In this document: positions 1 to 63,795 of the stretch, piece by piece
Layout of the letters: every line of letters starts with the position of its first letter
Position numbering within the stretch: the stretch's first letter is position 1
From: Candidatus Thalassospirochaeta sargassi
GTDB taxonomy: Bacteria; Spirochaetota; Spirochaetia; UBA9216
DNA: 63,795 nt
Direction of reading: 5' to 3'
Assembly (NCBI GenBank): GCA_028532855.1
Contig: JAQQAL010000042.1
Location: 1-63,795 of the forward strand
Notes under the pieces: generated by a model
Told to the model about the DNA's origin: nothing
Seen by the model: the letters and a program-made list of their open reading frames with translations, nothing else
Database searches by the model: none
Translations under genes and position numbers: made by a program

Positions 1-2
1 TC

Positions 3-686
3 GGTTTTTATCGTGATACTGTATTAAAGAATCTTGCCTATACTAATTTCTACTACAATGACGATCTGTTTAATATTGAGGTTGGACCGTTTTTCGGTTT
101 GTTCAACACCGCCCAAACCATGATTAAATCGGGGATATCAACAGCTGTCAAGATTAACATCCCCGGGATCGCATACGCAAGATTTTATACGCAAAGCACA
201 ATCGGCGGCACTCTCGTGAATACTGGAGATTATATCCAGGAAGCTAATAATATATCGATAGGCTTTTATGTTCCGAACGCCATCTGCACCCTTATGATTG
301 ACACAAAAGGTTTTACCTCTGTTACCGATTCAGGACCCCAGACAGACGAGTTCACGGAATATGCGTTTGTCTCTGATATCTTTCAGAAAAATATGCCCTA
401 TACAGTAACCTTGAAAATTGCCTACCAGGCTAAAACGCGCACAATTGAAGATACCAGTGTACTCAGCCTGAACAATATAGTACTGGGAACCGATGTAACT
501 TTCTCTCCCTTTGATTTTCTTTCAATAGATGCCGGGCTTGAAAGCTGTCTCTACTCATTCGGCTCTCTTGAAGACCTTGTCGCCGACACTAGTTCTCTAC
601 TTTCATTTGCAGATGAACTGCCGGGAAGTTTCCTTTTTAACGCCACTTTAGGCGTAACTCTTGACCTGGACAATATAAATAATTAA
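3..686 (+). CDS. C-terminal part of an exported or outer-membrane protein (5' end outside window)
   Basis: The reading frame is open to the left edge, so this is the 3' part of a longer gene; the TTG at 99 is probably internal. The roughly 227 visible residues are rich in alternating polar and aromatic/aliphatic residues (for example FFGLFNTAQTMI, IAYARFYTQST), which suggests beta strands of a barrel or surface protein. No catalytic motif is seen and I do not recognise the family. It converges on the next gene across a shared hairpin terminator. Function unknown; the coding call is reasonably secure because the frame is long and ends just before a good terminator. Confidence 0.6.
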   Translation, partial: GFYRDTVLKNLAYTNFYYNDDLFNIEVGPFFGLFNTAQTMIKSGISTAVKINIPGIAYARFYTQSTIGGTLVNTGDYIQEANNISIGFYVPNAICTLMIDTKGFTSVTDSGPQTDEFTEYAFVSDIFQKNMPYTVTLKIAYQAKTRTIEDTSVLSLNNIVLGTDVTFSPFDFLSIDAGLESCLYSFGSLEDLVADTSSLLSFADELPGSFLFNATLGVTLDLDNINN

Positions 687-704
687 GCACTGACAATTAA
701 AAAG

Positions 705-735
705 AAGGGCAGTATCACAAAGTACTGCCCTTTTT
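705..735 (+). terminator. Bidirectional rho-independent terminator
   Basis: A perfect 10-bp stem (705-714 with 723-732, arm AAGGGCAGTA) has an 8-nt loop. It is followed by a T run on the plus strand, and A residues flank the other side. It lies between two convergent genes and can serve both. Confidence 0.85.
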
Positions 736-739
736 AGTG

Positions 740-1906
740 TTAATAATGAAGTATGGCTCTATTGCCAGAGCTGATATCAATCAGTTCAGAGATTACAATA
801 TCAGAATCATCTTCCATCTTATAACTTACAAGCTTACCGGGGACCTCGTCCGACGCCCACCAGAATACCGCTGTTCCGGATTCGTCAATCCAGCTGTATT
901 CGGTAGTCATGAATTTTCCGGCTTCAACCCTTACTTCAACACCTTCTGTGCTGTCTGCGCCGGAATCATCCCAGGCTGCATAACCTTCTTCAGGATATTC
1001 ATATTTACCAGCCTTCATTTCAACCAGGCCTTCATCCTCCGAATCATAATAAACAGTGATTATATTATGGTCTTCATCTGTAATAAACTCATAGTAAAAC
1101 GAGTCATCGTCATCAGAATACCTGAATCTCCATAAACTGTGTCCATCTTCGAGTGCTTTCAGAAATGCGCGTTCTACAGTGTATGAATCAGCGCCGCTGC
1201 TGTCCATGACGGATATTCGATGAACAGAAGCCTGCCCTTCGGCATACGAATCAGGATAATACCATCCGCCTACAGCCGACGCATAAAACAGGGTATAAAA
1301 CTGCATCAGGTAGGGCTCAGCCGAAATCTCAGGCAGTTCAAAACTGATACCCTTAACCGCCGGTGTTCTGCCGAGTTTTATTGAGAAAGCAAGTCCCGCC
1401 CCGTAAAAGCCTCCCCAGTTGCTGTAGAAGGCTCCGACAGCCGTTTTTTCGGTTAAGTAGTAGTTAATACCTGTTTTTACAACTCCGCCCATTCTTGTAT
1501 CATCTGTAATAAAATCATATTTCAGGCCGGCTTCAGCATATACATCGATCTTTGAAAGATATTCCGAACCTGTGAACTCAAACCCCCTGAAACCAAGATG
1601 AATTGTACCCAGAATACCTGCACCGGTTGATAAGCCGGAACCTGCTGTAACTGGAATACCAAGTCTACCCTCAACAGCCGCACCGATATCAATAAAAGCA
1701 GTATTTGCAATCAGCGGTTTCCATAAAAGCATCTCTGCTTCGGGATAAACAGCCAGCTGTGTATCTGTTAGAGTGTTTTCAATAGCTGCTTCAACTCCCA
1801 GTCTGAAATTCCCCTGATCGTACATCGATCCCCAGACTACATCCTCAGCGTATAAACCTATGGTGAAAAAAATAATAATCCAAATCAGAAGCACACATTT
1901 TTTCAT
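740..1906 (-). CDS. Exported protein with beta-strand-rich N-terminal half, unknown function
   Basis: The 388-residue product has a clear signal peptide (MKK, hydrophobic core, cleavage probably after LYA near residue 20). Residues 30-180 look like repeated amphipathic strands of a porin-like or surface protein (GAAVEGRLGIPV, GAGLAFSIKLG). The C-terminal half is acidic and aromatic-rich with YxxD/E patterns, resembling spirochaete exported proteins of unknown role. The ATG has a good ribosome site (AAAGGAG). It is transcribed alone towards the shared terminator at 705-735. No enzyme motif is visible, so the periplasmic or outer-membrane location is inferred from the signal peptide and composition. 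Confidence 0.7.
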   Translation of the reverse strand: MKKCVLLIWIIIFFTIGLYAEDVVWGSMYDQGNFRLGVEAAIENTLTDTQLAVYPEAEMLLWKPLIANTAFIDIGAAVEGRLGIPVTAGSGLSTGAGILGTIHLGFRGFEFTGSEYLSKIDVYAEAGLKYDFITDDTRMGGVVKTGINYYLTEKTAVGAFYSNWGGFYGAGLAFSIKLGRTPAVKGISFELPEISAEPYLMQFYTLFYASAVGGWYYPDSYAEGQASVHRISVMDSSGADSYTVERAFLKALEDGHSLWRFRYSDDDDSFYYEFITDEDHNIITVYYDSEDEGLVEMKAGKYEYPEEGYAAWDDSGADSTEGVEVRVEAGKFMTTEYSWIDESGTAVFWWASDEVPGKLVSYKMEDDSDIVISELIDISSGNRAILHY

Positions 1907-1960
1907 GATAACTCCTTTATAAAATTATATTGATTATTATATCACGGAATTAATAAAAGC

Positions 1961-1992
1961 AAAAAAAAAGAGGAACGGCTAACCGTTCCTCT
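1961..1992 (-). terminator. Rho-independent terminator of flaA
   Basis: A 10-bp perfect stem (1969-1978 with 1983-1992, arm AGAGGAACGG) with a 4-nt loop is followed on the minus strand by nine T residues. It lies just after the flaA stop codon. Confidence 0.9.
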
Positions 1993-2019
1993 GTATATCT
2001 GCATTGAAAGTTTCTGAAT

Positions 2020-2982
2020 CTACTCTGTAGCAGCGTCTTCTTCCGCATGCATCAACTGTGATTCAATGTATCTGAGAACCTGCTTGTTACCAAGTCTCTC
2101 ATACTCTGCATTTCTTCTGGCTTCTTCACGATCGCCGAGAATACCCCAGAGTGCTTCATCATCGATATCAGTCTGAAGATTAAGAACAGCTTTATCATAG
2201 GTAATGGTAATATCCTTAACATATGTTATGAAATCACCACCTTCCTGTGCAGCATCTTTGTAGAAAACTAGTCCTGCGAGCTTGTAGTAAGGAGTTGCTT
2301 TTGGATAAAGCGGAGTCTTTTTGAGTTCTCTGTCCCTTACGTCAGCTATGTAGTTAGGGTTGTTCCATGTAATTGTCTTCCAACCGTCAAAATCAAGATA
2401 ACTCATGAATACATTCTGCTGTTCATGGTTTGCATCTTCAAGAAGAACACCAAAACCATTGGGGAAATTCTTTCCAAGAATGTTAACAGTAACACTCTTA
2501 ATAACGCCAACGTTTTTAACAACGCCGTAACCGTCAAACTTAACACCCTGTGCGTCCTGATCATCTGCTTTTTCAAATGCGGGGATGTCAAACGGGGGTT
2601 TTACGATTGCCCATGAGTTAAAGGGCTCTTCGGGAAAATGTATTCTTGTTCCGAGTACAGTCTCTCCGCCATATCTTGTAGCACCGTCTTTAACGGGTGC
2701 AGGACGTACATATGAGTACCTTCTGTTTGTTACCGTTTTTGCTGATGATGCAAGCTCAACTTCCCAGTTTGCAAGGGAAAGTGAGGTTTTCATAAACTCT
2801 TTTTCTTCCTCTGTAAAGCCTGCGCCGGCCTTATCGGAGAAATCAATATAAGTTGCTTCATTTTCTCCATTATCCATATCCGCTGCAAGCTGTGCAAAGT
2901 CTATAAGCACCGATTCTTCTGCAAAAACAGGAAATGCTGCCATTATCAGCACTATACATAGAAGAATTCCGAAACGTTTCAT
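2020..2982 (-). CDS. flaA: Flagellar filament outer-layer protein FlaA
   Basis: The 320-residue product belongs to the FlaA family, which forms the sheath around the FlaB core of spirochaete periplasmic flagella. A signal peptide (residues 1-21, ending VFA) fits export to the periplasm. Family-like stretches include the early LIDFAQLAAD segment, TRIHFPEEPFNSWAIVKPPF, and the FPNGFGVLLED and WKTITWNNPNY regions. The C-terminus is charged (ends EEDAATE). It has a strong ribosome site (AAGGAG), a consensus sigma-70-type promoter upstream and its own terminator, so it is probably a highly expressed single-gene unit. Which FlaA paralogue (FlaA1, FlaA2) this is cannot be settled here. Confidence 0.9.
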   Translation of the reverse strand: MKRFGILLCIVLIMAAFPVFAEESVLIDFAQLAADMDNGENEATYIDFSDKAGAGFTEEEKEFMKTSLSLANWEVELASSAKTVTNRRYSYVRPAPVKDGATRYGGETVLGTRIHFPEEPFNSWAIVKPPFDIPAFEKADDQDAQGVKFDGYGVVKNVGVIKSVTVNILGKNFPNGFGVLLEDANHEQQNVFMSYLDFDGWKTITWNNPNYIADVRDRELKKTPLYPKATPYYKLAGLVFYKDAAQEGGDFITYVKDITITYDKAVLNLQTDIDDEALWGILGDREEARRNAEYERLGNKQVLRYIESQLMHAEEDAATE

Positions 2983-3020
2983 CTAATTGCTCCTTATCAA
3001 ATAAATTGCTTGTATTTAAA

Positions 3021-3048
3021 ATTATACGAACTGTAGACTGTTTGTCAA
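3021..3048 (-). promoter_or_regulatory. Consensus promoter of flaA
   Basis: On the minus strand, TTGACA (3048-3043) and TATAAT (3026-3021) are separated by 16 bp. Both hexamers are perfect sigma-70 consensus, which suggests constitutive strong expression of flaA rather than use of a flagellar sigma factor. Confidence 0.8.
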
Positions 3049-3096
3049 CGATTTTTATTTTTTTTGCACAACAGTCCTCAGTTTGTTTATCGTAAA

Positions 3097-3564
3097 TTAA
3101 CGGATAACCGCAGGTTCTCCGCCTATTGCTGTTTTCACCTCCTTTATCTCAGGAAAATTGAAGACAACAGCCTTTTCAACGCCTTCGATTATGCCGTTAA
3201 AGCTCATCGGTACGTTCTCGGCCGTAGTCACCAGATTCTCTGAAAACCCGAGATAAAGAACCTCGTCGTCTACAAGCAGACTTTCAAGTTTCACACCCTG
3301 CGGAATCAGCCGGTAGAGATCTATTGTTGCCGGTCCGAGAATAATTTCATTGATGTACAATTCAATATTCCCCGCCCTGCTGTCTCGTACAGGCAGTCTC
3401 CTCAGTTCTCCGTGAAGCTCTCGACCTTCTTCATCAGGAAAAAAGAGAACCCTCTCTACTCTACTTTCGGCATCAAGGGTTATAAAAACAAGAGTGACGA
3501 GAAAAAAAGCGACAAAGAGAGCAAGCAGTATAATAAATTTTCTGGAAAAGCGTTTTAGAGTCAT
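3097..3564 (-). CDS. GerMN-domain membrane-anchored protein
   Basis: The 155-residue protein has a short basic N-terminus, one membrane segment (about residues 9-29) and a periplasmic GerMN-like domain (about 40-150). Family features are the VLFFPDEEGRELHGELR start and the later LYINEIILGP and IPQGVKLESL stretches. GerMN domains are named from spore germination protein GerM but occur widely in envelope proteins. It starts 2 nt after the amidase stop and is the last gene of the minus-strand operon. Amidase-GerMN pairs are common in bacteria, so a cell-wall role is a reasonable inference; its exact function is unknown. Confidence 0.8.
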   Translation of the reverse strand: MTLKRFSRKFIILLALFVAFFLVTLVFITLDAESRVERVLFFPDEEGRELHGELRRLPVRDSRAGNIELYINEIILGPATIDLYRLIPQGVKLESLLVDDEVLYLGFSENLVTTAENVPMSFNGIIEGVEKAVVFNFPEIKEVKTAIGGEPAVIR

Positions 3565-3566
3565 AA

Positions 3567-4595
3567 TTACTCCGAATACCCCCTGGTTCGTTCATAGTCA
3601 TTAATGAAATCGACTATACCATTATAGATGCCCTTACTTAGTTTCTTCAAGTATGATGGCGAAGATAAAAGGACAGCTTCATCCTGATTCGTGACAAAAC
3701 CCAGTTCAATGAGGACCGACGGCATATGTGCATTTCGCACGACGAACCAGGACTCCTCCTTGGGCCCCCTGTTTATACTTATGTCGCCTACCTGAGCATC
3801 CAGAGCGTCAAGCAGCTTTTCTCCGAGTATAACGCTTTCAATAGTGTATTCCTCTTCAAGCATAGTATTCAGAATAGGAATAACGTCCGAATCAACCGAA
3901 TCATACTGATCTTCATCAAGCAGATCCCGGCGGTACTCGGGCGGCAGATACCATACCTCAAACCCCCGTGCAGTAGAATTAAACGATGCATTAGCATGTA
4001 CCGAAACGAAAATCATCGATTCGCCCTCTCTGAGCTCAACTGAATTGGCAATCTCTGTCCGCTCCTCAAGTTTCAGATATCTGTCGTCTCCCCTTGTAAG
4101 CAGGACTTCCTTATCCGGATAACGAGCCTGCAGCATTTCGGCCGCGGTCAGAGCGGTCTTCAGCACTACATCCTTCTCCTGTAGAGATTTTTTTTCACCG
4201 CCGGAGGTGTAATACCCTATTGCTCCGGGGTCTTTGCCGCCGTGGCCCGGGTCGAGCACTATATATCTTATGCCCCCGATAACCGGCCCCTGCTGCTCAA
4301 AAAATGCAGCGACGTCAGCTGCAGTATCTTTGTCGATGAGAAAGCGGCCGTCGGAGGTAAGCTCTGTTTCTATACCCCCACGAAGCTCATTCATGTTAAC
4401 CAGATACCAGGGGCTCCCAGAGGAAAAACGAACAGCCGCCCTCCCCTTCCTGAGCTCGTATACTCCCTTCCAGTAATCGAACCTCAATTCACAGCCGCAT
4501 TCCTCCGACAGATCAAGGATATCGGTGAATCCTTCCGCTCCGGCAAAAAACGGGATGAACAGCATTATAAAGAAAACTGCGGCAATCTTTTTCAT
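3567..4595 (-). CDS. N-acetylmuramoyl-L-alanine amidase (Amidase_3 type)
   Basis: This zinc hydrolase cuts the bond between N-acetylmuramic acid and the stem peptide of peptidoglycan. The start chosen (ATG at 4595) overlaps the previous stop as ATGA, has GGAGG upstream and gives a clean 20-residue signal peptide; a start 10 codons further upstream would spoil it. The Amidase_3 domain fills residues 110-335. Visible Zn ligands are His118 in DPGHGG, Glu140 in SLQEKD and His200 in SVHANAS, with the late catalytic Glu region in LIELGFVTNQDE. The roughly 80-residue N-terminal part is unassigned. Translational coupling to the ATP-grasp gene links it to the glycan operon. Confidence 0.9.
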   Translation of the reverse strand: MKKIAAVFFIMLFIPFFAGAEGFTDILDLSEECGCELRFDYWKGVYELRKGRAAVRFSSGSPWYLVNMNELRGGIETELTSDGRFLIDKDTAADVAAFFEQQGPVIGGIRYIVLDPGHGGKDPGAIGYYTSGGEKKSLQEKDVVLKTALTAAEMLQARYPDKEVLLTRGDDRYLKLEERTEIANSVELREGESMIFVSVHANASFNSTARGFEVWYLPPEYRRDLLDEDQYDSVDSDVIPILNTMLEEEYTIESVILGEKLLDALDAQVGDISINRGPKEESWFVVRNAHMPSVLIELGFVTNQDEAVLLSSPSYLKKLSKGIYNGIVDFINDYERTRGYSE

Positions 4596-6118
4596 CTGAG
4601 CAGCGCCTCCGTTTCTAGATACCATACGCCGCCCTGAACGCCACCACGGAGAAAAGCACTCCAGAATCCTGAGTTTAAATCAGAATCCGTACATCCGGTA
4701 AACCCTTTCACCCTGTCCACCGCTTCGGCCAGGCCCAGTCCATGCCAGTCTACGGCAGCCTCTTTCTTAAGTTCGGGCGGAATCCCGCCTTCGCTGTCGA
4801 CCAGACCTTTTATAAAGGAAAGATCTGCCTCCCGGGTCAGAACATATGCATCGGGAACCCATTCGTAGCCCTCACCTCTCAAAAAGGCGGCAGTTTCTGA
4901 ATTGCCGGGCACAAGCCTTATGAAAATTTGCCGCACAGCTTCTTCAGCAGCAGCAACCGCAATATCGTAACCTTCTGCCGCCGAAATACAGTTTGCACAT
5001 TTCTGAACGTTATTGACTGGAAAAACTACACCTTCCCCTACTTCAGTGTGGAGGAACACCTCCTGAATAGATTCGACAGCCCTTGCGGATTCAATACCTT
5101 CAATTGACGCAACCTTGCCGGGGATTGATACTGCCGCTCTTTCCGCAGACACCTTCTTCTGCGGCGGAACAAGGCTTCCAGGCCCCCTGCCGCAAGCTAT
5201 TTTAATTGCTTCAGCGGTAAGATTTATTCCACTGTGATATGGAAAGGTCCAGCCGGACATGAATCCGCCGGACAATCTTGCAGCAATCTCTCCGACCATT
5301 GCACCCTTTTTTGAAGAATACTTCATATCGCCTTTAGCAGCTCCATTATCTATTCCGATTGCATGTATTCCTCTGATAAAAACATCTACTACCTCTGCCT
5401 GAAGCTCTTCAGAACAGGCCGTAGGCATTGTGTGCCCCATCTCAATAAAATACGGGGGGAAAAAAATGTGACGATCAGCAAAGCCGCATATGGAGACCTC
5501 ACCGTTATATACAATGGCGTCAAGGCTGAATTCCGGACCGTCCATAAACTCTTCGACTATCGCCTCTGCTGTGCCGGATGCATCAACAGCCTTTTCGACA
5601 GCGTCGATAATTCCGGCCTCGTCTCCAAGGCTCTCTATCCTCACGACACCGCGGGCACCCATGCTGTCGACAGGTTTGATAACAACAGGGAAATCAAGAT
5701 TCATACATGCTTCAAGCGCCTCGCGGCTGTTTTTAACAGGATAAAATGCCGGAGAAGGAACCCCGGCTTCAGCAAAGGCCCTTCGCATGAGGATCTTATT
5801 GCTCGCGGTCATTGCAGCCGAGTAGTCAAGCCCGGGCAGTCCGGCGGCGGCGGCGGCATAGGCAACTGTTGCCGAAAAATCGGTCCCGGCAGTAAAGACT
5901 GCCTGAAGATGTTCTTCTTTGCGCAGCTTAACAGCAGCCTCGGCTATTGCATGCCTGTCTTTTAAATCTATGGGTAAATAATCGTCGGCAAGGGCAATTC
6001 CCTCAGCCTCCGGGTTAACGTCGGCGACAATTACCCGGTATCCAAGTTCTGCTGCTGATTTTATAGCGGGAACTTGCATAATACCAGCACCCAGGATGAA
6101 TATTGATTCCTTACTCAT
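4592..6118 (-). CDS. ATP-grasp enzyme in glycan operon
   Basis: The 508-residue protein has an N-terminal Rossmann-like pre-ATP-grasp domain (FILGAGIMQVPAI at the start, TAGTDFS near 77-83). An ATP-grasp fold follows (about 105-300) with VVIKPVDSMGARGV near 145 and the metal-binding EIAARLSGG near 277-285. ATP-grasp enzymes ligate a carboxylate to an amine or thiol through an acyl phosphate. The C-terminal 200 residues, including CANC at 374-377 and a roughly 100-residue tail, are not assigned. Start and stop overlap both neighbours by 4 nt. It probably modifies a sugar or peptide precursor made by the upstream enzymes; the substrate is unknown. Confidence 0.8.
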   Translation of the reverse strand: MSKESIFILGAGIMQVPAIKSAAELGYRVIVADVNPEAEGIALADDYLPIDLKDRHAIAEAAVKLRKEEHLQAVFTAGTDFSATVAYAAAAAGLPGLDYSAAMTASNKILMRRAFAEAGVPSPAFYPVKNSREALEACMNLDFPVVIKPVDSMGARGVVRIESLGDEAGIIDAVEKAVDASGTAEAIVEEFMDGPEFSLDAIVYNGEVSICGFADRHIFFPPYFIEMGHTMPTACSEELQAEVVDVFIRGIHAIGIDNGAAKGDMKYSSKKGAMVGEIAARLSGGFMSGWTFPYHSGINLTAEAIKIACGRGPGSLVPPQKKVSAERAAVSIPGKVASIEGIESARAVESIQEVFLHTEVGEGVVFPVNNVQKCANCISAAEGYDIAVAAAEEAVRQIFIRLVPGNSETAAFLRGEGYEWVPDAYVLTREADLSFIKGLVDSEGGIPPELKKEAAVDWHGLGLAEAVDRVKGFTGCTDSDLNSGFWSAFLRGGVQGGVWYLETEALLR

Positions 6119-7953
6119 GTTGTTCTACTGCTATCCTTTTTCTTTACTGCATAAACCTCAAATGTATCACCGAGGCTGAAAAGTTTACCGGCCGTTGAAA
6201 TGATGCGTCCGGCAACGGCTTTTACCGCCGAAGACAAACCGTCCCATACACCGGGGCTGAAAAAACGCTCCGGATGAATTACCGGGCATTTTACAATCCG
6301 GATTTCAAAACCGTAATCCTTCAGGAGCTTTTCGGCCGAATCCGGACTCCATACAGTATGATGATCAAGCGGATTTGCATCGAGAAATGCCTCCGTTGAC
6401 CTGCGCCTGCTTATTCCATTATAGTTCGGCGTTGAAAAAGCAAAAACCCCTCCCGGAGCAAGCATTTTATTTATTTTATCAAGAACAGCGGGTAAATCTT
6501 CCAGATGCTCAATAACATACCACATTGTAACAGCGTCAAAATGCTCTTCACCGACGTCGGAAGGCGAAAATGTTTCAACAGGTCCGGCCGATGCCGGAAA
6601 TCTGAGATTATTCCTGACCCATTCCACCGCATTCTCTGATATGTCAGTGCCTGCGACTCTGAAACCGGAATCTGATGCAGCCGATAAAAAAGGGCCGTAT
6701 CCGCAGCCGATGTCCAGCAGCCGCCCGGATGCCCCGATTTGTCTTATCAGTCTGGATCTGCGAAGTCCGTCAATTTTTATCTTTTCAAAATCCTCCAGAT
6801 AGGTTTTACCATATTGTTTTTTATAATCATCAAAGAAATAATCGGCACCGTAATCCTTCTGCTCGCTGCCGAAATACATACCGTTGACCAGTCCGCAGTG
6901 ACCGCAAATGAAATAGCTATGAGTTTCAGTTCGATAGGCCGCAGCCGAATGCAGATTACCACAGCCCCTGCAGCGCTTTGCAGGAATAGACAGCTCTGCA
7001 ATGAAATTTGCAGGGTCCCGCAGCTCAAAGCCGGAGTATGCCAGGATGGCGCTTCTTATTTCAGCATTTTCCAGGGGACCGCCGGCTTGCAAAAGCTGCT
7101 TAAGCCGGTTTAAATCCGGCTTGGGGGCTGTCCCGATTTCAGGTATTCCAGCCTGCCTGGAAAGCCTGCGATGGTAATCTGTTGGATTAAAAAGAATCAC
7201 CGGGGTACCGCTGTACAGGGCTTCAAAACAAGTCAGGCCGAATATTGTAAAAACCAGATCATATGAACATAGCCCGGAGGCCAGGTTTTCAGGTGAATCC
7301 AGAACCGCGACCCCCTCCGGGAAGTCCTGTTCGGCAAATAATCCGCCACGGACAATTGTGAGTTCGGAAGCACTGAAAAGGCCTGTTTTAATCAGACTCT
7401 GTGCAAGAACAGCTGTAAGCCCTTCGCGGTCCTCCCCGCCGAAGCTAAGGAGGACCTTGATAACAGCGCTGTCATTTGGCGAAGACTCAGCCCCACCAAC
7501 TGCTGCAACCTGCCTTTTAACAGGTTCAGGTAGCGGCAGAAAGGAAACGGAGCTGATGTTGGCCGGTATAGTTTCAAGGTTCGGCAGGCTGTCAATCAGA
7601 TAATCAAAATTGTTTCGCAGAGTCCCGCCTTCATCTATACCGATGAGAAAAGCGCCGGAAAACCTGTTGAATAGTTCCGGCGGGGTCTCCCGCTGATCAA
7701 AAACACAGACATCCCATTCATCCGGATTTACGGATGATATCAGCCCTGCGGCCTCAGCCGCCGGTATGAGACTTATAATATCTTCTCTGCTGTACCGATC
7801 GCTGCTATCCACTTTTTCGGTAAGGACAGCATTATGTACACCGAGCCGCCTGAAACCTTCTGCCAAACGAACAGCCCTCTGCAGGTGCCCGGTACCGTTC
7901 CCTCTGCGGGCGGACGGAATAATGAGGAGACGTTTTTCTGCAGCCCTATTCAT
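6115..7953 (-). CDS. PseG-like GT-B domain fused to zinc ribbon and SAM methyltransferase
   Basis: The 612-residue protein has three parts. Residues 1-320 resemble PseG/SpsG, a GT-B-fold nucleotide-sugar hydrolase (GNGTGHLQRA at 18-27, LSFGGEDREG near 169, late TCFEALYSGTPVILF). A zinc ribbon follows with cysteines 328, 331, 350 and 353. A class I SAM methyltransferase spans 370-560 with motif I LLDIGCGYG at 412-420 and the PGGVFAFSTPNYNG region near 500. This layout suggests handling of an NDP-activated deoxy-amino sugar plus methylation. It overlaps its upstream neighbour by 8 nt and its downstream neighbour by 4 nt. The PseG assignment is by resemblance only; glycosyltransferase activity is an alternative. 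Confidence 0.78.
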   Translation of the reverse strand: MNRAAEKRLLIIPSARRGNGTGHLQRAVRLAEGFRRLGVHNAVLTEKVDSSDRYSREDIISLIPAAEAAGLISSVNPDEWDVCVFDQRETPPELFNRFSGAFLIGIDEGGTLRNNFDYLIDSLPNLETIPANISSVSFLPLPEPVKRQVAAVGGAESSPNDSAVIKVLLSFGGEDREGLTAVLAQSLIKTGLFSASELTIVRGGLFAEQDFPEGVAVLDSPENLASGLCSYDLVFTIFGLTCFEALYSGTPVILFNPTDYHRRLSRQAGIPEIGTAPKPDLNRLKQLLQAGGPLENAEIRSAILAYSGFELRDPANFIAELSIPAKRCRGCGNLHSAAAYRTETHSYFICGHCGLVNGMYFGSEQKDYGADYFFDDYKKQYGKTYLEDFEKIKIDGLRRSRLIRQIGASGRLLDIGCGYGPFLSAASDSGFRVAGTDISENAVEWVRNNLRFPASAGPVETFSPSDVGEEHFDAVTMWYVIEHLEDLPAVLDKINKMLAPGGVFAFSTPNYNGISRRRSTEAFLDANPLDHHTVWSPDSAEKLLKDYGFEIRIVKCPVIHPERFFSPGVWDGLSSAVKAVAGRIISTAGKLFSLGDTFEVYAVKKKDSSRTT

Positions 7954-8635
7954 GCGCCCGCCTGTTTTCTCTAAGCCAGGGAATAATATCGGTGATGGTC
8001 AGCGGTTTTCCCTTATACAGAGCAGCATACAGACCGCGGATGTATTCAAAATCATCGGGGGTATCTACTGTCACAGCCGACCCGGGCAGACAGAACCTCT
8101 CCGGCGCCCTGAACCGGTTAATTTTGAAGAGGGTCGGGTTTTTATACAGGTATGGGCTGACATGCTCATGGTCGTAGCTGTCATCAGACTGGTTTGCAGC
8201 GGCCCGCAGCGCAGAGGTTTTCAATACTTCTACCCCTGTGCCGAGGGGCATATCATCAAAGCCGCTGTAATCGGCATTACACTCAATGTGGTTTTGAAGG
8301 ATAAGCCCGGCGGCTTCGGCGTCAACAAGTGGGTTATCGCCGGTGGCTCTTATTATCGTATCAACTCCATACTCAGCTGCTGCCGAGACATAACGGTCGA
8401 GGACATCCTCGGCCGCCCCCTCAAACAGGCTAAAACCGGAGGCCGCAGCAAGGGGTTTCAGTCGGTTGGCGCTTGAGGAGTCGGTAAGTATTGCCCGGCA
8501 GTCGATGTCAACTGCTGAAAGCGCCTGCATGGCGTGAGTGATTATTGCTTTTCCTTCTATTTCAAGGAGGGCTTTGCCGGGGAGTCTGGAGGATCCCAGC
8601 CGTACCTGAAGAAAAATACCTGTTCTGTTACTCAA
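7946..8635 (-). CDS. SpsF-type cytidylyltransferase
   Basis: The product resembles SpsF/NeuA-like enzymes that activate an acidic sugar as a CMP-sugar. The N-terminal signature GIFLQVRLGSSRLPGKALL carries the nucleotide-binding RLGSSRLPGK motif; ATGDNPLVD in the middle holds the metal-binding acid, followed by VTVDTPDDFEYI near the C-terminus. I choose the TTG at 8635 as start because it overlaps the upstream stop as TTGA and sits 3' of GGGAGG; the frame stays open 6 codons further upstream. About 229 residues, typical for the family. Together with the PseG-like neighbour it points to a nonulosonic-acid-like or related glycan. Confidence 0.8.
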   Translation of the reverse strand: MSNRTGIFLQVRLGSSRLPGKALLEIEGKAIITHAMQALSAVDIDCRAILTDSSSANRLKPLAAASGFSLFEGAAEDVLDRYVSAAAEYGVDTIIRATGDNPLVDAEAAGLILQNHIECNADYSGFDDMPLGTGVEVLKTSALRAAANQSDDSYDHEHVSPYLYKNPTLFKINRFRAPERFCLPGSAVTVDTPDDFEYIRGLYAALYKGKPLTITDIIPWLRENRRAHE

Positions 8636-9594
8636 TTCTCCGGGGCCTCCCAAATCTCAGTAATACTCCTGGCTTCCATCCTGAACCGATACTTGTTTGT
8701 CTCGACCCATTCGCGGGCTTCACGGAATTCCTTCAGCGCCGTGAAAAAACTCTCTCCGCTTTTAAAATGATATGAAGGGAAACGAGATTTGGGAATAGTT
8801 CCGCTGTCTCCGTCGAATCTTACTGTAAGATTTTTAAGGTAGAAAAAACGGTAGCTTTTATCCGGGGTGATTGATTCTTCTGGTATTTCATCAAGATATT
8901 TTATACGCAGTGATGTTTTACATTGAATGCGCTCACCCCACATGTGGGCTCTGAAGCCGAAATCCATCTTCTGCCACCATTTACTGTATATCCGCCTATC
9001 GAATCCGCCAAGTTTCCTGAACAGCTCACGGTCATAAATTCCACAGTAATCAAACGGAAACAGGCTGTCCATCCCGTCCACCGAAGGCGGCAGCTGTACG
9101 ATCTTCAGAGAATTCTTCAGATAGGCCGGCGACATGATAGTAGGAACTGTGGACTGTTTTCTTGATTGAATAAGAGGAACACAGCAAAGACAGTCAGCAA
9201 GGCTTATCTGTTCAAGAAGCCGTTCAGAGAGGACTCCGGGGCTTACACTCATATCATCATAGAGGACCAGGACATAGCGTGATTCTGATTCTTCAATCCC
9301 GATATTTATTTTTTCACCTTCAGTGGTCTGATTATGGATTCTTATAAAACGAACGGATGGGAAACGGACTGACATCGATTCCACATCGTATCCGGCTCCT
9401 CCGCCCTCAATGGAGATAATTTCATAAGCATTCAGTTTACCAAGCAGGCTGAGTGTTTCAGTTTTAAATACTCGCCCGGCTCTGTCAAGAAGAACTATGG
9501 AGATTAACGGCGGACGTTTGCGCATCTCAGGCTCACGCCTGCCGCCGATTACAGTATAATCAACCTTATCAATAGTTGTAGGTGTAGTATTCAT
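8632..9594 (-). CDS. Family 2-like glycosyltransferase
   Basis: A GT-A type glycosyltransferase of about 320 residues. Visible features are the opening LISIVLLDRAGR strand, the LVLYDDMSVSPG segment carrying the DxD-like acidic motif, and FPFDYCGIYDRELFRKLGGF, which matches the acceptor-loop region of GT2 enzymes, followed by WWQKMDFGFR. I place the start at ATG 9594, inside the end of the spiro-SPASM gene; ATG 9525 is another candidate, and the frame remains open upstream to 9675. The ribosome site is weak, as expected for translational coupling. Donor and acceptor are unknown. Confidence 0.72.
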   Translation of the reverse strand: MNTTPTTIDKVDYTVIGGRREPEMRKRPPLISIVLLDRAGRVFKTETLSLLGKLNAYEIISIEGGGAGYDVESMSVRFPSVRFIRIHNQTTEGEKINIGIEESESRYVLVLYDDMSVSPGVLSERLLEQISLADCLCCVPLIQSRKQSTVPTIMSPAYLKNSLKIVQLPPSVDGMDSLFPFDYCGIYDRELFRKLGGFDRRIYSKWWQKMDFGFRAHMWGERIQCKTSLRIKYLDEIPEESITPDKSYRFFYLKNLTVRFDGDSGTIPKSRFPSYHFKSGESFFTALKEFREAREWVETNKYRFRMEARSITEIWEAPEN

Positions 9595-11074
9595 CGCAAT
9601 TCCGGCAAATACCGGGATACTCCTCATCCAGATGCTGTCGGTAGATATCGCTTCCGGCCAGCCAGATCTCCTCAATATTGTCTGTGAAGAGGTTACCTAG
9701 AACAGTTTCACAGTCAAGATCGTCCCTGCAGAGAGGAACACTGCCGTCGACCAGAACCGTCAATTCTCTCTTCAAATGCCAGCACGGAAGCCGCTTAACG
9801 GGCGACAGATCGGTAACCTTCCTCTGTTCGAGTCTACCGCAGCACCAGTCATATTTCTGTATGATAACATTATTTGTCCGCTCTTTCCAATATTTATAGA
9901 AAAGCTCGTTGTCTTCCTCATTTTCCTTCATCCTGACTACCTGAACCCAGGTATTATCGGGGCTTTCGGCATACAGACGCTCAGCGAATGCATAGGCTTC
10001 ATCATAACCGCCGCCTCGAAGCTTCTCATAAATCCCTCGGTCCAGAGCATCGAGATCAACAATCCAGCTGATTTTTCCTGAATCCATGGAAAGAATTGCA
10101 TCAAGCTGCCCGGTTTGCCAGCCTATCCCGGAGGTTTCAATCAAAAGTGAAAAATTATCATATTTCAGCACTGCGGCAGCCAGTCCGGATACATCAGAAT
10201 GCAGTGCAGGTTCATTCCGAACCGACAGGCTTATAACAGCATCACCTGAAAAACCTGAAATCTTTTCGAGGGCAGATTTAAAATCTCCCAGCGACATTTC
10301 ATTCCCGCGTCCGCTTAATCCTCCGTTTTCAGGCATATAGTTCAACTGTTGTGGGTGCGCCGAGCTTGTCTCGAACTCAAAAAAGATGGGAAGCGAACGA
10401 AGCAGTTCTCCCCGATTCCTAACTGTCTTTAAAATTCGTCCTGAGACCGATTCTTCCTCAGAACCTTCACTGACAGCTGTAAAAATCGACTGCAGCTGAA
10501 GGAAATTTCTCTTCGTGTCCGGATAAAGGCGAACACGAAGCAGACGCTGATCATCCGGCGAAATCTCAGTTTCAATTTCGAAGGCGTTGATATCCTTCTC
10601 TATCAGAGAAAAAATGCTGTCTCTCTCAATAGCTTCAGTGCTATGTTCAGCAAGCTTTGCCAGCATCGACAGTATCGATGGTTTTATTATCTCCACGCTG
10701 ATACCTGAGGGGAATCCGTCTGCAAAAGTATATTCACAGAAATACCGGCAATGGTTTGAGTACATCTTTTGTGTAAGCGAAATGTCAACCAACGGACAGT
10801 CCGCGCCGTAATAAAAAATATTATCAAAACCGGCAGCAACCTTTGTAAGGGCTTCAATAAGTCCTGATGGAGTATTGTCGTCAACCATAAAATGTTTAAA
10901 GCCTTCAAAAGCTTCAGTGCCGGCGCCCGGCGGCAGCAGTACAGCTTTTTCAGTTATTTCAGGCATTCCGCCCGCCGATTCAACAGCATAAGATACCGAA
11001 TGTCGATTTTGGTAGAGTTCTTTATAAGCATATTCTGAAATATTCAGTGCATTGAGAATTACTATATTATTCAT
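9569..11074 (-). CDS. Spiro-SPASM protein: nucleotidyltransferase-like domain, degenerate radical-SAM core, SPASM domain
   Basis: First gene of the seven-gene operon, 501 residues. Residues 1-190 resemble a sugar nucleotidyltransferase (FYYGADCPLVDISL near 87-100). Residues 225-400 look like a radical-SAM barrel without its CxxxCxxC cluster: the equivalent stretch near 231-246 (FFEFETSSAHPQQLNY) has no cysteine, although SVRNEPALHSD near 284 resembles the GGEP motif. The C-terminus is a SPASM iron-sulfur domain with Cys 431, 449, 455, 490 and 493 and a GNLF...EEIW segment. From memory, a protein family called spiro-SPASM has been described from spirochaetes. Function unknown; it starts the operon facing xseA. 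Confidence 0.78.
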   Translation of the reverse strand: MNNIVILNALNISEYAYKELYQNRHSVSYAVESAGGMPEITEKAVLLPPGAGTEAFEGFKHFMVDDNTPSGLIEALTKVAAGFDNIFYYGADCPLVDISLTQKMYSNHCRYFCEYTFADGFPSGISVEIIKPSILSMLAKLAEHSTEAIERDSIFSLIEKDINAFEIETEISPDDQRLLRVRLYPDTKRNFLQLQSIFTAVSEGSEEESVSGRILKTVRNRGELLRSLPIFFEFETSSAHPQQLNYMPENGGLSGRGNEMSLGDFKSALEKISGFSGDAVISLSVRNEPALHSDVSGLAAAVLKYDNFSLLIETSGIGWQTGQLDAILSMDSGKISWIVDLDALDRGIYEKLRGGGYDEAYAFAERLYAESPDNTWVQVVRMKENEEDNELFYKYWKERTNNVIIQKYDWCCGRLEQRKVTDLSPVKRLPCWHLKRELTVLVDGSVPLCRDDLDCETVLGNLFTDNIEEIWLAGSDIYRQHLDEEYPGICRNCDEYYTYNY

Positions 11075-11166
11075 ATATCAATTATCGACACCTCAGGAAG
11101 CATTTTTAAACTTTTGCTTCACAAGTATTTCAATTCCGCTCAGGAAGTTGTATTCTCGAATGCGTT

Positions 11167-12387
11167 ATGTACGGCTACGGCGATAAAATTTTTTCAGTAA
11201 CAGAAATCACCGGACTAATTAAAGATACTCTTGAAGAAGGATTCAGCAATATTCGGATTACCGGCGAAATTTCCAACTGCCGGCCTTCAAGTACGGGACA
11301 TCTGTATTTTACTCTCAAGGACAAAAACGCGATGATCAGCGCCGTAATGTTCAAGGGAAGGCAGAGAGCCCTTGCCTTCACTCCCGGCGACGGGATGCTT
11401 GTAAAGGTATCTGGCAATATCTCGGTATATGCCCTGCGAGGCTCGTACCAGATTATCTGCGACAGTATTGAAAAGGCCGGTGAAGGCGAGATCCTCGCCA
11501 TGCTTGAGGAACGGAAAAAGAAGCTTGCGGCTGAGGGACTGTTCGATTCTGAAAGGAAAAAACAGCTGCCTATGTTTCCATCAAAAGTCGCAGTTGTGAC
11601 ATCTCCTACAGGAGCGGCTATTCGCGATATTCTAAGGGTTACCGGTCGCAGGAATTCGGGACTTAATATCGCTGTAGTGCCGGCGCCGGTACAGGGCGAT
11701 ACAGCAGCGGCGAAGATTGCAGAGCAGATACGACGGGCGGATGTCTACAGTCTCGGCGAAGTCCTTATAGTAGGAAGGGGCGGAGGATCCCTCGAGGATC
11801 TGCTGCCATTTTCGGATGAGGAAGTCGTTAGGGCAATTGCAGAATGTTCAATACCTGTTATTTCAGCCGTCGGACATGAAATTGACCGCTCGCTCTCAGA
11901 CCTTGCAGCTGATGTATCAGCCCCCACCCCCTCGGCCGCCGCCGAAATCGTCAGTGCGGGCAGGGATGAGCTTGCCGCGCGCGTAAGCCAGTTATATGAA
12001 TCTATTACCGGCGAAATGAGCCGCCAGACCGAACGGATAAGGCTTCTTGCCTCAAAATACAGCGGCGCTAACCTTGAAGAGAGCTTCTTCATTCTTATTC
12101 AGCCGGTATTAAACCGTTTCGACGACATGAAAGAAGAGCTGATAACAAACTTCAGTAATGCTGTAAAAGACAGGCGGCACAGGTTAGACGGTGCGGCAAG
12201 GGAGCTGAATGCGGTATCACCCCAGTCAATTCTTGAACGGGGATATACAATAATGACTGACAAACAGACTGGCCGGCTGATTAAATCAGCCGCCGAGGCA
12301 GAACCGGGCTCGGAGGCCCTGGTAAGATTCCACGACGGCACAGCAGACGTCAGCATCAAAGAGAGGTTACAGAATGAAGAAATTTGA
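11167..12387 (+). CDS. xseA: Exodeoxyribonuclease VII large subunit
   Basis: Catalytic subunit of exonuclease VII, which degrades single-stranded DNA from both ends. The N-terminal OB-fold (about residues 10-105: FSVTEITGLI, NCRPSSTGHLYFTLKD) precedes the Exonuc_VII_L core with VTSPTGAAIRDIL near 140 and the GRGGGSLEDLLPF motif near 200. A helical, coiled-coil-like C-terminal region follows, ending in LERGYTIMTD. The 406-residue length is normal. It overlaps xseB by 14 nt and is divergent from the glycan operon. The ATG at 11167 lacks an obvious Shine-Dalgarno sequence. Confidence 0.95.
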   Translation: MYGYGDKIFSVTEITGLIKDTLEEGFSNIRITGEISNCRPSSTGHLYFTLKDKNAMISAVMFKGRQRALAFTPGDGMLVKVSGNISVYALRGSYQIICDSIEKAGEGEILAMLEERKKKLAAEGLFDSERKKQLPMFPSKVAVVTSPTGAAIRDILRVTGRRNSGLNIAVVPAPVQGDTAAAKIAEQIRRADVYSLGEVLIVGRGGGSLEDLLPFSDEEVVRAIAECSIPVISAVGHEIDRSLSDLAADVSAPTPSAAAEIVSAGRDELAARVSQLYESITGEMSRQTERIRLLASKYSGANLEESFFILIQPVLNRFDDMKEELITNFSNAVKDRRHRLDGAARELNAVSPQSILERGYTIMTDKQTGRLIKSAAEAEPGSEALVRFHDGTADVSIKERLQNEEI

Positions 12388-12607
12388 AGAGAGACTCAGC
12401 CGGCTTGAAGAAATAAATACCGCGATCAAAGGCGGTGGTGATCTTGATGAATCTCTAAAACTATTCGAAGAGGGAGTGAAACTTGCGAAGAGTCTTGAAA
12501 AAGATCTGATAAAGGTTGAGCGAAGAATAGAGATCCTGGTGAATGAACCGGTTAAAGAAGAAGGTGAGGAGCCTAACCTGGAGCTTTTTCCTGAATTAAA
12601 CGATTAA
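12374..12607 (+). CDS. xseB: Exodeoxyribonuclease VII small subunit
   Basis: A 77-residue helical protein that binds the XseA coiled coil. The family pattern is clear: FEERLSRLEEINTAIKGGG at the N-terminus, then LDESLKLFEEGVKLAKSLE. The start lies inside the end of xseA, after GAGG, so the two are translationally coupled. Its TAA overlaps the stop codon of the convergent DUF192 gene by 4 nt, leaving no room for a separate terminator. Confidence 0.93.
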   Translation: MKKFEERLSRLEEINTAIKGGGDLDESLKLFEEGVKLAKSLEKDLIKVERRIEILVNEPVKEEGEEPNLELFPELND

Positions 12608-13041
12608 TCAAAGTGCATATAGTCGCCAACGTCAATTCCCTTACGAGAAAACCATCCCTGATTCATTTCAAGGGCATATCGAACTGAATTAATTGATTCA
12701 ACCGGCCGCAGCGATTCAGGTTTCATATCGTATATTTCCATAATCTCACCCTCTGCCGATATGTAGGCTATTGAGAGAGGGATAAGCGTGTTTTTCATCC
12801 AGAATGAAAGCTTTTGATCACTTTCAAATATAAAAAGCATTCCGGCATCTTCCGGCATAGACTTTCTGTTCATCAAACCGGTTCGTCTTGATTCAGAATC
12901 GTCGGCTATTTCAACTTCGACATCAATCCCGCCGAGGGTGATTACCCTTTTATCGAGCTTCTCCCCCCGTCCCATGGATATCAACAGCAGACATCCTGTA
13001 GAAATTATTACTATTAGTGCAAAATAAATACTTTTTTTCAT
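12604..13041 (-). CDS. DUF192 family exported protein
   Basis: A 145-residue protein with an N-terminal membrane or signal segment (residues 4-24). It contains a Cys at 17 in the context STGC that could be a relaxed spirochaetal lipobox. The DUF192 domain is clear: RRTGLMNRKSMPEDAGMLFI, then FWMKNTLIPLSIAYI and the late VRYALEMNQGWF stretch. The biochemical role of DUF192 is unknown. It is the last gene of a minus-strand operon and lies 5 nt after the preceding gene. Lipoprotein status is uncertain because the residues before Cys17 fit the usual lipobox poorly. Confidence 0.85.
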   Translation of the reverse strand: MKKSIYFALIVIISTGCLLLISMGRGEKLDKRVITLGGIDVEVEIADDSESRRTGLMNRKSMPEDAGMLFIFESDQKLSFWMKNTLIPLSIAYISAEGEIMEIYDMKPESLRPVESINSVRYALEMNQGWFSRKGIDVGDYMHFD

Positions 13042-13046
13042 AAGCG

Positions 13047-13631
13047 TTAAAATGAATCTATGAAATCCTGCCGCAGCATGGATTCAACAGACTCCGCCGC
13101 AGCCGATTCCTGCTGCAGGCGCCTGAAAACCTCACGATCAATGTATTTTATACTTAACGGGCGTTCAAGACTTAGACTCGTCTTTTCATTCTGCCAGATT
13201 GTTTTTGACGGATCAAGAAAGGTTGGTTCACCGTATTTCTTTTTGAGCGCTGCGTAGATACTGTAATGATCTACATACTCCTCATCCAGAACCATTGTGA
13301 TCAGGTAAAGCTTGTCGTCGTCAAACTGAAAATAGCCGCGCTCAACATAAAAAGCTCCGTCACAGTCTATAACCTGATTGTCGTCATTAGGAAGCATGGA
13401 AACATCGGGCTCCCCACGATAGCTGAAATCGGTATCTTTCAGCAGTTCTCTTTTCACGTCTTCGATATCCATACCAAGCATGATGTTACCGTGACCTGCC
13501 GGAATATCTTCAAATACAGCTTCTGCAGGACGGCCCTCTTCCGAACTGATGGTTGACTGAGAAAATACGGGAAATAAGAAAGAAATAGCAAAAATTATGA
13601 TAAAAATATTTCTTTTAGCATTAAAAATCAC
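13047..13631 (-). CDS. Exported protein of unknown function
   Basis: A 194-residue protein with a signal peptide (residues 1-24, ending VFS before QST). The mature part has an IMLGMDIEDVKRELL segment near residue 50 and a KKKYGEPTF segment near 130, a pattern seen in small periplasmic proteins that judge domain size by a LGMSxxEV-like motif; the resemblance to BamE/SmpA-like folds is only suggestive. It lies between the TylF-like methyltransferase and DUF192 genes with short gaps, so it is probably co-transcribed. No catalytic residues are evident. Confidence 0.7.
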   Translation of the reverse strand: MIFNAKRNIFIIIFAISFLFPVFSQSTISSEEGRPAEAVFEDIPAGHGNIMLGMDIEDVKRELLKDTDFSYRGEPDVSMLPNDDNQVIDCDGAFYVERGYFQFDDDKLYLITMVLDEEYVDHYSIYAALKKKYGEPTFLDPSKTIWQNEKTSLSLERPLSIKYIDREVFRRLQQESAAAESVESMLRQDFIDSF

Positions 13632-13664
13632 AGATGGATCCGCCTTTCTTTAATTATCGGTATA

Positions 13665-14426
13665 TTATTCCGGAATTTCAGTCTTTATGCTGATTCTGCC
13701 GGTATAATCTATCCGGTTCAGCAGGACGGATGATGATTCTCCGAAATATTCATCCACTGCTTTTCTGGCTCCTGTAAAATGTCCGTAGTCGTCAATCAGA
13801 AGAGCACCGCCCTTCGTTAATAACGGATAAAGCAGTTCGAGCTCGATTCTTGTAGAATCGTACCAATCCGTATCAAGTCTTAAAAGACTTATCTGCTCCG
13901 GAATATTCTGCTCAAGGGTCTGTTCTACAGGTCCCTCAATAAATACCAGATTTGATGCGGGGTAACCGGTAGTAAGAATATTCTCACGTACATTCTCGAG
14001 AGATACAGCCCAGTCGGTAAAATTGTCCGACAGGCCGGCCTTATCTCTATTCCACTTCTCCGCAACAGAGCGTCCATTCCATGCAATGAAATCATTTCCT
14101 CCGGGTTCGGTCATTCCGGCATAGGTATCGTAGAGATGGATAGTTCTGCCTGCATCTCCCATCTGCAGCAGCGTCATGGCCATAAGCATGCATGAACCGC
14201 CCTTCCATACCCCGCATTCGACAAAATCTCCGGGTATTCTGCTGCGCACTATATATTCAACAGCCTTGTACAAGGCATATCCGCGCTCAACCGATGTCAT
14301 AGTAAAAGGACTGACTGCGGCCCAGATCTTCCTGAAGGGTTCTTCCATATCTATAAGATACTGCGACGGCGGTATTATGCCGTAACCTTTCTCTCCAAGA
14401 AATTCCGCTGCTTCCCTTTCCGTCAT
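13665..14426 (-). CDS. TylF/MycF-like sugar O-methyltransferase
   Basis: A 253-residue class I methyltransferase of the TylF family, whose studied members methylate sugar hydroxyls using SAM and Mg2+. Visible family stretches are VERGYALYKAVEYI, the SAM-binding GDFVECGVWKGGSCMLMA near residue 65, IHLYDTYAGMTEP near 100, LLRLDTDWYDST with the metal-binding Asp residues near 182, and LLIDDYGHF near 215. It sits 20 nt after ligA. A role in surface-glycan methylation is inferred from the family; the substrate is unknown. Confidence 0.87.
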   Translation of the reverse strand: MTEREAAEFLGEKGYGIIPPSQYLIDMEEPFRKIWAAVSPFTMTSVERGYALYKAVEYIVRSRIPGDFVECGVWKGGSCMLMAMTLLQMGDAGRTIHLYDTYAGMTEPGGNDFIAWNGRSVAEKWNRDKAGLSDNFTDWAVSLENVRENILTTGYPASNLVFIEGPVEQTLEQNIPEQISLLRLDTDWYDSTRIELELLYPLLTKGGALLIDDYGHFTGARKAVDEYFGESSSVLLNRIDYTGRISIKTEIPE

Positions 14427-14446
14427 TCCTCTTCCACCTTTTTTAA

Positions 14447-16429
14447 TCAGTCGCTTATCAGTTCGAGAAATCGTTCTTCTGAAACAATCTCAACACCTAG
14501 TTTTTCAGCCTTTGCCTGCTTGCTTCCGCCTCCGGTCCCGCAGAGCAGATGGGTGGTTTTACCGGTAACCCCTGTGACCGTATTTCCACCCCGTCTTTTA
14601 ATCTCATCAAGGGCAAGATCCCTGGGTTTGAAGTGTTCAAAACTTCCGGTCACACACCAGCTTTGCCCTGTAAAAACCCCCTCAGTCACCTTCAGTTCGT
14701 TTGGATCAGCTTCAAAACGCAGACCGGCCTTTTTCAGGGCGTTAATCCTTGAGCGCAGTTCGGGACGTCTGAGCTCGGAGGTGATAATTTCGGCAGTTCG
14801 TTCACCGATACCGTGAATTGCGGTTAGAGCCCCGGTGTCATCATCTTCCGCGGCCTTAATCAGTTTATCGATGGAGTTGAAACCGGCATTAATCAATATC
14901 TCAGCGGCTTTTCGGCCTAGCTCAGGGATGCCGAGGGAACTCAACACTGTCTGGAACGGTTTCTCAAGGCTCTTTTTTATTCCGTCTTTTATAAGCGCAA
15001 CCTTCTTCTCACCGAAACCTTTTTCATCAATCAGATCGTCATAAGAACAGGTATATAAATCCTCGATATCAGTTATCATTCCCCGGCTTATAAGGTATTC
15101 GACCGTTTCAGGGCCGAAATTTTCAATATCCATCTGCTTTTTATCTACGAAAAAGAATATCCGGCCCATAACCTGGTCGGGACAGGCCCTGTTAGGGCAG
15201 AAATGATGGGCGCCCCGTTTAACAAGGGTTGTGCCGCAGGACGGGCATTCCGTGGGCATTTCCCATACAGGGCTGCCGCCCTTCTCTACAACCTCTTCAA
15301 CGGCCGGGATAACGTCTCCGCGTCTTGATATAGAAACTGTATCGCCGGGGGCGGCTTCGAGCATGCTGATATATTCCTGATTATGCAGGGTAACATTCTG
15401 AACGGTTGAACCGCCTATCTGGACAGCTTCAACCCTGCCTACAGGGGTTATCCTGCCGGTTCGGCCTACCTGAACATCGATGCTCTTTATCTTTGTCTCA
15501 GCCTGAACCGATTCGAATTTAAAGGCTATTGCCCATCGAGGATGATGCCCGGTATACCCCAGAGCCTCACGAGCAGCAATCTCGTTAACTTTAATTACAA
15601 GACCGTCTATTTCATATGGCAAACCGGCGCGTTCCTGTGTTGAGCGTTCTATGTAATCACGCAGCTCCCGGGTAGTCTTGAAAAAACTGTAGCGGGGATT
15701 CAGCCTGAAACCCAGTGACTCAAGTCTCGCAATAATTTCCTTATGTTCCGATGGTTGATTCTCAAAAAAACCTTCATAAATAAATATATCAAGCGGGATT
15801 TTCGCTGTTTCGGAGCTTTTTATCCTCCGTATGGTGCCGGCGGCAAGATTTCGCGGATTGGCATACGGCGGATCCATTTTTTTATTCAATTCCTCGAACT
15901 TATCCAGAGGCAGGTAAATCTCACCCCTTACGGCAAGGTCAACCGGCTCTGGGAGTCTCAATGGTACAGAACCGATTGTTTTCACATTAGCCGTAACGTC
16001 ATTACCGACAAAGCCGTTGCCCCGGGTGACTGCCCGCTTAAGCAGCCCCTTCTCGTAGTAAAGGACGATGGAGATACCGTCAATCTTTTCTTCGATTGAG
16101 AACCCAAGCTCTCTACCGGCGTTCTTATCGGTCTTTAGCATCCAGGATTCAACTTCACCAGCCGTATAAGCCTTGTCAAGACTTAAAACAGGTATACTGT
16201 GCTTTGCTTCGGGAAGATCTGAAGCCAGATCAGAACCGACCCTTGCCGTGGGCGAATCATCAGATTTGAACTCCGGATTCTCATTTTCCAGCTTCTGCAG
16301 CCTATCGAAGAGTCTGTCGTATTCAAGATCTTCAACTTCAGGCGCCGCAAGAACGTAGTATTTATGCTGATATAAACGAAGGAGATCCGAAAGTCTTCGA
16401 ATCTCCTCCTGTATTTCCATTTTATTCAT
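14447..16429 (-). CDS. ligA: NAD-dependent DNA ligase
   Basis: Seals nicks in DNA during replication and repair, using NAD+. The 660-residue protein has the full domain order: Ia domain, adenylation domain with the nucleophile Lys115 in EEKIDG, OB-fold (VGRTGRITPVGRVE), four-cysteine zinc finger (CPSCGTTL and CPNRAC), helix-hairpin-helix repeats (LGIPELGRKAAEILI, IHGIGERTAEII) and a C-terminal BRCT domain (WCVTGSFEHF). Length and domains are normal. It starts 4 nt after the SPOR-protein stop, so both are in one transcript. Confidence 0.97.
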   Translation of the reverse strand: MNKMEIQEEIRRLSDLLRLYQHKYYVLAAPEVEDLEYDRLFDRLQKLENENPEFKSDDSPTARVGSDLASDLPEAKHSIPVLSLDKAYTAGEVESWMLKTDKNAGRELGFSIEEKIDGISIVLYYEKGLLKRAVTRGNGFVGNDVTANVKTIGSVPLRLPEPVDLAVRGEIYLPLDKFEELNKKMDPPYANPRNLAAGTIRRIKSSETAKIPLDIFIYEGFFENQPSEHKEIIARLESLGFRLNPRYSFFKTTRELRDYIERSTQERAGLPYEIDGLVIKVNEIAAREALGYTGHHPRWAIAFKFESVQAETKIKSIDVQVGRTGRITPVGRVEAVQIGGSTVQNVTLHNQEYISMLEAAPGDTVSISRRGDVIPAVEEVVEKGGSPVWEMPTECPSCGTTLVKRGAHHFCPNRACPDQVMGRIFFFVDKKQMDIENFGPETVEYLISRGMITDIEDLYTCSYDDLIDEKGFGEKKVALIKDGIKKSLEKPFQTVLSSLGIPELGRKAAEILINAGFNSIDKLIKAAEDDDTGALTAIHGIGERTAEIITSELRRPELRSRINALKKAGLRFEADPNELKVTEGVFTGQSWCVTGSFEHFKPRDLALDEIKRRGGNTVTGVTGKTTHLLCGTGGGSKQAKAEKLGVEIVSEERFLELISD

Positions 16430-16433
16430 GCCG

Positions 16434-18680
16434 CTATTCTATCCTCCTGATAAAGGCATCAGAATATCCTCCGGCTCTAAAATTGTAAAGCATTATACCG
16501 CTCTCATCTGCGGACAGCGGCCCCAGCAGTAATTTATAACTGACTCCCGCAGACGCCTCATCAGCATATATTGTAACTGGATAGGTCTCAACCAGACTTC
16601 CAGCAGCCTTGATAGCTGAATTCTTTTCCTTATAAGCCCCAAGCTGCAGATAATGTTTCTGCTGTTCCAGTTTTGTCGCCATCACAAGCTCTTCGGGCAT
16701 ACTAAACTCAAGCATCTCCAATGCGCCATCAGGTGCAGCCGGCGCTTCGACGGTCTCGGCTTCTACGACTTCAGCTTCTTCCAACTCCGGCTCATACTCC
16801 GCGATATCTGATTCAAGCGGCTGCTCCTCTTCGGGTTCACCATCAGTGAGTCCGAGTTCTTCTTCAACCAGTTCCGGGGGTCTTACCTCTGCCGGAACCA
16901 AAGTCACTTCAAGATTTTCATCATACTCCGGGACCGCGATATCAACATCTTCTTCATCACCATCATCATGATCAACCGATTCAGCAACCTCGGGAAGCTC
17001 AGTCGGACCAGGAAGTTCAGCCTTCGCTACTTCTTCCGGAGCTTCGGTATAGACCAACTCGTCTTCGGTTTTAGGTAAATCAACAGGCTGAGAAGCATCG
17101 GCAACATTCGGATAATCGCTGATTTCACCTTCATAGCCCGCAGCTTCAGGATTTACATAACCGTCTCCTGCGTCAACAAGAACTGCGGCATCTTCGGCAT
17201 CCGGATAAGGATTTGGGTAATCACTTACACTGCCGGTGAAATCGGCTGCATCAGGGCTGAGATAGCCGTTGGCAATCTCAACAAGTTCTGCCTCATCTCC
17301 GCCGGGGAGAGCGGGTAAAGCCGCAATCTTCATTACAACATCGTCAACTTCAAGCGGAACAGCCTCGTCAAGATTCTCAGTCATTATATAATTCCCGGGT
17401 TCTTCCGCGGTAATCGGTTTCGGACTGTCCAGGTAGTTTGTATCAACAGCAATCGGTTCAGGAAACGAATCCGCCATGTTTATATGATCACCGACAAGAA
17501 CAGCTACAACCTCAACCGGGATATCCGGTTCAGGAGTCGGAAGCCCGGTCAGGGCAACCTCAGCAGCCTGCGTTGCCGGACTGTAATAATCTGACGCTTC
17601 AGTAAGATATTCCCCGTCTTCTTCACTCACCTTCTCAATGACCTCGGGAAGCATACTGATACTGAAATCTTCTACATCACGATAAACAGGTTCGGTTTCA
17701 TTCAGACCTGCTGAAAGCAGTTCAAGACTGCTGACAGGAACCTCAAGACCGGCAGGTTCAGGATCATCTGTCAAGGGGACTGCGCCCGCAAGCCCGTCAT
17801 CGGTGGGTCCGCCATCTTCAACGGCAACCTCACCTGCCCCTGCTCCGGCAGTTTCTTCAGGCCACAAGACATCGGTTTCACCTGCAGGAGCAAGTTCGCC
17901 GGCTTTGACCGTTTCTTCTATAGGATTACCATCATCTAATTCATCCATAGTAAGATAAACAGGCTCCGGCTGAGCTTCCGGCTCTTCAGCTTCAATTGTA
18001 TCAGGCCAGTCATACGGCTTTTCAGGACTGTCCGCGGCAATATCAGCGGGTACCGGCTCTTCTGTTATAAGAACCTCAGCATCTTTTAAGCCGTCTTTAA
18101 GCAGGGTTGGAACGGAGGTTTCAGTTTCTGCCTGTTCAGCTGCAGTGAAGCTTTCTGGTTCAGGTTCAGGTTCAATAACCACAACAGCCTCAGGTTCTGG
18201 TTCTGGTTCTGGTTCAACTTCAACCGTCCGGTCCTGATAGGCTGGCTCTTCTGACGAACCGAATGAAGCAGCCGGATTCAGGTCCGGATCAGGGCTATAA
18301 GCGAGATCATCGTAAACCGGAGTCTCAACGGTCTGCCCCGCGGAGATCTTCCGAACCTTAATCCTTGCAATATCATTCTGAAAAATGCCAAGCTCCTGAG
18401 CGGCTTCACTTGAAACCAGCATCAGCAGTCCGGGATCGGAAAGCCTGTCTACGACTATCAACCTGGTGCGTTTACCGTTCTCAAGATTCTCAACCTCAAC
18501 ATAATCATTCTGCTGAAACGAATTTGATGCACCGTAGAAACCGGTGAAAGGGAATTCCCCGTATCGCCCCATCGCAGCACTGCCTTCCCATATTGATTCG
18601 GCGGGAAGCTGACACAGCGCCGACAGCAGTAATATTGTTAATATTGATATAAATATCGTTTTTTTAGAAATTTCCATCAT
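16434..18680 (-). CDS. Large acidic SPOR-domain protein with DPBB-like N-terminus
   Basis: A 748-residue exported protein. It has a signal peptide (about residues 1-28) and an N-terminal RlpA/double-psi-barrel-like segment (about 40-115: GFYGASNSFQQNDYVEVENL, LMLVSSEAAQELGI). A very acidic, proline-rich low-complexity stretch runs over about 550 residues with PEPEPE runs and imperfect repeats (YLSPDAADFTGSVSDYPN; YVNPEAAGYEGEISDYPN). A C-terminal SPOR domain (about 672-748, HYLQLGAYKEKNSAIKAA) would bind denuded septal peptidoglycan. Tandem ATGs follow AGGAG. A role at the division site or in wall remodelling is inferred; the acidic linker could span the periplasm. Confidence 0.8.
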   Translation of the reverse strand: MMEISKKTIFISILTILLLSALCQLPAESIWEGSAAMGRYGEFPFTGFYGASNSFQQNDYVEVENLENGKRTRLIVVDRLSDPGLLMLVSSEAAQELGIFQNDIARIKVRKISAGQTVETPVYDDLAYSPDPDLNPAASFGSSEEPAYQDRTVEVEPEPEPEPEAVVVIEPEPEPESFTAAEQAETETSVPTLLKDGLKDAEVLITEEPVPADIAADSPEKPYDWPDTIEAEEPEAQPEPVYLTMDELDDGNPIEETVKAGELAPAGETDVLWPEETAGAGAGEVAVEDGGPTDDGLAGAVPLTDDPEPAGLEVPVSSLELLSAGLNETEPVYRDVEDFSISMLPEVIEKVSEEDGEYLTEASDYYSPATQAAEVALTGLPTPEPDIPVEVVAVLVGDHINMADSFPEPIAVDTNYLDSPKPITAEEPGNYIMTENLDEAVPLEVDDVVMKIAALPALPGGDEAELVEIANGYLSPDAADFTGSVSDYPNPYPDAEDAAVLVDAGDGYVNPEAAGYEGEISDYPNVADASQPVDLPKTEDELVYTEAPEEVAKAELPGPTELPEVAESVDHDDGDEEDVDIAVPEYDENLEVTLVPAEVRPPELVEEELGLTDGEPEEEQPLESDIAEYEPELEEAEVVEAETVEAPAAPDGALEMLEFSMPEELVMATKLEQQKHYLQLGAYKEKNSAIKAAGSLVETYPVTIYADEASAGVSYKLLLGPLSADESGIMLYNFRAGGYSDAFIRRIE

Positions 18681-18737
18681 AAAGAGACTCCTGATCAGAT
18701 TTTCGGACGAAAATTAGCTTAATTTAAACTTTTTTGT

Positions 18738-19256
18738 TCAATTAAATGACTGAAGCTTCGTCACTAATTCTGATGCCATATCCGCACCGGCTTCGGTAAA
18801 ACTGTCCAGCAGCTCTTCCATACCCAGCTCTCTGCGGATTTTCAATTCCTTTACAGCTTCACTTGATACGGTTCTGCCTGTATTTGTATACAGTGAGTAT
18901 TTAGCGTTCTGAGGAACAGGCAGGGTATCTTCAACTGCCTCGGGGAAGTTTACCTCAAGAATCATCACACTGCCGGCCCCAAGACGGTTTCCCATTATTC
19001 TTGCAACATCATTATTATCCTTTGCGGCAGAACCTGATAACTTTCTACATTCATTAAGATAGGAATTAGTCACAATATGTCCTGCTTCAAAAAACTCATT
19101 CATAATCCCGTCTTCGAAAGCCCGCAGGACGGATATTGTCCATGGAGATTTCTCTGCCTCTTCACCATTGTCGCTGATACAGAACAGAACTGTTTCAGCC
19201 TGAAGTAAAGATAGGCTGAATAGCGAAAGTATTATCATAAAAACTGATTTCTTCAT
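18738..19256 (-). CDS. Small exported protein of unknown function
   Basis: A 172-residue protein with a signal peptide (MKKSVFMII... ending LQA, residues 1-20). The mature part contains VLRAFEDGIMNEFFEAGHIVTNSY and GNRLGAGSVMILEVNF, an alternating alpha/beta layout. It is reminiscent of periplasmic proteins of the TolB-N or CsgG-like type that measure lipoprotein-like partners, but I cannot assign a family. It begins a minus-strand cluster followed by the SPOR protein after 57 nt and is divergent from the polysaccharide operon with only 65 bp between start codons. Confidence 0.65.
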   Translation of the reverse strand: MKKSVFMIILSLFSLSLLQAETVLFCISDNGEEAEKSPWTISVLRAFEDGIMNEFFEAGHIVTNSYLNECRKLSGSAAKDNNDVARIMGNRLGAGSVMILEVNFPEAVEDTLPVPQNAKYSLYTNTGRTVSSEAVKELKIRRELGMEELLDSFTEAGADMASELVTKLQSFN

Positions 19257-19321
19257 GTCCTCATTATCGGAATGAGCGCTGTAATCTTGAAGCGAATCAG
19301 TTTCCGTGATACGTTACCCTC

Positions 19322-20581
19322 ATGGCAGATGAAAATATAAAGATTGAACAGCAAACCGGCGATGATGAAATATCATTAATGGATTTAATTTCAGTAATAG
19401 CAAAAAGATGGATGTTTATATTCTTTTCCACATTTATAGCTGCGGTGCTGATTCTCGGCTACTCGGTTTATACCATTAAAGCTGCTCCGGACGCACCGCT
19501 GAATAAACTTCCCAACATTTACCGACCTCAGGTAATAGTAAGGCTTCAGGAATCATCGAGCTCTTCCACCCTGTCGAATATGCTCAACAGCAGCGACCTA
19601 GGATTACTTTCAGGGCTTGTATCAACAAGCGCCGGGGCAACAAATGCGGATCTTGCGCAGGCTCTAATAGTAGGGAACACCCTTGCTGATCAGATAGCGG
19701 AGGAGATGAATTTCATTGAAAAATATCATATAGAAAAATTTCCTGTAACTTCAGCACGTATGGCCTTCACTGAAAATCTAACAGTAGAATACGCGGCTGA
19801 AACCGGTTTTCTTACTATAGGTTTTGAAGACATTGATCCTGTATTCGCTACTGAGGTTGTGAACCGCTCCCTGGAACTGCTTGAGGAAAGGTTTCGGAGC
19901 CTTACAATGGATAGTATTCTCACCAGGAAGGAATTTCTCGAACAGCAGCTTGCTGATCAGGAGGCTGAACTTAACAGAGCTCAGGAAGCGATAATTGAAT
20001 TCCAAAAAGCCTACGGGATAGTTGATATAGAAAGTCAGACAGAAGCCCAGATTAGTGAACTGACATCATTGAATTCCTCTCTGCTTCAGAAACAGGTGGA
20101 ACTTATTGCGCTTAAGGAAAAGCGCCGTGAAGAGGACCCTCAGGTTCAGAGACTCGAAAACGATATTGACAACCTGAAACAGCTGATTGATGCGAAAACT
20201 ACCGGTTTTCAAGACTTCTCAACATCAACTGATTACATTCCGCAGAATAAGCTGCCTGAACTCACAGCGGTATACACAAACCTGCAGGCAGAGGCGACCC
20301 TTATGAGTCAGATGTATCTGACCTTCAAAGGACAATATGAGTCGGTCAAGCTTGAAGAAGCGGATAATTCAAAACAGTTTCAGATAATTGAGAGAGCCGA
20401 GGTCCCTGAAAGAAAGGCAAAACCGTCACGGTCCAAAATCTGTCTGATAGTAACTATTGCAGTAATGTTTCTGGCAATATTTTTGTCTTTTATCTTCGAA
20501 TACTTCGACCGTATAAAAAAGGATCCGGTAGAATCCGTAAAGCTGAATGAGATTAGGAATAGCCTGAGACTTAAAAAATGA
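19322..20581 (+). CDS. Wzz-type polysaccharide chain-length determinant
   Basis: A polysaccharide co-polymerase of the inner membrane that sets chain length. The 419-residue protein has a cytoplasmic N-terminus (ISLMDLISVIAKRW), a first membrane segment at about 31-50, a long periplasmic part with coiled coil (about 200-340: EFLEQQLADQEAELNRAQEAI) and a second membrane segment near 372-396. A proline-rich motif before it (ERAEVPERKAKPSRSK) is typical of Wzz. There is no C-terminal tyrosine kinase domain. It begins the polysaccharide operon, and its stop overlaps the LoaP-like gene as ATGA. Confidence 0.88.
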   Translation: MADENIKIEQQTGDDEISLMDLISVIAKRWMFIFFSTFIAAVLILGYSVYTIKAAPDAPLNKLPNIYRPQVIVRLQESSSSSTLSNMLNSSDLGLLSGLVSTSAGATNADLAQALIVGNTLADQIAEEMNFIEKYHIEKFPVTSARMAFTENLTVEYAAETGFLTIGFEDIDPVFATEVVNRSLELLEERFRSLTMDSILTRKEFLEQQLADQEAELNRAQEAIIEFQKAYGIVDIESQTEAQISELTSLNSSLLQKQVELIALKEKRREEDPQVQRLENDIDNLKQLIDAKTTGFQDFSTSTDYIPQNKLPELTAVYTNLQAEATLMSQMYLTFKGQYESVKLEEADNSKQFQIIERAEVPERKAKPSRSKICLIVTIAVMFLAIFLSFIFEYFDRIKKDPVESVKLNEIRNSLRLKK

Positions 20582-21126
20582 AATATTTTGCTGTTCAGGT
20601 AAGATCAGGGAAGGAAGAACATTTCCTGGAACTCGCCCGGCAGAATATGAGCAGGTCGGGATATACAGAAGAGGACTGTGCAAGGCTTTTCTGGCCTCGC
20701 AGAAGCCTTCGGGAAAGAAGACGGGGTGTTGTCAATGACTGTGTAAAACCCCTCTACCCCGGTTATATCTTTTATATGGGCGAAGAAATATCCCCCGACC
20801 TGCACTGGATACTCAGACGAAGCCCCGGGTTTTCCCGGTTTTTAAAGGACAACCGAAACATAGAACCCTTGACTGAAAATGATCGTGAAATACTCACCCA
20901 CTTCCTTCGCTTTGGAGAGGTCACCGGCCGCTCCAAGGTATACTTCGATGAAAACAACCGGATTGTTGTTGTTTCGGGACCAATGAGCGGTCTTGAGGGT
21001 ATAATTGAGCGGGTGGACCGCCGAAAAGGCCGGGCAAAGATAAGACTTTCACTGAATAATAATTCTATGCTTGTCGATCTGGCCTTTGATGTTATAAAAT
21101 CAGCAGAAGAAAAGAATGGAAAGTAA
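20578..21126 (+). CDS. LoaP/NusG-family specialised transcription antiterminator
   Basis: A 182-residue NusG paralogue: an N-terminal NGN domain (YFAVQVRSGKEEHFLELA, then PLYPGYIFYMGEE and LRRSPGFSRFLKDN) and a C-terminal KOW domain (about 120-175: RIVVVSGPMSGLEGIIERVD). Specialised NusG proteins of the LoaP, UpxY or RfaH type ride on RNA polymerase to suppress termination in long biosynthetic operons. LoaP-like features are the location in a polysaccharide locus and the VVSGPMSGLEG start of KOW; the exact subfamily is inferred. It is coupled to wzz by ATGA and overlaps the next gene by 11 nt, so it probably acts on its own long operon. Confidence 0.85.
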   Translation: MKYFAVQVRSGKEEHFLELARQNMSRSGYTEEDCARLFWPRRSLRERRRGVVNDCVKPLYPGYIFYMGEEISPDLHWILRRSPGFSRFLKDNRNIEPLTENDREILTHFLRFGEVTGRSKVYFDENNRIVVVSGPMSGLEGIIERVDRRKGRAKIRLSLNNNSMLVDLAFDVIKSAEEKNGK

Positions 21127-22591
21127 AAACACCAGAATCTACATAATAGGTGCCGGTTTTGCCGGACAGGAAATCGCCAACGAGCTCACCAGAAAGGGTA
21201 TATTCGGAACTGTCATAGGTTTTATAGATGATGACCCCGGAAAAATCGGTACATCTATCGACGGGATCCCCGTCTTCGGGCCTATTACCGATATGGATAA
21301 AATCCAGAATACCGAGCCTGCCGATGAAGCAATAATCGCCATTCCCGGAGCACCGGGCGACACCCTGAAGCGAATCTACTCAATTTTAAAAGATACCAAA
21401 CTTGGAACCATCAGGCTGCTCCCGGGTATTTCACAGATTATCGAGGGTGATGCTCATCTTATACAGACGCGCGAAATAGCTGCTGAAGATTTAATCGGCC
21501 GCGATTCCGCTATCATATCCCTGAAAGAAAGCCTGTCCTACCTTCGCGGCAGGAGAGTCCTGATAACCGGTGCCGGCGGCAGTATAGGCGGCGAGCTGTC
21601 AAGACAGCTTCTCTCCGGGGGAGCGCAGCGGCTCTACCTGCTCGATCACGGAGAGAACAGCCTGTACGAAATAGAAGCTGAGCTGAAACTCCTTCAGGAA
21701 GAGGGTGTTGGCGAGGCGGCCGCAATTGTACCCGTCGTGGGTGATCTGCAGGATCGTGAATACATGCATTTTATCCTGTCCAGACTTAAGGCCGATGTAA
21801 TCTTTCACTGCGCCGCCTACAAACACGTTCCGATGATGGAGATGAACCCGGTTGAAGCCGTTAAGAATAATGTATTCGGCACAAGAAACCTGGTGGATGC
21901 GGCCAAAAGCAGCGGGGTATCCAAGTTTGTGCTTATATCTACCGATAAAGCGGTAGAGCCCGTAAGCATTTACGGTTCTTCAAAGATGATTGCAGAAGAG
22001 ATTGTACTTTCCGGAAATTCTCCGGACACTGAAATGATGGCGGTACGCTTCGGAAACGTTCTGGGATCACGCGGAAGCATCGTGCCGCTGTTTCAAAAGC
22101 AGATAAGCAAGGGGGGGCCTGTCACCATCACCCACCCGGATATAAAACGATATTTTATGACGATACCCGAAGCAGCCTCCCTGGTGCTTAAGGCCGGCGG
22201 AGTTGGTGAGGGCGGGGTTCTTTACCTGCTTGATATGGGAGACCCCATTATTATCAGAGATCTCGCCGAACAGATGATCAATTTCTACGGGTACAGACCC
22301 GGAATGGATATTCCCATTGTTACGATAGGCCTCAGGCCCGGTGAGAAACTCGAAGAAAAACTATGGTCATCAGATGAGAACCCGCAGCCTACCGGGAATC
22401 CGGGTATTATTAAACTCGAAAAAGAGGAAAAATTCAGCGGTGGTGTTCAGCCATTGCTGGATAAGCTGAGTGAGATATGTTTCTTCAACGAATCAAACTC
22501 CGAATCCTATAGAAACCGCCGAAAACTCAGGAATACGCTGAAAGAATATATCCCAGAACTGGAAATACCTGAAAATGAACCGGAATACTGA
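21116..22591 (+). CDS. CapD/WbpM-like nucleotide-sugar 4,6-dehydratase (soluble form)
   Basis: A 491-residue NAD(P)-dependent sugar-nucleotide enzyme. It has an N-terminal Rossmann-like domain (IIGAGFAGQEIA near 9-20) and a short-chain dehydrogenase core with VLITGAGGSIGGELSRQL near 145, ISTDKAVEPVSIYGSSK carrying the YxxxK motif, and a C-terminal RPGEKLEEKL stretch. The N-terminal membrane helices found in WbpM-type enzymes are missing, giving a shorter soluble form. The expected reaction is dehydration of a UDP-HexNAc to a 4-keto-6-deoxy sugar, which the adjoining DegT enzyme can aminate. It overlaps genes on both sides. Confidence 0.87.
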   Translation: MESKNTRIYIIGAGFAGQEIANELTRKGIFGTVIGFIDDDPGKIGTSIDGIPVFGPITDMDKIQNTEPADEAIIAIPGAPGDTLKRIYSILKDTKLGTIRLLPGISQIIEGDAHLIQTREIAAEDLIGRDSAIISLKESLSYLRGRRVLITGAGGSIGGELSRQLLSGGAQRLYLLDHGENSLYEIEAELKLLQEEGVGEAAAIVPVVGDLQDREYMHFILSRLKADVIFHCAAYKHVPMMEMNPVEAVKNNVFGTRNLVDAAKSSGVSKFVLISTDKAVEPVSIYGSSKMIAEEIVLSGNSPDTEMMAVRFGNVLGSRGSIVPLFQKQISKGGPVTITHPDIKRYFMTIPEAASLVLKAGGVGEGGVLYLLDMGDPIIIRDLAEQMINFYGYRPGMDIPIVTIGLRPGEKLEEKLWSSDENPQPTGNPGIIKLEKEEKFSGGVQPLLDKLSEICFFNESNSESYRNRRKLRNTLKEYIPELEIPENEPEY

Positions 22592-23750
22592 TTTCATACC
22601 CTTTGCAAGACCGTCTTTTTCCAAAGAAGAAGAAGCCGCGGTACTTGAAGTACTTCGCAGCGGCTGGGTGACAACCGGAAAAGCTGCCACAGAACTTGAA
22701 CAGCGGGTGGCAGAAGCCAGTCATGTGAAACACGCCCTTGCTGTTAATTCCGCTACTTCAGGCCTGCATCTGGCACTGGAAGCATCAGGCGTCGGTGAAG
22801 GAGACTACGTAATTACAAGCCCCTACACCTTTACAGCCTCGGCTGAGGTTATCCGATACTGCGGCGCACACCCCCTATTCGTTGATATAGAAAAAGACGG
22901 ATATAATATCTCACCGGAGAATATTGAGAGGGCAGCTGCCTCAGCAGATAGCCTGAACGGAAGAATAGCTGCGATAATGCCGGTCCACGTCGGTGGGGAA
23001 ACATGCAAACGCAGAGAAATTCTTGCAATCGCGGAAAAGGCCGGAGCAGCCGTAATTGAAGATGGCGCTCATCTGCAGCCCGGCCCCCTGCTGACCGATG
23101 ACAATAGTATTCTTGTTTATTCATTTTATGCAACAAAATGTATCACAACCGGTGAGGGCGGCATGGTGATAACCAACAATGACGAGGCTGCAGCGCGGAT
23201 GAAGACTATGCGGTTTCATGGTATTGACCGCGAAGCATGGAACCGCTACAGGGCAAAAGGAGACAGCTCCTGGAATTACGATATAACCGCAGCAGGTTTT
23301 AAGTACAACCTTCCTGACCTTCTTGCAGCAATCGGTACCGTTCAGATGGACAGGGCGGATGAAATGCTCAAAAAAAGACAGGATATTGCAGCCCGCTACG
23401 ACAGGGCCTTCGGCAGCTGCAGTCAACTGAAGATACCGGAATCATGCAGAGAATCAAGCAGACATCTGTATATACTCAGAATTGTTCCTGAACAGCTGTC
23501 GATTGGACGGGACGAACTCATATCAGTAATTACCGAAAAAGGTATAGGTCTTTCCGTCCACTACAGACCCCTGCATATGATGTCCTACTACGCAGATAAA
23601 TACAGTCTGCAGCCTCAGGACTTTCCTGAAGCGCTGAAAAGATTTGAAAATTCGTTCAGCATACCAATATATCCTGATCTGACTGAGGAAGAAATATCAA
23701 GGATAATCAATACGATACTCAATACCTGCAGCAGGTACAGGAGAGATTAG
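22575..23750 (+). CDS. DegT/DnrJ/EryC1-family sugar aminotransferase
   Basis: A PLP enzyme of 391 residues. Family features: SGWVTTGKAATELEQRVA near the start, NSATSGLHLALEASGVGEGD, VIEDGAHLQPG, and the Schiff-base lysine Lys188 in SFYATKCITTGEGG. The late HYRPLHMMSYY stretch is typical. It should transfer an amino group to the 4-keto sugar made by the upstream dehydratase, giving a 4-amino-4,6-dideoxy sugar. Its start lies 17 nt inside the dehydratase gene and its stop shares one base with the next start, so translation is tightly coupled. Confidence 0.9.
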   Translation: MNRNTDFIPFARPSFSKEEEAAVLEVLRSGWVTTGKAATELEQRVAEASHVKHALAVNSATSGLHLALEASGVGEGDYVITSPYTFTASAEVIRYCGAHPLFVDIEKDGYNISPENIERAAASADSLNGRIAAIMPVHVGGETCKRREILAIAEKAGAAVIEDGAHLQPGPLLTDDNSILVYSFYATKCITTGEGGMVITNNDEAAARMKTMRFHGIDREAWNRYRAKGDSSWNYDITAAGFKYNLPDLLAAIGTVQMDRADEMLKKRQDIAARYDRAFGSCSQLKIPESCRESSRHLYILRIVPEQLSIGRDELISVITEKGIGLSVHYRPLHMMSYYADKYSLQPQDFPEALKRFENSFSIPIYPDLTEEEISRIINTILNTCSRYRRD

Positions 23751-25849
23751 TGCTCGATACACATAAAAACAAGCGTTTTATATGTGACTACTACAGTCCG
23801 GGAATGATAATTATTAAAATCATCCGCGCAGAAGTACCCGGCGGGATAATAAGCGGTATCAGCATGCCTGAACTTCCAGCCGATGTAGGAATAATAGGAT
23901 TCGAAGATATTCCAGCTGAAAAAGACCTTCATGTATTCAGCAGATCCATGCCCCTGCTCTGCGACGGCAACATAAAATATGAAGGTGAACCCGTTCTCCT
24001 TCTCTACGGAAAAGATGAGAAGGAACTCGATATTCTTGCATCGGAGATAAGAATAGACTATGAAACAGATTATACGCTGGCCTCGATGGAAACGTACACT
24101 GAAGAACAGGTTGACAGGGAACTGAAATACAGCCGGGGTAAACCGGACCGCAATTTCGCGAAGGCTCACAAGATAATCGAAGAAACATATTCAACATCCT
24201 CACAACACCACTATGATCTTGAACCGCAGGGTGCCGCCGCCATGATAAACGAAGCCGGAGGAGTTGATATAACCTCTGCAACCCAGTGGCCCTTTAATGT
24301 GCGGGATAATGTTTCTGAATGCCTGGGTATTCCCAAGAAAAAGGTAAACATCGATGTCCCTGCCATGGGCAAAACCCATAGCGGAAAACTCTGGTACGCT
24401 GGGCTGCTTGCTTGCTATGCGGCAATAGTTACCTGGAAAACAAATGAGCCTTCATTCTGCCTTATACCAAAAACCGATTCAATCCTCTACACCCCGGGCC
24501 GGGCGGCATCAATAATCAGACATAAAACAGGAATTGATGAAAACGGGAAAATTCTCTGCCGCAGTATAGATATATCAATAGATTCCGGAGCATGCCCGAT
24601 GTTGTCGGAAGAAGTTATTAATAGAATCTGTTTTTCAGCAGCCGGCGTATACATGACCCCGGCACTGGAAATAACCGCCCGAAGCATAAGAACAAATAAT
24701 CCGCCGTCGGGAGCCTTCAACGGTATGGGATTTCACCAGAGTTTCTTTGCCGGCGAATGTCACGCAAACTCGCTTGCAGCTGCAGCCGGACTGGGCCCCC
24801 TTGAATGGCGGAAAATGAATACAGCCCGCAAACATATCAATCTGCCAATTGGATGGGAAAGCCGCAAGCCCATTCAGTTGGATAAATTACTCGATACGGT
24901 CGCCGAAATGTCTGACTATAAGCGTAAACACGCGGCTTACAGCCTGTCGGCAAAGATGCAGAACGATTTTTCCGGTAAGAAACGCGGCATCGGCATCTCG
25001 GTCTGCTGCCAGGGTAACGGGTTTATGGGCAAGGTTGAAGAAAATGAGAAATACACTGTGTCGGCAAGGCTTGATACGGACGGCTCGCTGTCACTGTTCA
25101 CCTCTGCCGTACCTGAGAATTTCCAGACAGCAAGTCTGTGGCGCGATATCGCAGGCGGCATCCTTGAAATTAATCCCGACGACGTAAGAATTGAAACTGT
25201 AAACACTTCGCTTGTTCCGGATTCGGGGCCGAGCCTTTTTTCAAGGAATATCACTATTATTACCCAGCTTATCGAAAAATGCTGCAACGCAATAAAAAAG
25301 AGCCGGTTCAGACTGCCGCTGCCCATAGAGGTTAAACGCTCATACCGTCTGCCGCGGACCAACGGTTGGGATCCGGAAAGCTTCAGCGGCAACCCCTTCC
25401 CCATTGTAAGCTGGGGGGCTGCAGTCGTCGAAACCGAAACCGATCCTATAACCCTCGAAACCTCAATCAGGGGGGTCTGGCTTGCTGCCGACTGCGGTAA
25501 AATAATGAACATTGAACTTGCAAAGGCGGAAATCGAAAGCGAAATATTCAGATCGGTGATAAGCAGCACTATGAAACCCCCGGCGGTCAAATATGCCCGC
25601 CTTGGTATCCCGCTGACCCCTGTTCAGCCTCAGAATCCTTTTGCGGTCAGGATAGAGTTCTTAAGCAGCCGGGAAAACAAACCAGGCGGCATAGGCGAAC
25701 TGCCCGACAGCCTGATACCCGCGGCTCTCTCCGAAGCTCTGTCCATGGGACTGAATATAAAACTTGCAGACCTGCCCTCTACGTCGGAATCACTTTTCCG
25801 TCAGCTTGAACACATATCCAACACTCAGGAGACTGAACTTGAAGATTGA
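23750..25849 (+). CDS. Divergent molybdopterin-subunit protein of the xanthine dehydrogenase family
   Basis: The 699-residue product resembles the large subunit of molybdenum hydroxylases. Recognisable parts are HHYDLEPQGAAAMINEAGG, TNNPPSGAFNGMGFHQSFFA (canonical AFRGFG is AFNGMG here) and KPGGIGELPDSLIPAAL, which keeps the active-site glutamate. Other cofactor motifs are altered: GGGFGGK is replaced by AMGKTHSGK and the GQG loop is not evident. The GTG start shares a base with the aminotransferase stop. The iron-sulfur and FAD subunits follow, so it probably forms a three-subunit enzyme. Substrate and cofactor are unknown, and loss of ordinary hydroxylase activity is possible. Confidence 0.8.
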   Translation: MLDTHKNKRFICDYYSPGMIIIKIIRAEVPGGIISGISMPELPADVGIIGFEDIPAEKDLHVFSRSMPLLCDGNIKYEGEPVLLLYGKDEKELDILASEIRIDYETDYTLASMETYTEEQVDRELKYSRGKPDRNFAKAHKIIEETYSTSSQHHYDLEPQGAAAMINEAGGVDITSATQWPFNVRDNVSECLGIPKKKVNIDVPAMGKTHSGKLWYAGLLACYAAIVTWKTNEPSFCLIPKTDSILYTPGRAASIIRHKTGIDENGKILCRSIDISIDSGACPMLSEEVINRICFSAAGVYMTPALEITARSIRTNNPPSGAFNGMGFHQSFFAGECHANSLAAAAGLGPLEWRKMNTARKHINLPIGWESRKPIQLDKLLDTVAEMSDYKRKHAAYSLSAKMQNDFSGKKRGIGISVCCQGNGFMGKVEENEKYTVSARLDTDGSLSLFTSAVPENFQTASLWRDIAGGILEINPDDVRIETVNTSLVPDSGPSLFSRNITIITQLIEKCCNAIKKSRFRLPLPIEVKRSYRLPRTNGWDPESFSGNPFPIVSWGAAVVETETDPITLETSIRGVWLAADCGKIMNIELAKAEIESEIFRSVISSTMKPPAVKYARLGIPLTPVQPQNPFAVRIEFLSSRENKPGGIGELPDSLIPAALSEALSMGLNIKLADLPSTSESLFRQLEHISNTQETELED

Positions 25850-26321
25850 TTTCTCGCTCAACGGCAAAAAGGTATCAATTGATACCCTTCCCGAAAAAAG
25901 ACTTATTGACGTTATCAGGGAAGATTTCGGTTTAATGACCACAAAAAACGCCTGCTATTCGGGAGAATGCGGAAGCTGTACTGTTCAACTTGAGGGTCGA
26001 ATTGTGCCGGCCTGCCAGATACCTATTTTTACAGTCAGGGCAAAACGGATCGTAACCATAGAAGGGTTTATGGGTACAGAAAAATACCTCGACATCATTA
26101 ACGCCTTCAATGACATAAAATGCATCCCCTGTCCCTTCTGTTTCACCGGAAAGATTCTTGCTGTCGACTCCCTTATAGACAATCACCGGACACCTGACAC
26201 ATCGGATATTATGGCTCTGCTTTCAGATCATTCATGCAGCTGCACCTCCGTTTCAAAGTTCATAGAAGGCGTAAGAATGGCCTATCATAACAGGGAATTC
26301 AGGGGGGAGCTTCTTAAATGA
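25839..26321 (+). CDS. [2Fe-2S] subunit of xanthine dehydrogenase-like enzyme
   Basis: A 160-residue electron-transfer subunit. I choose TTG at 25839, 7 nt after AGGAG and inside the end of the large-subunit gene; upstream codons give a non-homologous extension. The plant-type cluster has Cys 39, 44, 47 and 59 (ACYSGECGSCTVQLEG), and the second cluster has Cys 98, 101, 133 and 135 (CPFCFTGK; HSCSCTSVSKFI). Both cysteine sets are complete, in contrast to the divergent molybdenum subunit. It should pass electrons from the molybdenum centre to the FAD subunit. It overlaps the next gene as ATGA. Confidence 0.9.
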   Translation: MKIDFSLNGKKVSIDTLPEKRLIDVIREDFGLMTTKNACYSGECGSCTVQLEGRIVPACQIPIFTVRAKRIVTIEGFMGTEKYLDIINAFNDIKCIPCPFCFTGKILAVDSLIDNHRTPDTSDIMALLSDHSCSCTSVSKFIEGVRMAYHNREFRGELLK

Positions 26322-27175
26322 TAAAGAATATCCGCTCACCGCTTGTCTATTACCCTAAAACAGTCAATGAGATGCTGTCACTGTATAAATCTATGCCGGA
26401 CAGCCTTCTTTATGCCGGAGGAACGGGAATACTTGCTTCAAAAAATACAAAATATCCCGAACTGCCTGGAAATATAATCTATCTCAGGAGGATTGAGGAG
26501 CTTTCAGCCATCAGACGTTCCGAGGGCTATCTTGAAATCGGCGCATGTGCGAAACTGAACAGAATTCTGGGGATAGGTGAACACGTCCTGAAACCAGCGC
26601 TTTATGCGGCAATCAGAAACATCGGAACAAAAGAGGTGCGTAATATTGCAACAATAGGCGGCAATATCTGCAGCCCGTACAGAACAAAAACACTAATCCC
26701 CCTGCTGTCCCTGCTTGAAACCAGGCTGGAGCTAAGAAAACAGGGCAGTTCAAGATGGATAAATGTTAGAAAATTTGTCTCACCGGAAGAGGGGCTTCAT
26801 GAGGGTGAGGTACTTACCCGCCTGAGGATACCATTCAACAATTTCAACCACCAGTCATATATCATCACAGGAGACCTGAAATCCGATTACAGAGGGGCAT
26901 TGACCTTTGCCTGCCTGGCGTCTGTCCAGAAAGAGAATCTCTCCGCTATCAAATTTGCCGCGGGAATCGGAGACAACGGAATCTTTCGCGCCCGGGAATT
27001 CGAAGAGGCGCTATCCGGCCGCAAGCTTCCGCTCTACGCCATAACCGAGGACCCCGTATTTGCCAGGCTGACATCAGCACTAAAAAACCAGAGTGATGAA
27101 GTATCATCATTTCACAGCCGTCAAATCGAGGGGCTGTTCCTGACATTCATGCACAGCCTCAATGATATGCTGTAA
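26318..27175 (+). CDS. FAD-binding subunit of xanthine dehydrogenase-like enzyme
   Basis: A 285-residue member of the CO dehydrogenase/xanthine dehydrogenase FAD-subunit family. The two FAD motifs are visible: LLYAGGTGILASKN near residue 30 and IGTKEVRNIATIGGNICS near 105. The C-terminal CO_deh_flav_C-like part includes RGALTFACLASVQ. It completes the three-subunit set and ends 42 nt before dnaE. Length is normal. Physiological electron acceptor unknown. Confidence 0.88.
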   Translation: MIKNIRSPLVYYPKTVNEMLSLYKSMPDSLLYAGGTGILASKNTKYPELPGNIIYLRRIEELSAIRRSEGYLEIGACAKLNRILGIGEHVLKPALYAAIRNIGTKEVRNIATIGGNICSPYRTKTLIPLLSLLETRLELRKQGSSRWINVRKFVSPEEGLHEGEVLTRLRIPFNNFNHQSYIITGDLKSDYRGALTFACLASVQKENLSAIKFAAGIGDNGIFRAREFEEALSGRKLPLYAITEDPVFARLTSALKNQSDEVSSFHSRQIEGLFLTFMHSLNDML

Positions 27176-27216
27176 ATTCTGTTGAATAAATTGCCGTTCC
27201 TAAGTATTATTTTGTT

Positions 27217-30200
27217 GTGGCAGATATACCCGAATTCGTACACCTTCATACACATTCAGACTATTCTCTTTTAGACGGGGCATCATCTATAAAAAAGATG
27301 GTGGCTAAAGCGGCATCACTCGGCATGAAACATATAGGACTTACCGATCACGGCAATATGTTCGGCGCGCTGAGATTCTATGAGGAATGCAAGGCTCAGG
27401 ATATAAACCCTGTAATAGGCTGTGAGTTTTATGTTGCACCCGGATCAAGGCTGGTAAAATCCGGCTCTGAAACCGGGAATAAATACTACCACCTTGTTCT
27501 TCTTGCTAAATCAGAAAAGGGGTATAAAAACCTCATGGAGCTGACGTCCATTGGTTATACCGAAGGATTTTACTACAAACCTAGAATAGACGATGAAGTA
27601 CTGGCGCAGTTTTCAGATGAGCTTATAGCCTCAAGCGCATGTATTGCGGGGGAGGTACCGCAGCATATTCTGAATGGAAACATTGAGGAAGCTGAGAAGA
27701 GGGCGCTTTTTTACAATGAACTGTTCGGTGAAGGGAATTACTACCTTGAATTGCAGGATCATGGCATAAAGGAACAGCTCATAACAAATAAGGCGTTGAT
27801 TGAAATCTCACGAAAAACAGGCATACCGCTGATCGCAACAAACGACAGCCACTACATTGACCGTGAAGACGCTAATGCGCAGGACATCATGCTCTGTATC
27901 GGCACCGGCCGCCATAAGAATGAAACAAACCGTATGAGTTTCGACGGCAGTGAATTTTATTTTAAAAGCCAGGCTGAGATGTATGAAAAATTCAGCTATA
28001 TCCCGGAGGCACTGAGCAACACAGTTAGCCTTGCCGAAAAATGTAATGTTGAAATTAATTATCCGGGACCACTCCTGCCGGTATACGATATCCCGGCTCC
28101 GCATGAAGGCCCCGCTGATTACCTCAGGTTTTTAACCTACGAGGGGCTAAAAAAAAGATATCCTGAAATAACCGGGGAAATAAGAAAGCGGGCCGATTTT
28201 GAGCTCGATACTATTATAACGATGGACTTTCCTTCCTACTTCCTGATTGTCTGGGACTTCATTCACTGGGCGCAGGAACACGACATACCCGTCGGCCCCG
28301 GGCGCGGTTCTGGTGCCGGCTCAATCGTAGCCTACGCGCTGAAGATCACCGATATTGATCCATTGAAGTACAATCTGCTGTTTGAACGATTCCTCAACCC
28401 CGAGCGTGTCTCGATGCCGGATTTTGATATCGACTTCTGCTTTGAGCGGAGGCAGGAGGTAATCGATTACGTTACGCAGAAATACGGAAAGGAAAAAGTC
28501 GGTCAGATTATAACCTTTGGAACCCTGAAGACAAAGGCTGTTCTGAAGGATGTAGCCCGCGTACTTGAAATCCCGTTTGCCGAATCAGATATCATTTCAA
28601 AGCTCGTTCCTGATGAACGAAAGATGTCGGTCGACAAGGCCATCGAAATGGAACCCGAACTCAAGCAGTTTGTAGACCGGGGCGGTGCATATACCGAACT
28701 TTTTGATACGGCCCGCAGGCTCGAAGGTCTTAACAGGCACGCTTCAACCCATGCAGCCGGTATAGTTATCGGACAGACAAAGCTTACAGACTACGTACCG
28801 CTATATCGTGATAAAAACGGCGCCATATCAACCCAGTACACAATGGACCAGATAGAGCCGTGCGGACTCGTTAAAATGGACTTTCTGGGCCTAAAAACAC
28901 TCACACTTATTAAGAATACAGAGAAGCTCGTCCAGAAAAAGATTCCGGGGTTCACAGTTGCAGATGCGCCCGAGGACGACGAGAAGACATTTAAAATGCT
29001 CGGCGAGGGCAAATCAGCCTGTATATTTCAGTTTGAAAGCTCGGGAATGCAGGGAATTCTGAAAGACGCTAAGCCTAGTTCCATAGAGGACCTTATAGCA
29101 TTGAATGCTCTTTACCGCCCCGGCCCCATGCAGTATATACCCCAGTTCATCGGCAGTAAAAAAGGTGAGATCCCCATAACCTATCCTGACCCGAATCTTG
29201 AAGAGGTTCTTGAGCCTACTTACGGAGTTATTGTTTACCAGGAACAGGTAATGAAGGTAGCCCAGATCATCGGAGGGTTCTCGCTCGGTAAAGCGGATAT
29301 TCTTCGCCGGGCTATGGGAAAGAAAAAAGAGAAAGAAATGAATAAGATGAAAATCGAGTTCATTGCCGGAGCTGTTGAACAGGGTTATGACAAGCAGCAT
29401 GCCGATGATATATTCGAACTCCTTGTCCCCTTTGCCGGTTATGGTTTTAATAAATCTCATGCCGCGGCATATTCCGTTCTTGCATACCATACTGCTTATC
29501 TGAAGGCAAACTATCCCGCCGAATTCATGGCGGCCAACCTGACAAATGAAATTAATGATCCGAAGAAACTTGCGGAATACATCTCCGAAGCCCAGGAAAT
29601 GGGAATTGAGATGATGCCCCCCAATATAAACCTTTCGGAAAAGAATTTTACCGTTGTTGATGATAAGATAGTCTATGGACTTATCGGAATCAAAAACGTA
29701 GGCGACGCTGCTGTTGAAGAAATTTTAAAACAGAGAGAAAGCGATGGTCCATTCAAATCATTTATAGACTTCGCTGAGCGTGTAGATCTCAAAACAGTAA
29801 ATAAAAAGGTGCTTGAAACGTCCATACAGACGGGACTGTTCGATACAATGGGGATGAACAGAGCCAGCCTGATGCACAACCTTGACAAAATACTTGAGTT
29901 CGTCAGCGCGACAAAGGCTGATCAGGGCGTAGGCCAGGTTTCACTTTTTGAGGCTCCGGAACATAACGAATTCCATAATGTTGAGACTGAAGAGGTTGAG
30001 GAATGGCCTAATAAGGAACTGCTGAAATTCGAAAAAGATTTCCTGGGCTTCTATGTCTCAGGCCACCCGATGGATAAGTACCGTAAGCTCTGGGAGAAGG
30101 CTACAAACCTTGATCTATCCAACGCTGAGCGGGCTACCGAGAATAAGAAATACAAAATTCTTGCGATGATCAAATCGGTTCGCCCCCATATGACCAAAAA

Positions 30201-30639
30201 GGGGGACAAGATGGCCTTTGTTGCTATTGAAGATTATCGCGGCTCAATAGACGCCGTAGTTTTTCCGAAAACCTTCCAGGAATTCAGTCATTTGCTTACT
30301 GTAGATGAGGTGTACGGCTTCGAAGGCAAGGTTAATAAACAACGAAGCAACCCCTCCCTTATGATAGACAAGATAATTACTCCGGAAGAATTCGACAGCA
30401 ATACGATAAAAGAAGTTCATATAAGACTGAACGGCGGTTCGGAAGAGGAAGAACGGCTCGAAGAATTAAAAGAAACCCTGCTTCACCATACCGGAATAAG
30501 TCCTGTTTTCTTTCACATAAAAGACAGCAGCCGGGAGATAGTAATAAAAGCCTCAAATCACATTCTCGTCGAGCCCAACAACCTGCTCTTCGACTCAGTC
30601 AAGAGTAAACCAGAGGTTGCCGACGTCTGGAAAGAATAG
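27217..30639 (+). CDS. dnaE: DNA polymerase III alpha subunit
   Basis: Replicative polymerase, 1140 residues. It has an N-terminal PHP domain (HLHTHSDYSLLDG), palm with GPGRGSGAGSIVAYAL and PDFDIDF near residue 400 carrying the catalytic aspartates, the FNKSHAAAYSVLAYHTAYLK finger/beta-binding region, and a C-terminal OB-fold (YKILAMIKSVRPHMTKKGDK near 980). The start is GTG at 27217, immediately before ADIPEFVHLH; no strong Shine-Dalgarno sequence is seen. It may be read through from the preceding operon. Full length with no lesion seen. Confidence 0.97.
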   Translation: MADIPEFVHLHTHSDYSLLDGASSIKKMVAKAASLGMKHIGLTDHGNMFGALRFYEECKAQDINPVIGCEFYVAPGSRLVKSGSETGNKYYHLVLLAKSEKGYKNLMELTSIGYTEGFYYKPRIDDEVLAQFSDELIASSACIAGEVPQHILNGNIEEAEKRALFYNELFGEGNYYLELQDHGIKEQLITNKALIEISRKTGIPLIATNDSHYIDREDANAQDIMLCIGTGRHKNETNRMSFDGSEFYFKSQAEMYEKFSYIPEALSNTVSLAEKCNVEINYPGPLLPVYDIPAPHEGPADYLRFLTYEGLKKRYPEITGEIRKRADFELDTIITMDFPSYFLIVWDFIHWAQEHDIPVGPGRGSGAGSIVAYALKITDIDPLKYNLLFERFLNPERVSMPDFDIDFCFERRQEVIDYVTQKYGKEKVGQIITFGTLKTKAVLKDVARVLEIPFAESDIISKLVPDERKMSVDKAIEMEPELKQFVDRGGAYTELFDTARRLEGLNRHASTHAAGIVIGQTKLTDYVPLYRDKNGAISTQYTMDQIEPCGLVKMDFLGLKTLTLIKNTEKLVQKKIPGFTVADAPEDDEKTFKMLGEGKSACIFQFESSGMQGILKDAKPSSIEDLIALNALYRPGPMQYIPQFIGSKKGEIPITYPDPNLEEVLEPTYGVIVYQEQVMKVAQIIGGFSLGKADILRRAMGKKKEKEMNKMKIEFIAGAVEQGYDKQHADDIFELLVPFAGYGFNKSHAAAYSVLAYHTAYLKANYPAEFMAANLTNEINDPKKLAEYISEAQEMGIEMMPPNINLSEKNFTVVDDKIVYGLIGIKNVGDAAVEEILKQRESDGPFKSFIDFAERVDLKTVNKKVLETSIQTGLFDTMGMNRASLMHNLDKILEFVSATKADQGVGQVSLFEAPEHNEFHNVETEEVEEWPNKELLKFEKDFLGFYVSGHPMDKYRKLWEKATNLDLSNAERATENKKYKILAMIKSVRPHMTKKGDKMAFVAIEDYRGSIDAVVFPKTFQEFSHLLTVDEVYGFEGKVNKQRSNPSLMIDKIITPEEFDSNTIKEVHIRLNGGSEEEERLEELKETLLHHTGISPVFFHIKDSSREIVIKASNHILVEPNNLLFDSVKSKPEVADVWKE

Positions 30640-30648
30640 GAGAAATAA

Positions 30649-31239
30649 ATGCAGATAATTGCCAGAACTATAAGCGCGGTGCTTTCCGTGTACATGATAT
30701 TGCTGATAATAAGGGTAATGCTGACATGGTTCAGAACAGCCCAGAATCATCAGGTGTTCCACTACCTGGCCGCCATCACTGATCCGTACCTGAACTGGTT
30801 CAGAAGATTTCAGGCTCTCAGATTCGGAATGATAGATTTTTCACCGATCATTGCCTTTGTTGTACTTGGATTTGTAATTAATATAAGCAGCAGTATAGCT
30901 ACCTACGGTAAAATTACAGTGGGATTTTTCCTGGCGCTGCTTGTGAACGGAATATGGTCGATAATATCATTCATCCTGGTTCTGCTCATCATACTGACTA
31001 TCATCAGATTAGTAGGTGCAACATTTGCCAAGGGCGGATTTATAGCACAGATGTCCCCCGGAATAGATTCAATTATCGAACCGCTGACATCCTGGGTAAG
31101 GCGAACCATATTCCGAAATCGCTTCACCCCCTACACCACCCAGCTGGGTATAGCTCTCGCGATTCTCATTGTCCTTAACATTGCCGGGCGCTTCCTGTTC
31201 GGATATCTGACTAATCTTGCAGCCGGGCTGCCTTTTTAA
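30649..31239 (+). CDS. YggT family membrane protein
   Basis: A 196-residue integral membrane protein with two YggT repeats. The first has VLSVYMILLIIRVMLTWF and DPYLNWFRRF, the second IISFILVLLIILTIIRLVG and IEPLTSWVRR. YggT proteins are linked to cell division and osmotic stress in other bacteria, but the molecular role is not settled. It has a clean ribosome site (AGGAG), lies 9 nt after dnaE and 3 nt before recG. Confidence 0.87.
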   Translation: MQIIARTISAVLSVYMILLIIRVMLTWFRTAQNHQVFHYLAAITDPYLNWFRRFQALRFGMIDFSPIIAFVVLGFVINISSSIATYGKITVGFFLALLVNGIWSIISFILVLLIILTIIRLVGATFAKGGFIAQMSPGIDSIIEPLTSWVRRTIFRNRFTPYTTQLGIALAILIVLNIAGRFLFGYLTNLAAGLPF

Positions 31240-31242
31240 CAG

Positions 31243-33372
31243 ATGTTCCAGGCTGAACTGAAACAGCCCGTTTCGAGGCTGCAGGGGATAGGACCCAAGA
31301 CCACATCGGTTCTGTCCTCCGCCGGCATAATCACAATAGACGACATACTCAAACATTACCCGCGAACTTACGAAGACCGAAGCCGGATAACCGGCTTTGC
31401 GCCGGCGCTTAAAACAAACGAAGCGGTACTTATAAACACCCCTGCGCTTATAACCGGTCAGGAATTCTTCGGCCGCCCGCCCAAACAGACCCTGAAGGTA
31501 ATGCTTGAGGATGCATCAGGCATCCCGGCAAGCCTCGTCTGCTTCGGCCGCAACTTCCTTGCCGACAAACTCATTCCCGGCCGAATAATAATCCTCTACG
31601 GAAGCTTTCAGAACCGATTTAACGAACTCCAGTCGTCGGCATTCGAGTTTGAACTGCTTCCGCCTGAAACAACTTTTGACGAAGCACCGGAGGCAGCCTC
31701 CGCCCTGCCCGACTTCGGACGTATCCTGCCCGTCTACCCGCTTACAGCCGGCTTGAGCCAGAAGATGATGCGAAAGGCCATTGCCCATGCCCTCGATGAA
31801 TGGGCGGTCAATATTGAAACTGAGCTTCCTGAAAGCATCCGGCGCAGATACGGGCTGATGACAAAACCTGTTGCCCTGCGCCAGATTCATTTCCCCGACA
31901 ATGAGACAGACCGCGAAACGGCTGAAAAAACCCTGAAGTTTGAGGAACTCTTTCATTTCCAGCTCGCGGCGGCGCGCAGATCATATAAACGAAAATCAGC
32001 ACGCAAACCAGGCGCAACTGCCGCAGGATTCAGTACCGGTAACGGCAGGCTTGAGGCGGAACTGCTTGGAAAACTCGGCTTTAAGCTGACTGCAGCCCAG
32101 ATGCGTGTGCTTGAGGAGATTAAGGCCGACATCTCATCGGAAAGCCCTATGTCCAGGATGCTGCAGGGCGATGTGGGCAGCGGCAAAACCCTTGTCGCCT
32201 TTATTGCCGCCCTGCAGACTGTTGAAAGAGGCGGCCAGACAGCTTTTATGGCCCCGACCGAACTGCTCGCGCGCCAGCACGCTGACAATGCCTCCAAACT
32301 GCTGACGCCTCTGGGCCTGCGGATAGCCCTATTAACCGGCGGCGTGAAAGCAGAGCAGCGCAGACATCTGCTAGAAGCACTTTCTGCTGGTGAGATAGAT
32401 CTGGTTATAGGGACCCACGCTCTCTTCGGTGAAAACGTAGCATTCAAACAGCTTTCGCTTATAATAATTGATGAGCAGCACCGATTCGGTGTAATGCAGC
32501 GGCTGGCACTTTCAGGCAAAAACAGCACGGCCGATCTGCTGCTTATGACCGCAACCCCCATACCCCGCACCCTTGCAATGACCGTCTTCGGCGATCTTGA
32601 CGTCTCGACAATAGATGAGCTGCCGCCGGGACGAACTCCGGTTGAAACACATCTTGCGGCAATAGGCAATGAGCGGAAGGTTTACGACTTTGTCAGGCGC
32701 GAGCTTTCCGCCGGAAGACAGGCATATTTTGTCTACCCGCTGATAAGCCGCTCGGATAAAAGCTCGCTGAAGGATGCCGAATCGATGTTCGAAGCCCTTA
32801 GGACAAGACACTTCAGCGGCTTTACCGTAGGCCTTATACATTCGAGGCTCGACGAGAAAACAAAAAAAGATATAATGGATCGCTTTCGAGCCGGAGATAT
32901 TCAGATAATTGCAGCAACCAGCGTTGTCGAGGTCGGCGTTGATGTGCCGAACGCAACCTGCATGATAATCGAACACGCCGAGCGTTTCGGACTGTCAGCC
33001 CTGCACCAGCTTCGCGGCCGTGTTGGACGCGGAGAACATCAGTCCTACGCCTTCCTCGTTTATTCGGAGGATCTGACTGAAACAGGAACTGCACGCCTGA
33101 AGATAATGAAGCAGAGCACGGACGGATTCTACATAGCCGAGGAAGACCTTAAAATAAGGGGTCCCGGAGACCTCAGCGGGGCCGCGCAATCTGGATTTCT
33201 GCCGTTTAACATTGCCAATCTGAACACCGATTTCGAGCTGCTGAAAACTGCAAGAACAGCGGCTTCAGATCTCGTAAAGACTGACGCAGGGCTGCTTCAG
33301 CCAGAAAACAGCGCAATGCGAAGACTGCTGGAGATTTGTCCACCGTTTTCGGATGATCTGATTGGAGGATGA
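31243..33372 (+). CDS. recG: ATP-dependent DNA helicase RecG
   Basis: Remodels stalled replication forks and Holliday junctions. The 709-residue protein has the N-terminal wedge/OB domain (RLQGIGPKTTSVLSSAGI, DDILKHYPRTYEDRS) and two helicase lobes: Walker A GDVGSGKT near residue 310, DEQHRFGVMQR near 409, and late GRVGRGEHQSYAFLVY and DLKIRGPGDLSG. Length is normal. It lies in a compact cluster between yggT and rsmD. Confidence 0.96.
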   Translation: MFQAELKQPVSRLQGIGPKTTSVLSSAGIITIDDILKHYPRTYEDRSRITGFAPALKTNEAVLINTPALITGQEFFGRPPKQTLKVMLEDASGIPASLVCFGRNFLADKLIPGRIIILYGSFQNRFNELQSSAFEFELLPPETTFDEAPEAASALPDFGRILPVYPLTAGLSQKMMRKAIAHALDEWAVNIETELPESIRRRYGLMTKPVALRQIHFPDNETDRETAEKTLKFEELFHFQLAAARRSYKRKSARKPGATAAGFSTGNGRLEAELLGKLGFKLTAAQMRVLEEIKADISSESPMSRMLQGDVGSGKTLVAFIAALQTVERGGQTAFMAPTELLARQHADNASKLLTPLGLRIALLTGGVKAEQRRHLLEALSAGEIDLVIGTHALFGENVAFKQLSLIIIDEQHRFGVMQRLALSGKNSTADLLLMTATPIPRTLAMTVFGDLDVSTIDELPPGRTPVETHLAAIGNERKVYDFVRRELSAGRQAYFVYPLISRSDKSSLKDAESMFEALRTRHFSGFTVGLIHSRLDEKTKKDIMDRFRAGDIQIIAATSVVEVGVDVPNATCMIIEHAERFGLSALHQLRGRVGRGEHQSYAFLVYSEDLTETGTARLKIMKQSTDGFYIAEEDLKIRGPGDLSGAAQSGFLPFNIANLNTDFELLKTARTAASDLVKTDAGLLQPENSAMRRLLEICPPFSDDLIGG

Positions 33373-33377
33373 AATAA

Positions 33378-33905
33378 ATGAGAATTACCGGCGGTAACTA
33401 CCGCGGAAGAACAATAGCCTGCCCCAAGGGGGTAATTAGACCGGCTATGGATAGAATGCGGGAATCGCTGTTTTCAATCCTCGGCGACATTGAAGATTTT
33501 TCGTTTCTCGACCTGTTTTCCGGTTCAGGATGTGTAGGAATAGAGGCTGCAAGCCGGGGTGCATCGCCAGTCGTCCTTGTCGAAAAAGATTTCAAAAAGA
33601 AACCGGTGGTACAGAAAAACATGTCCTTCGTAGAAGAGGATATAAGCCTGAAAATGATGTCCGCGGAAAAATACATGTCGATATGCAGCCGGAGGTTCGA
33701 TCTTATATACATGGACCCACCATTCCCCATGGGTGGCAAAATCAAACTCATAGAGCGCGCATCAGCCGCAGGCATTCTTGAAGACGACGGGACCCTGATG
33801 ATCCACTACCCCTCCGAGGAAAAATGGCCCGATACAGTCGGTGACTTCAGGGTTGTCGACCGCCGCAGCTACGGTCGGTCTATCCTGCTGTTTTTCAGGT
33901 ATTAA
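33378..33905 (+). CDS. rsmD: 16S rRNA (guanine966-N2)-methyltransferase
   Basis: A 175-residue RsmD family enzyme. The N-terminal RITGGNYRGRTIACPKG and the following RPAMDRMRESLFSIL are hallmark stretches. The SAM-binding motif is LDLFSGSGCVGIEA near residue 48, and the N-methyltransferase motif is MDPPFPMG near 110. It follows recG after 5 nt with GGAGG upstream. Methylates small-subunit rRNA during ribosome assembly. Confidence 0.94.
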   Translation: MRITGGNYRGRTIACPKGVIRPAMDRMRESLFSILGDIEDFSFLDLFSGSGCVGIEAASRGASPVVLVEKDFKKKPVVQKNMSFVEEDISLKMMSAEKYMSICSRRFDLIYMDPPFPMGGKIKLIERASAAGILEDDGTLMIHYPSEEKWPDTVGDFRVVDRRSYGRSILLFFRY

Positions 33906-33987
33906 TTCGACTAAAAGCCCATGAAGCAGAAAACAGCCCTCCTCCCCCGGCTTGTCATTTCCTGACAATATCAGTAATATCATATGT

Positions 33988-35100
33988 ATGACAGAGACAA
34001 ATAAAATGAAAATCCCTCAAGGTTCAGAAAGCTTTTTCTTTGAGGAAGCTTATATACATAGAAAGCTCACAGAAGCAATTCAGAACCTTTTCAACAGCTG
34101 GGGTTATCTGCCGGTTGAAACGCCGGTATTCGATTTATTCGACGTTTACCGCACACTCATACCTGAGAGCGATGCCGATAAGATTTACAGGCTAATAGAC
34201 CGAGAGGGCGATCTGCTGATGCTGCGTTCTGATATCACCCTCTTTCTGGCAAGGCAGATGGGTCTTATTCTATCAGATAAGGATTTACCCGCGCGCATCT
34301 GTTATTCCGACAGCATTCTTCGTCATCAGAATTCAGATGATATTTCGCATAACGAATTCTTTCAGTCCGGAATAGAACTTGTCGGGAAGGCCGGTTTCAG
34401 CGGCGACATGGAAGTTCTTCTGCTGCTTAATAAAGTAATAGAACTTCTCGACATAAAGGCTGAAATTCATTTAGGTTCGCATGCGCTTTTCAACCAGGTT
34501 TTCAGGACTTTTTCAGAACAGCAGAAGGCTGAGATACTGCGGATGACCGAACTGCGGGAATTCAGAGCCTTGACAGAATACTGCAGTTCCGTATCTGGAG
34601 CGCAAAAGGCCGAAGCGGAAGCCGAACTTTTCAGCTTCATAGGCTCAGCCGATGAACTGGAAACCCTGATGAATGTTAAATCCGACGGACGGGAGAAGAT
34701 CACCGGACTTTTCGGTGAAGATGCCGCAGGTGAACTAAAATATCTCATCAAAATAGCTAGAAACCTGGAAAAAGCCGGTTTTACAGGTAATTTTCAGATT
34801 GACCTGTCTGAAGTAGGCTCACAGGCATACCATACGGGTATTGTATTTCAGGTCTACATGCATGGAATGGACAGTGCTGTAATCTCAGGCGGACGCTATG
34901 ACGGCCTTCTCTCAAAATTCGGCATCGATGCACCTTCTGTTGGCTTCTCACTGCTGCAGCGTAAAATTGAGCCGGGAATAGGTTCTAAAGAAAGGTTCTC
35001 AAAGCCTGCGGATGTAACTGAAATAAACGACAAAGACATCATCAATGCCTTCAACAAGGCTGAAAAGCTACGAAACGAAGGAAAGACAGTAACACTATGA
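33988..35100 (+). CDS. hisZ: ATP phosphoribosyltransferase regulatory subunit HisZ
   Basis: A class II aminoacyl-tRNA-synthetase-like protein related to HisRS that lacks tRNA charging and activates the short HisG. Family features include GSESFFFEEAYIHRKL, DRYGYLPVETPVFDLFD-like sequence near residue 35, MLRSDITLFLARQM, and GGRYDGLLSKFG in the C-terminal part. I place the start at ATG 33988 (MTETNKMKIPQG); the frame continues upstream to 33952. The stop overlaps hisG as ATGA. It catalyses no reaction alone; with HisG it starts histidine synthesis. Confidence 0.87.
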   Translation: MTETNKMKIPQGSESFFFEEAYIHRKLTEAIQNLFNSWGYLPVETPVFDLFDVYRTLIPESDADKIYRLIDREGDLLMLRSDITLFLARQMGLILSDKDLPARICYSDSILRHQNSDDISHNEFFQSGIELVGKAGFSGDMEVLLLLNKVIELLDIKAEIHLGSHALFNQVFRTFSEQQKAEILRMTELREFRALTEYCSSVSGAQKAEAEAELFSFIGSADELETLMNVKSDGREKITGLFGEDAAGELKYLIKIARNLEKAGFTGNFQIDLSEVGSQAYHTGIVFQVYMHGMDSAVISGGRYDGLLSKFGIDAPSVGFSLLQRKIEPGIGSKERFSKPADVTEINDKDIINAFNKAEKLRNEGKTVTL

Positions 35101-35747
35101 AAGAACAACCCTTATTATTTGCACTGCCCAAAGGCAGACTGATGGAAAAATCCCGTGATTTGCTGGGGAGTATGGGAATAGATTTCTCATTTGATAACCG
35201 CAAGCTTGTTGCCGACGACAAATCCGGAAACTACAGGTTCTTTCTCGTAAAGAACTCTGATCTGCCTACATACGTCAACCACGGAATTGCTGGCCTTGGT
35301 GTATGCGGTTCTGACGTCATCTATGAATCAGGAAAGGATTTCTACAAACTGCATACCTTTTCTTACGGCAGCACAAAAATGTGTCTCGCAGGACTCAAGG
35401 GCTCGCATAATTTTGGAAATGATGCTGCACTAAAAATATCAACAAAATTCACCCGATTCACCCGCGATTATTATCACAGGCATAATACCCCGGTTGAGGT
35501 AATCAAGCTCAATGGATCCGTCGAACTTGGGCCGGTTTTAGGCCTCTCTCCTTATATAGTTGACCTAGTAGAGACAGGGAATACGCTGAGAGCCAATAAT
35601 CTTGAGATTATAAAAGAGCTCGAGGATATCAGGGTTCATCTGATTGTAAACCCGGCCTATTATAAACTAAATTATAAGCGTATAAACAAATTTGTCGATG
35701 ATATTAAGACAGGAGAAGCAAAATGGAACCTCGAAAGGCGGAAATAA
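35097..35747 (+). CDS. hisG: ATP phosphoribosyltransferase, short form
   Basis: Catalyses the first step of histidine synthesis, joining ATP and PRPP. At 216 residues it is the short form that needs HisZ, which agrees with the upstream gene. Visible motifs are LFALPKGRLMEKSRDLL at the N-terminus, GIAGLGVCGSDVIYE, and the PRPP-binding LSPYIVDLVETGNTLRANNL near residue 150. The gene overlaps hisZ by 4 nt and hisB by 25 nt. Confidence 0.95.
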   Translation: MKEQPLLFALPKGRLMEKSRDLLGSMGIDFSFDNRKLVADDKSGNYRFFLVKNSDLPTYVNHGIAGLGVCGSDVIYESGKDFYKLHTFSYGSTKMCLAGLKGSHNFGNDAALKISTKFTRFTRDYYHRHNTPVEVIKLNGSVELGPVLGLSPYIVDLVETGNTLRANNLEIIKELEDIRVHLIVNPAYYKLNYKRINKFVDDIKTGEAKWNLERRK

Positions 35748-36316
35748 CCAGAAATACTAAAGAAACCAGGATCAATATCAAACTTGATCTCGACAGTAGT
35801 GAAAAACCGGAAATTAATACCGGTCTGCCCTTTTTCGATCATATCCTATACTCAATGTCTTTTCACGGCGGATTTTTCCTCAGAGTTGATGCAAGCGGAG
35901 ACATTGAAGTAGATCCTCATCATCTTGTAGAGGATACAGGTCTTGTACTCGGCGACGCTTTTAAATCCGCAGCAGAAAAAGGCGAAGCACTCGTTCGTTT
36001 CGGACATGCTATCATTCCAATGGACGATTCTCTTGCTGAGGCCACTATTGATGCCTGCGGAAGACCATTTCTTGTGTACCGGGCGGAGTACCCGCAGGAA
36101 AACGCAGGTACGTTCTATGTATTTCTGCTCAAAGAGTTTCTAAAAGCCTTCAGCGACAGAGCCGGATTAAACCTCCATCTCGAGTGCCGCTACGGCGAAA
36201 ACAGCCATCATATGGCGGAAGCACTCTTCAAATCCATGGGTAAGGCTCTTGGCCAGGCATACAAACAAGCCTCTAACGGCGAAGTACTGTCTACAAAAGG
36301 TACCTTATCAAAATAG
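35723..36316 (+). CDS. hisB: Imidazoleglycerol-phosphate dehydratase
   Basis: A Mn2+-dependent dehydratase of histidine synthesis, monofunctional at 197 residues. Characteristic stretches are TGLPFFDHILYSMSFHGGF, DPHHLVEDTGLVLGDAF with metal-binding His/Glu residues, and CRYGENSHHMAEALFKSMG. The start has GGAG and lies inside hisG. The rest of the pathway is not in the window, so only a hisZ-hisG-hisB block is seen here. Confidence 0.96.
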   Translation: MEPRKAEITRNTKETRINIKLDLDSSEKPEINTGLPFFDHILYSMSFHGGFFLRVDASGDIEVDPHHLVEDTGLVLGDAFKSAAEKGEALVRFGHAIIPMDDSLAEATIDACGRPFLVYRAEYPQENAGTFYVFLLKEFLKAFSDRAGLNLHLECRYGENSHHMAEALFKSMGKALGQAYKQASNGEVLSTKGTLSK

Positions 36317-36334
36317 TCAATTTTAATATAATTG

Positions 36335-36363
36335 TTGCTTTTCTCTTCAGAATTTACTATAGT
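36335..36363 (+). promoter_or_regulatory. Putative promoter of the TPR genes, giving a near-leaderless mRNA
   Basis: TTGCTT (36335-36340) and TATAGT (36358-36363) are separated by 17 bp. A start site about 7 nt downstream would fall within a few bases of the ATG at 36373, which has no Shine-Dalgarno sequence. Confidence 0.45.
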
Positions 36364-36372
36364 TTAGTTTAG

Positions 36373-36708
36373 ATGTCGGAAAAGTATGATGAGTTATTGA
36401 AGAATATTCCCTCAGAAGGTTTTATCAAACTTTCTTCTGATCAACCGACGGCCCTTTCCGGTGCCGACAAAGCTGCACTTATACGCAAAGGTAATGCTTT
36501 CTTCAATGACGGCGAGTACGAAAAAGCCCGGCGGATATTCATAACAACAGGATATACCGACGGACTTATAAGACTGGGCGACTGGTATCTTGATCAGAAC
36601 GAACCGCTTGAGGCAATTACAATGTACTGGAAGGCTCCGGCTCCGGATAAGGTGGAATCCTGGGCAGGTCAGGCCGCCTGTGTAGTTGCTAAATGGCTGG
36701 GGGAATAA
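36373..36708 (+). CDS. Small TPR-like protein, unknown function
   Basis: A 111-residue protein. The middle has a single TPR-like helix pair (ALIRKGNAFFNDGEYEKARRIF), then a similar pair (LIRLGDWYLDQNEPLEAITMYW), ending in ACVVAKWLGE. No enzyme motif. It lacks a clear ribosome site; the preceding bases suggest a near-leaderless start. It is followed after 31 nt by the larger TPR protein, with which it may act. The role as a protein-interaction module is inferred from the repeats. Confidence 0.65.
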   Translation: MSEKYDELLKNIPSEGFIKLSSDQPTALSGADKAALIRKGNAFFNDGEYEKARRIFITTGYTDGLIRLGDWYLDQNEPLEAITMYWKAPAPDKVESWAGQAACVVAKWLGE

Positions 36709-36739
36709 AAAAATATGGATAGTAAAAGAGGAAGGTAAC

Positions 36740-37894
36740 ATGTCTGATATGTCAAATGAACCGGAATTCGAATCTGATGAAGGTATCAGGGAGGAAACAG
36801 AAGAGGAAAAACTCCTTAATGAAATTTCCGAACTGTCAAAAAGGGGCTACCAGCTCTTGAAGGAAGGACTAATTGAAGAATCAGAGGAATGCTTCCATCA
36901 GATAATTGAAAAAGATGAACTTAACAATTACGCCCTTGTAGGTCTTGGAGATGCAGCCCGTAAAAGAGCAGATTTCAGACAGGCTGTAGTTTATTACCAA
37001 CGATGCCTTGAGACCCATCCGGGTAATAATTACGCACTCTTCGGCCTCGCCGACTGCTATAAAGCCCTGAACAAATATAACCAGGCTATCAGAATCTGGG
37101 AAGAGTACCTTCTTCATGATGATTCAAATATTACTGTCCTCACCAGGGTTGCTGATGCATATCGAAAGGTCAGGGATTTTAAAAAATCACGGGAAATCTA
37201 CCTTAAAGTCCTCGAGATGGAGAAAGACAATGCCTATGCACTCATAGGTCTTGGCCATCTTCACTATGACTTCAGAGAATACAGAGAAGCTCTGAAATAC
37301 TGGGAAAGAATGTATGAACTAAACCAGAATAATGTTGATATTCGAGTGCTGACATCTCTTGGAAATTGCCACAGAAAGCTTAGAACCTTCGAAAAGGGAA
37401 CTTTCTACTTTGATAAAGCCCTTGAACTGGAACCCAACAACTTCTATGCCCTCTTCGGCATGGCAGATTGCTACAGGGGTATGAACGCTCATCAGGAATC
37501 ATTGCAGTACTGGGACAAGATCCTCAAAAAGGATCCTGACAACAAGGTAATTCTTACCCGGGCAGGAGATGCTTACCGAAATTTGGAAGAATTTGATCAG
37601 GCTGAAGAATATTATTCAAAAGCCCTTAATATTGAATTTGACGTATACGCTATTTTAGGACTTGCGCTCATCAACAAACTTCGCGGCAACTATGAAAATG
37701 CTATAGAAAGCCTCAGAGGCCTTATGCGAAATGATCCTAAAAACCACAGATTGTATACTGAAATTGCCGAATGCTATATGCTTCTCGGCGATAAGAATAA
37801 GGCTATCGAGATTCTCGCCGAATTTCAGAAATTAGGCATCCGTAACACCTTCGTTTCCAATCTTCTCGACAGGCTTCGCTCAGGCAATCGCTGA
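36740..37894 (+). CDS. Tetratricopeptide-repeat protein
   Basis: A soluble protein of 384 residues built from tandem TPR units (about nine), for example YALVGLGDAARKRADFRQAV, YALFGLADCYKALNKYNQAI and YALIGLGHLHYDFREYREAL. The acidic N-terminus precedes the repeats. The start at 36740 follows GAGGAAGG at ideal spacing; codons upstream of it overlap the preceding gene and look non-coding. No signal peptide is seen. It probably scaffolds a complex; the partner is unknown. Confidence 0.85.
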   Translation: MSDMSNEPEFESDEGIREETEEEKLLNEISELSKRGYQLLKEGLIEESEECFHQIIEKDELNNYALVGLGDAARKRADFRQAVVYYQRCLETHPGNNYALFGLADCYKALNKYNQAIRIWEEYLLHDDSNITVLTRVADAYRKVRDFKKSREIYLKVLEMEKDNAYALIGLGHLHYDFREYREALKYWERMYELNQNNVDIRVLTSLGNCHRKLRTFEKGTFYFDKALELEPNNFYALFGMADCYRGMNAHQESLQYWDKILKKDPDNKVILTRAGDAYRNLEEFDQAEEYYSKALNIEFDVYAILGLALINKLRGNYENAIESLRGLMRNDPKNHRLYTEIAECYMLLGDKNKAIEILAEFQKLGIRNTFVSNLLDRLRSGNR

Positions 37895-37920
37895 TCTCAG
37901 CATTACATCGGAAGTTTTTA

Positions 37921-38952
37921 ATGAATAACAAACCCTCGCTTGCCGGTCTATCCCCGGAAGATATTCTATCAATGACCGGTATTAAAGAAAGATACCGCGG
38001 CAGACAGATATTTGAGTGGCTTAAAAGGGGGGCGGAATCTTTCGAACAAATGACCAACCTACCCGCAGCTCTGCGTGAAAAACTTGCTGATTCGTTCTGC
38101 ATTTTCTCAACAACAGTTGAGACTGCTGAAGTCGATGATGACGGTACTGCAAAGATAGCATTGAGGATGCATGATGATTGCCTGATTGAAGCAGTCCTGC
38201 TTATAGACGAGAATGAGCGCAGAACAGCCTGTCTTTCTTCTCAGGTTGGCTGTGCGATGGGCTGCTCCTTCTGCCGAACCGGGATGATGGGATTCCGGCG
38301 AAATCTTAGTTCCGTTGAAATAATTGAGCAGTTTATGCACCTTCAGTCGCTCTACGGAGAAATAAGCAATATAGTATATATGGGGATGGGCGAACCCCTG
38401 ATGAATACCGGCGAGGTTATAAAATCATTGGAATATTTCACCAGCGAAAAAGGACTCGGAATGAGTGCCCGCCGAATTACAGTTTCAACCTGCGGCATTA
38501 CCGAAGGCATAAAACGTCTCGCAGATGAAGCACCGCCCGTCAGGCTCGCAGTTTCACTTGTATCGGCCGACCCTGAAACCCGCACGGAGATTATGCCCGT
38601 AACCAGAACAAGCAGCCTCGATTCGCTCAAAACAGCACTAATGCATTACCAGCAGACAGGCGGACGCAGAATAACCCTCGAATGTGCAATCATCGGCGGC
38701 GTAAACGATAGACGAGAGGGTGCATCTCTGATAGCCGCATGGTCTGAGGGCTTAAGCGTTAACGTTAATGTTATCCCCTGGAATCCTGCATCGGAAATTG
38801 ATTTTCGCGAACCGACAATGAAAAATCTTGAAGCCTTCTGCCGTGAACTTGAAAGAAAAAAAATCCCCTACACCCGCCGTTACAGACGAGGCAGAGGACT
38901 GAACGCAGCCTGCGGCCAACTGGCCGTAAACCTTGATAAAAACAAATCCTAA
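37921..38952 (+). CDS. rlmN: 23S rRNA (adenine2503-C2)/tRNA methyltransferase RlmN
   Basis: A radical SAM enzyme, 343 residues. The CxxxCxxC cluster motif is CAMGCSFC in SSQVGCAMGCSFCRTGMMGF, followed by NIVYMGMGEPLMN. The C-terminal catalytic cysteine is in GLNAACGQL. It methylates C2 of A2503 in 23S rRNA and A37 in some tRNAs. It converges on alaS with only 13 nt between stop codons. Confidence 0.96.
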   Translation: MNNKPSLAGLSPEDILSMTGIKERYRGRQIFEWLKRGAESFEQMTNLPAALREKLADSFCIFSTTVETAEVDDDGTAKIALRMHDDCLIEAVLLIDENERRTACLSSQVGCAMGCSFCRTGMMGFRRNLSSVEIIEQFMHLQSLYGEISNIVYMGMGEPLMNTGEVIKSLEYFTSEKGLGMSARRITVSTCGITEGIKRLADEAPPVRLAVSLVSADPETRTEIMPVTRTSSLDSLKTALMHYQQTGGRRITLECAIIGGVNDRREGASLIAAWSEGLSVNVNVIPWNPASEIDFREPTMKNLEAFCRELERKKIPYTRRYRRGRGLNAACGQLAVNLDKNKS

Positions 38953-38965
38953 CCCGGAGACATTA

Positions 38966-40756
38966 CTACTTCTGAAGAACAGCGCGAATACGCCTTACCC
39001 CTGCAGATGAAGACTGCTCCTTCTTTATTTTAAACGTTCCCATATTTCCTGTATTCTCAACATGCGGTCCGCCGCAGACTTCCTTGGAAAAGTCTCCAAT
39101 TGTATACACCTTAACCTGTTCCTCGTATTTATCAGCGAAAAATGCTATAGCACCCTCTGCCTTGGCCTGTTCAAGATCCATAATTTCCATAGTAACTGGA
39201 AGGTTCCGCTGAATCTGCTCATTGACAATATCTTCAACCTGCTTAATCTCCTCAGGGGTCATCTTATCAGGATGATTAAAATCGAAACGCAGCCTTTCGG
39301 TGGTAATATTACTTCCCTTCTGCATAACGTGCTCGCCGAGAACGGTCCGCAAAGCCTTGTGAAGCATATGGGTGGCTGTATGAAGCGCGGTTGTCAGTTC
39401 AGATTGATCAGCAAGACCGCCCTTAAATGTTTTCTCCGCACCCTGCTTTGATAATTCCTGGTGTTTTTTATAAGCCTTCTCAAAACCTTCCCTGTCAACA
39501 GTGAAATCGTGTTCAGCTGCCAGTTCCTCGGTAATTTCAATCGGGAAACCGTATGTATCGTAGAGCTTGAATGCCAGACGGCCGGGTATAATCCGCTTTG
39601 AGCTCTTCATAAGGTTTGGCAGAAGTTTTTCAAACTCATGCTCTCCTTTCTGAAGAGTATGCAGAAATTTCTCCTCTTCCGCCACAAATTCCTTTAATAT
39701 AAAATCGCGCTTCTCTTCAAGAAGAGGATATATACCTTTATACAAATCGATTACGATTGAGGCGATATTACCCAGAAATATTCCTTCAACTCCGAGCTTA
39801 CGGCCGTGACGCAGTGCTCTTCTAATCAGTCGTCTCAGGATGTATCCCTGACCGACATTTGAAGGAGTTACACCCTGCTCATCACCAAGGATCATTGTAG
39901 AGGTTTTAACATGGTCGGTTATAATCCTGATTGAAATATCCGAATCTTCACCGTCTCCGTATTTTGCTTTCGCAACCTGCTCAACCGCATCAATCAGCGG
40001 CAGGAATGCTTCTGTTTCATAAACTGACTGTTTGCCCTGCAGAATGGCCGATGTCCGCTCAATACCCATTCCGGTATCAACACATCGACGTTCCATCTCG
40101 GGAAAACTACCGTCTTCCTGTTTGTTATACTGCATGAAAACGTCGTTCCATATTTCAAAGTACTTTCCGCAGGAGCAGCCCGGCCTGCAGTCCGGACCGC
40201 AGGCTTCACGTCCTGTGTCAATGAACATCTCCGAGTCTGGTCCGCATGGACCAGTCTGTCCGGCAGGCCCCCACCAGTTATCCTCACGCGGCAGAAAATA
40301 AATACGCTCTTCAGGCATTCCGAGCTCACGCCAGATACCGGCTGAGGTTTCATCTCTTTCAACCTCATCATCGCCGGCAAAAACTGTAACTGAGAGGAGG
40401 TCTTTTGAAATACCGAGCCATTCGGGGCTTGTAAGAAATTCAAAGCTCATCCTTATGGCTTCTTCCTTGAAATAATCTCCAAGCGACCAGTTTCCCAGCA
40501 TTTCAAAAAAGGTCAGATGATGCGGATCACCTACAGCATCGATATCCCCGGTCCGGATACATTTCTGGTAGTTTACCAATCTCGTTCCGGCAGGATGGGT
40601 TTCACCCAGTATGAACGGAACAAGCGGATGCATTCCGGCCGTTGTGAACAGAACAGTCGGATCATTCTCCGGAATGAGTGACTTTCCCTTTATTTCCTGA
40701 TGGTTTTTCGTCTTGAAAAACTCTATGTATTTTGCGCGTAATTCGTTACCTGTCAT
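38966..40756 (-). CDS. alaS: Alanyl-tRNA synthetase, short form
   Basis: Charges tRNA-Ala. The 596-residue protein has the class II catalytic core (motif-like TVLFTTAGMHPLVPF, FFEMLGNWSLGDYF, GMGIERTSAILQG), the tRNA-recognition region (NVGQGYILRRLIRRALRHG) and the editing domain (TATHMLHKALR with HxxxH, then KEVCGGPHV with the zinc-binding Cys and His). It stops right after the editing domain; the C-terminal C-Ala/oligomerisation region of the usual 870-residue enzyme is missing. Short AlaS is known from spirochaetes. The ATG is at 40756. Confidence 0.95.
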   Translation of the reverse strand: MTGNELRAKYIEFFKTKNHQEIKGKSLIPENDPTVLFTTAGMHPLVPFILGETHPAGTRLVNYQKCIRTGDIDAVGDPHHLTFFEMLGNWSLGDYFKEEAIRMSFEFLTSPEWLGISKDLLSVTVFAGDDEVERDETSAGIWRELGMPEERIYFLPREDNWWGPAGQTGPCGPDSEMFIDTGREACGPDCRPGCSCGKYFEIWNDVFMQYNKQEDGSFPEMERRCVDTGMGIERTSAILQGKQSVYETEAFLPLIDAVEQVAKAKYGDGEDSDISIRIITDHVKTSTMILGDEQGVTPSNVGQGYILRRLIRRALRHGRKLGVEGIFLGNIASIVIDLYKGIYPLLEEKRDFILKEFVAEEEKFLHTLQKGEHEFEKLLPNLMKSSKRIIPGRLAFKLYDTYGFPIEITEELAAEHDFTVDREGFEKAYKKHQELSKQGAEKTFKGGLADQSELTTALHTATHMLHKALRTVLGEHVMQKGSNITTERLRFDFNHPDKMTPEEIKQVEDIVNEQIQRNLPVTMEIMDLEQAKAEGAIAFFADKYEEQVKVYTIGDFSKEVCGGPHVENTGNMGTFKIKKEQSSSAGVRRIRAVLQK

Positions 40757-40907
40757 GGCTATACATACTATTTATGAAGGGCCGCTGTGTCAAGCTCGCC
40801 CAGGCAGCGTCAACAGTCTGAGAGTAGATGAATCCGCATCTGTTTTAAAGGCTTCCGCTCCTTTTTATTCTCTTGTAGCCGCTGCCGATACCTGTTAAGC
40901 TATAGGC

Positions 40908-42527
40908 ATGCAGAGCAGAGACGGACAATTTCAACTCTTCTACCGGGACAATTATGCCTGTCTCACCGTTTATCCTCCTGAAGGCTCCGGACGGACGGTA
41001 TATCCGGAGGACGTTATCGGACGGCTCAAGGTTCTTGATCTTCGTGGAGTACGCAGACAGAAAATTCTCGAGGTCATTGAAGAGGCCGCCGGTGAACCTG
41101 TCCCTATCGCTCTATGGCCAGAAGGCAGAAAACTTGGCCCCAAAATGAATCTCGAAACATCCGATGATGCCATGACTGCGCAGATTACAATAGAACCTGA
41201 ACGACAGGGCGGAGAACCCCTGTCCGCGTCCATGATCAAAGGATTTCTGCAATCATGCGGAATTGTTTTCGGTATTGATCGTGAAATAATTAATTCGATA
41301 GTTTTAAAAAAAATCTACAACCAGCCGGTTAAAATAGCTTTCGGCTGCGATGCAGTAGATGAGCGACCGCCGGAACCTGAATATTTTTTCCTAACCGACA
41401 GGGGAAAACCGTTTAAGGAACTTGAATTCGAAAGAATTGACCTCAAAGAGCTGAATTTTATCCAGAATAAAAAGAAGGGAGATATTATCGCGAAACTGGG
41501 TGCTCCTGTTCCGGCATCAGACGGAACCGATATCTTCGGCAGAAAACTCTTAGCATCCAGGGGCGCTGTCGAACCTGTTTTTTCAGCTGGTGAAGGCTCG
41601 GTAATGTCGGAAGATGGGAAAACAATCACCGCAACTATAGACGGTAACGCTCGCCTTGATAAAGGACGGGTTATTGTTGAACCGCTTATATCCGTTGAAG
41701 ATGTAGACTATTCCAATGGTAACATGGATTTCGCAGGCTCTCTCGATGTTCGCGGACGGATAGCGGACGGATTTAATATAAAAGCAAAGGGCGATATACA
41801 GATTGGAAAATCTGTCAGCCGGGTCAGTATAACCGGAGGCGGCGACATCATACTCAAAGCTGGGATTACCGGAAATGACGAAGGTATTATAGTCTGTGAA
41901 GGGGATCTCTATGCCCGGTATATTGAGAGCGCCAGCATACTTTGCCGCGGTACTATTTATGTTGAAGAAGCAATCATGCATTCAAGCGTGAAGGCAGGAG
42001 GAGATATTGTCCTGAAGGGGAAGAGGGCTGAAATCTTCGGTGGACGAATATTCTCTGCCGGCAGTATTACCTGTAAAAAACTTGGTTCAATCAACGAACC
42101 GCTGACCGAAGTATTTCTTGGCACGGACCTTGACAGCTATACAGCCCTGGAAAAGCTTCAGCAGAGAGTGAGTGAACACAGCAGCAAGGTTGATGAACTG
42201 GATCTGCAGATTAGACAAATAAAAAACGCTCAGAAAAATCTGGCGGCCGATGATCAGAAAGATATATCAAAGGTAAAGCTCGAAACAGCCAGGACTCAGC
42301 TCACAAATGAATTTGAGATACGCAATAAAATGCTCAGCAACGCTTTAAGGGAACTGCACGATCTTAAACGCGATATCATACTTAATGAGGAGTCGGTTCT
42401 TTCGGTTGAAGATCGTATTTTCAGCAAGGTTCATGTTTATTTCAGCCACCTGCGCTGGGACTCTCCGGGCAAGGGCACCGGCAAGACCAGCCTGATGGTA
42501 AAAAAAGGGAAACTGCTCGAAAAGTGA
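40908..42527 (+). CDS. FapA family (DUF342) polymer-forming protein
   Basis: A 539-residue DUF342/FapA protein. It has an N-terminal domain (1-150), then a beta-helical bactofilin-like central part (about 180-400) with repeated short strands such as GSLDVRGRIADGFNIKAKGD and GGDIILKAGITGNDEG, and a C-terminal coiled coil (about 410-500, LEKLQQRVSEHSSKVDELDL). FapA proteins have been linked to flagellar assembly and polar organisation in some bacteria; the mechanism is uncertain. It is divergent from alaS and has no clear operon partner. Confidence 0.85.
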   Translation: MQSRDGQFQLFYRDNYACLTVYPPEGSGRTVYPEDVIGRLKVLDLRGVRRQKILEVIEEAAGEPVPIALWPEGRKLGPKMNLETSDDAMTAQITIEPERQGGEPLSASMIKGFLQSCGIVFGIDREIINSIVLKKIYNQPVKIAFGCDAVDERPPEPEYFFLTDRGKPFKELEFERIDLKELNFIQNKKKGDIIAKLGAPVPASDGTDIFGRKLLASRGAVEPVFSAGEGSVMSEDGKTITATIDGNARLDKGRVIVEPLISVEDVDYSNGNMDFAGSLDVRGRIADGFNIKAKGDIQIGKSVSRVSITGGGDIILKAGITGNDEGIIVCEGDLYARYIESASILCRGTIYVEEAIMHSSVKAGGDIVLKGKRAEIFGGRIFSAGSITCKKLGSINEPLTEVFLGTDLDSYTALEKLQQRVSEHSSKVDELDLQIRQIKNAQKNLAADDQKDISKVKLETARTQLTNEFEIRNKMLSNALRELHDLKRDIILNEESVLSVEDRIFSKVHVYFSHLRWDSPGKGTGKTSLMVKKGKLLEK

Positions 42528-42680
42528 CGAGGGGAAATGAGAGCTTCCTGTTGATGGTATCGGCTTTGCAATTGAAAACCTGCTGTATGCCCTGAAACTC
42601 AAAACTCAGATTAGCAGATTCTTGAATTACCATCCGGGATGTGATTTCTGAAGCCTGTATTATAATTTGAGTGACATACT

Positions 42681-43595
42681 CTAAAGTTTTCTCACCCTTA
42701 TAAGGTCATAAAATGAACCGGGCGGCATGTCTTCGGAAATCCCCGGTCCGTATTTAGTGACCTTTGAAGCTGCTGTTGCCGAAGCGAACGCCAGTGCGTC
42801 TGCATGATCTTTTCCGAAAACAAGGGCTGATACAAAGCCCGCAAGAAAGCTGTCTCCGGCGCCCACGGTAGTCACGGCCTTCACCTCCGGTACCGAGGCC
42901 TCATAGCAGCCCTCAGCACAGTACAGCAGACTGCCCTTTTCCCCCTTCGACAACAGTACCATCTCAACCTGGGACAGAAGGTCAGCCGGGTCAATATCTC
43001 CGAAGGCCTCTTTAATTTCGTGCTCATTAGGTTTAATCAGGCTCACCGCACCTGATTCCGCGGCAAGTCTCAGCGGTTCTCCGCTGGTATCGACAGCAGA
43101 CCTGGCGCCCGCTTCTGCGGCGATTCCGGCAAGACGCGCATAGAAGTCCGGCTCGAGGCCCGGGGGCAGACTGCCTGTAAGAAGTATCCAGTCATAAGCT
43201 GCTGCGAGAATTTCGAAACTTTCTATAAATCGGGTGGTATCCTGCGGCTGAATTGTAAACCCGCTGAAATTGATATCAGTCGTCACATTATCTTTCGGAT
43301 CAGTTATTTTTATTCCCTCACGGGTATTCCCGTTAATATAAATAAATTCATCACGAATCGACGCGTTTCTAAAATGCTCTTCAAAAATCAAAGAGTTTTC
43401 GCGGCCTAAAAAGCCGGTAACTGCTGTATCGATTCCGTATCGTGCGGTGACAGTAGCGGCGTTGACGCCCTTTCCGCCCGGATCGCGCCGCCCGCCGGAA
43501 GCACGGTTTACATGCTCGACGCGGAATGACGGAACCACCACGCTGTAATCAATTGCCGGATTCAATGTTACTGATAATATTTTCTGCTTCTTCAT
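42681..43595 (-). CDS. 1-phosphofructokinase-like PfkB family kinase
   Basis: A ribokinase-fold sugar kinase of 304 residues. Features: the N-terminal LSVTLNPAIDYSVVV, the GGKGVNAA motif (RDPGGKGVNAATVTARYG), LTGSLPPGL, and the catalytic TVGAGDSFLAGF near residue 250. This pattern fits FruK/LacC, acting on fructose 1-phosphate or tagatose 6-phosphate. The start chosen (ATG 43595) is directly after GAGGGG; codons upstream to 43658 look non-coding. It is a single gene, with no PTS component beside it. Confidence 0.85.
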   Translation of the reverse strand: MKKQKILSVTLNPAIDYSVVVPSFRVEHVNRASGGRRDPGGKGVNAATVTARYGIDTAVTGFLGRENSLIFEEHFRNASIRDEFIYINGNTREGIKITDPKDNVTTDINFSGFTIQPQDTTRFIESFEILAAAYDWILLTGSLPPGLEPDFYARLAGIAAEAGARSAVDTSGEPLRLAAESGAVSLIKPNEHEIKEAFGDIDPADLLSQVEMVLLSKGEKGSLLYCAEGCYEASVPEVKAVTTVGAGDSFLAGFVSALVFGKDHADALAFASATAASKVTKYGPGISEDMPPGSFYDLIRVRKL

Positions 43596-43686
43596 ACCCC
43601 TCAAGGTACCAGTTGAGAGTGAAACTGTCAAAACTATCTTCAACCCTGTAATAGCCAAAAAATCATTTGCAGGCTAAAATGTCGAT

Positions 43687-44139
43687 ATGAGATTTGTAAT
43701 ACAACGAGTTAACAGGGCATCGGTTACCGTGAATGGAAACAGTACCCGCAGTATAGGAAGGGGACTGATGGTCCTCGCCGGTATCGCAAAAGGTGATGAA
43801 ATGTCAGATATTCAGTGGCTGACAAGGAAACTGCTAAACCTGAGAATATTCGAGGATGACGAGGGGAAGATGAATCTGTCGATTAAGGATATTGATGGAG
43901 AAATTATGGTGGTAAGTCAGTTTACCCTCTTCGCAACAACTAAAAAAGGCAACCGGCCCGGGTTTAACGCCTCAGCAGCTCCAGATGAAGCAATACCGCT
44001 CTACAACAGCCTTATAGACCATATAGAACAGCAATACGGGAAACGCCCTGCTACGGGCGAATTCGGGGCAGATATGGATATAGATATGATAAATCATGGC
44101 CCTGTTACAATTATGATTGACTCGAAAAACCAGGAGTAG
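43687..44139 (+). CDS. dtd: D-aminoacyl-tRNA deacylase
   Basis: A 150-residue Dtd protein that removes D-amino acids (and glycine from tRNA-Ala) from mischarged tRNA. Hallmarks are MRFVIQRVNRASVTV, the catalytic SQFTLFATTKKGNRPGF with SQxT, and the late NHGPVTIMID carrying GPVT. Length is normal. Its 3' end overlaps the convergent 72-codon gene by 29 nt, so the two mRNAs are complementary at their ends. Confidence 0.94.
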   Translation: MRFVIQRVNRASVTVNGNSTRSIGRGLMVLAGIAKGDEMSDIQWLTRKLLNLRIFEDDEGKMNLSIKDIDGEIMVVSQFTLFATTKKGNRPGFNASAAPDEAIPLYNSLIDHIEQQYGKRPATGEFGADMDIDMINHGPVTIMIDSKNQE

Positions 44140-44329
44140 AGGACTGTTCCATATATCGGATAACACTTCCTATATCAATAAACTCCATGTCGACTGCAAT
44201 TTCTCCGAAAAGCCTTGAATCACCTTCACTCTGGGCTTTCAGCACCTGTCTTACCTGTGATTCAGTCATCTCACCCATCTTCACCATTCCGTCGCCTATC
44301 CTGCCGTCTATAAGCTGCTCTAAATCCAT
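44111..44329 (-). CDS. 72-residue MshEN-like (candidate c-di-GMP-binding) protein
   Basis: A very small protein. Residues 9-32 read RIGDGMVKMG then EMTESQVRQVLKAQ, matching the spacing of the 24-residue MshEN c-di-GMP motif (R-L-G, two hydrophobics, G at 10, L/V at 17, L at 21, Q at 24). A five-residue spacer and a second, more degenerate 24-residue copy follow, from RLFGEI to YMEQ, still ending in Q. MshEN domains usually sit at the front of GspE/PilB-type ATPases; here one stands alone. It overlaps the FliG-like gene by 10 nt on the same strand. Motif reading is by eye; binding is not shown. Confidence 0.7.
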   Translation of the reverse strand: MDLEQLIDGRIGDGMVKMGEMTESQVRQVLKAQSEGDSRLFGEIAVDMEFIDIGSVIRYMEQSSTPGFSSQS

Positions 44330-45408
44330 TCTTCATCTCCCCGGGGGATGCTGATTTCATCCCTCCGTTCAAGTTCCATCATATACTCCACCAGCTCCCG
44401 TGTAGATTTATCAACGTCTGAGCGTCGCATTGCTCCAAGGTAGACTGATTCCTCCTCAATCATAATCCGCCTTCGTTCTGAGATGTTATCGAGAATCCTG
44501 TCTCTAATTTCTTTGCTCTTTCCCTTAATGATTATTGCCAGTTCGGAATTATCAAAATCACGAAGTAGAGTCTGTATATCTTTGTTGTCCATATTAATAA
44601 GCAGATCAATAGTGTAGATACTGTTCCTTATATCATCAGCAATCCCTTCTCCAGCTTCAGTAAGATCATCAAGTATTTTCTCTTCAGACACGGGCGACAT
44701 ATGTCTCAGGATTCCCGCAAGAACCGATTTCCCGTCAACCTCTTCTGTAACAACCCTACCCTGGGCCCGGATCCTGTCCCTGAAGATTCCCTCCATCCTT
44801 TCAATAATGCCGGGTGCGACCTCACCCTGGCGGGCGATTCGAAGCACAATCTCTTTCCTGCTTTCGGGCGGCAAACCGGATATTATTCTTGATGATATAT
44901 CCGCTTCAAGAAACGACAGTACAATACTCATAACGTAAGCCGGTTCATTTTTTAAAATAAAAAGAATCTGTTCCTGCTGGAGATCATTCATAAAATCAAA
45001 TGGCTTTCGTCCCCCGAAAGGAAGGACCTTGTCAAATACAGCCTGTCCCCGTTCGGGGCCAAGTGCTGCATAAAGCATTTCTTTTGCACGCTCTGGCCCC
45101 CCGTCTATTGCTTCGCCTGGTGGAGGCTTCCATTCCCCTCTACTCTCAGCTCCGACGCCACCGAATTCCTTAAGGATATCGCTGGACTCTTCCTTGCCGA
45201 GTTTCCTTACCTGAGCAATCTCTCTGGCAATTTTCTCTACATCTTCCGGTGAAAACTGTTTCAGTACTTCGGCAGCCTGGTCAGGCCCGACAAGCAGCAG
45301 AAATTTGGCAGCCTTGGAATAGCCTTTGGATACAGGTTTATCTTTTTCAGAGGTTTTCAGAAATCCGCTTTTCTGGTATGCAGCTGCAGCCCGATCGATC
45401 TTTTTCAT
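44320..45408 (-). CDS. Flagellar motor switch protein FliG paralogue (FliG1-like)
   Basis: A 362-residue FliG family protein. The N-terminal region has FLLLVGPDQAAEVLKQFSPE like FliG_N, then a middle domain with PFDFMNDLQQEQILFILKNE (the EHPQ position reads NEPA) and a C-terminal FliG_C-like part (LLINMDNKDIQTLLRDFDNS). FliG links the MS ring to the C ring and contacts the stator. The divergence, including the altered EHPQ motif and an insert near 80-105, fits the second FliG (FliG1 type) of spirochaetes rather than the standard FliG2. It follows the EAL gene after 31 nt. Confidence 0.83.
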   Translation of the reverse strand: MKKIDRAAAAYQKSGFLKTSEKDKPVSKGYSKAAKFLLLVGPDQAAEVLKQFSPEDVEKIAREIAQVRKLGKEESSDILKEFGGVGAESRGEWKPPPGEAIDGGPERAKEMLYAALGPERGQAVFDKVLPFGGRKPFDFMNDLQQEQILFILKNEPAYVMSIVLSFLEADISSRIISGLPPESRKEIVLRIARQGEVAPGIIERMEGIFRDRIRAQGRVVTEEVDGKSVLAGILRHMSPVSEEKILDDLTEAGEGIADDIRNSIYTIDLLINMDNKDIQTLLRDFDNSELAIIIKGKSKEIRDRILDNISERRRIMIEEESVYLGAMRRSDVDKSTRELVEYMMELERRDEISIPRGDEEWI

Positions 45409-45439
45409 AGAAGTATAATATCAGCAGCCGTCAGGGTTA

Positions 45440-46930
45440 TCAATCGGGAAAAGCTATATAGTTTTCTTTGCAGCCGTTCATAAACTGCTCAAACTCTTCA
45501 ACAGGAAGAGGCCGGCTGAAAAAATACCCCTGAAAGGTTCTGCAGCCCAGCGAATAGGCTTCCTTGAGCTGTTCAAGCTCTTCAATTCCTTCAAATACAA
45601 CATCCAAATCAAGTTCATGCCCTATCTTAACTATCGACTTGATCAGCTCACGCTTCTTACCCTCTTCAGATAAGCCTTCAATAAAAATCTTGTCGATTTT
45701 AACTGTGTCTGTTTTAAATTTATTAAGATACCCCAGTGAGGAATAGCCTGTACCGAAATCATCCAGGGTTATTTTGAATCCCATATCACTCAATTTTTTG
45801 ATTTCTTCAGATGCATAGTCCTGGTCATTAAACAGACATGATTCTGTAATCTCGAGGTAAATATCATCAGCCCGTACGCCTGTCTCATTTAATATCACCC
45901 TGAGCTCCTCTGTAAATCCCCGGTTGAAAAACTGACGCGGCGAGATATTGATTGATAGTTTCAGGTTGAAGTACTCTCGTCTCCATTCTGAAAGCTTCAT
46001 CATTGAAGCTTTCAGAAGCCAGCGTCCTATTGGCAGAATCAGGCCTGTTTCTTCAGCCACTTCAATAAGATTCCTCGGTAGAACAGAACCCCTATTTGGA
46101 TCCTTCCAGCGGATTAGAACCTCAGCCTTAAAATCTTCGCAGTTGATACCATCTTCCACAATATTATCCACAGTAATGATAGGCTGGAAATAAAGAGTGA
46201 AATTTTCGCTGAGCTCAAAAAGAGTTTTTACCTCTATCGCAGAAAGCAGATCATTCTGCATTTCAAGATTACCTATTACCTTCTGGCGCATATCCTCGCT
46301 GAAAAAAACGACATCCGCACCCCGTCCCACAGCATAACTCAAGGCTATATCGGCACTTGAAAGAAGCATTCGCTTATTCAGACCGTCTTCAGGAAAACTG
46401 GCAATTCCGATATTACATCCAACCTTGACCCTATACACCTGATTATCAATAGTCCCTGATATATTATCCCGGATATCATACGCTAACCCGGCGAGATCAT
46501 GATCGGAGATGCTGTCGAAGATAAAAACAGCAAATTCATCAAGCCTTGGATGATATAGAAGGCCACGGGTATCCAGCATCAATTTCAGTCTCTCAGCCAG
46601 TGTTGATAAAATATTGTTGAAAACATCTGGATTAAAAGCCTGTCTGACATGATTGAAATTTTCATCCAGTTTTATCAATAAAACAGATATCTTCGGAGGT
46701 TTCGGGAGTTTAAAAAAATCCCACAGCATAGAACCTATATCCCGATCCATCTTGTGGTGATTTGGCAGGCCTGTTACCTCATCATACAGCATCATCAGGC
46801 TGGAATTCTGCTGCCTTCGTTCGGCATGCTCCAATCTGATCATAAGCGAGCGGATTTTCTCAAGCAGGGTATCACGTTCGTTTCGCAGGTTGTTGATTAT
46901 TTCAGCGGCTTCTTCATTGTCAACGCTCAT
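45440..46930 (-). CDS. EAL-domain c-di-GMP phosphodiesterase with degenerate GGDEF domain
   Basis: A cytoplasmic protein of 496 residues: an N-terminal coiled coil (about 5-45), a GGDEF domain whose signature reads RLDEF (inactive as a cyclase), and an EAL domain (about 235-485). The EAL motif is EVL, but the other catalytic groups look present: NISPRQF, EITES, DDFGTGYSS, TVKIDK, FEGIEE and QGYFFSRPL. It probably hydrolyses c-di-GMP, with the GGDEF part possibly sensing GTP. Start ATG 46930 follows GGAG. It heads an operon with the FliG-like and MshEN-like genes. Confidence 0.85.
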   Translation of the reverse strand: MSVDNEEAAEIINNLRNERDTLLEKIRSLMIRLEHAERRQQNSSLMMLYDEVTGLPNHHKMDRDIGSMLWDFFKLPKPPKISVLLIKLDENFNHVRQAFNPDVFNNILSTLAERLKLMLDTRGLLYHPRLDEFAVFIFDSISDHDLAGLAYDIRDNISGTIDNQVYRVKVGCNIGIASFPEDGLNKRMLLSSADIALSYAVGRGADVVFFSEDMRQKVIGNLEMQNDLLSAIEVKTLFELSENFTLYFQPIITVDNIVEDGINCEDFKAEVLIRWKDPNRGSVLPRNLIEVAEETGLILPIGRWLLKASMMKLSEWRREYFNLKLSINISPRQFFNRGFTEELRVILNETGVRADDIYLEITESCLFNDQDYASEEIKKLSDMGFKITLDDFGTGYSSLGYLNKFKTDTVKIDKIFIEGLSEEGKKRELIKSIVKIGHELDLDVVFEGIEELEQLKEAYSLGCRTFQGYFFSRPLPVEEFEQFMNGCKENYIAFPD

Positions 46931-47084
46931 CTTCAACTCCGATTATCATTCTATTTTTAATTTTAACGTATATACTTTCCTGATGCAAATTTACTCTGTA
47001 ATTTCCCACCGGTAGCCGGTGTTAAAAATTACACTCTTCCTTCCGGGATCTCCAGCAGAAAAACAGGGAAGAAATTCTTTTATA

Positions 47085-47113
47085 ATAAAAAAACCGCCTC
47101 CCGAAGGAGACGG
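47085..47113 (-). terminator. Rho-independent terminator with UUCG loop
   Basis: On the minus strand, an 8-bp stem (CCGTCTCC with GGAGGCGG, one G-U pair) closes a UUCG tetraloop and is followed by seven T residues. It terminates transcription of the rhodanese remnant just upstream. Confidence 0.85.
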
Positions 47114-47138
47114 CTGAAAAACTCGAAAACTTGAATTT

Positions 47139-47366
47139 TTTTACTACGGGACAACCTTCCTTAACCCAGCCGGAGGAACCGGTGACGGAAGTTCCCATTC
47201 AACTCTTAAGCGAGATTGCGTCGTAGCCAGGAAGTCTCATAACGGCAACTCCCTGACCGGCTGTCTGCCCAGTGTAACAGTTTACATATACAGGAACGTC
47301 TTCCGGAAGCCATGCAAGAGCTTCGCCTGAACAATCGAGTTCATATTCTGCTATAATTTTAATCTC
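47139..47366 (-). pseudogene. Remnant of a rhodanese-domain gene
   Basis: The minus-strand frame after AGGAG encodes a C-terminal rhodanese half: VPVYVNCYTGQTAGQGVAVM has the active-site Cys and the CYTGQTAGQ loop typical of rhodaneses, then RLPGYDAISLKS. A TGA (47199-47201) replaces the Gly codon expected in the following GMG stretch; reading on in frame gives MGTSVTGSSGW and VKEGCPVV, which fits the rest of the domain. The N-terminal half and a normal start codon are missing. It ends at the UUCG terminator. Clear decay, although the fragment is short. Confidence 0.7.
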
Positions 47367-47380
47367 CTATTTAAAAAAAT

Positions 47381-47806
47381 GTGAATGCGATCATCTTCAA
47401 CGAAAGCACCGGGTTCCGTCGCGGACTTTTTACAGTTCTACCTATAGCAATCGCGATAGGCTTTCATCCAAAAAACTTTATAATCGCCTGGCCTGTCGGG
47501 CTTATTATTCTATATAGTGTTATCTGCAGACGCCGGTCACTACCAGAGGGTATAGGGTTCGTACTTATACCTGCAGTCTCGGCTGTATTCTTGGTTCTGC
47601 TGAGCAAAGAATTCAACAGCGCTTTTGTTCCGGACTACAGCAGTTTCGATAATGATGTCGGAGGTTTCGAATCATTCGACAGTAAAATTCTGGGCTTCGA
47701 TGATTTTTACCGCAAAATCTTTCTGCGGATCAGCGGAACCTGCTACACACCCCGAATCTGGCCGGTCTGGAACGTGCTCTACGGCATCCCTGTAATCTAC
47801 CATTAG
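47381..47806 (+). CDS. Possible fragment of a polytopic membrane protein
   Basis: An open frame of 141 codons from a GTG without ribosome site. It has two or three hydrophobic segments (LFTVLPIAIAIGFHPKNFII, GFVLIPAVSAVFLVLLS) and a soluble stretch ending in WNVLYGIPVIYH. It resembles the inside of a multi-spanning membrane protein such as a sugar transferase or polymerase, but no family can be named. The lack of a start signal and its place among pseudogenes suggest a remnant. It could also be a real small membrane protein. Confidence 0.35.
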   Translation: MNAIIFNESTGFRRGLFTVLPIAIAIGFHPKNFIIAWPVGLIILYSVICRRRSLPEGIGFVLIPAVSAVFLVLLSKEFNSAFVPDYSSFDNDVGGFESFDSKILGFDDFYRKIFLRISGTCYTPRIWPVWNVLYGIPVIYH

Positions 47807-47912
47807 CAGCTGCATTCATTTTCTGCTGATCGCTGCGAACTCGTCACTGAGTTTATAAGTCCCGGATACAGCACAAGGATTATGCTGCACCGGGGAGGAA
47901 TGGAATGGATAG

Positions 47913-48662
47913 TCAGGATTTATCTGGTGAAATAATACCGTAAACCTCACGCTCAATTGCAACAAACTCATTACTGAACTCGTCCCGCTTCCCTGCTCCG
48001 CGTTCAAGTTCGATATTCATCATCTTAACGCCGCCGGGCGTCATAATCAGCAGTCGGTCGGCAAGGTACACAGCCTCGCGAATATCATGAGTAACGAACA
48101 TCATAGAAACACCCAGTTCACTATTCAGCTCAAGCAGCATATCCTGCAGTCCACGTCGAGTTGGAGCATCGAGTGCTGTGAATGGTTCATCAAGCAGCAG
48201 GATTTCAGGCCGTCCGGCAAGTGCCCGTGCAATTACCGCTCGCTGCTTCATCCCACCCGATAGCTGTGAGGGGTATTTTTCGGCGGCATCAGCAAGATCG
48301 ACCATTTCAAGAAGTTCGGAAACATGGGTCGGATCTGCATCAGGGAAGGATGCATTGGCAAAGACCGTCAGCCAAGGAAAAAGCTGAGCACTGTCCTGAA
48401 AAACCATTATCCGTTTAGGTTCAGGACCGCTGACTGTCCCCCGGCTGTCGGTAATAAGTCCTGAATCTGGGAGAAGAAACCCGCCGGCGAGACTCAACAT
48501 CGTCGACTTTCCGCAACCCGAAGCTCCAATTATGCAAATTATTTCACCCTCATAAAGCGAGGCGGAAAATTCAGATAATACCGGTGAATAGCCGGGATAC
48601 GCAAACCCGGCATTCTCAAACCTTAGAACCGGTGTTTTGAGGTTTTCGGTATTCGCGCTCAT
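47913..48662 (-). CDS. NitT/TauT-type ABC transporter ATP-binding protein (system 1)
   Basis: A 249-residue ABC ATPase. Walker A is GASGCGKST, the signature LSGGMKQRAVIARAL, Walker B ILLLDEPFTALD, and the switch His lies in MFVTHDIREAV. This sequence type drives NitT/TauT (SsuB/TauB-like) importers. It is the last gene of a three-gene operon and overlaps the permease as ATGA. The substrate is set by the binding protein and is unknown. Confidence 0.92.
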   Translation of the reverse strand: MSANTENLKTPVLRFENAGFAYPGYSPVLSEFSASLYEGEIICIIGASGCGKSTMLSLAGGFLLPDSGLITDSRGTVSGPEPKRIMVFQDSAQLFPWLTVFANASFPDADPTHVSELLEMVDLADAAEKYPSQLSGGMKQRAVIARALAGRPEILLLDEPFTALDAPTRRGLQDMLLELNSELGVSMMFVTHDIREAVYLADRLLIMTPGGVKMMNIELERGAGKRDEFSNEFVAIEREVYGIISPDKS

Positions 48663-49426
48663 GCTTCACCCCATTTTTTCAGTGTCTCCGCTTCTATCAG
48701 GTGGAACAATCCGCTCTCTACAATTAATCCGATAAGTGCAAGCATCAGAATACCAGCATACATTCCCGGTGTGTCCATGAAGATGCGCTTCTGGAACACG
48801 AACCAGCCGAGGCCACCTCCGCTTCCGGTTATTCCGAATATCATTTCGGCGCTTACAGCCGCGCGCCAGGCTCTGGCCCATGCTGTTTTCAAACCTGAAA
48901 AAATGTGCGGAAAAGATGCGGGGAGCATGATGCGGAAAAAAAAGGCCGAAGATTTAAGCGCGTAGTTTGCGCCTATCTTTTGGTATACCGCAGGAACGGA
49001 TGAAAAGCCTGCGGTTATATTGACTACAAGCGGCCAGAGAACCGAATGAATAATTACCATTAGCAAAGTCAACCTTCCAATGCCGAAAAAAAGGATGAGT
49101 ATTGGAAGCACAGCTATGCCGGGCAGAGGATGAAGAACCGCCGTTAACATTGATGAAAGCCGTTTTACAGCTGCAAACTGAAATGAAAGGGCGGCCAGAA
49201 TAAAGGCGGTAAACGCTCCGCTAAGGATTCCGGCCACAACAAAACCAAGTGATACAAAGGTCCCGGAAAGAAGACTACCGCTAATTAATTCCCCGCCGAA
49301 AGAAGCAAAAACCACAGTAATCGACGGAAGCACCAGCTCAGAAACCAGCCCACTGCGGGCTGTAATTTCCCAGACAACCAGCAGGATTACAAACCAAAGA
49401 AGAGTCCCAGGAAGACTTCTTTTCAT
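48659..49426 (-). CDS. NitT/TauT-type ABC transporter permease (system 1)
   Basis: A 255-residue permease of the BPD_transp_1 family with about six membrane segments (LLWFVILLVVWEITARSGL at the start, ILILFFGIGRLTLLMVII in the middle). The EAA-like loop that contacts the ATPase is visible near the C-terminal third (LKTAWARAWRAAVSAEMIFG). It overlaps the binding-protein gene and the ATPase gene by 4 nt each, so the three are translated together. Substrate unknown. Confidence 0.9.
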   Translation of the reverse strand: MKRSLPGTLLWFVILLVVWEITARSGLVSELVLPSITVVFASFGGELISGSLLSGTFVSLGFVVAGILSGAFTAFILAALSFQFAAVKRLSSMLTAVLHPLPGIAVLPILILFFGIGRLTLLMVIIHSVLWPLVVNITAGFSSVPAVYQKIGANYALKSSAFFFRIMLPASFPHIFSGLKTAWARAWRAAVSAEMIFGITGSGGGLGWFVFQKRIFMDTPGMYAGILMLALIGLIVESGLFHLIEAETLKKWGEA

Positions 49427-50397
49427 TCTACAGCCACACCTGCCGCAACAGCATCGGAAGCCGAAATACCGGTAATGTAACCCTGCCCTGTCATAAAGCT
49501 GATAAACTGCTCCAATCCGTAGACGGTGCTGGTAAATATCATATCATCCCGGCTTATGTATTTCAGCACCTCTTCTTCAGGCATATCATAGGCTGAGGCA
49601 AGAATAACGGCTGTTTCCTCCGGTTTTGTATTAATAAAATCTATCGATTTTTCAAGCGCCTGCAGAAACCCTTCAACAAGCTCAGGATCCTCCGCAAGGA
49701 AACTGTCAGTAGCCATGGCTCCTATAAAACTGAAACTGCCCCCGAATGCTTCATCACCGGATAACACCGTAGTGAAACCGCCTCCGTCGGCTGCAGTTGC
49801 CTCATTCTCCATGAAAATATATGGCGGTGATGTAAAGTGAGCGTCAACCGATCCTGAAATCAGAGCGGTCATTCCGTCTGGGTGCTTCATTGTTACAAGC
49901 CCGCCATCAAAACGGGAAGCATCACCGTATAAACGCTCAGACGCCATTGACAGCAGGATGTGCTGTATGCTGCCGGGCTGCGGCAAGGCAATGCGTGCCC
50001 CGGGCTTTATCGCGTCAAGAGGATTATTAAAAACACCGGAAAGCACATCATCTCCAGCTACAAGCCCGACTGGGCAGATGCTCAAGCCCGCTATCAGTTT
50101 CCAATCCATACCCTTATCAAGACCTAACAGAAATGGGGGTAAACCCATAAAACCAAGATCAACTTCTCCGGCAAGAACAGCTTCTCTGATTGCAGCTGTA
50201 TTACCGAGTTTGACCCATTCAATCTCAACACCGGGAGATAATTCTTCAAAATATCCCTGAGCCCGCATTATCTGAAGCGGAGCGTAGGCTAGGCCATACT
50301 GCTCAGCTATCGTGACGGATTTTTCTCCGACACAGGACGTCAACAATACCGTAAAAAAAACAAACACGGTAATAGGTAAAAATTTATTGTGCTTCAC
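49423..50397 (-). CDS. NMT1/SsuA-like lipoprotein, substrate-binding (system 1)
   Basis: A 324-residue periplasmic binding protein. A lipobox (VLLTSC, Cys22) makes it a lipoprotein. The mature start VTIAEQYGLAYAPLQIMRAQ and VLAGEVDLGFMGLPPFLLGL are typical of NMT1/THI5/SsuA-like proteins that bind small organic anions, pyrimidines or sulfonates. First gene of the system 1 operon, with AGGC/GGAGG-like sequence before the start (GGAGGCAATTAG). Substrate cannot be read from sequence. Confidence 0.88.
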   Translation of the reverse strand: MKHNKFLPITVFVFFTVLLTSCVGEKSVTIAEQYGLAYAPLQIMRAQGYFEELSPGVEIEWVKLGNTAAIREAVLAGEVDLGFMGLPPFLLGLDKGMDWKLIAGLSICPVGLVAGDDVLSGVFNNPLDAIKPGARIALPQPGSIQHILLSMASERLYGDASRFDGGLVTMKHPDGMTALISGSVDAHFTSPPYIFMENEATAADGGGFTTVLSGDEAFGGSFSFIGAMATDSFLAEDPELVEGFLQALEKSIDFINTKPEETAVILASAYDMPEEEVLKYISRDDMIFTSTVYGLEQFISFMTGQGYITGISASDAVAAGVAVE

Positions 50398-50492
50398 TAA
50401 TTGCCTCCGAATAGCATCTTAATATAAAACTGTATCATATTCTTACAATTTTTGTCACCGATCCTGAGGATTGAATATGCCTGCCGCACAAT

Positions 50493-51150
50493 TTAATCGG
50501 CCTCCGATTCACTCCCACAGCAGACTATGAAATAACCGGCCCGTTGTGCTGAACTCTCCATGCTGCGGACCACGGTTCCTGTTTCAGGCAGAACCGCGCC
50601 GCCGAGTCTGAAGGCGGTCTCGTTAACAATTATCCGTCCGTAATCTGGACTGCACTAATCAGTCCCTATCAGGTACTGAAAATATACCGGACAGTCTCTA
50701 AGGTCGAATACATCAACAATATCCTCTGTCAGTCTCCGATTTCCCGGCAGCCTTGAACTGTATTTGGACGGGTAATGATAGGCAACACAAACCCCGATAC
50801 TCGGCGGGTTCTCAATTGTCACCCTGCCTGTAACCGACAGAATGTACAGCTCACCATCAATAAGCCAGCCGGAAACGGTTATTTCATCGGAGGGATGATG
50901 CTCTTCAACCAGGATTTTCTCCGCAGCGGCTGAATCTGAGAACCTCAGCTATCCGCTCAAGCAGCACAGTAGCTGTTTCCAGCTTGAAAACACCGCGCTG
51001 CCTCAATAAGACTTTGTTTCATCAGTTTTTTATTTGTTACAATGGCCGTCCGCTCCGGGTGAAGGAAATACGAAATTGCTAAAGCCCTTGCGGTTAAGGC
51101 TGCAGTCAACACTGGCTGATCAGTCCCTGTAACCAGCAGGGCATCGATGA
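50493..51150 (-). pseudogene. Decayed ATP-grasp enzyme gene
   Basis: Minus-strand fragments in several frames add up to an ATP-grasp enzyme: LLVTGTDQPVLTAALTARAL and TNKKLMKQSLIEA (like the pre-ATP-grasp segment), then, after a frameshift, EKILVEEHHPSDEITVSGW with GVCVAYHYPSKY, and, after a TAG stop, IIVNETAFRLGG near the metal site. At least one frameshift and two stop codons break it. It lies between the system 1 ABC operon and an EamA remnant. No start was found. The family call is firm; the original substrate is unknown. Confidence 0.7.
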
Positions 51151-51504
51151 TTAAACCGGTTCTGCACTGAAGCTCTTCAGCTGCGCGTATGTTAGCCGGT
51201 GCATCAGATGTTGAAGCCTCAGCGGAAAGAGAAAACCGCAGGTAATTAGTATTCTGCCTATGCCCCTGTACATGTTCGGCTTATCGCCCGGAATGAACAT
51301 GTCTGCAAGGAAAACAAGAATATAGTTCAGACTGTTAAACGCAAATGCTTCCGAAAGCGGCACCTGGCCGAAAGCCCGGACATAGAGCAGAAATGTAATA
51401 AAACCCTGTCCGGTGATTATCCGTGACAAGCCCATCTACATAAGGACCTGCCCCGTAGTTACCATTACAGACACCAGCAGAAGCAGAAAATATTCAATCC
51501 TCAT
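51151..51504 (-). pseudogene. Decayed EamA/DMT-type transporter gene (ArnE/SugE-like)
   Basis: After GGGAGG, ATG 51504 begins MRIEYFLLLLVSVMVTTGQV, then LM and a TAG at codon 23. The frame continues with MGLSRIITGQGF and a conserved DMT stretch (VPLSEAFAFNSLNYILVFLA, then MYRGIGRILITCGFLF). About 15-25 residues appear deleted after MGLSR. Small DMT proteins of this form include ArnE-like lipid-linked sugar flippases and SMR exporters. The in-frame stop and deletion support loss of function. It sits just upstream of the ATP-grasp remnant. Confidence 0.7.
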
Positions 51505-51640
51505 TTAATCTGCCTCCCGGGCGGACAAGACAACACCTGCAAATATCAGGAGTATTGCGGGACACTTTATCCGGAGTTTACTCTTTGAAATAAATTATAT
51601 AGTAAGAGTGGTACAAGTTACAATTTCCTTCAGAAATCTA

Positions 51641-51669
51641 TTGACATTTTTCTGGTGTTTAAGTATAAA
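51641..51669 (+). promoter_or_regulatory. Promoter of tRNA-Phe
   Basis: TTGACA (51641-51646) and TATAAA (51664-51669) with a 17-bp spacer lie 10 nt before the mature tRNA end. Confidence 0.85.
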
Positions 51670-51679
51670 TACATCCAAT

Positions 51680-51752
<73 letters not shown>

Positions 51753-51757
51753 CACAG

Positions 51758-51792
51758 GACCATTTCAAGGAAACTTGAAATGGTCTTTTTTT
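51758..51792 (+). terminator. Rho-independent terminator of tRNA-Phe
   Basis: A perfect stem (ACCATTTCAAG with CTTGAAATGGT) with a GAAA loop is followed by a C and seven T residues, 6 nt after the tRNA. Confidence 0.93.
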
Positions 51793-51840
51793 ATTTTTAT
51801 TGAGTATTGAAAATAAAATTAATAGTTATCGGTAGAAATA

Positions 51841-52572
51841 TCAGCTCAGCAGCCGGTACAGCTTCTTCTCAATCTCCATTGAATTCCTGGATTCAAGACT
51901 GCGCTCGGCATGGGGCTCAGGATTGGTTATTTTTTCGATAATTTGAACAGGACGTTCGTCGGAAAACACAAAGATTTCATCGCCTAAAAGTATGGCTTCA
52001 TTAATATCGTGGGTAACAAATATAGATGTCCGCCGGTCTTCGACCCAAAGCTTTGTGAACAGATTGGTGAGATTGATCTTCAAGCCTAGATCCAGAGCCT
52101 GGAAGGGTTCATCCATTAAAATTGTATCTGCGGGGTACGCAAAAGCCCGCGCAATTGCTACACGCTGCCTCATACCGCCGGAAAGCTGGGACGGAAAAAA
52201 ATCAGCTGAGTCCACCAGTCCCACAAGCTGGAGATAATATTCGGCTGTCGCCCTGCTCTGTTCGCTGCCCATATGTTTATTCAGAACAATCTCAATATTT
52301 CGGCGGACTGTACGCCAGGGAAGCAGCCTCGGTTCCTGAAACAGAACGCTTGTATTCCCCGAAGCGCCGATAATCTCTCCTTTATCCGGGATTAATAATC
52401 CGTTTATCAGATTGAGCAGAGTAGTCTTGCCGCATCCCGACGGTCCCAGGATAACACTGACGCGTGATGCCGGAAGTTCCATATTGAACTTACAGAAAAG
52501 CGGCTTTCTGATATCAGACGCCTGTTGATAACTGAAACCTATACTATTGATTTTAATTGAGTTTTCAGGCAT
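51841..52572 (-). CDS. NitT/TauT-type ABC transporter ATP-binding protein (system 2)
   Basis: A 243-residue ABC ATPase with Walker A GPSGCGKTT, signature LSGGMRQRVAIARAF, Walker B TILMDEPFQALD, and switch His in FVTHDINEAIL. It is similar in type to the system 1 ATPase but clearly distinct in sequence. It overlaps the permease by 8 nt and ends the system 2 operon. It lies between tRNA-Phe and the permease. Substrate unknown. Confidence 0.92.
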   Translation of the reverse strand: MPENSIKINSIGFSYQQASDIRKPLFCKFNMELPASRVSVILGPSGCGKTTLLNLINGLLIPDKGEIIGASGNTSVLFQEPRLLPWRTVRRNIEIVLNKHMGSEQSRATAEYYLQLVGLVDSADFFPSQLSGGMRQRVAIARAFAYPADTILMDEPFQALDLGLKINLTNLFTKLWVEDRRTSIFVTHDINEAILLGDEIFVFSDERPVQIIEKITNPEPHAERSLESRNSMEIEKKLYRLLS

Positions 52573-53335
52573 TTACAGAAGCCTCCGGTCTGATACGTTT
52601 AATTATCACATCGAGTATCCCCTCTGATAACCAGCTGAGAACTACAGCCATTACAGTCCAGCCAAGGACCTCGGCTGTTTCGAGGTTCATCTGGGAAAAC
52701 TGCAGCCCTGTTCCTATCGCACGTACAGGCTGAGCCAGCACTTCGGCTGCAATTACAACCTTCCAGCCCACGCCAATACTGGAACGCAGACCGCCAAGGA
52801 CAAAGGGGACAACCGACGGGATTATTATTTCACGCAAGGCCTCCCGCCTGCTCAGTTTGTAGACTACTGAAAATTCGATTAGTTTACGGTCCACACCCGC
52901 TACCCCCTGCTTTACATTCGCTGTAAGGATGGGAAATATCATCAGCACACAGACGAAAACCGGGACCAAATCAGTTTTAAACCATATCATTGCAAGCAGA
53001 ATCAGCGACATAACCGGAACCGTTCTTGTAACTGAAACAAGCGGTGATAGCATTGCATCCACCCGCCTGCTGACCCCGCTCGCTATTCCCGCGCTGAAGC
53101 CGAGTACAAAAGAAAGTGCAAGCCCGTAGACGGTTCTTAGAACCGTTGCGCCGACCGCCATCCAGAAGTCCAGTCCGGTTACAAGAGCTTCAAGACGCAG
53201 CAGAACTGTTTCAGGAGCAGGAAGAATAATATCGGTGCCGATCCTCAGAGACACGAGTTTCCAAATCAGGATGAGAACTGCAGTAGACGCGACACCAATA
53301 AGATGTTTCTCGAATTTAGAAGTAAAACCCTTCAT
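52565..53335 (-). CDS. NitT/TauT-type ABC transporter permease (system 2)
   Basis: A BPD_transp_1 permease of 256 residues. The start chosen, ATG 53335 (MKGFTSKFEKHL), follows GGAGG and lies 20 nt inside the binding-protein gene; the frame stays open upstream to 53434, but those residues look non-coding. Membrane segments include LIGVASTAVLILIWKLVSL and VMSLILLAMIWFKTDLVPVF. The ATPase-contact loop is in the C-terminal third (LRSSIGVGWKVVIAAEVLAQ). Confidence 0.88.
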   Translation of the reverse strand: MKGFTSKFEKHLIGVASTAVLILIWKLVSLRIGTDIILPAPETVLLRLEALVTGLDFWMAVGATVLRTVYGLALSFVLGFSAGIASGVSRRVDAMLSPLVSVTRTVPVMSLILLAMIWFKTDLVPVFVCVLMIFPILTANVKQGVAGVDRKLIEFSVVYKLSRREALREIIIPSVVPFVLGGLRSSIGVGWKVVIAAEVLAQPVRAIGTGLQFSQMNLETAEVLGWTVMAVVLSWLSEGILDVIIKRIRPEASVNA

Positions 53336-54329
53336 CGGGCAGTTGTCCTCCAACGGAAACCGGATCAAGCTCAAGCAGCATCTGCAGAAAATCTTCAACC
53401 ATCGTTTTTGACTCAACTGCGGGAATGAATTCAATACCGCTTACAGGAATTGCCATTTTTGCTACAGCAGCTCCAAGAATGCCGATCTCTTCTATAACCT
53501 CGGCAGCAGGTTCAGGATTAGCCATAACCCAGCCTATTGAATTATCAAGTGCAGAAGCGACAGCTTCAGCGGCTTCCGGTCTTTCATTTATAAGGCGTTC
53601 ACTCAATACAAAGGCTGTAAACGGAAAAGGCCTTTCTTTACCACGAATTGACATCAGTTCTTTCTGCGGATCAAGTACAATTTCAGCCGGTGTTTTCATC
53701 TTAGCCATAAGAGCAAATGGCTGCGGAATGAAGGCCGTATCGGCTTTACCGGCAGCCAGCAGCTGTACAATCTGAGGTGGCTGAGCAGTAAAGTTAAGAA
53801 CCACATCCTTTTCTGGATCAATTCCGTGTTCCTTCAGCAGATATCGCAGAAGGTAATCAGGAGTCGCTCCCTTCCCGGTCAGATAGATGGTCTTTCCCTT
53901 TAAATCAGTCCATTCACTTACCGCAGTATCCGACGAAAGCATAAACAGTGAACCAAGCCCGCTTACCGCGGCAAGTTTAAAATCCAGGCCCGTCGAATAC
54001 AGCTTCGCAGCCGTATTAACAGGCAAAAAAGCTGCGTCAATCTCGCCGCTTGTCATCTTGGTTACCGCCTCAAGTGGTGAGCCTAATACAACATACTCGG
54101 CTGTTGTATTAAAACCCGGTTGAAAGTTTTCATCTACCATTTTTGCAACAGCCATTCCCGACGGCCCTTTGAGCGCCGCAATCACGATTTTCAGGTCATC
54201 CTGTTCCACGGGCTGTGCCTGATCAGATCCATCTGCGGACATGCTTTCCTGTGTTCCTCCGGCAAATACGCCGAAACAGAGTACGGTCAAAAGAACTGTT
54301 GTCAGTAAAATAATTTTACCTCTTGTCAT
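53316..54329 (-). CDS. NMT1/SsuA-like substrate-binding protein (system 2)
   Basis: A 337-residue exported binding protein with a signal peptide (residues 1-23, ending VFA before GGTQES). The mature part shows TTAEYVVLGSPLEAVTKMTS, AFLPVNTAAKLYSTGLD and FTAQPPQIVQLLAAGKAD, a two-lobed NMT1-like fold. A TTEQ/GGTQES-like linker of small polar residues follows the signal, common in Spirochaetaceae. No lipobox cysteine is visible. It begins 20 nt after the TM1266-like gene. Substrate unknown. Confidence 0.86.
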   Translation of the reverse strand: MTRGKIILLTTVLLTVLCFGVFAGGTQESMSADGSDQAQPVEQDDLKIVIAALKGPSGMAVAKMVDENFQPGFNTTAEYVVLGSPLEAVTKMTSGEIDAAFLPVNTAAKLYSTGLDFKLAAVSGLGSLFMLSSDTAVSEWTDLKGKTIYLTGKGATPDYLLRYLLKEHGIDPEKDVVLNFTAQPPQIVQLLAAGKADTAFIPQPFALMAKMKTPAEIVLDPQKELMSIRGKERPFPFTAFVLSERLINERPEAAEAVASALDNSIGWVMANPEPAAEVIEEIGILGAAVAKMAIPVSGIEFIPAVESKTMVEDFLQMLLELDPVSVGGQLPDEGFYF

Positions 54330-54348
54330 TTTTTTCCCCTTAAAGTTT

Positions 54349-54609
54349 TCAAATTTTGCTGATTCCGGTTTTTATACTGACCCCCGGGAGTCTTCCCAGC
54401 TTGCCGCTCAGCGCTCCAATCTCATCTGTTGTAGCATGGAGTATTACTGTGATTATAGACAGCGCTCCATCTTCGAGATTAGGTATACCCATACGGCCTG
54501 AGATTAGAGATGAATATTCTGTCAGAATTGATTGGACTGCAGATGCGCTTTTCTCACGATCTTCAATAATGATACCGGCAAAAGCGTATCGACGCATTGA
54601 ATCGTTCAT
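54349..54609 (-). CDS. TM1266-like (iron-only hydrogenase system) putative regulator
   Basis: An 86-residue ACT/NikR-C-like protein. The pattern YAFAGIIIEDREKSASAVQS, ISGRMGIPN, ALSIITVILHATTDEIGALS and KLGRLPGVSIKTGI matches the TM1266 family, found with [FeFe]-hydrogenase and related genes. It lacks a DNA-binding domain and may be a ligand sensor or assembly factor. A good ribosome site (AAGGAG) precedes ATG 54609. It is the first gene of the system 2 ABC operon, so it may sense the imported compound; that is inference. Confidence 0.8.
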   Translation of the reverse strand: MNDSMRRYAFAGIIIEDREKSASAVQSILTEYSSLISGRMGIPNLEDGALSIITVILHATTDEIGALSGKLGRLPGVSIKTGISKI

Positions 54610-54654
54610 ATTTTCTCCTTGGGTCAGTTAAAACCTTCCTTTCAGAACTTTTTC

Positions 54655-54683
54655 AGATTACAGTCGTATAGTTGCGATGTCAA
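54655..54683 (-). promoter_or_regulatory. Promoter of the TM1266-like/ABC system 2 operon
   Basis: On the minus strand, TTGACA (54683-54678) and TAATCT (54660-54655) are separated by 17 bp, about 45 nt before the start codon. Confidence 0.65.
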
Positions 54684-54695
54684 GCTTCTCGCCTG

Positions 54696-55472
54696 CTAAA
54701 TAGATAAATTTTTAATGAATTCATGCATCTTCGAGTCAAGTGAGGAATATATAAAATTCAGAAGACCCGTCCGGCTGTCCTCGGACATAGGCTCGCTGAA
54801 TTTCAAAACATGGATAATCGTTTCGCCGAAACTTCGTTCAAGAATTTTTTCTGCCCGCAGCTCCACTGTTTTACCTTCGAGCGATAACCGGATAGTCAAA
54901 CTTTCCCCTTTTGATATGTCGGCTGTTTGAATAATGCTGCAGGAAAGCCCCGATGAGCTCATGTCATGTGCAATTGCATTATATTCGCCCGCATCACTGG
55001 TAATCTTCATTAGAGCAATCTCTTCACCGCTGCCGCCCAGCCTGACAAAATTTCTGCGTCCTTTACCGTTAAGTTGAATAAAAATTTCATAGAGTTCAGC
55101 TCTCAGAGTTTTATCATCCCCAAGAAACTGTATTGAACGGCTGCAAAACTCAGATTGCGGCTTAATTTTATCATATATAGCGATAGTTTCTGGCCTTGCA
55201 TCGTCGGAAAGCCCCTCTATTTCTGAGGAAATTTCTTCCGGAAGCCATTCCAGCTCGTTATCAACAAGATTAATAACTACGATGCTTGAAGGATAATACT
55301 CAGCAAGCTGTCTGATCTTCTCGTAATCGTAGATGTAGTAGACTGCAAATTGATTTCGAAGTTGTCCGTAAAAAATATTCCTGATTTTTTCATCAGGGTA
55401 CAGGACAAAGATTTTTTTTCCCGTTAACGATTCCATATCTGTAAGATTATGCTCTTTATCTTCACTTTTCAA
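54696..55472 (-). CDS. PilZ-domain protein with receiver-like N-terminus
   Basis: A 258-residue protein. Residues 15-120 look like a degenerate receiver (KKIFVLYPDEKIRNIFY, SSIVVINLVDNELEWLP). The PilZ domain fills about 137-250 with the c-di-GMP motifs RRNFVRL (RxxxR type) and DMSSSGLSC (DxSxxG). This matches known c-di-GMP receptors. It has no operon partner and lies opposite the Mn2+ riboswitch. Target of control unknown. Confidence 0.83.
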   Translation of the reverse strand: MKSEDKEHNLTDMESLTGKKIFVLYPDEKIRNIFYGQLRNQFAVYYIYDYEKIRQLAEYYPSSIVVINLVDNELEWLPEEISSEIEGLSDDARPETIAIYDKIKPQSEFCSRSIQFLGDDKTLRAELYEIFIQLNGKGRRNFVRLGGSGEEIALMKITSDAGEYNAIAHDMSSSGLSCSIIQTADISKGESLTIRLSLEGKTVELRAEKILERSFGETIIHVLKFSEPMSEDSRTGLLNFIYSSLDSKMHEFIKNLSI

Positions 55473-55530
55473 GAGTTTTATTTTTTCACTTGAATATTTC
55501 GGAATCTGCGGTTAATTTAAAAAGGTAAAG

Positions 55531-55696
55531 TAAAGGGGAGTAGCTGACGGCTGCTGTGGTAAATAAATTCCAGTCAGACCGTTTTAATTATTCGTCAGTA
55601 CGGCGCAAGCCCGGGTAATTATATTCTCATTGAAGAAATGCAAGACCTTTATCTGAGTTTATCAATAGAAAAAATTCAGGTAAGGGTCTTTTTTTT
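55531..55696 (+). ncRNA. yybP-ykoY (Mn2+) riboswitch with overlapping terminator
   Basis: The aptamer begins with TAAAGGGGAGTAGC (55531-55544) and ends with GCAAGACCTTTA (55640-55651), the two conserved flanks of the yybP-ykoY family, so that TAAAGG pairs with CCTTTA as P1. The 3' P1 strand also belongs to a hairpin (55642-55656 with 55675-55690) followed by eight T residues. Mn2+ binding should form P1, block the terminator and turn the gene on. The start codon of the CaCA antiporter is 9 nt after the T run. Details of the middle helices were not folded. Confidence 0.88.
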
Positions 55697-55705
55697 GGAG
55701 AAAAA

Positions 55706-56701
55706 ATGGAAGAAATTATTGTGTCTCTGGTTGAGGGACTTCCGATTGTAGTTCTTTTTGTAATTATATTCGCTGTTTTGTACACTCTGGGCAAGGGGGC
55801 CGATCTGCTTGTCGACGAGGCTGTCACCCTGTCGATGAAATGGGGAATACCAAAGGTGCTGATAGGCGCAACGGTTGTCAGCCTCGGCACGACCCTGCCG
55901 GAAGCATCGGTTTCAGTTATGGCTGCTGTCCGCGGCAACCCTGATCTTGCACTCGGTAATGCCGTCGGTTCCATTATCTGCGACACAGGATTAATTGTTG
56001 GTATTGCAGCCCTTATTTCTCCACTTGCGTTAAACAAGAAGCTTGTTAACCGACAGGGCTGGCTGCAGTTCGGCTCAGGTGTACTGCTTGTTCTTTTCTC
56101 AATTCTAGCCGGCGCTTCAATTCCACAGTACGCAGGTTTTACCTTTGTTATTCTGCTTGTCTGCTACATGATAATAACAGTTCGCTGGTCGAAAGATTCA
56201 GATGAACTACCCTCTGAAGAATTGGATCATGCGGATCAAGGACCTATGATAGTTGTATTACTTAAACTTATTATCGGTATCACACTAATTATTGTATCAT
56301 CAAAGATACTCATTCCAACAGTTGAGATTACAGCAATCAGAATAGGAATCCCCGAAAGCATAATTGCTGCTACCCTTGTAGCCTTCGGGACATCCCTCCC
56401 GGAACTCGTTACTGCAATCTCAGCAGCCCGACGCGGTCATGGAGACCTGGCTATAGGCAATATTATTGGTGCGGATATTCTTAATGTTCTTTTCGTTGTC
56501 GGTGCAGCCGCCTCGGTAACCCCGCAGGGACTTCCTATTCCTCCCTACTTCTTCGGACTGCAGTTTCCGGTCATGATTGGAATTCTGCTCACCTTCAGAC
56601 TTATAACCCTATTTGCTAAAACAGAAGTGAAACGATGGCATGGTCTGCTGCTGCTTTCAATGTATATAGGCTACACAGTCTTCAGCTACATCAGCGTATA
56701 G
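55706..56701 (+). CDS. CaCA-family cation antiporter
   Basis: A 331-residue inner-membrane exchanger of the Ca2+:cation antiporter family, about ten segments. The two alpha repeats carry SLGTTLPEASVSVMAAVRGN (near 70) and AFGTSLPELVTAISAARRGH (near 230), each with the ion-binding acidic residue and followed by GNAVGSIICD or GNIIGADILN. The ribosome site GGAG is 5 nt before the ATG. The upstream yybP-ykoY riboswitch suggests that it exports Mn2+, although the family also moves Ca2+. Confidence 0.92.
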   Translation: MEEIIVSLVEGLPIVVLFVIIFAVLYTLGKGADLLVDEAVTLSMKWGIPKVLIGATVVSLGTTLPEASVSVMAAVRGNPDLALGNAVGSIICDTGLIVGIAALISPLALNKKLVNRQGWLQFGSGVLLVLFSILAGASIPQYAGFTFVILLVCYMIITVRWSKDSDELPSEELDHADQGPMIVVLLKLIIGITLIIVSSKILIPTVEITAIRIGIPESIIAATLVAFGTSLPELVTAISAARRGHGDLAIGNIIGADILNVLFVVGAAASVTPQGLPIPPYFFGLQFPVMIGILLTFRLITLFAKTEVKRWHGLLLLSMYIGYTVFSYISV

Positions 56702-56720
56702 TTAAGAGTTACCGGCGGAT

Positions 56721-57145
56721 TTATTCAGCGACAACCATTAATCGGCCGTAGCCGACAATCCACTGTCCGCGAACAGGCAGCTCTCCGCTCCACTCGTCTA
56801 TGACGACCGCCTCATAGTATGAAGATGCGTTTATAAATTTTACAGAATCAGATAATTCAAATGAGTTCTCTGAGAAAATTGTATTAATTGTAACGTCGTT
56901 ACGGTCATGCCCTCTGATACAAAGATTCGCTGTCTGCTTATTGCCTGCTGATAAGCCCAGACAATCAATCCCGAACAATCAAACTCATCCGGTCCGTTAC
57001 CTCCTCAGACATAGGGCATATCGATTACGTCAATCGCACATTCAAGTGCAGACTCTGCATCTTCATCAGTTACCAGGCTCTGAAAAACCTGCTTCGGAAT
57101 AATAGTGCATGACGAAATGAAGATTAAAGTTATTAATATTATCAT
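56721..57145 (-). pseudogene. Disrupted NlpC/P60 lipoprotein gene
   Basis: From ATG 57145 the minus strand encodes a lipoprotein signal (LIFISSC, Cys13), then DMPYV, a TGA, and GGNGPDEFDCSGLIVWAYQQ. The TGA stands where TGG would give the YVWGGNGPDEFDCSGL motif of NlpC/P60 cysteine peptidases. A frameshift follows; a second frame gives a stretch ending VRGQWIVGYGRLMVVAE and TAA at 56721. An active enzyme would cut peptidoglycan peptides. Two lesions support a pseudogene; a sequencing error at either site is possible. Confidence 0.75.
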
Positions 57146-57203
57146 ACCGGCCGTGAACTTAATCACCAGCCGGTAGATTGTTTTTTCAGTAATGATATTC
57201 TGC

Positions 57204-58496
57204 CTATAGAAAAATCTTTAACAGAAAGAGGATGCCTACAATGTAGGAAAGTACTGAAATCTCTTTATACTTTCCGGTGAAAAGTTTCAGCAGAATCCAT
57301 GAAAGCATACCGAACATTATACCTTCTGCAATGCTATACGAAAGCGGCATGATTATTATAGTCAGGAAGGCTGGAATTGCCTCAGTATAATCTGAAAAAT
57401 CGATATCTTTTACGGGACTCATCATAAACAAGCCGACAAGAACCAACGCAGGAGCAGTTGCCGCGCCCGGCACCATCAAAAAAAGCGGAGAGAGAAAAAG
57501 TGCTACTATAAAAAGTGCAGCAGTCGTTACCGCCGTAAGACCTGTCCGACCTCCCTCTGCAACACCGGAGGCACTTTCAACATAGGTTGTAACTGTACTT
57601 GTACCCATTATTGCACCGAAAGCGGTTCCGATTGCGTCAGCAAACAGAGCCTGCTTTACACGGGGAATTTTTCCGTCCCTGTCGATAAGTCCGGCCTTGG
57701 TAGATACGCCTATCAGGGTTCCTACAGTATCAAACATGTCAACAAAGAGAAAGGTAAAGAGAATTACAAGCATATCCACACTGAAGATATTTGAGAAATC
57801 AAATTTAAAAAACACCCCGGCAGGAGAAGGCGGCATCCAGCTGCCCGAAGGCATTTGAGTAATTCCCATAGGGATACCGATTATTGTCGTAAGAACTATA
57901 CCTATAAGAAGGGCTCCGCGAACCTTCAGTGCAAGAAGGATTCCCATTATAAACAGACCAATTATTGCAAGAAGTCCGGAACCGCCGGTAATATTACCGA
58001 TGCTGACCAGAGTTGCATCGTTGTGGATAATCAAACCTGCACCCTGAAGTCCTATAAAGGCAATGAATAGTCCGATACCTACAGAAACAGCCTTTTTCAC
58101 GTTGGCTGGAATACTGTTGATTATTGCTTCACGAATGTTGAATGCAGTCAGAATAATAAATATTATACCTTCAAGGAAAACAGCCGTGAGGGCCATCTGC
58201 CATGAGTATCCCATTCCAAGTACAACACTGAAAGCAAAAAAGGCGTTTAAACCCATCCCCGGAGCGAGGGCGAAAGGAAGTTTTGCCCATAGACCCATTA
58301 CAAGTGTTGCAACCGCTGAGGCAACAGCTGTTGCCGTGAACACTCCGCCAGCATCCATTCCACAGGCAGAGAGAATGCCCGGGTTAACAATGAGTATATA
58401 GGCCATTGTCATAAAGGTTGTAAGCCCTGCAACAATCTCGGTTCTTACGGTTGTTCCATTGGCTTCGAGTTGAAAGAAATCGTTTTTATTCGACAC
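57204..58496 (-). CDS. NCS2-family purine permease (AzgA-like guanine/hypoxanthine type)
   Basis: A 430-residue membrane permease. I choose GTG 58496, 7 nt after AGGAG, giving MSNKNDFFQLE; the frame stays open upstream. NCS2/AzgA signatures include TTFMTMAYILIVNPGIL, LPFALAPGMGLNAFFAF, LFVDMFDTVGTLIGVS and GTSTVTTYVESASGVAEGGR. It takes up purine bases with protons. The guanine-type riboswitch upstream supports guanine or hypoxanthine as substrate. Confidence 0.93.
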   Translation of the reverse strand: MSNKNDFFQLEANGTTVRTEIVAGLTTFMTMAYILIVNPGILSACGMDAGGVFTATAVASAVATLVMGLWAKLPFALAPGMGLNAFFAFSVVLGMGYSWQMALTAVFLEGIIFIILTAFNIREAIINSIPANVKKAVSVGIGLFIAFIGLQGAGLIIHNDATLVSIGNITGGSGLLAIIGLFIMGILLALKVRGALLIGIVLTTIIGIPMGITQMPSGSWMPPSPAGVFFKFDFSNIFSVDMLVILFTFLFVDMFDTVGTLIGVSTKAGLIDRDGKIPRVKQALFADAIGTAFGAIMGTSTVTTYVESASGVAEGGRTGLTAVTTAALFIVALFLSPLFLMVPGAATAPALVLVGLFMMSPVKDIDFSDYTEAIPAFLTIIIMPLSYSIAEGIMFGMLSWILLKLFTGKYKEISVLSYIVGILFLLKIFL

Positions 58497-58569
58497 GATT
58501 TTCTCCTTGTAAATTATTTTCACATCACCCGATTATCAGGAGGATCGGGTCGAGCGAAAATCGCGCCGT

Positions 58570-58647
58570 CCCGATTCATAGTCCGACAATTTACGGTTGT
58601 CGGGTAGAGACTTGCCGGCCTTATTCCGGCTTATATATAAATCGGTG
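58570..58647 (-). ncRNA. Purine riboswitch aptamer, guanine type
   Basis: On the minus strand, CACCGATT (58647-58640) and AATCGG (58575-58570) close P1 around the purine aptamer core: TATATAAGCCGGAATAAGGC, GTCTCTACC, CGACAACCGTAAATTGTCG and GACTATG. The base equivalent to position 74 is C in GACTATG, which fits guanine or hypoxanthine rather than adenine. Downstream ATCGGG and CCCGAT repeats can form competing hairpins before the ribosome site, so the expression platform is present but its logic is not resolved. Confidence 0.88.
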
Positions 58648-58664
58648 ATATATTTTAAAAAGTG

Positions 58665-58693
58665 ATCCTATTCCGAAGATTGTCTTGTGTCAA
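58665..58693 (-). promoter_or_regulatory. Promoter of the purine riboswitch/permease unit
   Basis: On the minus strand, TTGACA (58693-58688) and TAGGAT (58670-58665) are 17 bp apart, about 20 nt before the aptamer. Confidence 0.7.
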
Positions 58694-58710
58694 GCAAAAT
58701 GATGTTTGAG

Positions 58711-59079
58711 TTATTCTGCTTTTGAATTTGCAGTCCAGAACTCAAGCCTGTTTCCCTCGGGATCAAAAAGATAAAAAACCCGCCCTCCCCAGGGATGTTC
58801 TTTTATTTCAGTAGGATTTAATCCTGAACCACAGCAAACCGAGTAGATCTGGTCTAAATCAGTTATTTCAATTGTAATAGTAACTCCTCTGCCGCCGCTG
58901 CTTCTGACAGAAGCTTCAGCCTCATTTGCAATACTGATACGGGCCATGCTGTTCAGTTCAAATTCAACAAACCATTCGTTTCGGAATAACTCCGGTAATT
59001 TCATTCCATTTTTATAGAAATCAACAGTTTCGTTCCAGTTCCTGCAGTAAAGAATTGTATTTACAGATTTATAATCCAT
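58711..59079 (-). CDS. VOC (glyoxalase/bleomycin-resistance) family protein
   Basis: A 122-residue single-domain VOC protein. Start ATG 59079 overlaps the ferredoxin stop (TAATG), so the two are coupled; the upstream open frame is spurious. The fold shows SVNTILYCRNWNETVDFYKN, then GVTITIEITDLDQIYSVC and RVFYLFDPEGNRLEFWTA with a possible metal-binding Glu near the C-terminus. VOC proteins include lyases, dioxygenases and binding proteins; no substrate can be assigned. Confidence 0.82.
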   Translation of the reverse strand: MDYKSVNTILYCRNWNETVDFYKNGMKLPELFRNEWFVEFELNSMARISIANEAEASVRSSGGRGVTITIEITDLDQIYSVCCGSGLNPTEIKEHPWGGRVFYLFDPEGNRLEFWTANSKAE

Positions 59080-59270
59080 TATTCCTCGTGCGAAATAGCA
59101 CCTACCGGGCATGATTCTTCAGCACCTAAGGCACTGCTTTTACTACTATCAGGGACAGGATTTACCTTAACCTGCGCCTTATCTTCAATCATTTCGAAAA
59201 CCTCAGGGCATTCTGCTTCACATACCCCGCAACCAATGCATGCATTCTGATCAACTGTAAATTTCATCAT
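59079..59270 (-). CDS. Single-cluster ferredoxin
   Basis: A 63-residue ferredoxin with ACIGCGVCEAECPEVF (Cys 11, 14, 17 and an extra 21) and SCPVGAI with Cys54, consistent with one [4Fe-4S] cluster. Two adjacent ATGs (59270 and 59267) follow AGGAG; the second has the better spacing. It is the first gene of a short operon with the VOC protein and is divergent from the SLAC1-like gene across a CRP-type palindrome. Confidence 0.88.
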   Translation of the reverse strand: MMKFTVDQNACIGCGVCEAECPEVFEMIEDKAQVKVNPVPDSSKSSALGAEESCPVGAISHEE

Positions 59271-59316
59271 TTTGCTCCTGTAAATTAAGTTGTATTTAAA
59301 AACTAATCAATCTTTC

Positions 59317-59343
59317 ACTATACTTCTGTGATAATTATCACAG
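59317..59343 (-). promoter_or_regulatory. CRP/FNR-type palindrome beside a -10 element
   Basis: CTGTGATAATTATCACAG (59326-59343) is a perfect 18-bp palindrome containing TGTGA-N6-TCACA, the CRP consensus. On the minus strand it is followed by a -10-like TATAGT (59322-59317), so a bound protein would cover the -35/spacer region of the ferredoxin promoter. It could also act on the divergent SLAC1-like gene. Which regulator binds is unknown. Confidence 0.65.
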
Positions 59344-59397
59344 CCTCAAAATAACTTTTTTCCTATATTAGATTATCTTAATATTCATGAGGGTAAT

Positions 59398-60348
59398 ATG
59401 TCTCGACTAAAAAACTTTCCGATCTCATTTTTTTCAGTGATTCTAGGGCTGACAGGGTTTACGCTGGCTACACAAAAAATGGAAACCGTTATGGGTTTTC
59501 CAGCGGCAGTCAGTCCATGGCTTCTCAACTTTGTAATTCTTCTCTACGCCTTATTCCTTGTTCTCTATGCAACAAAACTCATTCGCTTTCCGGGTGAAGT
59601 TAAGCAGGAATTCAATAACCCGGTTAAAATGAGCTTTTTCCCGACAATTTCCGTAAGTTTCCTCCTGCTTGCAAACGCATTTATAGAACATAACAAAAAA
59701 GTTTCATTATTTCTATGGATAACAGGGAGTGCAGGACACTTTGTTTTCACAGTGATCATTCTTACACGATGGTTTCATCATGACAACTTCAAAATTCAGC
59801 AGATGAGTCCTGCATGGTTTATCCCAATAGTCGGGAACATGCTCGTTCCTATTGGAGGCTCTGCACACGGGTTTGTTGAGATATCCTGGTTTTTCTTTTC
59901 AATAGGGGTTATATTCTGGATTCTTCTTCTCTCCGTTTTTCTAAATAGAATTATTTTTCATAATCCCCTGCCGGAGAAACTCATGCCTACATTTTTTATT
60001 ATCATAGCACCACCGGCAATCGGATTCATTTCTTTAGTGAAACTGACCGCAAACATGGGTGCCGCTGAAAAAGTACTCTACTATATAAGCCTGTTTTTCT
60101 TTATATTATTGCTGTTTCAGGTAAATTATTTCAGAAAAATAAAATTCTATCTCTCTTGGTGGGCATACACCTTCCCTATCTCGGCTGTCATTATCTCTAC
60201 AGTTCTTTTATATCATACTGCCGGCCTGACAGCACTGCGTTATTTCATCTGGCCGCTATGGATTATGCTCGGACTCCTGACAGTTTCATTTGCTGTTATA
60301 ACGATAAGAAAAGCAATAAATAAAGAAATTTGCGTACCTGAGGATTGA
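59398..60348 (+). CDS. SLAC1/TehA-like anion channel or C4-dicarboxylate transporter family protein
   Basis: A 316-residue membrane protein with about ten segments. Family features are FSVILGLTGFTLATQKMETV, WFIPIVGNMLVPIGGS in the middle and the final LLTVSFAVITIRKAINKE. TehA and SLAC1 proteins pass anions; tellurite resistance is a historical name. It has GAGGG before the ATG and is divergent from the ferredoxin gene with the CRP-type site between. Confidence 0.83.
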   Translation: MSRLKNFPISFFSVILGLTGFTLATQKMETVMGFPAAVSPWLLNFVILLYALFLVLYATKLIRFPGEVKQEFNNPVKMSFFPTISVSFLLLANAFIEHNKKVSLFLWITGSAGHFVFTVIILTRWFHHDNFKIQQMSPAWFIPIVGNMLVPIGGSAHGFVEISWFFFSIGVIFWILLLSVFLNRIIFHNPLPEKLMPTFFIIIAPPAIGFISLVKLTANMGAAEKVLYYISLFFFILLLFQVNYFRKIKFYLSWWAYTFPISAVIISTVLLYHTAGLTALRYFIWPLWIMLGLLTVSFAVITIRKAINKEICVPED

Positions 60349-60472
60349 TAGGGGAAATAAAATAATTATAAAACATTTCGCGCGCTTTCTGCAATGAAGT
60401 CGCCGGCCAGCTTCTTACCGAACGGTACGGTAAGTTTCAGTTGAGAACGATCATATCTCAACCTTCCGTATA

Positions 60473-60497
60473 GGAGCTGTTTTTTTTAAACAGCTCC
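60473..60497. other. Perfect inverted repeat in a 203-bp intergenic region
   Basis: GGAGCTGTTT (60473-60482) pairs perfectly with AAACAGCTCC (60488-60497) around five T residues. A smaller hairpin, CTTACCG/CGGTAAG (60414-60434), lies upstream. Either may act as a terminator between the convergent neighbours, but the T run is inside the loop, so this is not a standard terminator. Confidence 0.4.
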
Positions 60498-60551
60498 TTG
60501 GCAAGATCCGGCCAGTTATCCTCCATCCCTGCCGCAGCGAGGCGGCCCCTA

Positions 60552-61178
60552 TCACAGATCAACCCTGAACCTCAGCACTGTCTTAAGTCTTTCCGGAGCA
60601 GTTTTTCTGAAATCACTGATATAGATTTCCCTGTGGGTTTTTGAAAGTCTTCGAAGTCCGGATTCGACACAAAAATCTTCCATTCTCAGAAAACTCGCCG
60701 GCTCATCATCATAGGGCCCTATGTGCATCATCTGAACGCATTTCCCTTCACATTCCGTCTTGAATTGTACTTCATCTAGCAGTTTATGCGGTTTCTTCTT
60801 TTTAGTACGCGCAATGACGTCCAGCGCATAGTCGGCAGTCACAAAATCGGGCTGTCTGATCATCAATGTGAATATCAACTCATTCTTATCTATACCTCCG
60901 CCGGATTTTAACCTGCCTTCTTCGGTAAGATCCCAGACCCCTTCGAGCGGATAAACCGTATACTCATAGTAATCAGACGGCGCAAGACCCTGTTTATGAC
61001 TCATTCGCACTGCATATGACAAAGAATATAATATCCCAATATATTCACCGAAAAAATCCTCATTGGGATTACCGCGGCCGCTCACCGTAAAAAAACTGAA
61101 CTCCGGAACTTCAATAAATTCCGGAGTATTCTTCGGCATATATACTAGTTTTTCTTTTTTCTTCCACTCATGCTTCAT
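60552..61178 (-). CDS. GyrI-like small-molecule-binding domain protein
   Basis: A 208-residue cytoplasmic protein of the GyrI-like family. Visible stretches are KLVYMPKNTPEFIEVPEFSF at the start, VSGRGNPNEDFFGEYIGILY, VYPLEGVWDL and the late QMMHIGPYDDEPASFLRM. GyrI-like domains bind small molecules or hydrolyse cyclopropanoid compounds; no DNA-binding domain is present, so it is not an AraC-type regulator. It has no operon partner. Confidence 0.85.
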   Translation of the reverse strand: MKHEWKKKEKLVYMPKNTPEFIEVPEFSFFTVSGRGNPNEDFFGEYIGILYSLSYAVRMSHKQGLAPSDYYEYTVYPLEGVWDLTEEGRLKSGGGIDKNELIFTLMIRQPDFVTADYALDVIARTKKKKPHKLLDEVQFKTECEGKCVQMMHIGPYDDEPASFLRMEDFCVESGLRRLSKTHREIYISDFRKTAPERLKTVLRFRVDL

Positions 61179-61226
61179 TGTCGCCTCCGTCTAAAAATAT
61201 AATTCATTATATACGACATCTGTATG

Positions 61227-61772
61227 TCATGATCCGGGGCCAGGAAGCCGGGTTTTCCTCACCATTCGGCTGATTGACTCACTGTCGTTCAGTCTATCTA
61301 TATCTCCAAGCGCAAACCATCCGCCGTCATGAGATTCATCACTAATCTCGAATCCATTCTCACTCTCCGCCTCAAATAAAAACCTGATATCAAAATGCGT
61401 ATGTGCTTCATTTCCCATTCTTTCAGGAAATAAATGAATATCAATATCAAAAATATCCTCATCAAGAAGCCTAATTTCATTTATCCCCGTTTCTTCCATG
61501 CATTCCCGTCGGGAAGCATCAACAACCTCTTCACCCTCCTCAAGATGCCCCCCTGGCTGAACCCAGAGATCAAGCTTGGCGTGATGAACAAGAAATGCCT
61601 TATCTCTACGGGGATTCACAAGCCATGCTGAACCTGTTAGGTGACCATGGGAATGCTGGACAGGCATTGACTCAGTCCTTGTAAGAAAAGATAGAATCAG
61701 AGAAACAGTCTCCTTCTCATCATGCTTTTCAGTATATCGCTCCAATAAATAGATTAATTGTGTTTTATTCAT
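61227..61772 (-). CDS. NUDIX hydrolase
   Basis: A 181-residue NUDIX protein. The Nudix box is clear: GHLEEGEEVVDASRRECMEE then TGI, which fits GX5EX7REUXEEXGU. The start chosen, ATG 61772 (MNKTQLIYLLERY), lies 8 nt inside the preceding gene. It hydrolyses a nucleoside diphosphate linked to another group X; substrate unknown. The N-terminal roughly 45 residues are helical, as in several housekeeping NUDIX proteins. Confidence 0.88.
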   Translation of the reverse strand: MNKTQLIYLLERYTEKHDEKETVSLILSFLTRTESMPVQHSHGHLTGSAWLVNPRRDKAFLVHHAKLDLWVQPGGHLEEGEEVVDASRRECMEETGINEIRLLDEDIFDIDIHLFPERMGNEAHTHFDIRFLFEAESENGFEISDESHDGGWFALGDIDRLNDSESISRMVRKTRLPGPGS

Positions 61773-62127
61773 ACTGCAACAGCTTTTCATAAACAAGGTC
61801 AGCAACATCCCTGCTGATTTCAGTGCTCATCCTCCTGAATTTTTCGGCAATAGGCCGGCTATCGAATAATCCGTCGGACATCAGCACGGGAGTCTGCTTC
61901 ATCATACCTGCGTGCTCTTCCCCGCTATCAACCCTGGCATGAAACCAGCCGGAAACCTGTTTCCATATGATGGAGTGCTCATCAACCCCTTTATTGTAAC
62001 TCAGTTCAAAGCCTATCAAAACCCCGCCACGCGATTCGTACCAAACGAAGAGATCGAAATAATCTCCGATGAAAATGCGTCTAAAACCAGTTTTTTCCTG
62101 ACTGGCATTTTTCAATTCCCGCAACAT
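61765..62127 (-). CDS. Conserved hypothetical protein
   Basis: A 120-residue protein, not recognised. It has an alpha/beta layout with FRRIFIGDYFDLFVWYESRG, GVLIGFELSYNKGV and a basic or aromatic middle (HSIIWKQVSGWFHARVDSGE), ending in a helix (ADLVYEKLLQYE). No catalytic motif or signal peptide. Translationally coupled to the NUDIX gene by an 8-nt overlap. The coding potential is good because the frame fits the neighbouring start. Confidence 0.65.
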   Translation of the reverse strand: MLRELKNASQEKTGFRRIFIGDYFDLFVWYESRGGVLIGFELSYNKGVDEHSIIWKQVSGWFHARVDSGEEHAGMMKQTPVLMSDGLFDSRPIAEKFRRMSTEISRDVADLVYEKLLQYE

Positions 62128-62284
62128 TTATAACCCCGCCGTTTTAATTGAATTTCTATCATCGATTATATTCATTCACAATAATTTTTCTATAAATAGA
62201 ATCTCAGGATGTACACAACTCTCCTCCCCCTTTTTATTATAATTCTAAGGAAGCAAGATAGCTAAGGACAAAATAAAAAATCGT

Positions 62285-63670
62285 TTGAAAAACAGTAATT
62301 CAAGGTTTAAAATGCAAATCATGAATGATAAGTATCAGCTGAGCTCTAACCAGTTAAAAAACAGAACTGTTTTTATAATCACAGTAATCGTCATTCTCAG
62401 TTTTTTTATCTTTTTTAATTTCATAGTACGTTATAATTCCATCAGACTTCTTTCTAATTTCTTATTAACCGCAGTAGCGCTGTTCGAGCTTCTCTATTTA
62501 ATTTTTAATAAAAAGGCTTTCTATTCTCATCATCTTGGAATCGGGGTATTTTTTCTGGCCCTGGTCTTACTGCCGATATTTGAGAATGATCATGGACAAA
62601 GACAGGCATGGTTAATATTAATTCCGTTTATTCTTGCAAATACACAAAATATTAATATAGCCAAAAGATTTATCTTTATTTGCGGAATTTTTATTTTAAT
62701 TGTAAATATATTACACTTCGGTATAAACAGTACTGCAACCCCTTTTATTATTGAGCAGATATCCCTATTCATCCTCGCCAGCCTGATTTCATTATTTTAT
62801 AAGAAAACGCAAATCAAATATGAAACGACTCTCACCAATCAAATCTATATAGATAATCTGACCGGATTTCCAAATCGGAACAAATTAATAAAAGACCTGA
62901 AGGAATTGAGTTCTACAGCGAATACGGCACTCATGATAATAGATATAGACGAATTTAAGGAAATCAATAATTTATATGGAGCCAGAATCGGTGATGCCGT
63001 TATTATACATTTCGGGAAAATTCTTTCTGATGTGGCAGCAGCATTCACTGAAAATCAGATTTATAGACTTCATTCCGATGAATATGCTGTTATACTGCCA
63101 GACGCGTCGCACACAGACTGCGATATATTTATCAGAGAATTTCTGGATTCTACCCGAAAAAATTGTATTGTAGACGGACATGAAATATCTGTGACCGCGA
63201 CAGCGGGAATAGCTATCGGATGTTGTCAATTAATTGAAAACGCCGACATAGCGTTTCAAAAAGCCAGAAAAGAGAATAAAAGTTTTGAGTACTTTGATCC
63301 CGGGCTAAAAACAACTGAACTCTATTCCAGGAATCAGGCAACACTTCTGAAAATAAGAAAAGCATTGAATACCGACAACATTATTCCGTATTTCCAGCCA
63401 ATTTACGATCTTAGAACGCATCAAATAACGAAGTATGAAACTCTTGTACGCATGATAAATAATAACAATGTGATATCTCCGATATCATTTCTTGAACTAT
63501 CTAAACGTTCAAAGAGCTATCCTCAAATTACCCAGAGAATGATAGTGAAATCTTTTGAGAAATTTGCGGATACTGACTATAGTTTCACACTTAATTTATG
63601 TAGTAAAGACATTTATAATCATAGAACGAAAGAAATTCTGTATTCAGAACTCAGTAATGGGCACCTCTAA
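62285..63670 (+). pseudogene. Truncated GGDEF-EAL membrane protein, cut by an IS element
   Basis: A membrane protein of up to 461 residues: a hydrophobic region with about six segments (30-170), a GGDEF domain with degenerate signature HSDEY at 263-267, and an EAL domain starting at IPYFQPIYDL with ETL for EAL. The EAL part breaks off after about 95 residues (TLNLCSKDIYNHR) before its second half, and the frame ends at a stop inside a likely IS end. The gene is much richer in A+T than the rest of the window. Probably non-functional or altered; an intact copy would have a full EAL domain. Confidence 0.75.
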
Positions 63671-63795
63671 AAACTAGGAGAATTTAATATATTTCTAAAA
63701 TCTGGTATGCTTTACTTACGGGAGGACAAGATGTCGAAGCAGAAAGGTTTTTTCACTGAAGATTTAAGATTATCAGAATTATCACAGCATGGTGA
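63658..63795 (+). mobile_element. Left end of an IS5-like insertion sequence (continues beyond window)
   Basis: Homology to the EAL protein ends near 63658, and the new sequence starts with GGCACCTCTAAAAACTAG, typical in style for an IS terminal repeat. A -10-like TATGCT and a Shine-Dalgarno sequence lead to the transposase start. The exact left end and target duplication cannot be fixed because the right end is outside. Confidence 0.65.
63731..63795 (+). CDS. IS5-like transposase, N-terminal fragment at window edge
   Basis: ATG 63731 follows GGGAGG with 5-nt spacing and opens MSKQKGFFTEDLRLSELSQH with GD at the window end. This resembles the N-terminus of IS5/IS1182-type transposases (FF-x-x-x-DR-L-x-x-LS-x-x-GD). 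Only about 21 codons are visible, so the family call is provisional. Confidence 0.65.
   Translation, partial: MSKQKGFFTEDLRLSELSQHG

Follow-up and report, generated by a model that had tools for sequence, protein, structure and literature searches.

The window analysed here is a stretch of 63,795 nucleotides, contig C42 of a 3.8 Mb genome whose nearest named relatives in the comparison, Spirochaeta sp. UBA9216 and Spirochaetales bacterium SZUA-414, are both metagenome-assembled. It carries three closely packed minus-strand genes, with the gap of 31 nt and the overlap of 10 nt lying at the positions given in the preliminary description of this DNA. The features referred to below are as follows.

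45440-46930, minus strand: gene of a GGDEF-EAL protein of 496 aa, a probable c-di-GMP phosphodiesterase judging from its residues
45409-45439, minus strand: gap of 31 nt separating the EAL gene from fliG1
44320-45408, minus strand: gene of a FliG1-type FliG paralogue of 362 aa with FliG_N, FliG_M and FliG_C (Pfam)
44320-44329, minus strand: overlap of 10 nt, shared by the last part of fliG1 and the first part of the small gene
44111-44329, minus strand: gene of a stand-alone, MshEN_N-like four-helix protein of 72 aa, the main subject of this work
44231-44302, minus strand: motif I of the small protein, residues 10-33, RIGDGMVKMGEMTESQVRQVLKAQ, with R10, I11, G12, G19, V26, L30 and Q33 (from alignment to MshE 5htl and conservation)
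44141-44212, minus strand: motif II of the small protein, residues 40-63, LFGEIAVDMEFIDIGSVIRYMEQS, with L40 at the Arg position, F41 and G42 invariant and a last position without Gln
43687-44139, plus strand: dtd, convergent, overlapped by the last codons of the small gene

The adjacency of fliG1 and the small gene was found in 7/7 genomes of the window's taxonomic family and is kept despite the divergence of FliG, whose identity in those genomes is 43-78%. The 10-nt overlap recurs in 5/7 of them, and the genes farther up- and downstream of the pair vary from genome to genome; in the window's own region, alaS lies a few genes off from the small gene. An orthologue of the EAL gene (60-73% identity) occupies the same place in G003, G004 and G005 and is absent from that place in G006, G001 and G002. 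Wherever the orthologue exists, the EAL gene is directly upstream of the fliG1-small pair, and since it is confined to genomes of the genus it is a genus-level addition. The gene triplet, whose conservation had been suggested as a check, is therefore not kept across spirochaetes: the fliG1-small pair belongs to one taxonomic family, and the EAL gene to four of the five genomes of the genus.

The GGDEF-EAL protein consists of an N-terminal stretch of ~40 aa, a degenerate GGDEF domain (Pfam, 1.4e-14) and an EAL domain of the EVL variant (3.6e-62). Residue-by-residue alignment to MorA (4rnh) found the EAL-site residues E, N, E, DD, K, E and Q all retained. The GG(D/E)EF signature is absent, RLDEF replacing GGDEF. 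With a complete EAL site and a degenerate GGDEF domain, the protein is, as first proposed, probably a c-di-GMP phosphodiesterase, and it looks catalytically competent. A c-di-GMP network is present in the genome, given its ten PilZ matches. Elsewhere in the window, a PilZ-domain protein is encoded at 54696-55472 (minus strand), a second candidate c-di-GMP receptor in this stretch. A GGDEF-type protein of 461 aa lies near the window end at 62285-63670 (plus strand), its EAL-like C-terminal part seemingly stopping early. Two adjacent substrate-binding/permease/ATPase ABC sets, of the nitrate-taurine-thiamine type by eye, are located at 47913-50397 and 51841-54329 (minus strand).

The middle gene encodes a FliG that matches TIGR00207 at 5.6e-58, under the cut-off of the model, and a canonical FliG2 is encoded elsewhere in the genome, at G000:C51. 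A tree of 34 FliGs groups the canonical copies, the C51 copy of this genome among them, in one compact clade with support of 100/100 and places the window FliG outside this clade among fast-evolving FliG1-type copies. The EHPQ motif, which is kept in the FliG2-clade copies and lost in the FliG1-type copies compared, is replaced by EPAY in the window FliG. The FliG1-type copies have mostly retained Lys, Arg and acidic residues at the positions matching those that generate torque in E. coli FliG. From the tree and the separate canonical copy, the earlier assignment of the window protein as a FliG1-type switch protein, distinct from FliG2, can be upheld. In Borrelia, FliG1 has a role in torque generation and an asymmetric placement (PMC7225975). 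Borrelia- and Treponema-like genomes have FliG1, and no small gene was detected in them beside it or elsewhere in most cases.

That the small ORF is a real gene follows from its presence in 7/7 genomes of the window's taxonomic family (protein identity 47-78%) and from a pN within the genus (0.13-0.24) well under pS (0.66-0.93), which places the gene under purifying selection. A Shine-Dalgarno-like GGAG precedes its ATG inside fliG. The tail of the protein, encoded by the codons overlapping dtd, is not conserved.

Most work on MshEN has concerned a domain that is an integral part of ATPases in secretion and pilus systems. An alignment of 64 relatives of the small protein was used as a profile (A2) against all PDB sequences, and the matches were PilF (E = 3e-8), PilB (1.4e-6 and 6e-6) and MshE 5htl (2.7e-6), with no match outside PilF, PilB and MshE chains up to E = 1. 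The NCBIfam model NF053729 (“c-di-GMP_motif, MshE-related”) matches the window protein at E = 4e-6 over positions 1-51 of 53, with 26.5 bits under a cut-off of 38, and it matches 64/64 relatives, the best at 3.4e-13. The Pfam MshEN model (PF05157) matches neither the window protein at E 1 nor any of the 64 members, and its search of the window's genome gave zero matches, so that the small protein is the only MshEN-type protein detected there. The verdict against MshEN that Pfam by itself would give is overturned by the NCBIfam match and the PDB profile search, and weak PhoU and fumarase C-terminal matches of the small protein were set aside as helical-bundle look-alikes. As judged from these sequence comparisons, the resemblance to MshEN exceeds chance.

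Structure prediction, which had been suggested as a check, agrees with this. An AF2 model built on 6 sequences has four helices with pLDDT of ~90 over residues 10-60, and the PDB structures closest to it are MshE with c-di-GMP and c-di-GMP-bound PilF GSPII-B (1.0-1.2 Å over ~52 residues). On MshE with c-di-GMP the model superposes at 1.0 Å over 52 columns, with a Foldseek probability of 1.00; the Foldseek E-value of 0.04 is modest because the protein is short. VIA-align gives the fold match a Z of 9.1. The PilB-PilZ complex 7lkm is also among the fold matches. Sequence profile and predicted fold thus both show the small protein to be a homologue of MshEN_N, the four-helix subdomain with which MshEN begins.

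In MshE, c-di-GMP is bound through two motifs of 24 residues with Arg, Leu-Gly, Gly, Leu, Leu and Gln, and an isolated subdomain of 62 residues, MshEN_N(1-62), binds the ligand alone (Wang et al., PMC5013675). The first residue of a motif can also be Lys or Leu, with affinity even higher, and the high-affinity PilF GSPII-B has Lys and Leu at its motif starts (Neissner et al., PMC11731258). Replacing a single Gln by Glu leaves binding of ~0.5-1 micromolar, and two such changes abolish it (PMC11731258).

Motif I of the window protein fits (R/K/L)LGxx..G..LxxxLxxQ, with Ile and Val replacing two Leu, and the spacing of this copy (R10, G12, G19, V26, L30, Q33) is as originally reported. Across the 64 relatives it begins with Lys (31) or Arg (29) followed by Ile, its first Gly is found in 64/64, the Gly at position 10 in 55/64 and the Gln in 63/64. 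Motif II is a different matter. The window protein has L40, an allowed residue, at the Arg position, F41-G42 in place of Leu-Gly, E49 for Gly and S63 for Gln, so it lacks the Leu-Gly, the Gly at 10 and the Gln at 24 that define the motif. Among the relatives, the Arg position is mostly Leu and never Arg, the following Phe and Gly are each present in 64/64, and the final Gln (MshE Q61) appears in only 3/64, being missing in 61/64; the FliG-linked subfamily has no consistent substitute there. The preliminary description had expected R-G-G-Q to be conserved among orthologues, which is largely true of copy I (with R or K) and fails for copy II. It had also read copy II as degenerate and ending in Gln. 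Degenerate it is, and Q62 does stand at position 24 if counted from R39; aligned on G42 (MshE G40), copy II has L40 at the Arg position and a spacer longer by one residue, and Q62 falls one short of the Gln61 position, which is occupied by S63. Q62 was thus rejected as the second motif Gln, coming one residue early. The PilF offset (L196 to Q218) is no parallel, since it is due to a loop deletion absent from the small protein. R39 was likewise rejected as the motif II Arg, because R39-L-F-G is one residue longer than R-L-G. The R39 position is R or K in 64/64 relatives, and the residue may matter all the same.

In MshE numbering, G11, G40 and the Phe at the L39 position are invariant in the 64 relatives, Q32 is present in 63/64 and L29 in 59/64, and the hydrophobic triads are retained over these diverged sequences. 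Ligand-contact positions account for seven of the nine columns with the highest conservation. Their conservation is no higher than that of structural core positions (p = 0.32), so conservation is suggestive of ligand binding and, on its own, no proof of it. Going by the motifs, the small protein is not a canonical c-di-GMP binder, and binding of c-di-GMP via a remodelled half-site is plausible.

A class-wide search found the family in 94/395 genomes, mostly as short ORFs of ~57-100 aa, with up to eight per genome, and the phylum-wide A2 search gave matches in 123/393 genomes, Borrelia- and Treponema-like genomes, classed as such by their size and the positions of FliG, being mostly without the small gene. 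Outside the class, many A2 matches fall within frames of ~700 aa, a length as expected of MshEN-bearing ATPases. The free single-domain MshEN is not confined to this locus and forms a widespread family in environmental Spirochaetia, mostly without an adjoining fliG. In two related families the small gene adjoins alaS, with fliG1 1.3-11 kb off in one of them, and in the tree of the small proteins (few columns, weak forks) the fliG1-linked sequences share a subfamily with the alaS-linked ones. In several other families (L025, L027, L028, L030, L031, L094 and others) it lies immediately upstream of the gene of a BFN-UVR bifunctional nuclease. One family has an MshEN-like domain fused to the C-terminus of malic enzyme (L040:2424-3887, L041:2237-3703, L042:1085-2602), again with the BFN-UVR gene adjacent. 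ABC transporter genes are a further neighbour, and in one genome the small gene has a response regulator gene and a CheX-like gene for neighbours. With relatives beside alaS, BFN-UVR and ABC transporter genes and within malic enzyme, a flagellar role is not the general function of the family. Titles and abstracts of the papers mentioning MshEN with FliG, or MshEN with stand-alone, describe neither the pairing nor the family in the part of the literature covered, and we found this stand-alone MshEN-like family of environmental Spirochaetia undescribed in the literature searched. On the whole, the interpretation in the preliminary description stands in the MshEN-type fold and homology, the EAL protein and the FliG1 type, and needs correcting as to how conserved and how unique the arrangement is.

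Two genomes of the window's genus hold a second, more distant stand-alone paralogue of 56-64 aa (L008:1483-1677, L009:1492-1662). Two IMG/VR viral contigs encode proteins of ~124 aa (L105:2809-3183, L106:2809-3186) with an RHH-like N-terminal stretch, assigned by eye and with no Pfam match, ahead of the MshEN-like domain; they are possible c-di-GMP-responsive DNA-binding regulators of mobile elements. The structure model of the L105 fusion protein has a pLDDT of 50, too low for any conclusion from it.

Our preferred reading, to which we give a probability of roughly 0.38, is that the small protein binds c-di-GMP or a close relative, docks on FliG1 and tunes the periplasmic flagellar motor. The ligand would most likely be held by motif I together with the hydrophobic, Arg-less half-site of motif II, which we infer from the conserved contact positions and the Arg-less precedent of PilF GSPII-B. 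Acting in trans, the protein would be a small receiver docking on a partner encoded alongside, and in the window's taxonomic family it would dock on FliG1, the rotor paralogue linked in spirochaetes to torque generation, as suggested by the adjacency in all seven genomes and the translational overlap in five. The co-transcribed GGDEF-EAL protein might then lower c-di-GMP locally and thereby set the state of the receiver, in the genus only. Overall, c-di-GMP would tune the motor along a path that does not involve the PilZ protein YcgR. Synteny is what ties the small protein to flagellar control, our leading hypothesis, held with modest confidence.

The remodelled motif II also lends itself to a somewhat unlikely reading, in which the protein has kept the MshEN_N fold, lost nucleotide binding and become a protein-protein adaptor, comparable to the MshEN-like N domain of Xanthomonas PilB that binds a PilZ protein. 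The motif II Arg and Gln are gone in nearly all members, and each of the five sequences from the genus has D or E instead of its position-10 Gly. Precedents exist in XpsE, an MshEN homologue in which c-di-GMP binding is lost (PMC5013675), and in PilF GSPII-A, which has a degenerate motif II and does not bind (PMC11731258), and the presence of 7lkm among the fold matches points the same way. However, motif I is nearly perfect, with G11, G40, Q32 and the triads kept over 64 diverged sequences, and PilF Q218E, with one Gln replaced, still binds at 460 nM (PMC11731258).

If a nucleotide is bound, FliG1 need not be the partner, and the small gene could be a regulatory gene that often changes neighbours and has settled in the fliG1 operon. 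The alaS, BFN-UVR and ABC transporter placements and the malic enzyme fusions fit this idea, as do the shared subfamily of FliG-linked and alaS-linked sequences and the proximity of alaS in the window's region; nevertheless, we consider it doubtful in view of a pair that stays together through FliG divergence, with its overlap repeated and its outer genes differing. A cytoplasmic housekeeping role without a second messenger, such as a small assembly factor for a co-translated protein, would suit the diversity of partners and the absence of the gene from Borrelia- and Treponema-like genomes, but it is very improbable given that MshEN domains account both for the significant matches in sequence and for the best ones in fold. 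A broader view, which we offer as speculative and unlikely to hold in full, is that this modified, free-standing MshEN serves throughout Spirochaetia as a diffusible c-di-GMP receiver, like single-domain CheY or PilZ, plugging into whichever partner is co-encoded: the FliG1 rotor, the BFN-UVR nuclease, malic enzyme or DNA-binding proteins of mobile elements. If true, c-di-GMP would control the periplasmic flagellar motor independently of PilZ through the FliG1 branch of the family.

Compared with known systems, the small protein shares with Vibrio cholerae MshE (5HTL; PMC5013675) the four-helix MshEN_N fold, the motif I positions, the Gly-acid backbone donors and the hydrophobic triads. Unlike MshE, the spirochaete proteins are free, 60-75 aa long and without ATPase or C subdomain, and in motif II of the small protein Leu takes the place of Arg38 and Phe that of Leu39, Gln61 is absent and the spacer is one residue longer. 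The fold is also that of Thermus PilF GSPII-B (8PDK; PMC11731258), where the motifs start with Lys and Leu; those of the family start with Lys (about half) or Arg and then mostly Leu, and those of the window protein with Arg and Leu. PilF GSPII-B keeps both Gln (Q190, and Q218 after the loop deletion), whereas the spirochaete family does not retain the second. In contrast to Borrelia (PMC7225975), the window's fliG1 is followed by a small MshEN-like gene that is missing from Borrelia-like genomes; the two FliG paralogues per genome, a divergent FliG1-like and a canonical FliG2-like copy, are common to both. Although the fold of the small protein is unrelated to theirs and its link to FliG is one of gene neighbourhood only, the proposed logic of a c-di-GMP receptor at the rotor is that of the YcgR-type PilZ brakes on MotA/FliG (PMC12943098).
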